Under the pieces are notes generated by a model. The model made no database searches, was not told the DNA's origin, and worked only from the letters and a program-made list of their open reading frames with translations. The position numbers and the translations under genes were made by a program. From Candidatus Latescibacterota bacterium (lineage in GTDB: Bacteria > Latescibacterota > UBA2968 > GCA-2709665), in NCBI GenBank assembly GCA_012270675.1, contig JAAXHW010000031.1, forward strand, positions 1 to 32,874: a stretch of 32,874 nucleotides of DNA, read 5' to 3'. How positions within the stretch are numbered: the first letter of the stretch is position 1; each line of letters opens with the position of its first letter. Below, piece by piece: positions 1 to 32,874 of this stretch.

Positions 1-89
1 GCTTTAGGTCACAACTTGAGTTAATTTAGGTATCTTATCTCTTATCAAATCGTCATTTTCAGGTCCACAGCTTCTAAGGAGACCCTCAC

Positions 90-863
90 GTGAGCCTGCG
101 CCGCTGTCCCCTGTTCCTGCTGGTCTTCCTCCTCACAGCCGGTTGTGGCAAAAAAGCGCCCACCGACCCCGAGCCCTCTGCCATTGCGGACCTCATCCAG
201 ACAGAACCGGTCCGCTTCATCACCAGCGACGGCTTTACCATCAGCGGCACCTGGTTCAGCTCCAACAGGCAGCAGGGCGCCTGGCCCGTTGTGGTCCTCC
301 TTCACATGTTCGGCGGCAACCAGGGCCAGTGGACCCCCTTCGTTCCGGAAATGGTCGAAAGGGGCTACCTTGTCCTCGCCTTCGATTTGCGCGGCCATGG
401 TCAAAGCACGGACCGGAACGGTTCGTTTGCGCCACGCACCCTCTTCTCAAGAGAAGACATTGACAGCATGCCCCTGGACGTAAAGGCCGCCATCGAGTGG
501 ATCAAGACCCGGTCCGAAGCGGACGCTCAGCGCATCGGCCTCATCGGAGTCGATATTGGCGCCAACATCGCTTATATCAGCTCCGGCACCCTCTCCGGGA
601 TCAAAACGGCCGTCTCCATCTCCCCCGACAACCAGCAGGGTGTGTTGACGGGTGAGGGCATCCCGGATTTTCAACCCCGTTCGGTGCTCTTTCTGGCCGC
701 CTTCGGCGATGGATATGCCTTTACATCGGCCGAGGCCATGGCAGAACAGACGCAGAACCCCAAACGTGTCAAAGGGTATCAGGGCACGGCCCGCGGCTTC
801 TTTCTGTTCAACGATGCGGATGTACAATCTGAAGTGTTCAGCTGGCTCAGGGAAAACCTTTAA
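90..863 (+). CDS. Lipoprotein with alpha/beta-hydrolase fold, probably catalytically inactive
   Basis: GTG start at 90 with an AAGGAG Shine-Dalgarno at 76-81. Residues 1-19 form a lipoprotein signal peptide ending in L-T-A-G-C19, so the protein should be membrane-anchored by a lipidated Cys19. The rest resembles dienelactone-hydrolase-like alpha/beta hydrolases: an oxyanion-type LLHMFGG stretch, a DLRGHGQS stretch and the nucleophile-elbow region IGLIGVDIGAN. The family usually has G-x-S-x-G here; this protein has Asp155 in place of the Ser. The segment that usually carries the catalytic His (G-T-A-H-G) reads G-T-A-R235-G. An acid residue near Asp207 remains. Seen: the fold-like motifs and both replacements. 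Inferred: a non-catalytic binding protein, although an Asp nucleophile (as in dehalogenases) cannot be excluded. The next gene starts 24 bases downstream, so the two are probably co-transcribed. Confidence 0.75.
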   Translation: MSLRRCPLFLLVFLLTAGCGKKAPTDPEPSAIADLIQTEPVRFITSDGFTISGTWFSSNRQQGAWPVVVLLHMFGGNQGQWTPFVPEMVERGYLVLAFDLRGHGQSTDRNGSFAPRTLFSREDIDSMPLDVKAAIEWIKTRSEADAQRIGLIGVDIGANIAYISSGTLSGIKTAVSISPDNQQGVLTGEGIPDFQPRSVLFLAAFGDGYAFTSAEAMAEQTQNPKRVKGYQGTARGFFLFNDADVQSEVFSWLRENL

Positions 864-887
864 ACCGTCCAGGGGAGGAGACAAGCC

Positions 888-2375
888 ATGAAAACAGCGA
901 AGCGGCTTTTTCGGATACTGATCTTTCTCGTTATCGGTTTCCTCGTCTGGGAGTCTGCCTATAATGAGGCATGGGCACAGCGCGGAGGCGGGAGGGGTGG
1001 CAGGGGAGGGCGCGGCAGGGGAGGCATGGACATGAACCCCTCCCAGCGCCGCGGTCCCTTTTCGAACCTGCCCCTGGGGGCTCAGGAACTTCTCGGACAG
1101 CACCAGGAGGCGTACCGAAGCCTGCCGCCGCAGCTCCGGGCCTACATTCTAACCGCTCTGAGGGGTTGGGACAGCTTCTTCCCGCCCGAAAAGAAACAGT
1201 TCGAAGTCTTTTTCCGGAAAGCCAAAAACGCCGCTCCCGAAGAACTCCGGGACGCATTTCAGGGCACCCTGCCCCCTCTCCCCCGAAGAAACGTTCAGGA
1301 CTCGCCCCCCCCGGACGAAAGCGACGTTCAACCTGCCCCCCGGAGGGGCAGAAGAGGCAGGTGGGGAGCAGCCGGCGGGGGCGGTCGAACAGCACCCGGG
1401 CGGCGCGGCCCCCGGATCTCCTTCACCCCCGCCCAATTCGCAAAAATCGATGCAGCGTTCGACCGCTATGTCTTCGCCGACATGGGAATCGGCCCCGGCC
1501 TGATCGTCATCGCCTTCAGTACAACAGCTACCCCGGCGGCCAATCCGGTCCTCCAGGACAGCCTCATCTCCCAGGGCACCCTTTTGAAAAACGTCGCGTT
1601 CACCCATCCGCCCAAAACCTGGATTGCGGCCCTCCTCACCGGATGTGAGGACCCCATCAAAGGGAAAAACCTGCGTTATCCCTCCCTCTTCGAGTACCAC
1701 AATCGGGACATGGACGATAAAACCCACACCAGAACCCTGGCCCTCTACCCGGACAAAGACGCTCCCCCTGCTGTGAGCAAAACCAGGGGATTTGGAAAAA
1801 AATACGGCCCCCTCGCGGTCCGGGCTTCCGATTTTGAACCTGCCGTCAGCGTCATCAACAGTGAACTGGAGACAGCTCGGCAAAAAGGCCGTTCGGAAAG
1901 GTACATCGAGAGAATGGTCAAACCCAAATTCACCTCAAAAATGCTGAAGCTCAACAAAACCCTGAACGATGAGGCCCTGATGCGCCTCGTCACCAGGACC
2001 CTCCTGGCCTCCGACGAAAACCTGAAATTAGACAATACCTTCCTCAGAAACCTCGCCTTCGGCTGCCTCCTCAAGGCCCAGCCGGACCTGTTCCTTGTTC
2101 ACCTGAAAGACGACGGCAGCCCGGAAAACCAGCACTTCGTGCAAACGGCCCGGGAAGTACACCAATCGCACTACCGATACAAAGACCGAACAACTCTGGC
2201 CGTTTTGGATCAACGCCGGGGCCAAGTCCTCATCATAGGCCCGGACATTCCCGCAGGCCGCGAAATTTCTGAGCCTCACACCCTGCAGGACCTTTCGGTC
2301 ACCCTCTCCCGGAGGGCCAACATCCGGGCCGCCAAGGCCCAGGGCGCCCCCCTCCAGGACCTGGTGGCGCGGTAG
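888..2375 (+). CDS. Exported protein resembling a degenerate alkaline-phosphatase/sulfatase fold, with RGG-rich segment
   Basis: 495 residues. A hydrophobic signal segment covers residues 6-30 and ends in A-W-A-Q, a plausible signal-peptidase site. It is followed by an Arg/Gly repeat (residues 32-46) and a second R/G/P-rich stretch (about 150-172). The C-terminal two thirds recall the alkaline phosphatase superfamily: a strand LIVIAFS near 205-211, a T-H-P-P-K-T-W stretch followed by A-L-L-T-G, a P-S-L-F-E-Y element and a late T-T-L-A-V-L-D-Q-R-R segment. Family members normally have a metal-binding Asp after the first strand and D-H-G-R at the last. Here these read Ser211 and D441-Q-R-R, so metal binding is probably lost. 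The assignment rests on motif spacing alone and is tentative. It follows another apparent pseudoenzyme by 24 bases, with GGGGAGG around 873-880 as ribosome-binding site. Confidence 0.6.
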   Translation: MKTAKRLFRILIFLVIGFLVWESAYNEAWAQRGGGRGGRGGRGRGGMDMNPSQRRGPFSNLPLGAQELLGQHQEAYRSLPPQLRAYILTALRGWDSFFPPEKKQFEVFFRKAKNAAPEELRDAFQGTLPPLPRRNVQDSPPPDESDVQPAPRRGRRGRWGAAGGGGRTAPGRRGPRISFTPAQFAKIDAAFDRYVFADMGIGPGLIVIAFSTTATPAANPVLQDSLISQGTLLKNVAFTHPPKTWIAALLTGCEDPIKGKNLRYPSLFEYHNRDMDDKTHTRTLALYPDKDAPPAVSKTRGFGKKYGPLAVRASDFEPAVSVINSELETARQKGRSERYIERMVKPKFTSKMLKLNKTLNDEALMRLVTRTLLASDENLKLDNTFLRNLAFGCLLKAQPDLFLVHLKDDGSPENQHFVQTAREVHQSHYRYKDRTTLAVLDQRRGQVLIIGPDIPAGREISEPHTLQDLSVTLSRRANIRAAKAQGAPLQDLVAR

Positions 2376-2390
2376 ACCGAGACCTCGCCC

Positions 2391-3443
2391 CTACCGCGTC
2401 TTCACGGCCCGCCCCCGCCGCACCGACTCGACCTCTTTAAAGCAGAGTCGCAGCGCATCGGCTGCCCGCTGTCCGGACAGTTCCGGCGCCTCTATCCTCC
2501 CGGAAACCGTATCCACGGCCGCCTGGATCTCGCGCGTAAAAGCAACCACCGGATCGCCCGACCCCAGCCTGGGTCTGCGGACCTTCCCATCGTCGGTCAA
2601 CAGGGTCAGCGGGCTCGACAGCACAGGCTTCCCACCCAGGGTGGAAAACTCGTACACCACCGTGGCCCGCTCCAGATAAACCTCAAACCCATGTGTAAAT
2701 TCACGCCCGGGCTGGGAGATCGCCCCGGACGCGCAGGTGAGACACAGATCGGGGCGGTCCTTATAGCGATAGGTCGTACACAGGTACTCTGCGTGCTGCC
2801 CTTTCACCAGCCGGCCGGCCGATAACACCTGATCCGGGACCCCGCAAAGCAGCAGGATGTAATGCGTATCGTGAATGTGCAAATCAATGCCCGGCCCTCC
2901 GCTGCGCGCCATATTGCCAAACTCCGCAGACCAGTCCGGTTTGGAAATAATCCGCCTGAAATGTCCGCCTAAAAGCTTCCCGTACGTTTTCTCCTCAACA
3001 ACCTTCCGCAGATAGGCGAACTCCGGGAAAAAGGGGAGCACCTGGGCCACCATCAGGCATCGGTCCGCCCGCTGTGCCTCCCGCAGCATCCGGTCGGCAT
3101 CTTTCATGCTCAGCGCAATCGGCTTCTCCAAAAGCACGTGCTTGCCTGCCCGAAGCGCCTGCACCGTCACCTCGGTGTGGAGGCCCGTCGGCAGACAGAT
3201 ATCGACCAGATCGATCTCCGGATCGGCCAGCAGATCCGCGATTCGCCGATAGGTCCGGATACCGGAAAGGTCCTCGATCCCCCCCGGGTCGCCAAAATTG
3301 CCCCGCACCCCCCGCCAGTCCCCCTCCAGCTTCCTGGGATTCCGGGTACAAATCGCAGCAACCTTCCCCCGCTTCACCTTCCGGACACCCCTGTAATGGG
3401 TCATCCCCATAAACCCCAGACCGACAATGCCGATGCGAACCAT
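2391..3443 (-). CDS. Gfo/Idh/MocA family NAD(P)-dependent oxidoreductase
   Basis: 350 residues reading from ATG at 3443. The frame stays open further upstream, but the Rossmann motif G-I-V-G-L-G-F-M-G begins at residue 5 of this start and a GGAGG lies about 10 bases before it, so longer versions are rejected. The N-terminal nucleotide-binding domain carries the family's E-K-P motif (E106-K107-P108), whose Lys is catalytic in relatives. The C-terminal half contains a G-x-D-x-H-x-H-D-T-H segment typical of the substrate domain. Such enzymes oxidise or epimerise sugars and cyclitols in the cytoplasm; the substrate cannot be told from sequence. The gene is convergent with the gene ending at 2375 (15-base gap, no terminator seen) and has its own candidate promoter at 3492-3520. 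Confidence 0.88.
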   Translation of the reverse strand: MVRIGIVGLGFMGMTHYRGVRKVKRGKVAAICTRNPRKLEGDWRGVRGNFGDPGGIEDLSGIRTYRRIADLLADPEIDLVDICLPTGLHTEVTVQALRAGKHVLLEKPIALSMKDADRMLREAQRADRCLMVAQVLPFFPEFAYLRKVVEEKTYGKLLGGHFRRIISKPDWSAEFGNMARSGGPGIDLHIHDTHYILLLCGVPDQVLSAGRLVKGQHAEYLCTTYRYKDRPDLCLTCASGAISQPGREFTHGFEVYLERATVVYEFSTLGGKPVLSSPLTLLTDDGKVRRPRLGSGDPVVAFTREIQAAVDTVSGRIEAPELSGQRAADALRLCFKEVESVRRGRAVKTR

Positions 3444-3491
3444 AGTCCATGCCCTCCACAAACGAATGGTCAAAAACGACAAATTTTCAGC

Positions 3492-3520
3492 AATATAGGG
3501 ATAGAAAAAAGGAACAGCAA
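3492..3520 (-). promoter_or_regulatory. Candidate sigma-70 promoter for the oxidoreductase
   Basis: Reading the minus strand: TTGCTG (3520-3515), 17 bases, TATATT (3497-3492). The -10 matches consensus at five of six positions, the -35 at only three. Transcription would begin near 3485, giving a leader of about 42 bases. Confidence 0.4.
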
Positions 3521-3611
3521 GGGAATTGACAGTCGAAATACCCTTCTCCCCGGGCGCGCACCTCTGATGCCAGCATGAGATTGTGACCTTTTTAAGGTAA
3601 ATTTTTCCCGT

Positions 3612-3640
3612 TTGGCCTTTCCAGAATTCTCTGTTATATT
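3612..3640 (+). promoter_or_regulatory. Candidate sigma-70 promoter for the TlpA/selenoprotein operon
   Basis: TTGGCC (3612-3617), 17 bases, TATATT (3635-3640), followed by an A-rich stretch. The -35 matches four and the -10 five of six consensus positions. It would give a leader of about 140 bases before the ATG at 3789. Confidence 0.45.
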
Positions 3641-3788
3641 GTAAAAAACACCTGATCTTTATATGAAAAGGTTCCGGCACGATTTTCGCTGACCTCTGAA
3701 TACGGGTCCTGCGCTTATCTCAGGAACGGATTGTCCGACAGGACAGCCTTATCCACATTTTAAATCAAACCTTACAAAAGGAGACAGG

Positions 3789-4331
3789 ATGAAACGCCGC
3801 ATGCCATGGATTATGGGGATGCTAACGGCCCTGCTGCTCTGGACAGGTCCAGCAGGGGCAGCCACCGCTCCCGACTTCAACCTGCGGGATACAGGAGGCA
3901 AACGGGTCAACCTGAAGGCCCTTCTCAAAAAAGGCCCTGTCCTCCTGGACTTCTGGGCCACCTGGTGCAAACCCTGCCTGAAGGCCATGCCCAAACTGGA
4001 AGAAATCCACAACACATACAAAGACCGGGGGCTGACCGTCCTGGGCGTCAACGAAGACGGCCCTCGCAGCCAGACCAAAGTGAAGCCCTTTCTCAGGGCG
4101 CGCAAGATTTCATTTCCATCCGTCTTCGACCCCGATGGCGGCGTCATGCGCCGGATGCAGGTCGGGCTGCTGCCCGTAACCTTTCTGATCGCACAGGATG
4201 GCGAAATCGTGCTTCGGCAGGCCGGGTATGACCCGGACCATGAAAAGCCCCTGATAGACGCCATTGAATCCTTGCTTCCAGGGGCCGACGCCGGCACAGA
4301 GCCCACCGGAGATGCCCGTGCGGAAAAGTAG
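3789..4331 (+). CDS. TlpA-like exported thioredoxin-fold protein
   Basis: 180 residues with an AAGGAG ribosome-binding site just upstream. Residues 1-24 are a signal peptide (M-K-R-R, a hydrophobic core, then A-G-A-A). The mature part is a TlpA/ResA-type thioredoxin domain: A-P-D-F-N-L near 27-32, active site W59-C60-K61-P62-C63, and the cis-proline segment L-L-P-V-T-F-L-I. Such proteins are thiol-disulfide oxidoreductases in the periplasm or anchored to the envelope. The acidic tail has no obvious domain. The next gene overlaps its 3' end by 14 bases, indicating translational coupling to the DUF6029-like barrel, and the selenoprotein follows. The context suggests this Cys-type thioredoxin is a redox partner for one of them; the partner is inferred. 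Confidence 0.9.
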   Translation: MKRRMPWIMGMLTALLLWTGPAGAATAPDFNLRDTGGKRVNLKALLKKGPVLLDFWATWCKPCLKAMPKLEEIHNTYKDRGLTVLGVNEDGPRSQTKVKPFLRARKISFPSVFDPDGGVMRRMQVGLLPVTFLIAQDGEIVLRQAGYDPDHEKPLIDAIESLLPGADAGTEPTGDARAEK

Positions 4332-5829
4332 CCTGGTGGTCCTGGTCCTGCTCCTGTCCTCCGCCCCGGCAGGCGCTCAGATCACCGTTTCAAGCCTGAC
4401 GGAAATGCAGCGGGGGCGTATCCCCGGAGCCGATTCCACGGCCCTTTCCACGCTCTATGAGCAATTCAACGTCGATTACGCAAACAACGATCTGCAGGCG
4501 GGGCTGCGGGCCGAGGTATTCAACGCCTGGGGGACCGACCGTGGGATGGTCCATCTCTCCCAGAAATTCATCCGCTGGACGCATGGATCAACCTATCTGG
4601 TCGCCGGGAACTACTACGCCATCCTGGGCCGGGGGCTGACCCTCCGCGCATTTGAACTGCCCGGAGTGGTCCTGGAAAGCCAGGTCTTCCGGCGCCGGTA
4701 CACCCCCTCGCGCGACATTGAGGGCAGCCTGGCCTCCTGGACCGGCGACCGTACCGAAATCAAGGCCCTGATCGGGCGCCCTGTCAAAAGCGACATCCCC
4801 CCCGGCGTCCCGAACGTGGACCGTCGGCAGGACTGGGTTGCGGGAGGCGAAGTCTCCCTTCGGCCCGTCTCCCCCCTGAAAGCAGGCGCAACCTTCGTCC
4901 GCCTCCTTCCCAGGAACGCAGACGAAAGCCTCAGCGCAGACAAAAGCCAGGCCTGGTCGGGCCTTGCCGAGGTTGACTTCACCTCCCTGCTCGGACTCGG
5001 TGAAACCTACGGCAGCTTCTACGGCGAGTACGCCAAACGCGCAGACGATGAAGAGGGGCACGGGCTTTATCTCTCGGGAAATGCTGGAGGGTCCAGACTC
5101 GGCATCAGCCTCGAATACAAAGATTACGACAACTTCGTCCTGGAGGTCAACGACCCGCCCTCCCTGGTCCGGGAACACACGTCCGTCATTCTCAACCGCT
5201 CCACCCACGTCCTCCTGCCCGCCACCGAGCGGGGGTACCAGATCGAGGCCACCTACACGCTGCCCGCTCTGGCCACCCTTACAGCCAACCTCAGCTATGC
5301 GCGCAACGACCTCACCGAAGACCTGATAAGAGTTTTCAAAGAGCGCTACCTGGGGGTCGACTTTGAAAAATTTCTGCCGAGCTTTTCGGCAACCGTATTC
5401 TACGACTGGGGACAAGACGAGCTGAAAGGGATCTCGAAGCACCGCACGGGCGGCCTCTTGCTGGAAGGCGCGGCCTGGCCCAACCACACCCTGGGGCTCG
5501 ACTTCCAGGTCCAGCGCGCCACCCGCCCACCGTCGTTTACGGACATCTACACCGCCCTGTCCTGGCAGCATCCGCTTGGGGTCAGCATCGCCCTGATCCT
5601 GGACCGGACGTCGGACCCTCTGGAAGTCGACGATCCGACGACCCTGACCCAAATCGAGACCGGCGCGCGCACCTGGTGGGCGGCGACCCTCAGCGCACGG
5701 TTCGCCGGGCGGTATGAGGCCCTCCTCTTCGCGGGCCGGCGGCGTGGCGGAACGGCCTGCACCTCCGGGACCTGCTACCAGGTCTTGCCCTTTAAAGGCC
5801 TGGAAATACGGTTTACCACCCATTTCTGA
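4318..5829 (+). CDS. DUF6029-like outer-membrane beta-barrel protein
   Basis: I chose GTG 4318: GGAG at 4308-4311 gives six bases of spacing, whereas the in-frame ATG at 4312 directly abuts it. ATG 4264 would lie far inside the previous gene and precede the signal peptide. The first 20 or so residues form a signal peptide ending in A-G-A-Q. The body has many alternating amphipathic strands and the conserved-looking stretch around A-G-N-Y-Y-A-I-L-G-R-G-L then L-R-A-F-E-L-P-G-V, which I recognise from DUF6029 proteins of Bacteroidota and relatives. It ends in Phe (T-T-H-F), as expected for a BAM-inserted barrel. The function of the family is unknown. Its position between a TlpA-like thioredoxin and an exported selenoprotein links it to envelope redox chemistry. 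Confidence 0.75.
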   Translation: MRKSSLVVLVLLLSSAPAGAQITVSSLTEMQRGRIPGADSTALSTLYEQFNVDYANNDLQAGLRAEVFNAWGTDRGMVHLSQKFIRWTHGSTYLVAGNYYAILGRGLTLRAFELPGVVLESQVFRRRYTPSRDIEGSLASWTGDRTEIKALIGRPVKSDIPPGVPNVDRRQDWVAGGEVSLRPVSPLKAGATFVRLLPRNADESLSADKSQAWSGLAEVDFTSLLGLGETYGSFYGEYAKRADDEEGHGLYLSGNAGGSRLGISLEYKDYDNFVLEVNDPPSLVREHTSVILNRSTHVLLPATERGYQIEATYTLPALATLTANLSYARNDLTEDLIRVFKERYLGVDFEKFLPSFSATVFYDWGQDELKGISKHRTGGLLLEGAAWPNHTLGLDFQVQRATRPPSFTDIYTALSWQHPLGVSIALILDRTSDPLEVDDPTTLTQIETGARTWWAATLSARFAGRYEALLFAGRRRGGTACTSGTCYQVLPFKGLEIRFTTHF

Positions 5830-5866
5830 CGCGGAAATCCACCAACAACAGAAAGGAGCGTAGACA

Positions 5867-7201
5867 ATGTATAACCTGCGGAAATATCTTTTGGGCGCCA
5901 TACTCTTATGCTTCACCGCTGCCGGCAGCCTGGAGGCCGCCGCCCGCGTGGGCGAATCGGTGCCCAACTTTTCACTGCGGGACCTCAGCGGACAGACGCA
6001 CACCCCGGCAACCTACCAGGGAAAAGTCCTCGTCCTCTACTTTCTGGGCTATGCCTGAACGCTCTGCTACCGGACGGGTCCGTCCGTAGAGAAAGAGATA
6101 TGGCAGAACTTCAAAGACGACAACCTCCAGGTGCTGGGCCTGGACGTGTGGAACGGTAGCCAGGCCCAGCTTACGTCCTTCAGGACCAGAACCGAGGTCA
6201 CCTTTCCCCTGTTGCTGAGGGCCTCGGCCGGGACCAACTTTGGCGTCAGCTCCTCCGGAGCAATCGATGTGATGATGGTCATCGATCAAGAGGGCATCGT
6301 CCGGCGCATCAGCGGCGCCAGAACCTCTGCAGTCTCGGCTACGGCGATGCTGATCGATGAACTGCTCAACCCCCCCGTGCCGATGATCGGCGCCACACCA
6401 GACTCGCTCAACTTTGGGCCGGAACTCCAGCCGGGAGAGTCCAGAACCCTCCCGGTCACAGTGCAAAACACCGGCACGGATACCCTCAATCTCACGAACA
6501 TCCAGTCAGACATACCCGAACTCACCGTAAGTGACTCCACGTTCTTCATTCTCCCGGGCGAAAACAGGGAGATCCAGGTCACCCTGACGCCCACGCAGGA
6601 CGGCACCCTGTCGGGCATCCTCAACCTCCTCAGCAACGACCCGCAACAGGACACCCTCCGGGTCGTGATCGAACCGGTCACCGTCATAACGCTTCCCTCC
6701 GCAATCGCCCTGGCCGCAGAACGGCTTGAATTCGACAATATCGAAGTGGGAATCCGTGTTGCCCGCACCCTCACGATCCGCAACGAAGGCCGGGGATTTT
6801 TAAAAATCACCGACGTAACATCCGACCTGCCGGGTCTGTCGGTCTCCCAGAAGGCCTTCGAGGTGCCCCCGGGAGAATCGTACGATCTGACCATTACCGT
6901 CACACCCACCGCAGAAGGCGCCTTTTCAGGCAGCCTGACCATCGTAAGCAACGACCCCGACCGGAACACGATCGTCCTTCCCCTGTCGGGATCGGCGGTG
7001 ATGTTCCGGCCCGATGCCCGGGCCGACTTCAACGGGAGCGGGCGGATCGATTTCGCCGATTTTGTTATCTTCGCGCAGGGCTTTGGCCGGCAGACCGGGC
7101 AGCCGGGCTTTGATGAGCGGCTCGACCTGAACGACAACGGGAGAATCGACTTCCCTGACTTCGTCATCTTTGCCCGGTCCTTCGGCACCATTGTGAACTG
7201 A
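5867..7201 (+). CDS. Exported selenoprotein: thioredoxin domain with UxxC, two Ig-like domains, dockerin-like tail (TGA read through at 6056)
   Basis: 444 residues if TGA 6056-6058 encodes selenocysteine 64; AAAGGAG precedes the ATG. A signal peptide covers about 1-25. Residues 27-165 are an AhpC/TlpA-type thioredoxin fold: V-P-N-F-S-L-R-D-L-S-G, strand V-L-V-L-Y-F-L-G-Y-A, then U64-T-L-C67, a G-P-S-V-E-x-E-I-W helix and strand V-L-G-L-D-V-W-N-G. The 72 bases after the TGA contain no stop and code for exactly the expected thioredoxin helix, so a pseudogene is unlikely. Residues about 178-270 and 285-378 are two related Ig-like (choice-of-anchor-D/ASH type) domains. Residues 386-444 carry two calcium-loop motifs (D387-x-N389-x-S391-x3-D395 and D420-x-N422-x-N424-x3-D428), as in dockerins. 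It lies 37 bases after the beta-barrel gene. Selenocysteine at the attacking position would give a highly reactive selenol. Automated calling would split it into 5867-6058 and 6131-7201. Confidence 0.88.
6056..6091 (+). promoter_or_regulatory. UGA codon plus bacterial SECIS-like hairpin
   Basis: After UGA 6056-6058 comes a hairpin: CUAC 6067-6070 pairs with GUAG 6086-6089, one C (6070 or 6071) is bulged on the 5' side, GGACG 6072-6076 pairs with CGUCC 6081-6085, and the loop is GGUC 6077-6080. Counting U6056 as 1, loop G6078 and U6079 are positions 23 and 24. In E. coli fdhF the SelB-contacting G23 and U24 occupy the same positions in a similar GGUC-containing loop, with a bulged U at 17. Here the bulge falls at 15 or 16. 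Two further pairs (6062-6063 with 6090-6091) could extend the base. Confidence 0.82.
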
Positions 7202-7226
7202 GCCTCTATCCTGCCCGTCTCATCCT

Positions 7227-7259
7227 CCGGCACGCCGGTCTGGTGTGCCGGTATTTTTT
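7227..7259 (+). terminator. Rho-independent terminator after the selenoprotein gene
   Basis: CCGGCAC (7227-7233) pairs with GTGCCGG (7245-7251) around an 11-base loop, followed by TA and six T residues (7254-7259). It separates the redox operon from tilS. Confidence 0.85.
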
Positions 7260-7297
7260 GGAAACCCAATCCGGTCTTCTGGAGTCCCATTTACAGC

Positions 7298-8743
7298 ATG
7301 CCGCGTTCCACAGAACCCAATTCAGACCCCAGAGATCTGCTTCCCCGCGTGCGGGCCTATATTGCCGAACAGCACATGCTGGTCCGGGCGGAAAGCGTGG
7401 TTGTGGGTGTATCGGGCGGCCCCGATTCGGTCGCCCTGCTCGACCTCCTCTTCAGACTGCGGGGTGAGTTGCAGATCGCCCTTTGCGTCGCGCACCTGCA
7501 CCATGGGCTGAGGGGAGCCGATGCAGAAGGCGATGCGGCATTCGTCGCGGACCTGGCCGCAGCGCGTGGGCTTCCCTGCCATGGGGGCACCGCCGATGTG
7601 GAGGCACTCGCCCGCCGGGGGAAATACGCCCCCGAAGAGGCCGGGCGCATCGCCCGGCACAGCTTTCTTGAAGACACACGCCGTAAAACGGGGTCGGCCC
7701 GGATCGCCCTGGGGCACACCCGGAGCGATCAGGCGGAAACCCTGCTGTTGCGGTTGCTGCGCGGAGCGGGGCGGAGGGGTCTGGGCGCCATTCGTCCCGT
7801 GCGAGATCAAATCTGGATCCGTCCCCTCCTGCAGGTCTCCCGCAGTGAAATCCAGGCCTATATCTCCTTCCGGAGACTGGAGACCCGACAGGACAGGACC
7901 AACACGCACCCCCGATTTCTGCGCAACCGGATCCGGCATGACCTGCTTCCCCGCCTCGCTGCAGAGTATACACCGGGCATCGAGCAGGTCCTGGCCAGGA
8001 CCTCTGAAATTCTCCAGTGTGAAGACGATCTGCTCAATCAACAGGCCGAAGCGGCCCTTCAGAAGGTTGTACAATACCGGGGCAAACAAAAAATAATCCT
8101 TGATGTAAGGTCGGTTTTCGGTTATCATGTATCACTTCAACGGCGCATTGTCCAGAAGGTGCTGTTCTGCTACGGTGCCGGTGCAGACGCCTTCGGTTTC
8201 CAGACGGTTCAGAGCATTCTGAAGCTCCTCTCACACCGTTCCGGAGCCGTCCAAATTTCCCCGGAGGTCTCAGCGCACAAATCGGGCCATCGGCTTATTT
8301 TCTGCCGAGCAACCCCGCCCTTTCACGTTCGGGTGCGTGTGCCGGGCCACACGGAACTCCCCCTGCTGGATGCGACCGTCGAGACCCGCGTTCGGTCGGT
8401 CGAAGAGGTCAGGGACCTGTTGCGGGATCTGGGCCCCTGTCGGGCCTGTTTTGACACAAAGGCGCTGCAGGGCGAACTGGTCCTGCGTAATCGGTGCCCG
8501 GGGGATCGGTTCTGGCCCTATGGGATGTCGGGCACCCGCAAGGTGAGCGATGTCCTAATCGACGGCAAGGTCCCCGAGCCCTTGCGCGATGAGGCCCCCT
8601 TGCTGCTGAGCAACAGCACCATCCTCTGGGTGGTCGGGCTCCGCACTGCACAGTCCGCCGCTGTCACCGGACAAACGGTGGAAGTATTGGAAATCGTGTT
8701 CAGAGGGGGATGGCTCTGTACGGCGGAGTCCTCATCCGGTTAG
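7298..8743 (+). CDS. tilS: tRNA(Ile)-lysidine synthase
   Basis: 481 residues, a normal length for full TilS. The enzyme attaches lysine to C34 of the CAU-anticodon tRNA-Ile in an ATP-dependent cytoplasmic reaction, changing its decoding from AUG to AUA. The PP-loop motif S39-G-G-P-D-S44 follows strand V-V-V-G-V. It is followed by the family stretches V-A-H-L-H-H-G-L-R, L-G-H-T-R-S-D-Q-A-E-T and a R-N-R-I-R-H-D-L-L-P segment. The C-terminal part has the L-R-N-R-x-P-G-D-R-F and K-V-S-D-V-L-I-D stretches of the TilS C-terminal domain. The nearest purine-rich site, GGAG at 7281-7284, is 13 bases from the ATG, so initiation is probably modest. ftsH starts 16 bases after the stop, a neighbour seen in many bacteria. 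Confidence 0.95.
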   Translation: MPRSTEPNSDPRDLLPRVRAYIAEQHMLVRAESVVVGVSGGPDSVALLDLLFRLRGELQIALCVAHLHHGLRGADAEGDAAFVADLAAARGLPCHGGTADVEALARRGKYAPEEAGRIARHSFLEDTRRKTGSARIALGHTRSDQAETLLLRLLRGAGRRGLGAIRPVRDQIWIRPLLQVSRSEIQAYISFRRLETRQDRTNTHPRFLRNRIRHDLLPRLAAEYTPGIEQVLARTSEILQCEDDLLNQQAEAALQKVVQYRGKQKIILDVRSVFGYHVSLQRRIVQKVLFCYGAGADAFGFQTVQSILKLLSHRSGAVQISPEVSAHKSGHRLIFCRATPPFHVRVRVPGHTELPLLDATVETRVRSVEEVRDLLRDLGPCRACFDTKALQGELVLRNRCPGDRFWPYGMSGTRKVSDVLIDGKVPEPLRDEAPLLLSNSTILWVVGLRTAQSAAVTGQTVEVLEIVFRGGWLCTAESSSG

Positions 8744-8759
8744 AAAAGGTAGAATTTCT

Positions 8760-10946
8760 ATGAATCCCAAAAATCAGGAGCAGGCGCAGCCCCCGGCAAA
8801 AGAGGAACAGGCGCAGCCCCATCGGGGGCAAAACGAAAATGTCGACGATCCTGAAAACACAAAACCGGAGGCGGAAGAAGCTCAGAAATCGCCCCATCCG
8901 GGCTGGGCAGGGGAGGGCCAGAGACGGGAGGCGGCGTCTGATGAGAACGAAGGGCGGTCGTGGCGGCGGAACTCGAAGACCCTTGCCTTCTGGATCATCT
9001 TCATCCTGGTGGCCATTGTCTTCTCCAAATTCTTTGGCAGCACCCCCCCGGACGATATCGAACTCAGTTATAAGGAATACAGGGAACTCCTCAAACAGGG
9101 AAAGATCGAAAGCGCGGTCATCATTGCACATAAATTTCACGGCACGCTTCGGGACCCTGAATATACCGGCCTGGAGAGGGGCGGTCAGCAATCCTACAAG
9201 ACCTTCGTGGTCATCCTGGGGCCCATAGACTCCGAGACAATGGCCGAATGGGAAGAATACGGCGTCGACTTTCGATTTCACGAAAAACCGTTCAACTGGC
9301 TGAACGTCTTTTTCAACTTCCTGCCCTGGCTCCTCTTTGTGGGGCTCTGGCTCTTTATTCTTCGTCAGATGCAGGGCGGTCCCAAAGGCGCCTTCAGCTT
9401 TGGGAAGAGCCGTGCCAAACTCGTTTCCGAAGACAGGCCAAAAGTCACCTTTAAAGACGTTGCCGGTTCGGAAGAGGCCAAGCAGGAGCTTCAGGAAATC
9501 ATCGATTTTCTGAGAGACCCTCGAAAATTCCAGCGCCTGGGCGGGCGCATCCCCAAAGGCGTGCTCCTGGTCGGCCCCCCGGGAACCGGGAAGACCTACA
9601 TGGCCAAGGCCGTGGCGGGCGAGGCCGGCGTCCCCTTTTTCAGCATGAGCGGTTCCGACTTCGTCGAGATGTTCGTAGGCGTTGGCGCATCGCGTGTCCG
9701 GGACCTCTTTGAACAGGGGAAAAACAACGCGCCCTGTATCATCTTCATTGACGAAATCGACGCGGTGGGGCGCCATCGGGGCGCCGGCATCGGCGGCGGG
9801 CACGACGAGAGGGAGCAAACCCTCAACCAGCTCCTGGTAGAAATGGACGGCTTTGACTCTAAAGAAGGGGTCATTCTCATTGCCGCCACCAACCGCCCCG
9901 ACGTCCTGGACCCGGCCCTGTTGAGGCCCGGCCGGTTCGACCGCCAGGTGGTCGTAGACCGTCCCGATATCAGAGGGCGGGAAGGCGTGCTGAAGGTGCA
10001 TATCCGGAATACCCCCCTGGACAAAAACGTAGACCTCAAAGTCCTCGCCCGGGCCACCCCGGGGTTTTCACAGGCCGACCTGGCCAACCTGGTCAACGAA
10101 GCGGCGCTGCTCGCCTCGCGCTACGACCGATCCCGGGTGGCCATGGAAGATTTCGAAAATGCCAAAGACAAGGTGATGATGGGAGCCGAACGGCGCAGTC
10201 TGGTTATTTCCGACAATGAAAAAAAACTCACGGCCTACCACGAAATCGGGCATGCCCTGGTGGCCAAACTCGTTCCGGAAAGCGATCCGATCCACAAGGT
10301 CACCATCATTCCCCGCGGCCAGTCACTCGGGTTGACCACCTACCTCCCGATGGACGAACGGCACAATTACTCCAAAAGCTACAGCGAAGCCGTGCTCACC
10401 TATGCGCTGGGCGGCCGCGTGGCCGAAAAACTCATCTTCGGAGAGTTCTCCAGCGGCGGCCAGCAGGACTACAAGGTGGCCACGGACCTGGCCCGCCGTA
10501 TGGTCTGCGACTGGGGAATGAGCGAAAAACTCGGCCCTATCGCCTACGGGCAGAAGCAGGATGAAATCTTCCTGGGGCGGGAGATTGCCCAGCGGCGGGA
10601 CTACAGCGAAAAAGTCGCCGAAGCCATCGATGAAGAGATCAAAGCCTTTGTCCTCCAGGCCGAGCGCCGGGCGGAAAAATTGCTCCAGGATAACCTGAGC
10701 AAGGTCCACCTCCTGGCCGAAACGCTCCTGGAATTCGAAGTTCTGGACGACGCCCAGCTCGACCGCATCCTTGCCGGGGAAAAGCTGGAAAAACCCAAGA
10801 AACCGACCAAACCTGAGAATGGGCGCACAGAGGGGGAGCAGGCCGCAGATGAGGTGGAGGGGCAGTCTCAGTACACCCCTCAGGATGGCGGGAAGGAATC
10901 GGGCGGCTCTCCATCCCTGGAGCAGAAATCGGCCTCGGACGATTAA
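8760..10946 (+). CDS. ftsH: ATP-dependent membrane zinc metalloprotease FtsH
   Basis: 728 residues. Order: an unusual hydrophilic Gln/Glu/Pro-rich N-terminal extension (1-70), membrane helix 1 (about 74-92), a short extracytoplasmic domain, membrane helix 2 (about 180-203), an AAA+ ATPase with Walker A G272-P-P-G-T-G-K-T279 and Walker B I-I-F-I-D331-E332, the [20 protein letters not shown] second-region-of-homology stretch, then the zinc protease motif H494-E-I-G-H498 (HEAGH in most relatives). It degrades misassembled membrane proteins and regulatory substrates. FtsH usually has only a few residues before the first helix, so the roughly 70-residue cytosolic tail is atypical. The C-terminus is another acidic, low-complexity tail. 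A terminator follows 25 bases after the stop. Confidence 0.97.
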
Positions 10947-10971
10947 CAACCCATTCCAGGAAGCTGTCGAG

Positions 10972-10994
10972 GGGTGCCTTTGGCACCCTTTTTT
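10972..10994 (+). terminator. Rho-independent terminator after ftsH
   Basis: GGGTGCC (10972-10978) pairs perfectly with GGCACCC (10982-10988) around a TTT loop, followed by six T residues (10989-10994). Confidence 0.92.
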
Positions 10995-11044
10995 ATGTCC
11001 CGGTTCCCGGCACAGAATATCTGTCTCAAACCGTGGAGGATCCG

Positions 11045-11923
11045 GTGCCCCCCCCCTATCGAATCAACTGTCGGGGAAAAATCCTGGAATTGGGGGCTCG
11101 CACCCACTTGATGGGCGTCCTGAATGTGACCCCCGACTCCTTTTCCGACGGCGGACGTTACCTGTCCTCAGACGCGGCTGTCGCCCACGCTGAGGCGATG
11201 GCCGAGGCTGGAGCGGACCTGATCGACATCGGCGGAGAATCCACCCGGCCGGCCGGCCCCTACGGAGAGGGGGCAGAGCCCGTATCCGCAGGGGAAGAAA
11301 TACGCCGGGCCATACCGGTTATCGAAAAGGTCGCAACCCGCCTCGACCTGCCCATCTCCATCGACACCACCAAAGCAGAAGTGGCCAGGCGGGCCCTGGA
11401 GGCAGGGGCGTCCATGGTCAACGATATCAGCGCCCTGCGGTTCGATCCCAAAATGGCCCAAACCGTCGCAGAAGCCGGTGTGCCTGTGGTGCTGGTGCAC
11501 ATGCAGGGCACCCCCAGGACCATGCAGCAGAACCCTGCCTATCGCAACCTGATCCGGGAGATCGGAGCCTTCCTCAAAGAACGCCGGGACGCTGCGCTCA
11601 AAGTGGGCATCGACCGGGGCCAGATCGTGCTCGACCCCGGTCTGGGCTTTGGAAAGCGCCACCGCCACAACTTTGAAATCCTCGGCCGGCTCAACGAGTT
11701 TCACGCCCTCAGCTGCCCGCTGCTGGTGGGCCCCTCCCGAAAAAAATTCGTCGGAGCAGCCCTCAACCTCCCGCCTTCGGACCGCCTCGAAGGCACCCTT
11801 GCCGCACTCGCCTTCTGTGTGGCCGGAGGCGCGCACATCCTCCGCGTACACGATGTTGAGGCGGCCCTGCGCGCCGTGAAAGTCGCCCAGCAGGTCGTGC
11901 GCTGTTCCACGCAACCCGCATAG
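11045..11923 (+). CDS. folP: Dihydropteroate synthase
   Basis: 292 residues from GTG 11045, chosen because GGAGG at 11035-11039 is five bases upstream. An in-frame GTG at 11033 overlaps that site and adds four residues. The enzyme condenses 4-aminobenzoate with hydroxymethyl-dihydropterin diphosphate in folate synthesis. Signature motifs are all present: G-V-L-N-V-T-P-D-S-F-S-D-G-G, D-I-G-G-E-S-T-R-P, I-S-I-D-T-T-K, H-M-Q-G-T-P, D-P-G-L-G-F-G-K and G-P-S-R-K-K-F. The TIM barrel appears complete and of normal length. folP after ftsH is a common arrangement, but here a terminator separates them, so folP should have its own promoter or depend on readthrough; none was clearly recognised. A run of nine C residues lies just after the start codon. 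Confidence 0.95.
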   Translation: MPPPYRINCRGKILELGARTHLMGVLNVTPDSFSDGGRYLSSDAAVAHAEAMAEAGADLIDIGGESTRPAGPYGEGAEPVSAGEEIRRAIPVIEKVATRLDLPISIDTTKAEVARRALEAGASMVNDISALRFDPKMAQTVAEAGVPVVLVHMQGTPRTMQQNPAYRNLIREIGAFLKERRDAALKVGIDRGQIVLDPGLGFGKRHRHNFEILGRLNEFHALSCPLLVGPSRKKFVGAALNLPPSDRLEGTLAALAFCVAGGAHILRVHDVEAALRAVKVAQQVVRCSTQPA

Positions 11924-11938
11924 GCCCGGAAAACGACC

Positions 11939-11967
11939 TTGACAAACGGCAACCAGTCGGATAGATT
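11939..11967 (+). promoter_or_regulatory. Sigma-70 promoter for purM
   Basis: A perfect TTGACA (11939-11944), a 17-base spacer and TAGATT (11962-11967). Transcription would begin near 11974, so the in-frame TTG at 11939 cannot be the start codon and the ATG at 12029 is preferred. Confidence 0.75.
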
Positions 11968-12028
11968 GCATTTACAGAAAGCCGCTTCAAACTGCCTGCC
12001 CGCTACATCAACCTGCAGGAAGACCCCA

Positions 12029-13066
12029 ATGGCAAAACAGAAGGCATATGCCGCTGCCGGCGTTGACATCGACGCGGCGAATCGGACCAAAAAACGGATC
12101 GCAGGCCTGGTTCGTGCCACGTTTGGCCCGGAGGTGCTGTCCGACATCGGGGAATTCGGCGGGCTGTTTGCGCCTCCCTGGCGCGACTACGACGACCCGG
12201 TGCTCGTGGCCAGTACCGACAGCGTGGGCACAAAATTGAAGGTGGCGTTTCTCACGGGCATCCACCACACCGTAGGCGCCGACATCGTGGCGCACTGCGC
12301 CAACGACATCCTGGTGCAGGGCGCCCGGCCCCTTTTTTTCCTGGACTACCTGGGCATAGGCCGACACGACCCGGAGGTCGTTACGGAAGTCATTGAGGGC
12401 ATCGCCAGCGGCTGTAAAGCATGTGGCTGTGCCCTCCTGGGCGGAGAAATGGCCGAACTCCCCGGTTTTTACGCCGATGGGGAATACGATCTGGCGGGTT
12501 TCATCGTGGGCATCGTCGACCGGGGGCACATCCTCGACGGGTCGGCGGTGTGCGCGGGCGATGCCCTGATCGGCCTGGGCGCGACGGGCCTTCACACCAA
12601 CGGCTACAGCCTGGCCCGGAAACTCCTGTTTGAGACGGCCGGCTGGACGGTGGATACCTATGTGGAAGACCTGGGAACGGGTGTGGGAGAGGCCCTGCTG
12701 GCCCCCCACCGTCCCTATGTCTCTGCCGTCCTCTCCCTGATGGCGTCACTGCCCGTTCGGGGGATGGCCCACATTACCGGCGGCGGACTCATCGACAACC
12801 TGCCCCGGGCGCTGCCCCGGGGGCTGGGTGCCCGCATCCGGCGCGGGGCCTGGCCGGAACTTCCCATCTTCTCGCTGTTGCAGCGGCTGGGAGATATCGA
12901 AGAGGCGGAAATGTTTCAGGCCTTCAACATGGGCCTGGGAATGGTCCTGATTATCCCCCCCGATTGCGTAGAGGATGCCCTGGGAAAACTGCAATCCGAG
13001 GGAGAAGCCGCCTATTGGGTCGGCGAAGTCGCAGATGATCCCAACCACGCGGTCCGGATTGTCTGA
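12029..13066 (+). CDS. purM: Phosphoribosylformylglycinamidine cyclo-ligase (AIR synthetase)
   Basis: 345 residues from ATG 12029, with AGGAAG at 12017-12022. The enzyme closes the imidazole ring of FGAM to form AIR using ATP in purine synthesis. Recognisable PurM features in order: Y-A-A-A-G-V-D-I-D at the N-terminus, the D-S-V-G-T-K-L-K nucleotide-binding stretch, C-A-N-D-I-L-V-Q-G-A, G-G-E-M-A-E-L-P-G-F-Y, G-L-H-T-N-G-Y-S-L-A-R, H-I-T-G-G-G-L-I-D-N-L-P-R and the late F-N-M-G-L-G-M. Length matches the bacterial family. It is driven by its own promoter, whose -35 begins 16 bases after the folP stop. No other purine genes are in the window. Confidence 0.96.
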   Translation: MAKQKAYAAAGVDIDAANRTKKRIAGLVRATFGPEVLSDIGEFGGLFAPPWRDYDDPVLVASTDSVGTKLKVAFLTGIHHTVGADIVAHCANDILVQGARPLFFLDYLGIGRHDPEVVTEVIEGIASGCKACGCALLGGEMAELPGFYADGEYDLAGFIVGIVDRGHILDGSAVCAGDALIGLGATGLHTNGYSLARKLLFETAGWTVDTYVEDLGTGVGEALLAPHRPYVSAVLSLMASLPVRGMAHITGGGLIDNLPRALPRGLGARIRRGAWPELPIFSLLQRLGDIEEAEMFQAFNMGLGMVLIIPPDCVEDALGKLQSEGEAAYWVGEVADDPNHAVRIV

Positions 13067-13133
13067 AAAACCGGATTGTCTGGAAAACAGGGACCGGGGC
13101 TGGCCCCAAATCCCCGTTTTTCAGGAGCAGATG

Positions 13134-13331
13134 ATGCTTTTTCGCCTATTCATGTTCGGTCTGCTGGTCGTGCTGGCGTTCCGCCTGGTCAAAGCGCTGC
13201 TGCGCACCATCCTGACCCGGCTTATCCTGCACAATTCCGGAGATACCCAAACGGGTACGCAAAAAAAACCGCCCCCGGACCTGGACCAGACCCGGATTAA
13301 GGATGCAGAATTTCGGGACATCGAGCCCTGA
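13134..13331 (+). CDS. Small single-span membrane protein of unknown function
   Basis: 65 residues from the second of two consecutive ATG codons (13131, 13134). AGGAG at 13123-13127 gives six bases to the second and three to the first. The frame is open back to 12975 inside purM, but that part is not convincing. One membrane helix (about residues 3-20, L-F-R-L-F-M-F-G-L-L-V-V-L-A-F-R-L-V) is followed by a basic amphipathic stretch and a polar tail ending in D-A-E-F-R-D-I-E-P. This layout, with an acidic D-A-x-F/Y-x-x-I/V-E end, recalls DUF4834-type proteins; the link is weak. It lies between purM and holA, all on the plus strand. Confidence 0.6.
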   Translation: MLFRLFMFGLLVVLAFRLVKALLRTILTRLILHNSGDTQTGTQKKPPPDLDQTRIKDAEFRDIEP

Positions 13332-13397
13332 ACCATTCCGTCCGTACCCTGATTATACCCCCGCACGCAGCTCGACCTCTGAAGCCCTACCACTGCA

Positions 13398-14435
13398 ATG
13401 GCAAAACGCCAGAAACGCTCCGGCACCCTCACGCCCGCCCAGGTCCTCGCCCGCATTCGGAAGGGAGACTTCTCCCCCCTCTACGCCTTCTACGGCCCCG
13501 AAGACCTTGAGAAAAAAGAGGTGCTCAAGACGCTTATCGATGCGGTCGTTGAACCCGCTACGCGGACATTTAACCTGGATGTCCTCCACGCAGAGAACCT
13601 GGAGGCCGCCGATGCGGTCAACCGGGCGGCGGCCTTCCCCATGATGGCTGCCCGACGGATGGTGGTCATCAAACGGGTCGACCGCCTCCCCGAGTCGGCT
13701 GCAACACAGCTGCTCCCCCTCATCCGCACCCCTTCCGAGACCACCGTTCTGGTCCTCACGGCCCAAACGTTCGACGCCAGGAAAAAACTATTCACAGGCC
13801 TGCGCAAGTCCGCAGTCTGCGTAGAATTCAAACAGCCCTATGAAAGCGAAATCCCCGACTGGATCCGGAGGCGGGTCGAAGCGGCGGGCAAACGCATCGA
13901 GCCCGAGGCGGTTCACCTGCTCCACATGGGCGTGGGCGCACACCCTCAAGACCTGGCCAATGAACTCGAAAAACTCGCCATCCACCTGAGCGACCGGAAG
14001 ACCATCACCCGGGACGACGTCGCCCGGGTCGCAGGCGCCTTCAGGGGAGCGACTGTCTTTGAACTGGCCGACGCGGTCGGACGCGGACAGTCCGGCCCTG
14101 CCCTGGCGAGCCTGAAGCGCCTGCTCGAACAGGGCGAACATCCGGTGAGCATCGTGGCCATGCTCATCCGGCACATCGGTATCCTCCGCAAGGCCCGGTG
14201 GCTGCAGGGCCTCCGATTGCCCCGCACCGAACTGGCCGGTCGGTTAAAGGTTCCCCCCTTTTTCCTCTCCGGCTACATGAACCAGGCCGCCCGCTTCGAT
14301 GACCAGGCCCTCTGGGACACCTACGGCGCGCTCCTGGATGCCGACGATCGGTTAAAATCCCACTCCCGAACCCCCTTTGTGACCCTCTCCCGGCTGATTT
14401 ACGACCTGTGCCGCAGGCCCGGCGCCCGCCCTTGA
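13398..14435 (+). CDS. holA: DNA polymerase III delta subunit (clamp-loader)
   Basis: 345 residues, normal for HolA. It is the clamp-loader subunit that opens the beta sliding clamp. Evidence: [15 protein letters not shown] at 27-41, a degenerate nucleotide-binding loop as expected for delta; the strand [17 protein letters not shown]; the middle-domain stretch [23 protein letters not shown] near 220; and the C-terminal [10 protein letters not shown]. No strong ribosome-binding site is visible before the ATG. The stop codon overlaps the -35 element of the thioredoxin promoter that follows. Confidence 0.92.
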
Positions 14436-14460
14436 CAACAAAGGGGAAAGTTGGTAGATT
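14432..14460 (+). promoter_or_regulatory. Sigma-70 promoter for thioredoxin
   Basis: A perfect TTGACA (14432-14437, overlapping the holA stop codon), a 17-base spacer and TAGATT (14455-14460): the same -10 as the purM promoter. Transcription would start near 14467. Confidence 0.75.
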
Positions 14461-14503
14461 TCCACCGCGAACAATCAACCTTTCTGGAAAGGTGGTGAAA
14501 GAA

Positions 14504-14833
14504 GTGGCAAGCCCGATAACAGTGACCGACGAAACATTTCAATCCGAAGTTGTCGAATCTTCCCAGCCGGTGCTGGTCGATTTCTGGGCCACATGGTGCG
14601 GTCCCTGCCGGATGGTCGCCCCCATTGTGGATGAACTGGCGCAGGAGTACGAAGGTCGGGTGAAGGTGGGCAAAGTAGACGTCGACTCGGAGCAGAAGAT
14701 CGCCGCCGATTTCGGCATCCGAAGCATTCCGACCCTGCTCATATTCAAAGGTGGTAAATTGGCCGACCAGGTTGTAGGCGCAGTGCCCAAAAAGCACCTG
14801 GTGGAAAAGCTCGAGGCCGTCCTGGCTTCTTAA
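14504..14833 (+). CDS. trxA: Thioredoxin
   Basis: 109 residues from GTG 14504, the canonical thioredoxin length. A GGTGG at 14491-14495 supplies the ribosome-binding site with eight bases of spacing. The frame is open back to 14408, but the promoter at 14432-14460 excludes the longer form. Active site W31-C32-G33-P34-C35 follows V-L-V-D-F-W-A-T. The cis-proline segment is I-R-S-I-P-T-L-L and the G-G dipeptide follows I-F-K. It is a general cytoplasmic disulfide reductase. It is monocistronic: own promoter upstream and a strong terminator downstream. Confidence 0.96.
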
Positions 14834-14853
14834 GTCCTTCGGATCGAGGACTT
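14832..14853 (+). repeat. Small hairpin at the trx stop codon
   Basis: AAGTCCT (14832-14838) is the reverse complement of AGGACTT (14847-14853), with an eight-base loop. It overlaps the trx stop codon and precedes the main terminator; there is no T-run. Confidence 0.5.
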
Positions 14854-14861
14854 ATACATAC

Positions 14862-14901
14862 AAAAGCAGGGGGAAACCATGCATTTTTCCCCCTGCTTTT
14901 T
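14862..14901 (+). terminator. Rho-independent terminator after thioredoxin
   Basis: A 15-base perfect stem, with AAAAGCAGGGGGAAA at 14862-14876 and TTTCCCCCTGCTTTT at 14886-14900, a nine-base loop, and T residues continuing to 14901. The A-run on the left arm means it could also act in reverse. Confidence 0.92.
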
Positions 14902-14980
14902 GTGAACCACCCCGACCTTACGCTTCCGCTTCAATATCATCCGTCAAGCCTCACGACCCGCACGGAAGGAGCAGTCGGCT

Positions 14981-15886
14981 ATGGAAATTGAAAAGGTGGT
15001 CATCCCGGTTGCCGGATTGGGCACACGCCTGCTGCCGGCAACCAAATCGCAGCCCAAAGAAATGCTGCCGATCGGACGCAAACCCGTGGTCCAGTATGTG
15101 GTGGAAGAAATGGTGGATCAGGGCCTGAAAAAAATCCTCTTTGTAACCGGCCGCGACAAGCGGTCCATCGAAGACCACTTCGACCGGGACCCCGAACTGC
15201 CCAACCGCCTTTCGGAGAGCGACCACGAGGAACTCCTGGACGAGATCGATTACGACAGAGAAGGCGTTAAATTTTTCTACACCCGCCAGATCATCCCACC
15301 GGGCCGCCTCACGCCCGCCGGCATTGGAGACGCCATCTCCATGGCCGAAGACTTCGTGGCCGGGCAACCGTTTGTGGTGGCCCTGGGAGACACCATCGTC
15401 AACTCGGGAACGCACTCGGGACTGGTGCGCCGGCTCATCAGGTCCCACATCAAACACGGGGCAAGCTGCACCATTGCGGTCCTGGAAGTGGCCCTGCACG
15501 AGGTGCAACATTATGGCATTGTCAAACCGAAAGGGCGCGCAGGAGCCGATTTCGAAATTGAAGCCATCGTCGAAAAGCCCTCGGAGGCAAACGCCCCCAG
15601 CCGGCTGGCGGTGGCTGCACGGTACGTGTTCAACGCCGAAATCTTCACCGCGCTGCGCCGCACCTCTCCCGGATACGGGGGAGAATTGGAATTGACGGAC
15701 GGCATCGCCACCCTGCTCAAAATGGGCCATCCGGTCCGTTGTGTCAGGCTCAAACGGGACGAACTCCGCTACGATATCGGAAATCCGGTCTCCTACTTCA
15801 AGGCCTTTATCGACTTCGCCCTCTCAGACCAGCGCCACGGCTACCTCATCCGCCAGTACCTCCAGCAGCGTCTGAGGGAGTTCTGA
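14981..15886 (+). CDS. galU: UTP-glucose-1-phosphate uridylyltransferase (GalU family)
   Basis: 301 residues, preceded by GGAAGGAG around 14965-14972. The enzyme makes a UDP-sugar, usually UDP-glucose, from UTP and the sugar 1-phosphate in the cytoplasm. The nucleotidyltransferase signature V-I-P-V-A-G-L-G-T-R-L-L-P-A-T-K at 7-22 and P-K-E-M-L-P-I follow the family closely, as do L-F-V-T-G-R-D-K-R-S-I-E-D-H-F-D, the A-L-G-D-T metal region, G-I-V-K-P-K-G, V-E-K-P and G-E-L-E-L-T-D. The following GHMP kinase begins two bases after the stop, which suggests the pair act in sequence: kinase makes a sugar 1-phosphate, GalU activates it. Glucose specificity is assumed from the family; a related sugar such as glucuronate remains possible. 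Confidence 0.94.
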   Translation: MEIEKVVIPVAGLGTRLLPATKSQPKEMLPIGRKPVVQYVVEEMVDQGLKKILFVTGRDKRSIEDHFDRDPELPNRLSESDHEELLDEIDYDREGVKFFYTRQIIPPGRLTPAGIGDAISMAEDFVAGQPFVVALGDTIVNSGTHSGLVRRLIRSHIKHGASCTIAVLEVALHEVQHYGIVKPKGRAGADFEIEAIVEKPSEANAPSRLAVAARYVFNAEIFTALRRTSPGYGGELELTDGIATLLKMGHPVRCVRLKRDELRYDIGNPVSYFKAFIDFALSDQRHGYLIRQYLQQRLREF

Positions 15887-15888
15887 GC

Positions 15889-16947
15889 ATGCCCCATGCC
15901 TACCTTTGCACCGCGCCAGGCCGGGCGGGCATCATCGGCAACCCGACCGATATGTACGGCGGGAGCGTGATCTCCTGTTCCACCCTCGAACGAGCGGCCG
16001 TGTTGATCGAACCCGCAGACGGCCTCAGCTTCGAGGTGGCCGGCCTGCGCCACAGGGTGGAAAAACCGGATGACCTGAGGCTCGACGGCGGCTATCCGGA
16101 CGTGGCCAAAGCCGTGATCGATTTCCTCGACCTCGCCGACGCCCGGTTTTCCCTCCGGTGGGCGTGCAGCGTGCCTTTCGCCGCCGGCCTCTCCAGTTCG
16201 GCGGCCATGATCGTGGCCATCCTGAACGCCGTCCTCGCCTATCTGGGACGGTCTGAGAACCCCTTTTACCGGGCAGAAATGGCCCGACACATCGAACTGC
16301 ATTACATCGTCCTCTGCGGCTATCAGGACGCCTACATGTGCACCTTTGGCGGGCTCAACTACATGGACTTCCGCCAAAAACAGTTCTACCGGGCCTTTGG
16401 AGACGAGCCCTATGCCACCCTGGAACCGCTTGCATCCCATATCGATGACTTCCCCTTCCTGCTGGGACACACCGGAATACAGCGAAGCTCGGGAACAGTG
16501 CACCGCCCCATCCGGGAGCGCTGGCTGGAGCGGGACCGGGAAGTGGTGCGAGGCTACCTCCGGATTGCCCACCTGGCCCGTATGGGCAAACGCGCCCTCC
16601 TCTCCGGAGACTGGGAACGGCTTGGAGAACTGATGGTCGAAAACCACGACATCCAGCGCAACCTGGGGGGCTCCGGCCCCGAAAACGACCGGTTGATCAG
16701 TGCCGCCCTGGAGGCCGGCGCCCTCGGCGCAAAGCTGGCCGGAGGCGGGGGCGGAGGCACCATTGTCGCCCTGGCCCCGGACCCCGAGCCTGTTGTGGAG
16801 GCGCTGGTGGACGCCGGCGCCAGCCGCATTCTCTATCCCAAACCCACACCGGGCGTTACCGTGACGCCCCTTAAAACCGAAGCGGACTGGAAGGCCGCCG
16901 AGCGGGAATTTGCCCACCGGGCACAGGCAGAAGACTTCCACGCATAA
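15889..16947 (+). CDS. GHMP-family sugar kinase, glucuronokinase-like
   Basis: 352 residues from ATG 15889, two bases after the galU stop, with GAGGGAG at 15874-15880. The frame extends back into galU but that part is a shadow. GHMP motifs: C-T-A-P-G-R-A-G-I-I-G-N-P-T-D near the N-terminus, the phosphate loop P-F-A-A-G-L-S-S-S-A-A-M, and the C-terminal A-G-G-G-G-G-G-T. The N-terminal G-N-P-T-D-M-Y-G-G resembles plant glucuronokinase (G-N-P-S-D-x-Y) more than galactokinase (G-E-H-T-D). Such enzymes phosphorylate a sugar at C1. Seen: the motifs and the coupling. Inferred: sugar 1-phosphate production for the adjacent GalU-type enzyme. The substrate is uncertain. Confidence 0.85.
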   Translation: MPHAYLCTAPGRAGIIGNPTDMYGGSVISCSTLERAAVLIEPADGLSFEVAGLRHRVEKPDDLRLDGGYPDVAKAVIDFLDLADARFSLRWACSVPFAAGLSSSAAMIVAILNAVLAYLGRSENPFYRAEMARHIELHYIVLCGYQDAYMCTFGGLNYMDFRQKQFYRAFGDEPYATLEPLASHIDDFPFLLGHTGIQRSSGTVHRPIRERWLERDREVVRGYLRIAHLARMGKRALLSGDWERLGELMVENHDIQRNLGGSGPENDRLISAALEAGALGAKLAGGGGGGTIVALAPDPEPVVEALVDAGASRILYPKPTPGVTVTPLKTEADWKAAEREFAHRAQAEDFHA

Positions 16948-17020
16948 TACCCCCGACCTCCTCCGGCACGGGAGAGAAAAGCGGTAAACCCGATCACCGA
17001 CAAACCCTGTGGAGGCACCT

Positions 17021-17797
17021 ATGGACCTGCATCTCAAAGACAAAATCGCCCTCATCACCGGCGGCAGCCGGGGCATCGGCCGGGCTACTGCCCTCGAATT
17101 CGCATCGGAAGGATGCAAGATCGGCATCTGCGCCCGGGGGCAGGAAGGCCTGGACAGGACGCTTGAGGAGATCCGCGCCCGGGGCGTGGAGGCCTTCGGC
17201 ACGGCCGCAGACGTGGCCCGGAGAAACGAGGCCGACCGCTTCGTCAACGAAGCGGTCGAGGCCCTGGGCGGCATCGACATCCTGGTCAACAACGTGGGGG
17301 GTTCGTCCGGCAGGGTATTCGAGGAATCCTCCGATGAGGACTGGGAGAGGACCTTCGACCTCAACCTCTTTCACGCCGTGCGGTCCACCCGGGCGGCCCT
17401 CCCCCACTTCCGGAAGCGGGGCGGCGGCAGCGTCGTCACCATCGCCTCCATCTCCGGCTGGAAGCCGGCGCCTGTGGGCGCCCAGTACGGCTGCACCAAG
17501 GCTGCCGAAATCTTCCTCTCTGGCGCACTCGCCTGGGAACTGGCCTCCGACAATATCCGGATCAACACCGTCTCCCCCGGTTCGCTCTACTTCCCGGGTG
17601 GAGGCTGGGAGCGGTTCAAGAATGAAACCCCCGAAAAATTTGAAACCTTCGAAAACCGGGAGTTCCCGTCCAGGCGCCTCGGCACCGACCAGGAGGTTGC
17701 GGATGTCGTCGTCTTTCTCTGCTCGGAGCGGGCGAACTGGATCAACGGGGCCAACATCCCCGTAGACGGCGCACAGGGCCGCCCCACTGCGTTTTAA
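17021..17797 (+). CDS. Short-chain dehydrogenase/reductase (SDR)
   Basis: 258 residues from ATG 17021, with GGAGG at 17011-17015 (five-base spacing). A GTG at 17009 overlaps that site and was rejected. Classical SDR features: cofactor motif T13-G-G-S-R-G-I-G20, the N-N-V-G-G structural motif, the active-site Ser in T-I-A-S-I-S-G and the Y-G-C-T-K (YxxxK) pair, then a P-G-S turn and a C-terminal N-I-P-V-D-G-A. It is an NAD(P)-dependent oxidoreductase of a small alcohol or ketone. The substrate is unknown, but the neighbouring sugar enzymes suggest carbohydrate metabolism. It is convergent with the minus-strand isomerase, with a 17-base gap containing a short direct repeat (CTTCTCAG twice). Confidence 0.92.
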   Translation: MDLHLKDKIALITGGSRGIGRATALEFASEGCKIGICARGQEGLDRTLEEIRARGVEAFGTAADVARRNEADRFVNEAVEALGGIDILVNNVGGSSGRVFEESSDEDWERTFDLNLFHAVRSTRAALPHFRKRGGGSVVTIASISGWKPAPVGAQYGCTKAAEIFLSGALAWELASDNIRINTVSPGSLYFPGGGWERFKNETPEKFETFENREFPSRRLGTDQEVADVVVFLCSERANWINGANIPVDGAQGRPTAF

Positions 17798-17814
17798 AAC
17801 AGCTTCTCAGCTTC

Positions 17815-18615
17815 TCAGTTCAACCCCGTCAGAATTCCCTTCACATACCCCAGCGCAAAGGCGATATCCCGGTCCACCTCTGCGGGTTCTTTCCCGCCCA
17901 CGCACTCCACGTACAGGGGCCCGTCGAACCCGCCGCTGACCAGTCCGGACAGTACCGCGTGGAAATCGACCCATCCGTCTCCCGGCGTCACCATCACATC
18001 CGCCTTGCCCTCTGCCACCACGCAGTCCTTGATAATCCCTGTAGAAACCGTCGGCGCCACCTTCGCCACATCGGCCTCGGGCCGCCGCTCTCCCAGCGTA
18101 TAATAGATGATATTTCCCGGGTCGAAACAGATCGCAAACGCCGGGTGGTTCACCTTTTCGTTGGCCGCAATCAGGTCTTCGGCCGTCAGGCTGATCCCTC
18201 CATGCGGCTTCATCGTAAGGTGCACCCCCGCCTGTTCCGCGTGGGGCGCGGCCCTCCGCATCAACTCGAAATAATCCTCGTAATGCGCCTCATGGTTCGT
18301 CCCACAGTCCAGCAGCCAGGTCGTGCCCAGCGCAGCGGCTTGGTCGATCAGCCGCTTGTAGTCCTCCACCGCCGCGTCCAGCCCCAGGTCGAGTTTTGTG
18401 CCCCCGATCAGCATCGAAGGCGCCACGCCCGCATCGTCCGCGGCCTTCCGCACCGCGGCCACCTCCTCCGGCGTGCTCTCCGGCCGCACCGGCACCTGTC
18501 CCTCATTGGCAAACACCGCCACATCGGTATATCCCGCAGCAGCGATCCGTTCGTAGGCTTCTGCATAGGGGAGGCCGCCGTAAGGCCGTGTCGTACATCC
18601 GATTGTCAGCTCCAT
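17815..18615 (-). CDS. Sugar phosphate isomerase/epimerase-like TIM barrel
   Basis: 266 residues from the ATG at 18615, preceded by AAGGAGA. The in-frame extension to 18837 runs into the upstream channel gene and was rejected. The product starts M-E-L-T-I-G-C-T-T-R-P-Y, then shows the xylose-isomerase-like/AP-endonuclease-2 barrel pattern: L-D-C-G-T-N-H around the middle, H-L-T-M-K-P-H-G-G, F-D-P-G-N and Y-V-E-C-V-G-G. The first metal ligand, usually Glu (as in V-E-x-H), is replaced by Lys in M-K-P-H-G-G. I have the impression that this is shared by a subfamily rather than a lesion here. It probably isomerises a sugar or cyclitol in the cytoplasm; the substrate is unknown. It lies 31 bases downstream of the K+ channel gene on the same strand. 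Confidence 0.85.
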   Translation of the reverse strand: MELTIGCTTRPYGGLPYAEAYERIAAAGYTDVAVFANEGQVPVRPESTPEEVAAVRKAADDAGVAPSMLIGGTKLDLGLDAAVEDYKRLIDQAAALGTTWLLDCGTNHEAHYEDYFELMRRAAPHAEQAGVHLTMKPHGGISLTAEDLIAANEKVNHPAFAICFDPGNIIYYTLGERRPEADVAKVAPTVSTGIIKDCVVAEGKADVMVTPGDGWVDFHAVLSGLVSGGFDGPLYVECVGGKEPAEVDRDIAFALGYVKGILTGLN

Positions 18616-18646
18616 CGTACGCTCTCCTTCTGAGATTCTTCCTGCG

Positions 18647-19465
18647 TTACCCCTCTTTCGAAGGCGTGTGAATATCCTTTCCGCAGTGTGGGCAGAGCAC
18701 CTGCCCTTCCTTCCTCCTTTCAATCTCCTCTGCAAAGCCGGACCCGAGGATGCCGGCCGGCAGGGCAAACATGCCGATTCCCAGCAGGGCGATAATCGCA
18801 CCCAAAACCTTTCCCAGCGGCGTAACAGGATAGACATCCCCGTAGCCCACCGTCGTGAGGGTCACAATGCCCCACCACATCGCCCCGGGGATGCTTGGGA
18901 ACGCCTCGCGCTGCACCTCGTGCTCTGCAAAATACATCAGACTCGAAGCGATCACCAGCATAATCAGCAACACAAACATCGTCACATAAAGCTCGCTGCT
19001 CTTATCCTTGAGCACACTCCCCAGCGTCTGCATCGACTTCGAATACCGCGCCAGTTTAAACAGCCGAAGCAGCCGCATCAACCGCATGGCGCGGAGCACC
19101 CGTAAATCGACTGAAATCACCATCGGCAGGTAAAAAGGCAGGATTGCGATCAAATCCACAAGCGCCATGGGAGTGAACGCATACTTAATCTGCCCTGTAA
19201 CAGGACGGCTGTACCTTGGATCGGCGGTAGAGGTCCACAGACGCAGCAGGTATTCAACCGTAAACACGGAAACGGAAAAGACCTCGCAAACCTCGAAAAA
19301 ATTGGCATACCTCGCGGCAAGGCTCGGCACCGTCTCCAAAACAACCATCACCACGTTCAGGACAATCAAAACCATAATAAAAGAATCGACCAGCCTGCTG
19401 GTGCGGTCGTCGGCCGATGCCTTCTCCAGGATTTCGTAGGTGCGGGTCTTCTGTCGAGACAGCAT
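18647..19465 (-). CDS. Voltage-gated potassium channel
   Basis: 272 residues from the ATG at 19465. The frame extends to 19561, but that part overlaps the divergent antiporter promoter and is not channel-like. Six membrane helices: S1 near F-I-M-V-L-I-V-L-N-V-V-M-V-V, S2, S3 (L-V-D-L-I-A-I-L-P-F-Y-L), an S4 voltage sensor with regularly spaced arginines (R-V-L-R-A-M-R-L-M-R-L-L-R), S5, a pore helix with selectivity filter T-T-V-G-Y-G-D, and S6. The short cytoplasmic C-terminus holds a single C-P-H-C knuckle and no RCK or cyclic-nucleotide domain. It is a K+-selective inner-membrane channel of the bacterial Kv type. The ribosome-binding site (AAGGGATGG) is weak. Confidence 0.93.
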   Translation of the reverse strand: MLSRQKTRTYEILEKASADDRTSRLVDSFIMVLIVLNVVMVVLETVPSLAARYANFFEVCEVFSVSVFTVEYLLRLWTSTADPRYSRPVTGQIKYAFTPMALVDLIAILPFYLPMVISVDLRVLRAMRLMRLLRLFKLARYSKSMQTLGSVLKDKSSELYVTMFVLLIMLVIASSLMYFAEHEVQREAFPSIPGAMWWGIVTLTTVGYGDVYPVTPLGKVLGAIIALLGIGMFALPAGILGSGFAEEIERRKEGQVLCPHCGKDIHTPSKEG

Positions 19466-19505
19466 CGTGGACCATCCCTTCGTTTCATTCGTGAACAAAT
19501 GTATG

Positions 19506-19534
19506 TTGACAATCGCCCACACACACCCTATACT
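19506..19534 (+). promoter_or_regulatory. Sigma-70 promoter for the NhaC-type antiporter
   Basis: A perfect TTGACA (19506-19511), 17 bases and TATACT (19529-19534). Transcription near 19541 would begin downstream of the in-frame ATG at 19499, arguing against that ATG as the start. Confidence 0.75.
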
Positions 19535-19579
19535 TGCTCCCTCACCGCGAAAAATCGACACAAAGAGGGGCCATCAACC

Positions 19580-21577
19580 CTGTCTGAAGCAACCCCACAT
19601 CCGCCTCCCCGGGCCAAAAGGCGCACGCTCCTGCGCGTGCTACTCGCCCTCCTGCTGTCGGCTGCGGTCGCCCTCTCGCTGCCCCGCAACCGGGACGGTG
19701 TCATCCGCCAGCAGGTCATCCACAACGTTCCCGGACTGGCCGCAGACCTGGGCGACGGCCCCTGGGTGCTCTCAGAGACGGACGACCCGGCCTGCCGGGC
19801 GGGGTTTGCCGAAGCCCGGGCGCGGCGAACCACGCCCATCGGCAACAGTCTTCCCATCGCGTATACCTGCCGAAAAGACGCGGACGGGGTGCTCCTTCGC
19901 GCAACAGTCGACACCGGAACCGGAAAACGCACCCGTAGCGCCGCCCTCAGAGAAATCGACGGCTGGAGCCTCTTCCCTCCTCTCGCGGCCATCCTGGTCG
20001 CCGTGCTGAGCAGGCGGCTCATCCTGGGCCTTTCCCTGGCCATCCTGACGGGCGGCCTGCTTGCCACCCCCGGCGCCCTGCCCGTCCACCAGGTGGCCTG
20101 GGAAGCCTTCAGGCGCGCCGCTGTGGACTACGTGTGGACCCCGCTGGAGGGTTCCTTCCAGCTCTACATCCTCGCCTTCACCGCGGCCCTCATCGGCATG
20201 GTGCGGGTCACCTCCCTCACAGGCGGCAACCTGGGCATCGCCAGCCTGTTGGCCTCCCGGGCCGAAGGCGCCAGGTCGACCCGCGTCGCCGCCTTCCTCA
20301 TGGGTCTGGCCATCTTCTTCGACGACTATGCCAACACCATCGTTGTGGGCACCACCATGCGCCCCATCGCCGACCGGTTCCGGGTGTCGCGCGAAAAGCT
20401 GGCCTACCTGGTCGACTCCACCGCCGCTCCCATCGCCGGCGTGGCCGTCATCAGCACCTGGATCGGCTACGAAGTCGGCCTCTTCGACGACCTGATGCGC
20501 GGCCTCCACACGGGCATCTCGGGCTACCAGCTCTTCTTCAGCGCCCTCCCCGTCCGCTTCTACTGCCTCCTCACCCTGGTCTTTGTGGTCGCCTCTGCCT
20601 GGTTCCAGCGGGACTACGGCCCCATGCTCCGCGCCGAGCGCCGCGCACAGGCCACCGGCCAGGTTCTCCGCCCGGGCGCGGCCCCCATGACGGGACGCAG
20701 ATTTGAAGAGATCGGTCCGGCGGAGGGTATTGTGCCGGCGTGGTGGACCGCAGCCCTTCCCGTGATCACGGTGATCGCAGCGGTGATCTCAGGCATGGCC
20801 ATCCACACACTGGACCATCCGGCCGTCAGTGAAATCCGCCTCCGGGAATCGATCTTCAGCACCGCCTACTGGACCGCCTGCTTCTCTCACGCCGACAGCG
20901 ACGGGATCGCCAGGGTGCTCTTTCTCTCCTCCATGCTCGGCTCAGCCCTCGCCATCCTCATCGCCCTCACACGCCGCAACCGGCACACGGGCGCACCTGC
21001 CATCCGGCCCCTGGAAGCCCTCAGCACCTACGTGCGGGGCATCATCGGCGTGTACTACGCCATCGCCATCCTCATCCTCGCCTGGGCCATCAAAGCGGTC
21101 TGTACGGACGCCGGCACCCCGGTCTACCTCACGGTCGCCCTCTCTCCCCTGGTCTCGCCCGGCCTGCTGCCCATCCTCATCTTCGGTCTCGCCTCTCTGG
21201 TCGCCTTCTCCATCGGCACCTCCTGGGCCACCATGGGCATCCTGATTCCCACCCTTGTCCCGTTAGCCCATGCAATGGGCGGCATGCCCCTCACCGTTCT
21301 GGCAGCCGCAGCCGTACTCGACGGCGCCATCTTCGGCGACCACTGCTCCCCCATCAGCGACACCACCGTCATGTCCAGCATTGCCTCCTCCTGCGACCAC
21401 ATCGACCACGTCAAGACCCAGATTCCCTATGCGCTCACCACCATGGGCGTTGCAGCCACAATCGGCTACCTCGGAACGTCTCTGCTCTACCCCTGGTGGA
21501 TCGGTCTGGGCCTGGGCCTGGCCGCGGTCCTGGGCATCCTCTTCACCCTGGGGAAAAACCCCGACCTGCCGGCCTGA
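19580..21577 (+). CDS. NhaC-type Na+/H+ antiporter family protein with N-terminal extracytoplasmic insert
   Basis: About 665 residues. The start is uncertain: ATG 19499 lies upstream of the promoter, no ATG, GTG or TTG follows in frame until GTG 19637, and that GTG would cut off the arginine cluster (R-A-K-R-R) before the first helix. CTG 19580 has GAGGGG at 19565-19570 with good spacing and is my preferred start. An N-terminal helix is followed by about 100 polar residues, then an NhaC/NhaC-like transporter core of many helices with motifs F-F-D-D-Y-A-N-T, D-S-T-A-A-P-I-A-G, T-S-W-A-T-M-G and G-D-H-C-S-P-I-S-D-T-T. The family exchanges cations or metabolites against H+ or Na+ at the inner membrane; the substrate here is not decidable. 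It is divergent from the K+ channel. Confidence 0.88.
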   Translation: MSEATPHPPPRAKRRTLLRVLLALLLSAAVALSLPRNRDGVIRQQVIHNVPGLAADLGDGPWVLSETDDPACRAGFAEARARRTTPIGNSLPIAYTCRKDADGVLLRATVDTGTGKRTRSAALREIDGWSLFPPLAAILVAVLSRRLILGLSLAILTGGLLATPGALPVHQVAWEAFRRAAVDYVWTPLEGSFQLYILAFTAALIGMVRVTSLTGGNLGIASLLASRAEGARSTRVAAFLMGLAIFFDDYANTIVVGTTMRPIADRFRVSREKLAYLVDSTAAPIAGVAVISTWIGYEVGLFDDLMRGLHTGISGYQLFFSALPVRFYCLLTLVFVVASAWFQRDYGPMLRAERRAQATGQVLRPGAAPMTGRRFEEIGPAEGIVPAWWTAALPVITVIAAVISGMAIHTLDHPAVSEIRLRESIFSTAYWTACFSHADSDGIARVLFLSSMLGSALAILIALTRRNRHTGAPAIRPLEALSTYVRGIIGVYYAIAILILAWAIKAVCTDAGTPVYLTVALSPLVSPGLLPILIFGLASLVAFSIGTSWATMGILIPTLVPLAHAMGGMPLTVLAAAAVLDGAIFGDHCSPISDTTVMSSIASSCDHIDHVKTQIPYALTTMGVAATIGYLGTSLLYPWWIGLGLGLAAVLGILFTLGKNPDLPA

Positions 21578-21585
21578 CCCTCTAC

Positions 21586-21623
21586 AAAAAACCGGCGACA
21601 GCCGCTCAGACTGTCGCCGGTTT
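21586..21623. terminator. Bidirectional terminator between antiporter and isomerase
   Basis: AAACCGGCGACAG (21589-21601) pairs perfectly with CTGTCGCCGGTTT (21611-21623) around a nine-base loop. On the minus strand it is followed by six T residues (A-run 21586-21591 on plus), giving a strong terminator for the minus operon. The plus-strand T-run is only three bases, so it is weaker for the antiporter gene. Confidence 0.88.
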
Positions 21624-22399
21624 CAGGCAATCCCCGAAATAGCGCTCACAATCTCCCGGCTCCGTTTCAGGGCCTCAAGGGGGTCTGGCAGCTCGGCACT
21701 CAATTCGAGGCTGACGGCCCCCTTGTAGCCGATGTCAGCCAGGGCGGCGAATGTACGGTACAAAACCTTCTCGGTCAGCATGCCGTCCATCAGCGCCAGG
21801 TGCTGGTCGTTTCGGCCGTCGTTGTCATCCAGATGAACGTAGCCCAGGCTCGGTCCGGCCTGCGCAATCGTATCGGCGGGGTCTTCCCCGGACATCTGCG
21901 CGTGGCCGATATCGAACAGAAGGTACAGGTTGGGATGGCCGATCTCCCTCAGAAAATCGAGCGTTGCCGAGGCCGTGGGCAGGGCACGGTTGGGAAAGTG
22001 CTCGACACAGAGCTTGAGCCCCAGGTCCGACGCCCGGTCCCCGGCAGCGGCAAGCGACCGGGCGTAGCGTAAAAGGGCCTCCCGGCTCCCGTCCACCCCG
22101 GGCAGCACGTAGGCCGCCGCAGCGTCCAGGTCCGCGCCGTACGCCAGAACCTTCCGGGTATGCGCCAGGGCATCAGAGACCGCATCCGTATCCGGGCTGT
22201 CCAGGGCAGTGCCTTCCGGAACGCCGACCGATGCGGCCACGCAGGAGACGCTCAGGCCGCGTGCCTGGATTCCGGCGCGTGCGTCCCGGGAGGAAAACGC
22301 GTAGGGGCGAACGTCAATCCACCGGAAGCCCGCATCAGCGACCCGGTCTAAAACCTTATCCTCCGGACCGGAGAGCGCCCAGATACAGCAGGAAAGCAT
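21623..22399 (-). CDS. Sugar phosphate isomerase/epimerase (xylose-isomerase-like TIM barrel)
   Basis: 258 residues. The pattern matches the xylose-isomerase-like/AP-endonuclease-2 barrel with a complete metal site: E133 in C-V-E-H-F-P-N, D163 and H166 in F-D-I-G-H, H189 in Y-V-H-L-D-D-N and E232 in S-L-E-L-S. These cytoplasmic enzymes isomerise or epimerise keto-sugars or cyclitols, so unlike the related gene at 17815 this copy keeps the canonical Glu. Its ATG overlaps the stop of the upstream amidohydrolase in TAATG, a signature of translational coupling. The shared terminator lies at its 3' end. The reaction probably belongs to the same pathway as the amidohydrolase, but the substrate is unknown. 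Confidence 0.87.
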   Translation of the reverse strand: MLSCCIWALSGPEDKVLDRVADAGFRWIDVRPYAFSSRDARAGIQARGLSVSCVAASVGVPEGTALDSPDTDAVSDALAHTRKVLAYGADLDAAAAYVLPGVDGSREALLRYARSLAAAGDRASDLGLKLCVEHFPNRALPTASATLDFLREIGHPNLYLLFDIGHAQMSGEDPADTIAQAGPSLGYVHLDDNDGRNDQHLALMDGMLTEKVLYRTFAALADIGYKGAVSLELSAELPDPLEALKRSREIVSAISGIA

Positions 22400-23262
22400 T
22401 ACCCATCTTCCCCCAGCAGCTTCAACGCGTTCTGATAGGTAATCTTGTCAAACGCCTCCCCGGGCAGATCGAGGCCCTGGATGAAGTCCATCAGCCGCGT
22501 ATCGAAGTAGTCTCGCCCGAAAATCAGCTTATCCTGAAACTCGATCAAAAAGCCCCTGCCAAACTCCGGGTCCCGACTGATTGCCCCCAGCGCCGACCCG
22601 GCGGAGAGATCGGCGAACAGATTGTCATATTGCCGCAGCATCTCCGGAACCCTGCCCCCCGGCAGCACCGGCCCGGTGGGATAGGATTCTTTGTCGAACT
22701 TGTCATCCCCCGAAATATGCGCCCAGAACCCCGGCGCGTGTCCGATAAACGCCGTCTCCGGGCAGGCCGTGATCGCCCGCTCAAACGCCTCGATACTCCC
22801 TCCGTACCAGTAGTTGGGGCGCGGATAGTCGCCTCCTCCGTGATCGAGCGGATAGTCCAGGTGAATCGTAATCGGCAGCCCCATCTCCCCGCATGCGTGG
22901 TAGAGCCGGATCGCATCCGGATCGTCGAACAGCACCCGCACTTTCATCTCACTGGCCACCCGCACCCCGTGGATCTCCACCGCCGCCTTCAGCCGATCAA
23001 TCGCATCGGGCCGCTTGGGATGAGGGAAATACCCCAGTACGAACCGGTCGGGCGCTTCCCGGCCCACCTGCAGCACATCCTCCAGGGGAATGCCCAGCCC
23101 CCCCGGCGGCAGCACCCTGTGGTAAGAGGGGCTGTACTCGTCTTCCGGCACCTCCCAGGTAAACAGCCACATCTGGTCGATCCCCTGCTCGTCCATATTC
23201 TTCAAAATCCTCGCAGCATCGTACCCGTGCCAGTTCGGATGGTTGTGCGCGTCAATCAGCAT
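22399..23262 (-). CDS. Amidohydrolase-2 family metal-dependent hydrolase
   Basis: 287 residues from the ATG at 23262, with GGAGAGG upstream. The frame is open to 23847, but the extra 195 residues are low-complexity, lie antisense-like within the radical SAM gene and precede the family's start, so they were discarded. The protein begins M-L-I-D-A-H6-N-H8, the first metal-binding HxH of amidohydrolase-2 proteins. Further features are I-T-I-H-L-D-Y in mid-barrel, F-I-G-H-A-P-G and L-I-F-G-R-D-Y-F-D near the end, the last supplying the conserved Asp. Relatives hydrolyse lactones or decarboxylate aromatic acids. The substrate is unknown. It is coupled to the downstream isomerase by a one-base overlap. 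Confidence 0.87.
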   Translation of the reverse strand: MLIDAHNHPNWHGYDAARILKNMDEQGIDQMWLFTWEVPEDEYSPSYHRVLPPGGLGIPLEDVLQVGREAPDRFVLGYFPHPKRPDAIDRLKAAVEIHGVRVASEMKVRVLFDDPDAIRLYHACGEMGLPITIHLDYPLDHGGGDYPRPNYWYGGSIEAFERAITACPETAFIGHAPGFWAHISGDDKFDKESYPTGPVLPGGRVPEMLRQYDNLFADLSAGSALGAISRDPEFGRGFLIEFQDKLIFGRDYFDTRLMDFIQGLDLPGEAFDKITYQNALKLLGEDG

Positions 23263-23298
23263 AGCCCTCTCCGCTGCTTGAGAAGCGGTTATAACACG

Positions 23299-23337
23299 AT
23301 CATGAGTCCGGTGCTTAAGACACACCGAACTCATGAT
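23299..23337. repeat. 15-bp inverted repeat between radical SAM and amidohydrolase genes
   Basis: The left arm 23299-23313 (ATCATGAGTCCGGTG) and the reverse complement of 23323-23337 match at 14 of 15 positions, with a nine-base spacer. There is no T-run on either side, so it is not a standard terminator. It could be an RNA-processing or attenuating hairpin within the operon, or a dyad operator. Confidence 0.7.
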
Positions 23338-23360
23338 TTCACGCCCCGCGCCGATTTCTC

Positions 23361-25211
23361 TTAGCGCACGCCTTGCGGCAGCGTGTCCTTGCTTGCGGCA
23401 TAGGTCTCCAGAATCCGTTCGATCTCCTGCTGGAACTTCTCCAACGGCTCGTGCATCTGGTGCCGGAACTCTTCTCTCGTTGCGTGATAATACTCCTGCG
23501 CCGCCTTCAGGAGCACCCCGGCGTTGTGCTGCAGCGTGGTGTGATCGTCCTGGAAATGCTCGAACCGGTCGTGGACCGCGTGCATCAACTGGCTCGCGTA
23601 CGCGCCCACATTTCGCTGAAAGGCCTCTTTGTACCCCTCGCAGAACCGCTCCAGATATTCCACAGCCTCCGAGAAGAAGGTCTTCATCTCGTCCACCTGC
23701 AGCGCCTGCTGGGTGGTAAGAATCAGGTGGTGGCCCTGCACCGCAAGGCGCACCGCGTCGGGCAGACTTTTGGGATGGCGCAGCAGCGTGCGGATGAGAA
23801 ACTTCCAGTACTCCCATCTGTAGCCCCCGACAACGCCCTGCCGCCACAGCGACTTGAAAAAGGCCTTGACCTCCATCATTCCAATCGACACCTTGCCCAG
23901 CGACGGACGTAGTTGGCGTTCAAACAGCGTCGAACACCGCTCAAAAAAGGCACCGGGGCTGTTGAGGGTCTCCACCGTTTTTCGATGCCGTTCGAAGAGT
24001 TCATCGGGATCGATGACCGGAACATAGCTCAACTCCCGGCTGAAAATCCCCGAATCACCCGTGTACTTGACCCCCTCAACGAGGCGGCCGAGCCGGCTGA
24101 AGCGCTTGTAATCCGGCGTATCCCGAAGCACCCCCAGGATGCCCACCATAGCCACCGGAATACCCGCTTCCTGGATAAACGCGATCGTCCGGTCGGCAAT
24201 ATCGTCGGGGTCCGTATCCAGCCCTATAATAAACCCGGCCTGCACCTCGAACCCGGCGTACTGCAGGATCTTGACCTTGTCCAGCAGGGGCGTTTTGCCC
24301 TGCAGGTTCTTCTGCGCACCCATAAACTTCAGACTCTCTTCAACCGGAGACTCAATGCCCGCGAACACCTTGTCGAACCCGGCCTGGTACATCGCCTCCA
24401 ACAACGCAGGATCGTCGCTTACCCGAATGCTCGCCTGGGTGTGGAACTGGAAGGGATAGCCCCGCGCCCTCTGCCAGGGTACCACCTCTTCCTCCAGGGC
24501 CAGCCGGACCTCCTCCCGGTTGCCCACAAAATTATCGTCCACAGCCATCACCGCCCCGCGCCAGCCGGCGTCGTACAGCGCATCCAGTTCCTGAACCATG
24601 CGGCTCTTATTCTTAAGCCGGGTGACCTTGCCGTAAAGCGACGGGATATTACAGAAGGTGCAGCTCTCGGGACACCCTCGCGTGATCTGGATCACCATGT
24701 TGCTGTAGTCGTTAAAATCGATCAAATCCCAGCGGGGCAGCGGTGTTACCGCCAGGTCCTGAAACTGGCCGCGGCGATCCACATAATCCCGCTCCACCAG
24801 ACCGGGGTCGGAAACCATCCTCTCCACAATATCCATAAACCCGTTCTCGGCCTCACCCAGATAGAATACCGCATTCCCTTCGATCTCCTCGTAGTACTGC
24901 GTGGGCAGGGGGCCGCCGTTCAGAACCGGTACGCCCCTGGCGTTGCAGCGGGCAATCACCTCTTCTAAGGAGTGCCAGTGGATAATCATCGTAGACGTAA
25001 TCACAATATCCGCCCAGTCGAGATCCTCGTCCCGCAGCGGCGTCACATTGATATCCACCATCCGAAGGGCGTAGTCCTCGGGCATCATCCCGGCAATTGT
25101 CAACAGCCCCAGAGGCGGAAAGGCCGACTTCTTATCGATCATCTTCAACGCTTCATCAAAGCTCCAGAAAGTAACCGGATTTTCCGGACAGACCAGCAGA
25201 GCATTCGGCAT
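23361..25211 (-). CDS. B12-binding-domain radical SAM protein (DUF4070-like), possible methyltransferase
   Basis: 616 residues; AGAGGA precedes the ATG at 25211. Residues 1-140 resemble a cobalamin-binding domain (F-P-P-L-G-L-L-T-I-A-G, V-D-I-N-V, V-L-N-G-G-P-L-P-T, Y-L-G-E-A-E). The radical SAM core has C180-x3-C184-x2-C187 in R-G-C-P-E-S-C-T-F-C, which binds the 4Fe-4S cluster, and later A-G-I-E-S-P. The region after 400 resembles DUF4070. The last 115 or so residues are a predicted helical, coiled-coil-like tail rich in Gln, His and Glu. The domain order matches class B methylases such as the hopanoid methylase HpnP, but nothing nearby makes hopanoids, so the substrate is open. The gene heads a minus-strand operon with an amidohydrolase and an isomerase. 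Confidence 0.87.
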   Translation of the reverse strand: MPNALLVCPENPVTFWSFDEALKMIDKKSAFPPLGLLTIAGMMPEDYALRMVDINVTPLRDEDLDWADIVITSTMIIHWHSLEEVIARCNARGVPVLNGGPLPTQYYEEIEGNAVFYLGEAENGFMDIVERMVSDPGLVERDYVDRRGQFQDLAVTPLPRWDLIDFNDYSNMVIQITRGCPESCTFCNIPSLYGKVTRLKNKSRMVQELDALYDAGWRGAVMAVDDNFVGNREEVRLALEEEVVPWQRARGYPFQFHTQASIRVSDDPALLEAMYQAGFDKVFAGIESPVEESLKFMGAQKNLQGKTPLLDKVKILQYAGFEVQAGFIIGLDTDPDDIADRTIAFIQEAGIPVAMVGILGVLRDTPDYKRFSRLGRLVEGVKYTGDSGIFSRELSYVPVIDPDELFERHRKTVETLNSPGAFFERCSTLFERQLRPSLGKVSIGMMEVKAFFKSLWRQGVVGGYRWEYWKFLIRTLLRHPKSLPDAVRLAVQGHHLILTTQQALQVDEMKTFFSEAVEYLERFCEGYKEAFQRNVGAYASQLMHAVHDRFEHFQDDHTTLQHNAGVLLKAAQEYYHATREEFRHQMHEPLEKFQQEIERILETYAASKDTLPQGVR

Positions 25212-25265
25212 GCTAAATCCTCTCTATGTTCGGCGGAAGCACACGCTTCTGGACAGCACGGAAGT

Positions 25266-25295
25266 AATATAACAAGATTTTTTCAATTCTGCCAA
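25266..25295 (-). promoter_or_regulatory. Candidate promoter for the radical SAM operon
   Basis: Minus strand: TTGGCA (25295-25290), 18 bases, TATATT (25271-25266), in an A/T-rich gap. Both elements match consensus at five of six positions. The predicted start near 25259 leaves a leader of about 48 bases. Confidence 0.55.
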
Positions 25296-25308
25296 ATAAA
25301 AAACATCC

Positions 25309-25338
25309 TTGACTTTTCCAGAACGATTTTCCAATATT
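25309..25338 (+). promoter_or_regulatory. Candidate promoter for the envelope protein/sulfite oxidase genes
   Basis: TTGACT (25309-25314), 18 bases, AATATT (25333-25338). It is divergent from the radical SAM promoter and its -35 coincides with an in-frame TTG, arguing that the ORF does not start there. Confidence 0.45.
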
Positions 25339-25428
25339 GCGGAGACCTGTCAGAAAGGCACGACTGCCCTTTATCGGGCCTCGCGGTCGGCCCTTCCGGG
25401 CGTGGAGCGGTCCGAAGAGGAATTCACC

Positions 25429-26331
25429 ATGCGTCTTACATCGTTCACCGCATTCGCCATTGTTGGATGCCTGTCGCTCTGTCCCATCTCCGTCGCGTCG
25501 TCCCGGAGCGAGCCTGCACAACCGCCGCGCTCCGGGTGGTACGTGGGCGCGACCGTGGGACTGAATCGGGCATCCGACATCGATCAGGAAGGCTGGAATC
25601 GGGACACGTTCTGCTATCCGACGGACGCCTGTTTCGATTTGAACCCCATTCCCCAAATCTCCGGATACCGCTGGCGTTACAATGTCGAAGCCGCCCGCGG
25701 CAACACCTTCGAGATTTCCATCGGACGCCTGTTCGATCGCAAACGGTTGGCGTTGTCGCTCGCGCAGAAAAAGAACGGCCTCAACCAGGTATTCCGCAGC
25801 GTCACCAACTACGACGGGAATCCCATGGAGGATCGTCGAGGCGGCACGGTCGAATCCAACGACCGGTCTTCGATCGACCATCTCATCGTGCGAACACTCT
25901 CGTTCAACGCGTACTACGATTTTCCGGATGCGTACCGCGGGATCTCTCCGTATCTCGGCGGCGGGTTGGGCGCTGCGTACGTCGAGATGTCGGGAGTACA
26001 CTACTCCAACGACCATAGGGAAACGTCGAGCAATGCCCGGGTATACGACCCTCCGCTCTCCTTCTACAACAGCCGCCAGGATGGCGACCTCTCCGACGTG
26101 GTCTTTGCAGGGCGCCTGCACGCCGGAGCCGACTACCGGGTACACGACAGGACATTGTTGGGACTGAAGCTGACGTACTCGATCCTGGGAAGCATCAACG
26201 TCCGAAGCGGATATTCGATTCACCCGATGCACAGCCGGGACCCGGACTTCCCCAACCACAACACGTTCACCGGAGCGCGTCACTGGACGTTGGCGCTTCG
26301 TGTCAAACGCCTGTTCGGGAACGGAGGATAA
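25429..26331 (+). CDS. Exported, probably outer-membrane beta-barrel protein of unknown family
   Basis: 300 residues from ATG 25429, with GAAGAGG at 25414-25420. The frame is open to 25309, but that part overlaps the promoter and lacks a signal peptide. Residues 1-24 form a signal peptide. The mature part begins G-W-Y-V-G-A-T-V-G-L-N, then shows alternating hydrophobic strands with G-Y-R-W-R-Y, I-S-P-Y-L-G-G-G-L-G-A-A-Y-V and A-G-A-D-Y-R-V, the pattern of an OmpA/OmpW-like eight-stranded barrel. The C-terminus lacks the usual final Phe. Function is unknown. The sulfite-oxidase-like gene starts two bases after its stop (GGAGG before the stop serves it), so the two are tightly coupled. Confidence 0.75.
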   Translation: MRLTSFTAFAIVGCLSLCPISVASSRSEPAQPPRSGWYVGATVGLNRASDIDQEGWNRDTFCYPTDACFDLNPIPQISGYRWRYNVEAARGNTFEISIGRLFDRKRLALSLAQKKNGLNQVFRSVTNYDGNPMEDRRGGTVESNDRSSIDHLIVRTLSFNAYYDFPDAYRGISPYLGGGLGAAYVEMSGVHYSNDHRETSSNARVYDPPLSFYNSRQDGDLSDVVFAGRLHAGADYRVHDRTLLGLKLTYSILGSINVRSGYSIHPMHSRDPDFPNHNTFTGARHWTLALRVKRLFGNGG

Positions 26332-26333
26332 CC

Positions 26334-27635
26334 ATGCGCAGAAAAACCGCAGACCGGGGTTTGTTTGAACTGTACAGGCGCGACCCCGACAGTGCCGACT
26401 ATCTCCTGTTCGGTCGTAAGACGTATCCCGACCGGCGCGGATTCCTGAAAAACGCCGGATTGGCGATCATGGGGGCTCTGGTCGGCTCGACCATTCCGTT
26501 TCACCGCAATATTCCCGCGCACTTCATCCCTTCCGTGCTCGCCGCGGAGGACGCCATCCACGGCAAGGACGGACTGACAGTGATCAACGATCGGCCTGTA
26601 AACGCCGAAACACCGCCCCACCTGCTGGACGACGCCATCACGCCCACCGGGCGACACTTCATCCGCAATAACGGTATTCCGCCAAAGCACACGGATGCGA
26701 CGGGCTGGACGCTGACCATTGACGGCCTGCTCGACAGGCCAATGACGCTCGGCATCGACGACCTCAAACGAAAATTCGAGGTGGTCACCCGTGCCCTGAC
26801 ACTGGAGTGCGGCGGCAACGGCCGCGCCTTTTTCAACCCTCCCGCGAAGGGCGATCCATGGACTTACGGCGCTGTCGCCTGCTCCACGTGGACCGGTGTC
26901 CGCCTTGCCGACGTGCTCAAAGCCGCAGGCGTAAAAAACAGCGCAGTATACACCGCGCACGAAGGCGCCGATACCCACCTTTCCGGCGAAGCGGGCAGGC
27001 TCCCCATCTCCCGCGGCGTGCCCATCGGGAAGGCCATGGACGAACACAACCTCATCGCCTTTGCCCAGAACAGCAAGCCGATCCACCCCATGAACGGCGC
27101 GCCATTGCGACTGATCATTCCAGGATGGCCGGGATCATGCTCCCAGAAATGGTTGACCCGCATCTGGTTGCGGGACCAGGTGCACGACGGCCCCAAAATG
27201 ACCGGCACCTCCTACCGCGTTCCCAACCGTCCAATCGCGCCTGGAGAAAAGGTGGATGAAAAGGACTTCGTCATCATAAACAGCATGCCGGTCAAATCCC
27301 TGATCACGAACCCGCCCAACGGCCACAGGACAACCGACGCAACACTGGAAGTACGCGGGCACGCCTGGGCCGGAGACCGGCGGGTGGATGCCGTCCATCT
27401 CTCCATCGACTTCGGCGCGACCTGGATCGAAACAAAGCTCGATGACCCGGTAAATGCATACGCCTGGCAAAACTGGCGCGCCAGGGTCGCATTTCCCCAG
27501 GCGGGGTATTACGAAATCTGGGCCAGGGCAACCGACTCGCACGGCGTGAGCCAACCGCACGCCATTGCCTGGAACCCGCGGGGCTATCTCAACAACTCGA
27601 TGCACCGGGTCGCCGTGACCGTTTCTGCCGCTTGA
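26334..27635 (+). CDS. Tat-exported sulfite oxidase-family molybdoenzyme
   Basis: 433 residues. A twin-arginine signal is clear: D-R34-R35-G-F-L-K followed by a hydrophobic stretch, so the folded enzyme should be exported with its cofactor. The N-terminal domain is of the sulfite-oxidase molybdopterin type, with C159 in T-L-E-C-G-G-N-G-R as the molybdenum ligand. S-T-W-T-G-V-R-L-A-D-V-L, P-I-H-P-M-N-G-A-P-L-R-L-I-I-P and Y-G-x-x-x-V-K-type substitutions follow. The C-terminal part (about 300-433) is the Ig-like dimerisation domain, with V-R-G-H-A-W-A-G-D and Y-E-I-W-A-R-A-T-D. Relatives oxidise sulfite to sulfate and pass electrons to a cytochrome c. No cytochrome gene is adjacent; an outer-membrane protein gene precedes it instead. 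Confidence 0.92.
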   Translation: MRRKTADRGLFELYRRDPDSADYLLFGRKTYPDRRGFLKNAGLAIMGALVGSTIPFHRNIPAHFIPSVLAAEDAIHGKDGLTVINDRPVNAETPPHLLDDAITPTGRHFIRNNGIPPKHTDATGWTLTIDGLLDRPMTLGIDDLKRKFEVVTRALTLECGGNGRAFFNPPAKGDPWTYGAVACSTWTGVRLADVLKAAGVKNSAVYTAHEGADTHLSGEAGRLPISRGVPIGKAMDEHNLIAFAQNSKPIHPMNGAPLRLIIPGWPGSCSQKWLTRIWLRDQVHDGPKMTGTSYRVPNRPIAPGEKVDEKDFVIINSMPVKSLITNPPNGHRTTDATLEVRGHAWAGDRRVDAVHLSIDFGATWIETKLDDPVNAYAWQNWRARVAFPQAGYYEIWARATDSHGVSQPHAIAWNPRGYLNNSMHRVAVTVSAA

Positions 27636-27667
27636 TATTTTACCGGTCCCGATTGGAGAGCCTGCAG

Positions 27668-28405
27668 ATGGAACTGACCGAGGAGGAAATCTGGTATTTC
27701 AAACACAACGGCTTCCGGCGGCTGCCGGAATGTCTGCCGGACGATCTGGTCAACAGGCTCAACGCCGTCACCGACGAACAGATCGACCGGATGATCGAAC
27801 CCGTTGTCTGGGAAAAGCGGAAAACGCGCACCCCCCACGATGTCCGGAGGCTCTCCAAGATCATCGCCCGTGCTCCCGTCTATCTGGAAGCGGCCTCCCA
27901 TCCGATCATCACCGAAGCCCTGAGAGGTGTTGTGGGCCCCAATATCGAGCTTTTGACCAACAAACACAACCACATTATGGTGCGTCCTCCCGGCTCTGAT
28001 TCCGTCTACTGGCACAGCGGCGAGCAACCCTACGACCACACCCTGATCACCGCCCTGGTCTACTTGCAGGAATCCACCCTGGAAAACGGCTGCATCCGGA
28101 TTGTGCCCGGCAGCCACCTGCGGCCCTTCAGGCGCGACCGGCGCCCCAAAGAGGCGTTTCGCGAAAGCGACCTCCACGGCCTGTCAGTCCCCATCCCCAT
28201 GCCCCGGGGAGGCGTCCTCCTCTTCAACGATTGCTGCTTCCACGGATCGGATATCAACATGAGCGATGGGTCCAGGCGGAGCATGACCCTGGCTTACCGG
28301 GCCCACGACGCCCACGACGTGCTCAAAGAAGACCCGGAAAAAATCCTGATCAGCGGGGAAAGGGTCTACACCGGCCACCCCCATCCGTTTCCGGGCAGCA
28401 ACTGA
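27668..28405 (+). CDS. PhyH-family (phytanoyl-CoA dioxygenase-like) protein with H-S-G in place of HxD
   Basis: 245 residues from ATG 27668, with GGAGAG at 27656-27661. It has the PhyH order: Y-F-K-H-N-G-F at the start, N-K-H-N-H, the metal region W-H116-S-G118-E, Y-L-Q-E-S-T-L-E-N-G-C, V-P-G-S-H-L, and a distal C-C-F-H192-G-S with R203/R204 for 2-oxoglutarate. Members use Fe(II) held by H-x-D...H. An ungapped alignment with the next gene from H116 to the Y-L-Q-E motif places Gly118 where that gene has Asp114. The same change marks 2-oxoglutarate halogenases, in which chloride takes the empty site, so halogenation is a real alternative to hydroxylation. Loss of activity, or use of Glu119 as a substitute ligand, is also possible. 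Confidence 0.85.
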   Translation: MELTEEEIWYFKHNGFRRLPECLPDDLVNRLNAVTDEQIDRMIEPVVWEKRKTRTPHDVRRLSKIIARAPVYLEAASHPIITEALRGVVGPNIELLTNKHNHIMVRPPGSDSVYWHSGEQPYDHTLITALVYLQESTLENGCIRIVPGSHLRPFRRDRRPKEAFRESDLHGLSVPIPMPRGGVLLFNDCCFHGSDINMSDGSRRSMTLAYRAHDAHDVLKEDPEKILISGERVYTGHPHPFPGSN

Positions 28406-28429
28406 CCCGCGCCAACCGGAGCAGACCCC

Positions 28430-29137
28430 ATGTCACTCACATCCCAACAGGTACACCTGTTTCGCCACAACGGCTTCCTCAAATTGAAAGACCGGCTTCC
28501 CGCGGAACAGGTGGAAAGACTCAAAAAGGCGATCTGGAAGAACATCCGCGAAGAGGTGCAACCGGTCGTGCGCAACCGGGAGGGACGGGTCGTGCGCATC
28601 TCGGACATCGTGGACAGAGACCCTGTTTTCCTCGAAACCGCTTCCAGCCCCCTGGCCTTGGACTCCCTGGAATCCCTTCTGGGCCCCAACATCGAACTCA
28701 TCAAAAACCGGCACAACCATGCCACGCTCTGTCTGGCCTCGGAGAACCGGCCGGAGGGATTGCACCGGGATATCAGGCAGTGGTCCCGGACCATCTTCAC
28801 CGTCATCTTCTACTTGCAGGAAACAACCGTCGAGAACGGATGCACCCTGGTCGTGCCCGGCTCCCACCATTTCCCGGCCGTCAACGGCCGTCTCTACGAC
28901 GAAGCATGGACTCGGGACCTCCTCGACCAGGCCCTGCCGGTGCCCATGCCCGAAGGCGGCCTGCTGGTCATCGACAGCATGCTCTTCCACGGCATTGGAC
29001 AAAACAGAACGGACGGCACCCGGATGAGTATGACCCTGGGCTACCACAGCGTGGACGAACTCTCCGACGTTGAAAATCCCAAACGGATCCTGGTGCGAGG
29101 AAAACGCCCCTACGACGGCAACGACGCCCGGAATTAG
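28430..29137 (+). CDS. PhyH-family Fe(II)/2-oxoglutarate dioxygenase
   Basis: 235 residues, starting 24 bases after its paralog. The facial triad is intact: H112-R-D114 and distal H187 in L-F-H-G-I-G, with R198 positioned for 2-oxoglutarate. F-R-H-N-G-F at the start, N-R-H-N-H, Y-L-Q-E-T-T-V-E-N-G-C and V-P-G-S-H-H align closely with the preceding protein, so the two arose by duplication. It should be a hydroxylase of an unknown small molecule in the cytoplasm. Both oxygenases probably belong to the operon that begins at 25429, as there is no terminator before them. A long hairpin follows the stop by about 50 bases. Confidence 0.9.
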   Translation: MSLTSQQVHLFRHNGFLKLKDRLPAEQVERLKKAIWKNIREEVQPVVRNREGRVVRISDIVDRDPVFLETASSPLALDSLESLLGPNIELIKNRHNHATLCLASENRPEGLHRDIRQWSRTIFTVIFYLQETTVENGCTLVVPGSHHFPAVNGRLYDEAWTRDLLDQALPVPMPEGGLLVIDSMLFHGIGQNRTDGTRMSMTLGYHSVDELSDVENPKRILVRGKRPYDGNDARN

Positions 29138-29188
29138 CGGAAGATTCGGCCTGCCGGGAAATCGTAGTGGTTCCCCTGTATAATTAAA

Positions 29189-29254
29189 AGAACCCGTCTG
29201 AAAACCCCGTAAGCCTCATGCTCAAGGCTTATCAGGTGTTTCCGGACGGGTTCT
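29189..29254. repeat. Long hairpin between convergent genes
   Basis: AGAACCCGTC (29189-29198) pairs with GACGGGTTCT (29245-29254). Inside it, TAAGCCT (29210-29216) pairs with AGGCTTA (29225-29231). It lacks a T-run, so it may be a factor-dependent or weak bidirectional terminator between the dioxygenase and the T9SS cargo gene. Confidence 0.65.
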
Positions 29255-29277
29255 CATTCCTGCCCAACCGGTCGGCG

Positions 29278-29667
29278 CTACTTGACCAGCAGCAACTGCC
29301 GCGTCTGCACCCCACCGGGGTAAATCAGACGCGCCAGATAGACCCCCGATGCGACTGCGACGCCCCGCTCGTCGCGACCCTCCCAAACCACCTGGTACCG
29401 GCCCGCAGGCTGCACCTCGTGCACCAGCGTGCGCACCACCTGCCCCAGGGTGTTGTAGATCCTCAGCCGCACCGCACCGGACGCCCCCAGGCGATAGGTG
29501 ATCTGAGTGCTGGGGTTGAAAGGATTGGGCACATTGGAAACCAGACCGTCGGTCGCCGTCTCTGTCCCGTCTGTCTCCAGTGGTTCGACACTGACCACCC
29601 GCATACCGCCCCCGATCTCAGTTCCAGGACCTGGCGTTGATTGCGATTGAGGGGGATGCTGTGCCAC
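29278..29667 (-). CDS. T9SS C-terminal sorting domain, 3' part of a frameshifted gene
   Basis: The useful part is downstream of the frameshift near 29613: V-S-N-V-P-N-P-F-N-P-S-T-Q-I-T-Y, L-R-I-Y-N-T-L-G-Q-V-V, G-R-Y-Q-V-V-W-E-G and A-S-G-V-Y-L-A-R-L, ending in L-L-L-V-K. This is the type A sorting domain that sends proteins through the type IX secretion system, found only in FCB-group bacteria. Cut off from its gene it would have no signal peptide and no cargo. Adding one G to the run of five at 29609-29613 joins it in frame to the upstream ORF, giving 602 residues. It is probably part of that protein. Confidence 0.85.
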   Translation of the reverse strand: MAQHPPQSQSTPGPGTEIGGGMRVVSVEPLETDGTETATDGLVSNVPNPFNPSTQITYRLGASGAVRLRIYNTLGQVVRTLVHEVQPAGRYQVVWEGRDERGVAVASGVYLARLIYPGGVQTRQLLLVK

Positions 29668-31085
29668 TGGCCCACGGTCTCGCCGTCGGCGTTGCGCGCG
29701 CGGGCCTGATAGTAACCGCTCACCCCGTCCGCGCTGGAGATGGTCAGGGACGCCTGGCCGTTGGCATCGGTGATCGCGCTCCAGGCGTAGTCGGGCTGGC
29801 GGCCGGAGATGGCGCGAGAAAACGCGACGGTCAACCCTTCGACGGCGTCGCCTGAGACTGTGGCTTCTACTTCTGTACGGGGATCAGTCGGGGCAACCTC
29901 GGGTGCTCGCCCATAAAACCCTGACCCAATGATGAAGTTGTACGGGACTACCCTTCCACCTAACTCAGTTTGCGTTTTGAACTCGCGTGCGTATCCCACC
30001 TTGGGGATATCGGCGCTATCGGTGTCGTCATTGGGATCGTCAAAGTAATACTCCACGAAACCGCCTTCCGGATCACTTTTCGCCGCTTCGATGACCTGCG
30101 GTAGTATGAGTTTTCCAGTAACTGCGTCTCGGACGGTCGGTATCAGAGGTCGAAGCTCGTATCTGTTCGGAAACGCAGCGTGTATTTGGATTACGTTGCT
30201 GGTAGTATCCAGGACATAGAGGTACACGGAACCGTGTCTCCAGGGCCCGTCCGGATCCCGAAGTGCGATCCTGGCTATCCCACCCGGGAAATTGCCGGTT
30301 TTCCGAAGTTCGAGACAGTACTCCCCTGCTGCCGTGACGAAGGCTTTCAGGGTTTCTCGATCTACCACGTCCCTGGCGGTAATGGCCGGGGTAATGTGAT
30401 CGATCTCTTCTTCAATTACGTGAGTTTCATTGAGCTCGAAACCGGCTATCATCACAAGCGGGCCTCTAAAAAAGTCCGACAAATATGTGGCGGCATAACC
30501 GGAAGCACCCGGTATGCCAGGTCGCAGGTCTGGTACAGGGGTGGTCGCATCGAATGCGGCATCCGGTTCTTGCGACAATATATTAACCACTTCGGCATTA
30601 GCCTGGGCGGCAATTGCAGAATCGGGAGATGCCAGGTTGGCCAGAACGGTTAAGGGTACTCCCAGGGCAGAAAGGATCTCTGCATAAATAAGGGGGTCGA
30701 GTCGCCTGCTCGACAATGCCATGTCCTTCGCGTGGATCAAAACACTGCCATTGGCCCTCATAACCACGAGGTAGGTGGAACCGGAATGCCAATAGCTCCC
30801 CTCTTGCCGGAAGAGACATCCATAGTATACCACTTGTCCCAGATTCTCAGCCGTCTCGAGCTGCATGACAAATTGTTCCCTCGCGGCCAGCGTGAAGTCC
30901 TGCAGGGTAGCGCTGCCGTCTTCCACCTGTTGAGCCGTCACACTCGGTTCCGCAGGGATTGTCACGCCGGGAGGGGGTGGACAATCTGCCAGGGCGGGAG
31001 GCGCATTGGAAAAGGCGCCAGCCAGCACGAGTAGTCCGACAACGGGAATCATGTATGCCGAAGCGAGCAATGTTCGAGCTTTCAT
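29463..31085 (-). CDS. Exported protein with two Cache-like domains, cargo of type IX secretion (frameshifted)
   Basis: Starts at the ATG at 31085 with AGGAG upstream. Residues 1-34 are a signal peptide. Two related segments (about 55-220 and 245-385) look like Cache sensor domains: G-S-T-Y-L-V-V-M-R-A-N-G-S-V-L-I-H-A-K-D-M and G-S-V-Y-L-Y-V-L-D-T-T-S-N-V-I-Q-I-H-A, the second closing with I-I-G-S-G-F-Y-G. An Ig-like segment follows (A-T-V-S-G-D-A-V-E-G-L-T-V-A-F-S, D-A-N-G-Q-A-S-L-T-I). After residue 490 or so the frame runs into a nonsense tail to 29463; the true continuation is in the next frame. Cache domains are normally parts of membrane receptors, so a secreted version without a transducer is unusual. 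The ligand is unknown. Confidence 0.75.
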   Translation of the reverse strand: MKARTLLASAYMIPVVGLLVLAGAFSNAPPALADCPPPPGVTIPAEPSVTAQQVEDGSATLQDFTLAAREQFVMQLETAENLGQVVYYGCLFRQEGSYWHSGSTYLVVMRANGSVLIHAKDMALSSRRLDPLIYAEILSALGVPLTVLANLASPDSAIAAQANAEVVNILSQEPDAAFDATTPVPDLRPGIPGASGYAATYLSDFFRGPLVMIAGFELNETHVIEEEIDHITPAITARDVVDRETLKAFVTAAGEYCLELRKTGNFPGGIARIALRDPDGPWRHGSVYLYVLDTTSNVIQIHAAFPNRYELRPLIPTVRDAVTGKLILPQVIEAAKSDPEGGFVEYYFDDPNDDTDSADIPKVGYAREFKTQTELGGRVVPYNFIIGSGFYGRAPEVAPTDPRTEVEATVSGDAVEGLTVAFSRAISGRQPDYAWSAITDANGQASLTISSADGVSGYYQARARNADGETVGQWHSIPLNRNQRQVLELRSGAVCGWSVSNHWRQTGQRRRPTVWFPMCPILSTPALRSPIAWGRPVRCG

Positions 31086-31207
31086 CCTGACGGTTCTCCT
31101 CTTCTCAGCTATTGTAAATAACTGGCAAATACAAAGTAATGCATTCCTTGCACAAACACAAGACTTAAAACGGACACCGCCTGCAACGACATCTCACATT
31201 GGAACGG

Positions 31208-32874
31208 TCAGGGTCGTCCCTGCTGCCTCGTGGTCGGCCTCATCGGGAAATCATCTCTAACCTGTCCCCCATCTTCAACCTTCAATATCCCTTCCATCGC
31301 CGCAGACCACATCCCGCATCGGACCTCCAGCATCCGGTCCACGGGCGTCACCAGCGTAATCAAAAGCCGGAATGCTTCCGGGGCCGGTTCGCTGTTGCGC
31401 ATGTGCCACATCCGGTGTGCGTATGCTCCCGGCCCCACCGAAATCGCATCGTTTCCTGCATGGTAGGTCGCATACCCCGACTTCAAGAACGCTGTCTGTC
31501 CCTCTACCCCCTGGATGGCCCCGCTCTCAAAATCGAGTTCCCCTCCGGGCGCAAAATCGCACGCAATCTGTAAAGGCACCCCGTCCAGCCCCCCGGCCAC
31601 AATCCGGAGGTCGAACCCGCCTTCCACTTCTTCCACCGTCAGGTCCATCACCAGGGGCGGCACAGCGGAGAATACACGCCGCCGCCGGACCTCCTCCCAC
31701 TGCGCCTGGTCCACCGGTTCGCCCAGGGGCTGGAAATAGCCGGGGCTGTCGTAGTGCCACCCCCTGCCCGGATGCGTCATCCGAACCCCTCCATCCGCCT
31801 CCCGGAAAGCCTCTCCCACAAACTGTGCCGTTCCATAATAACTCGCACAGACCTTCACCGCCGTCAACGCGGCCTCCCCGTGCTTCAGGCTGAAAGGCGC
31901 CGTAATCCCCGACGCCGTCGTTGCGCTCATCCTCCCCCTGCGCACCCGCCAGAGGCCCGCAACCGGGTAGACCTTCGAATAGCTCTCCGGCAGCGGCTCG
32001 CGCTTCAGGCCGTCCTCACGCCATTCGGGATGTTCCAGAAAAGGGTGAAGCGTCCAGGGCAACCCTCCGGGTTGCAGGTCAAACAGCCAGTCCGCCACCG
32101 CCGCGTAGAACCCGTTGCTTTCCATCCGTGCCACCGCATAATAACTGTCCACCAGCCCCACCGGGACCGTCCTCTGCCCCCGGTCCTGCCTGCGTGAAAC
32201 ACTGGTCACGACCGTACCGTCGGCGTGCAGGAGGTGGTAGGAAAGGTCCAGGTTCTTCCGCACCGGATGCAGCAGTTCCGGCCGGTCCAGCGCCTCTGCC
32301 GCAATCCGCAGCGACCGGTTGCAGACCGCGTTGTAAACCCCTGTACTCCGCTCCGTATACTCCCCGTCTGCATTGATATCGATCGTCTCCGCCAGGTAGG
32401 CCTCAACAGTGTCTATCACATCCAGGTCCGGAAACAGCGCCTGCGCCTGCGACAGGGCCGCCACCAGCACCCACCGGTGGTTGGGCGTATGAAAGCCCCC
32501 GGAGGCCATCCCCGGCGCGGCCGTCCGGATCAGCTCCCCCAGCGCCTCCGCGATCTTCCCGGCCCCGGCATCGTCCCCTTCCTGCCGGGCTGCCCTCACC
32601 ACCGGCGCCATCGCCTGCACCAGAAAGCCGGTATCGGGCGCCGAATCGAAATTCGTAGTTATCAGGTCAAACCGTCCGGACGCCCACCGGGCCTTCCGTC
32701 CGAATCCCGCCCCCAGGAGAATCCGTTCAACGACCTCGGAACTCCGGAAGTGCCTGGAGCCCTCCAGCAGATAGGCATAGCCCAGAGGAACGACGTGCCC
32801 CACCCCGGTTCCTCCCGCCATGCCCTCCTCCGCAAACCCCCCGAAGTCGGTCCTGGACCGGTCCAGGACCTGTT
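31208..32874 (-). CDS. Heparinase II/III-like protein (5' end outside window)
   Basis: The frame is open to the window edge, upstream of the ATG at 32821 (Q-V-L-D-R-S-R continues in frame), so the true start lies beyond 32874 and the gene is partial. At least 554 residues are visible. The N-terminal half looks like the alpha/alpha toroid of polysaccharide lyases and heparinase II/III-like proteins (G-G-F-H-T-P-N-H-R-W-V-L, D-I-N-A-D-G-E-Y-T-E-R-S-T-G-V-Y-N). The C-terminal half is beta-rich (F-S-L-K-H-G, F-R-L-L-I-T-L-V-T-P). No signal peptide can be assessed. Function would be degradation of an acidic polysaccharide or a related sugar, but I recognise only the fold, not the subfamily. Confidence 0.6.
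   Translation of the reverse strand, partial: QVLDRSRTDFGGFAEEGMAGGTGVGHVVPLGYAYLLEGSRHFRSSEVVERILLGAGFGRKARWASGRFDLITTNFDSAPDTGFLVQAMAPVVRAARQEGDDAGAGKIAEALGELIRTAAPGMASGGFHTPNHRWVLVAALSQAQALFPDLDVIDTVEAYLAETIDINADGEYTERSTGVYNAVCNRSLRIAAEALDRPELLHPVRKNLDLSYHLLHADGTVVTSVSRRQDRGQRTVPVGLVDSYYAVARMESNGFYAAVADWLFDLQPGGLPWTLHPFLEHPEWREDGLKREPLPESYSKVYPVAGLWRVRRGRMSATTASGITAPFSLKHGEAALTAVKVCASYYGTAQFVGEAFREADGGVRMTHPGRGWHYDSPGYFQPLGEPVDQAQWEEVRRRRVFSAVPPLVMDLTVEEVEGGFDLRIVAGGLDGVPLQIACDFAPGGELDFESGAIQGVEGQTAFLKSGYATYHAGNDAISVGPGAYAHRMWHMRNSEPAPEAFRLLITLVTPVDRMLEVRCGMWSAAMEGILKVEDGGQVRDDFPMRPTTRQQGRP

Follow-up and report, generated by a model that had tools for sequence, protein, structure and literature searches.

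Prx-like thiol:disulfide oxidoreductases (PF00578, UxxC/UxxU) are listed in reviews as a predicted selenoprotein family (PMC13188914, PMC9312934), and both this kind of protein and its chemistry are already known. By naming, a protein encoded in the window analyzed here, a stretch of 32,874 nucleotides from a Candidatus Latescibacterota bacterium, falls into that family. It shares with the described members the PF00578 domain, a UxxC motif with Sec in the first position and a bSECIS-directed UGA, and was likened to published representatives (e.g. WP_010940744.1) by domain and motif. Unlike them, the Sec redoxin is fused to ASH/choice-of-anchor-D domains and, in the family, to dockerin- or T9SS-like tails, and it lies in a tlpA-DUF6029 cluster. 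The closest solved folds were those of the ResA/TlpA/DsbE (CxxC) oxidoreductases, whose Cys sits in the Sec column; the Sec redoxin differs from these by carrying Sec for Cys, by lacking the cis-proline and by scoring far below the cut-off of the ResA model NF002854 (47.1 versus 170 bits). The TUGYCR motif thioredoxin fold (seleno)protein NF053656 is also a UxxC redoxin model and was weakly matched by 3 of 32 family members, but its motif differs and the member checked reached 28.6 bits against a cut-off of 100. Sec-peroxiredoxins (TxxU) from the same bacterial class likewise combine PF00578 with Sec; their Sec is peroxidatic, whereas Sec occupies the thioredoxin nucleophile position here. A further weak match, of the second ASH domain, was to the OS_HP2/DUF1573 (seleno)proteins NF041425 (50.9 versus a cut-off of 100). 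OS_HP2/DUF1573 proteins have Sec in a U-x-C type motif (PMC2398784, PMC13188914), whereas the ASH domains of the window's protein hold neither Cys nor Sec.

The sequence-only reading had claimed a selenoprotein gene that runs from ATG 5867 to a stop at 7201 and is interrupted by a single TGA at the first position of a CxxC motif. All of these coordinates were correct on re-reading, and the position of the TGA within the motif was confirmed in the translation. The final stop is a TGA at 7199-7201, and the TGA at 6056-6058 is the only internal one; with the latter read as Sec, the frame yields 444 aa with the motif U64-T-L-C67. As also claimed, the 72 bases from 6059 to 6130 contain no stop, and the ORF listing restarts at GTG 6131 (356 aa). 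Approximately 13 stops would be expected per 444 codons at the local base composition, and the probability of one or none is ~2e-5. GC3 was unbroken across the TGA, amounting to 0.75 before it, 0.79 between it and the GTG, and 0.78 thereafter. The gene encodes a selenocysteine protein, Sec itself being predicted from sequence, and ordinary gene finders would cut such genes in two. The features of the locus are compiled in Table 1.

Table 1. Features of the Sec redoxin gene and its conserved neighbors, numbered by position in the window
Feature	Position	Strand	Evidence
Selenoprotein gene, probably exported UxxC redoxin, 444 aa including one Sec	5867..7201	+	Sequence, translation, homologues
Shine-Dalgarno-like AAAGGAG, 8 nt 5' of ATG 5867	5852..5858	+	Read directly
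Probable signal peptide (MYNLRKYLLGAILLCFTAAGSLEAA)	5867..5941	+	Read from translation
Thioredoxin-fold/AhpC-TSA domain, residues 28-147	5948..6307	+	PF00578, 53.7 bits versus cut-off 26; AlphaFold pLDDT 90.7
Sec codon UGA (U64)	6056..6058	+	Column shared by every homologue read
Predicted bSECIS hairpin, upper stem CGGACG/CGUCCG, apical loop GGUC at 6077-6080, 18 nt past UGA	6062..6091	+	Folding, covariation
Resolving Cys67 codon of U-T-L-C, the mature protein's only Cys	6065..6067	+	Translation, alignment
Two ASH/choice-of-anchor-D Ig-like domains, residues ~171-376	6377..6994	+	PF15780, 77.3 bits, two stretches; NF012200, 100.1 versus cut-off 45
Dockerin/EF-hand-like paired Ca-binding repeats (DFNGSGRIDFADF ... 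DLNDNGRIDFPDF)	7022..7174	+	PF13499 and PF00404, both just under cut-off
TlpA-like thioredoxin, CKPC motif, conserved neighbor, candidate reductant	3789..4331	+	PF00578, 86.4 bits; synteny
DUF6029 protein, putative outer-membrane beta-barrel, conserved neighbor; true start probably past 4264	4264..5829	+	PF19494, 59.7 bits versus cut-off 27; synteny

Relatives were sought with the redoxin domain in 64 genomes of the phylum, and the strong matches mainly contained exactly one TGA each. One TGA in the same alignment column was shared by 38 distinct contexts, which came from at least 33 genomes of the class, counting that of the window; this conservation is the decisive evidence against chance. 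The column was retained at roughly 30-52% protein identity among homologues. A partner Cys followed three residues after U, in GYAUTLC of the window as in GHNUPTC, GYSUPAC, GWSUGSC, GYNUGTC and others of the relatives, and the 72 bases between the TGA and GTG 6131 were conserved as protein. Several genomes harbored two or more copies. Tandem Sec redoxin duplicates ~1 kb apart were observed in several relatives (L027/L028, L031/L080, and L032).

The expectation that relatives have Cys at position 64 was borne out, with one refinement. Cys of a CxxC motif was found in the Sec column of all four solved relatives aligned (2ls5, 3kcm, 3hdc, and 4nmu), and the TlpA from the second gene upstream likewise has Cys there. 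The closest relatives, however, hold Sec, and the sole close Cys copy (L033/L085:9945-11034, 44% identical) is decayed, with an in-frame TAA and a frameshift. A second decayed copy from the same genome (L086:8231-9067) contained both TGA and TAA, and in-frame TAA was confined to these two copies of the family. The TAA of L033 was rejected as a further recoded codon, since this copy retains Cys in the Sec column, has its TAA at another site and is frameshifted downstream. No intact Cys orthologue of the Sec redoxin was seen among the homologues found within the phylum, and a scan of genome contigs matched only a distant Cys redoxin of Pedobacter.

All of selA, selB, selC (the tRNA-Sec gene) and selD were present in the genome of the window, an assembly of 4.0 Mb in 318 contigs that is 94% complete with 7% estimated contamination. 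On one contig (C60), selA (486 bits) adjoins selB (368 bits versus a cut-off of 242), and on another (C287) tRNA-Sec with anticodon tca (72 bits versus a cut-off of 47) lies beside selD. This selD (L015, G000:C287:21201-22124) is a selenoprotein gene itself, with one in-frame TGA (...SCGGUASK...) and the UxxK motif of Sec-type selenophosphate synthetases (PMC13188914). In a fragmented assembly the contigs with selA, selB, selD and tRNA-Sec could in principle be foreign, but relatives across the class also have SelB. It scored above cut-off in all 33 genomes with a Sec redoxin except two in which selB was split at contig ends. Among 17 genomes outside the class, none had a UGA redoxin match and one had SelB above cut-off.

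Published rules for a bSECIS element specify a loop of 3-9 nt, a stem of 4-16 bp, G in the first two loop positions, a spacing of 16-37 nt, and a minimum free energy of -7.5 kcal/mol or lower (PMC13188914). The window's hairpin agrees with every one of them: it folds at -14.0 kcal/mol and has a stem of 5-6 bp, a GGUC loop and a spacing of 18 nt. In 38/38 contexts, a hairpin could be drawn whose apical loop lies 15-19 nt past the UGA. Synonymous recodings were used for comparison: over the 38 contexts, which are sequences related to each other, the focal hairpin averaged -9.4 kcal/mol versus -4.8 for recoded versions, and in the window the values were -11.7 and -3.7 kcal/mol. Cys-type redoxin controls from the same loci averaged -4.5 kcal/mol versus -2.3 for synonymous versions (mean z -1.0, versus -1.7 for the Sec contexts), so that the controls also folded slightly better than expected. 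Because the Cys control is not at zero, this test is supporting rather than conclusive. Folding of the whole 42-nt segment was weakly separated from synonymous versions; the focal hairpin test separated better. One shared stem register for all 38 hairpins could not be established. As registers differ slightly between subfamilies, stem pairs were counted per subfamily. Two pairs with compensatory changes (G-C to A-U and G-C to C-G) were found in the window's subfamily, and in another nearly all synonymous positions of the stem were unchanged. A scan of the region against Rfam returned chance matches only; as no Rfam model catches this type of SECIS, the missing match carries no weight.

PF00578 was matched by 32/32 family members. 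Computed with 32 family sequences, the AlphaFold model (pLDDT 90.7) shows a thioredoxin fold in which Sec (domain residue 39) directly precedes helix 1. The helix and strand that had been predicted past the TGA agree with this model (helix, domain residues 40-57; strand, 62-68). The nearest solved structures were a Bacteroides protein (2ls5, TM 0.87) and ResA (TM 0.73-0.76). Sec64 and Cys67 are the sole Cys/Sec residues of the mature protein, which holds across the family, and the motif reads GxxUxxC. In the alignment, the cis-proline before strand beta4 is missing from the family, which has other residues at the Pro site of the window's TlpA. Consequently, ordinary thioredoxin-like substrate handling is not assured. 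No NCBIfam model reached its cut-off on the redoxin domain of the window's protein or of the eight relatives checked with cut-offs.

The C-terminal repeats of the window's protein scored 25 bits with PF13499 (cut-off 30) and 22.3 with PF00404 (cut-off 22.9), and the repeats were kept in relatives. Other family members have a PNPFN/FlgD-like T9SS-type tail in place of the dockerin tail, which would point to secretion or surface anchoring. A tail of the PNPFNPST...T9SS type was also observed in a dCache-domain protein elsewhere in the window (29278-31085, minus strand), where it continues in another reading frame (ORF 29278-29667); this suggests a frameshift.

The gene order alpha/beta-hydrolase, conserved 495-aa protein, Gfo/Idh, tlpA (CKPC), DUF6029, Sec redoxin and tilS was shared by four genomes of the same family. 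Of these genes, tlpA, DUF6029 and Sec redoxin recurred together in other families, with DUF6029 sometimes divergent, and the linkage to tlpA-DUF6029 was absent in one genus. For DUF6029, an outer-membrane beta-barrel that may serve in polysaccharide export has been proposed (PMC9603273). The 495-aa protein (positions 888-2375) belongs to no Pfam family and is ~40% identical and syntenic in the four family relatives.

Could the TGA have an origin other than recoding? An error of sequencing or assembly, or a nonsense mutation that recently turned a Cys redoxin gene into a pseudogene, finds a parallel in the decayed Cys copy of a relative (L033/L085). It is nevertheless very improbable and was already refuted by conservation: at least 33 genomes contributed 38 contexts with this TGA, in which an intact frame flanks it on either side and the hairpin is conserved. 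Just as little credit can be given to a pair of independent genes without recoding, in which a short exported peptide would stop at 6058 and a fragment of the redoxin would start from GTG 6131. The standard ORF listing does break the frame in this way, but the break would split the thioredoxin fold just before helix 1 and lose Cys67, and the intervening bases are conserved as protein. Negligible in our view is the proposal that the genome generally reads TGA as another amino acid, e.g. Trp. No support for it was found; TGA terminates 12 of the 27 gene calls in the window, that of the redoxin included, so that there is no global reassignment in this genome, and this stop usage already refutes the idea. 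Furthermore, selA, selB, tilS and ftsH are devoid of in-frame TGA, and solved homologues have Cys rather than Trp at the site. Neither a reassigned TGA nor a lack of selB and selC combined with a lack of Cys homologues was thus encountered, and the selenoprotein reading was upheld.

A selenoprotein could also act as an envelope peroxidase of the peroxiredoxin or GPx-like type, with Sec attacking hydroperoxides. Sec is common in peroxidases, the PF00578 and Redoxin models match, and structures of Bcp, AhpE and GPx are among those similar to the structural model. We consider this function unlikely, though less so than any of the readings without Sec, given that Sec takes the place of the thioredoxin nucleophile and has a partner of the CxxC type, that the TxxC/TxxU peroxidatic motif is absent and that the best structural and sequence relatives are of the ResA/TlpA type. 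Separate TxxU peroxiredoxins moreover exist in relatives (L065 and L067; G019:C61 and G037:C1:6466757-6467026). They constitute a second Sec family with one in-frame TGA (...TGGUTAEG...), present in several genomes of the order; in the window's own genome, no second TGA-bearing PF00578 match was found.

The Sec redoxin, decoded with SelB, tRNA-Sec and the hairpin, is thus very probably an exported protein, most likely a thiol-disulfide oxidoreductase of the envelope or surface that is recharged by TlpA. Drawing on the computed recoding signal, machinery, conservation, fold, domains and cluster, we infer the following course. The UGA at 6056-6058 would be decoded as Sec by SelB and tRNA-Sec, guided by the hairpin just downstream, and the product would be exported, as the probable signal peptide suggests. 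The redox pair would consist of U64, which caps helix 1 at its N-terminus, and C67, three residues on. Since the mature protein has no other Cys or Sec, the catalytic cycle most likely alternates between the selenol/thiol state and a selenenylsulfide joining U64 to C67. The Cys-type TlpA of the same cluster may recharge the Sec redoxin in the envelope, where the ASH domains and the dockerin- or T9SS-type tails would place it.

New relative to the described UxxC proteins are the combination of domains in a probably exported protein, a Sec that is fixed throughout the class, tandem gene duplication in several relatives, the conserved cluster and the lack of an NCBIfam model at cut-off. No paper describing the family or its architecture was found in the literature searched, which covers a minority of subscription papers. 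The finding adds a class-wide selenoprotein family whose members are split by gene callers and recognized by no NCBIfam model above cut-off, and it suggests that poorly studied bacteria employ selenium chemistry at their cell envelope. With tlpA and DUF6029 as conserved neighbors, an electron donor and a link to the outer membrane become testable. More tentatively, and with considerable doubt, the whole class might use a surface or envelope selenium redox module composed of a Cys TlpA, the outer-membrane DUF6029 barrel and a Sec redoxin with adhesion-like tails. If true, this would amount to a selenenylsulfide relay outside the cytoplasm that is coupled to an outer-membrane channel; no such role of a bacterial selenoprotein was met in the literature found.
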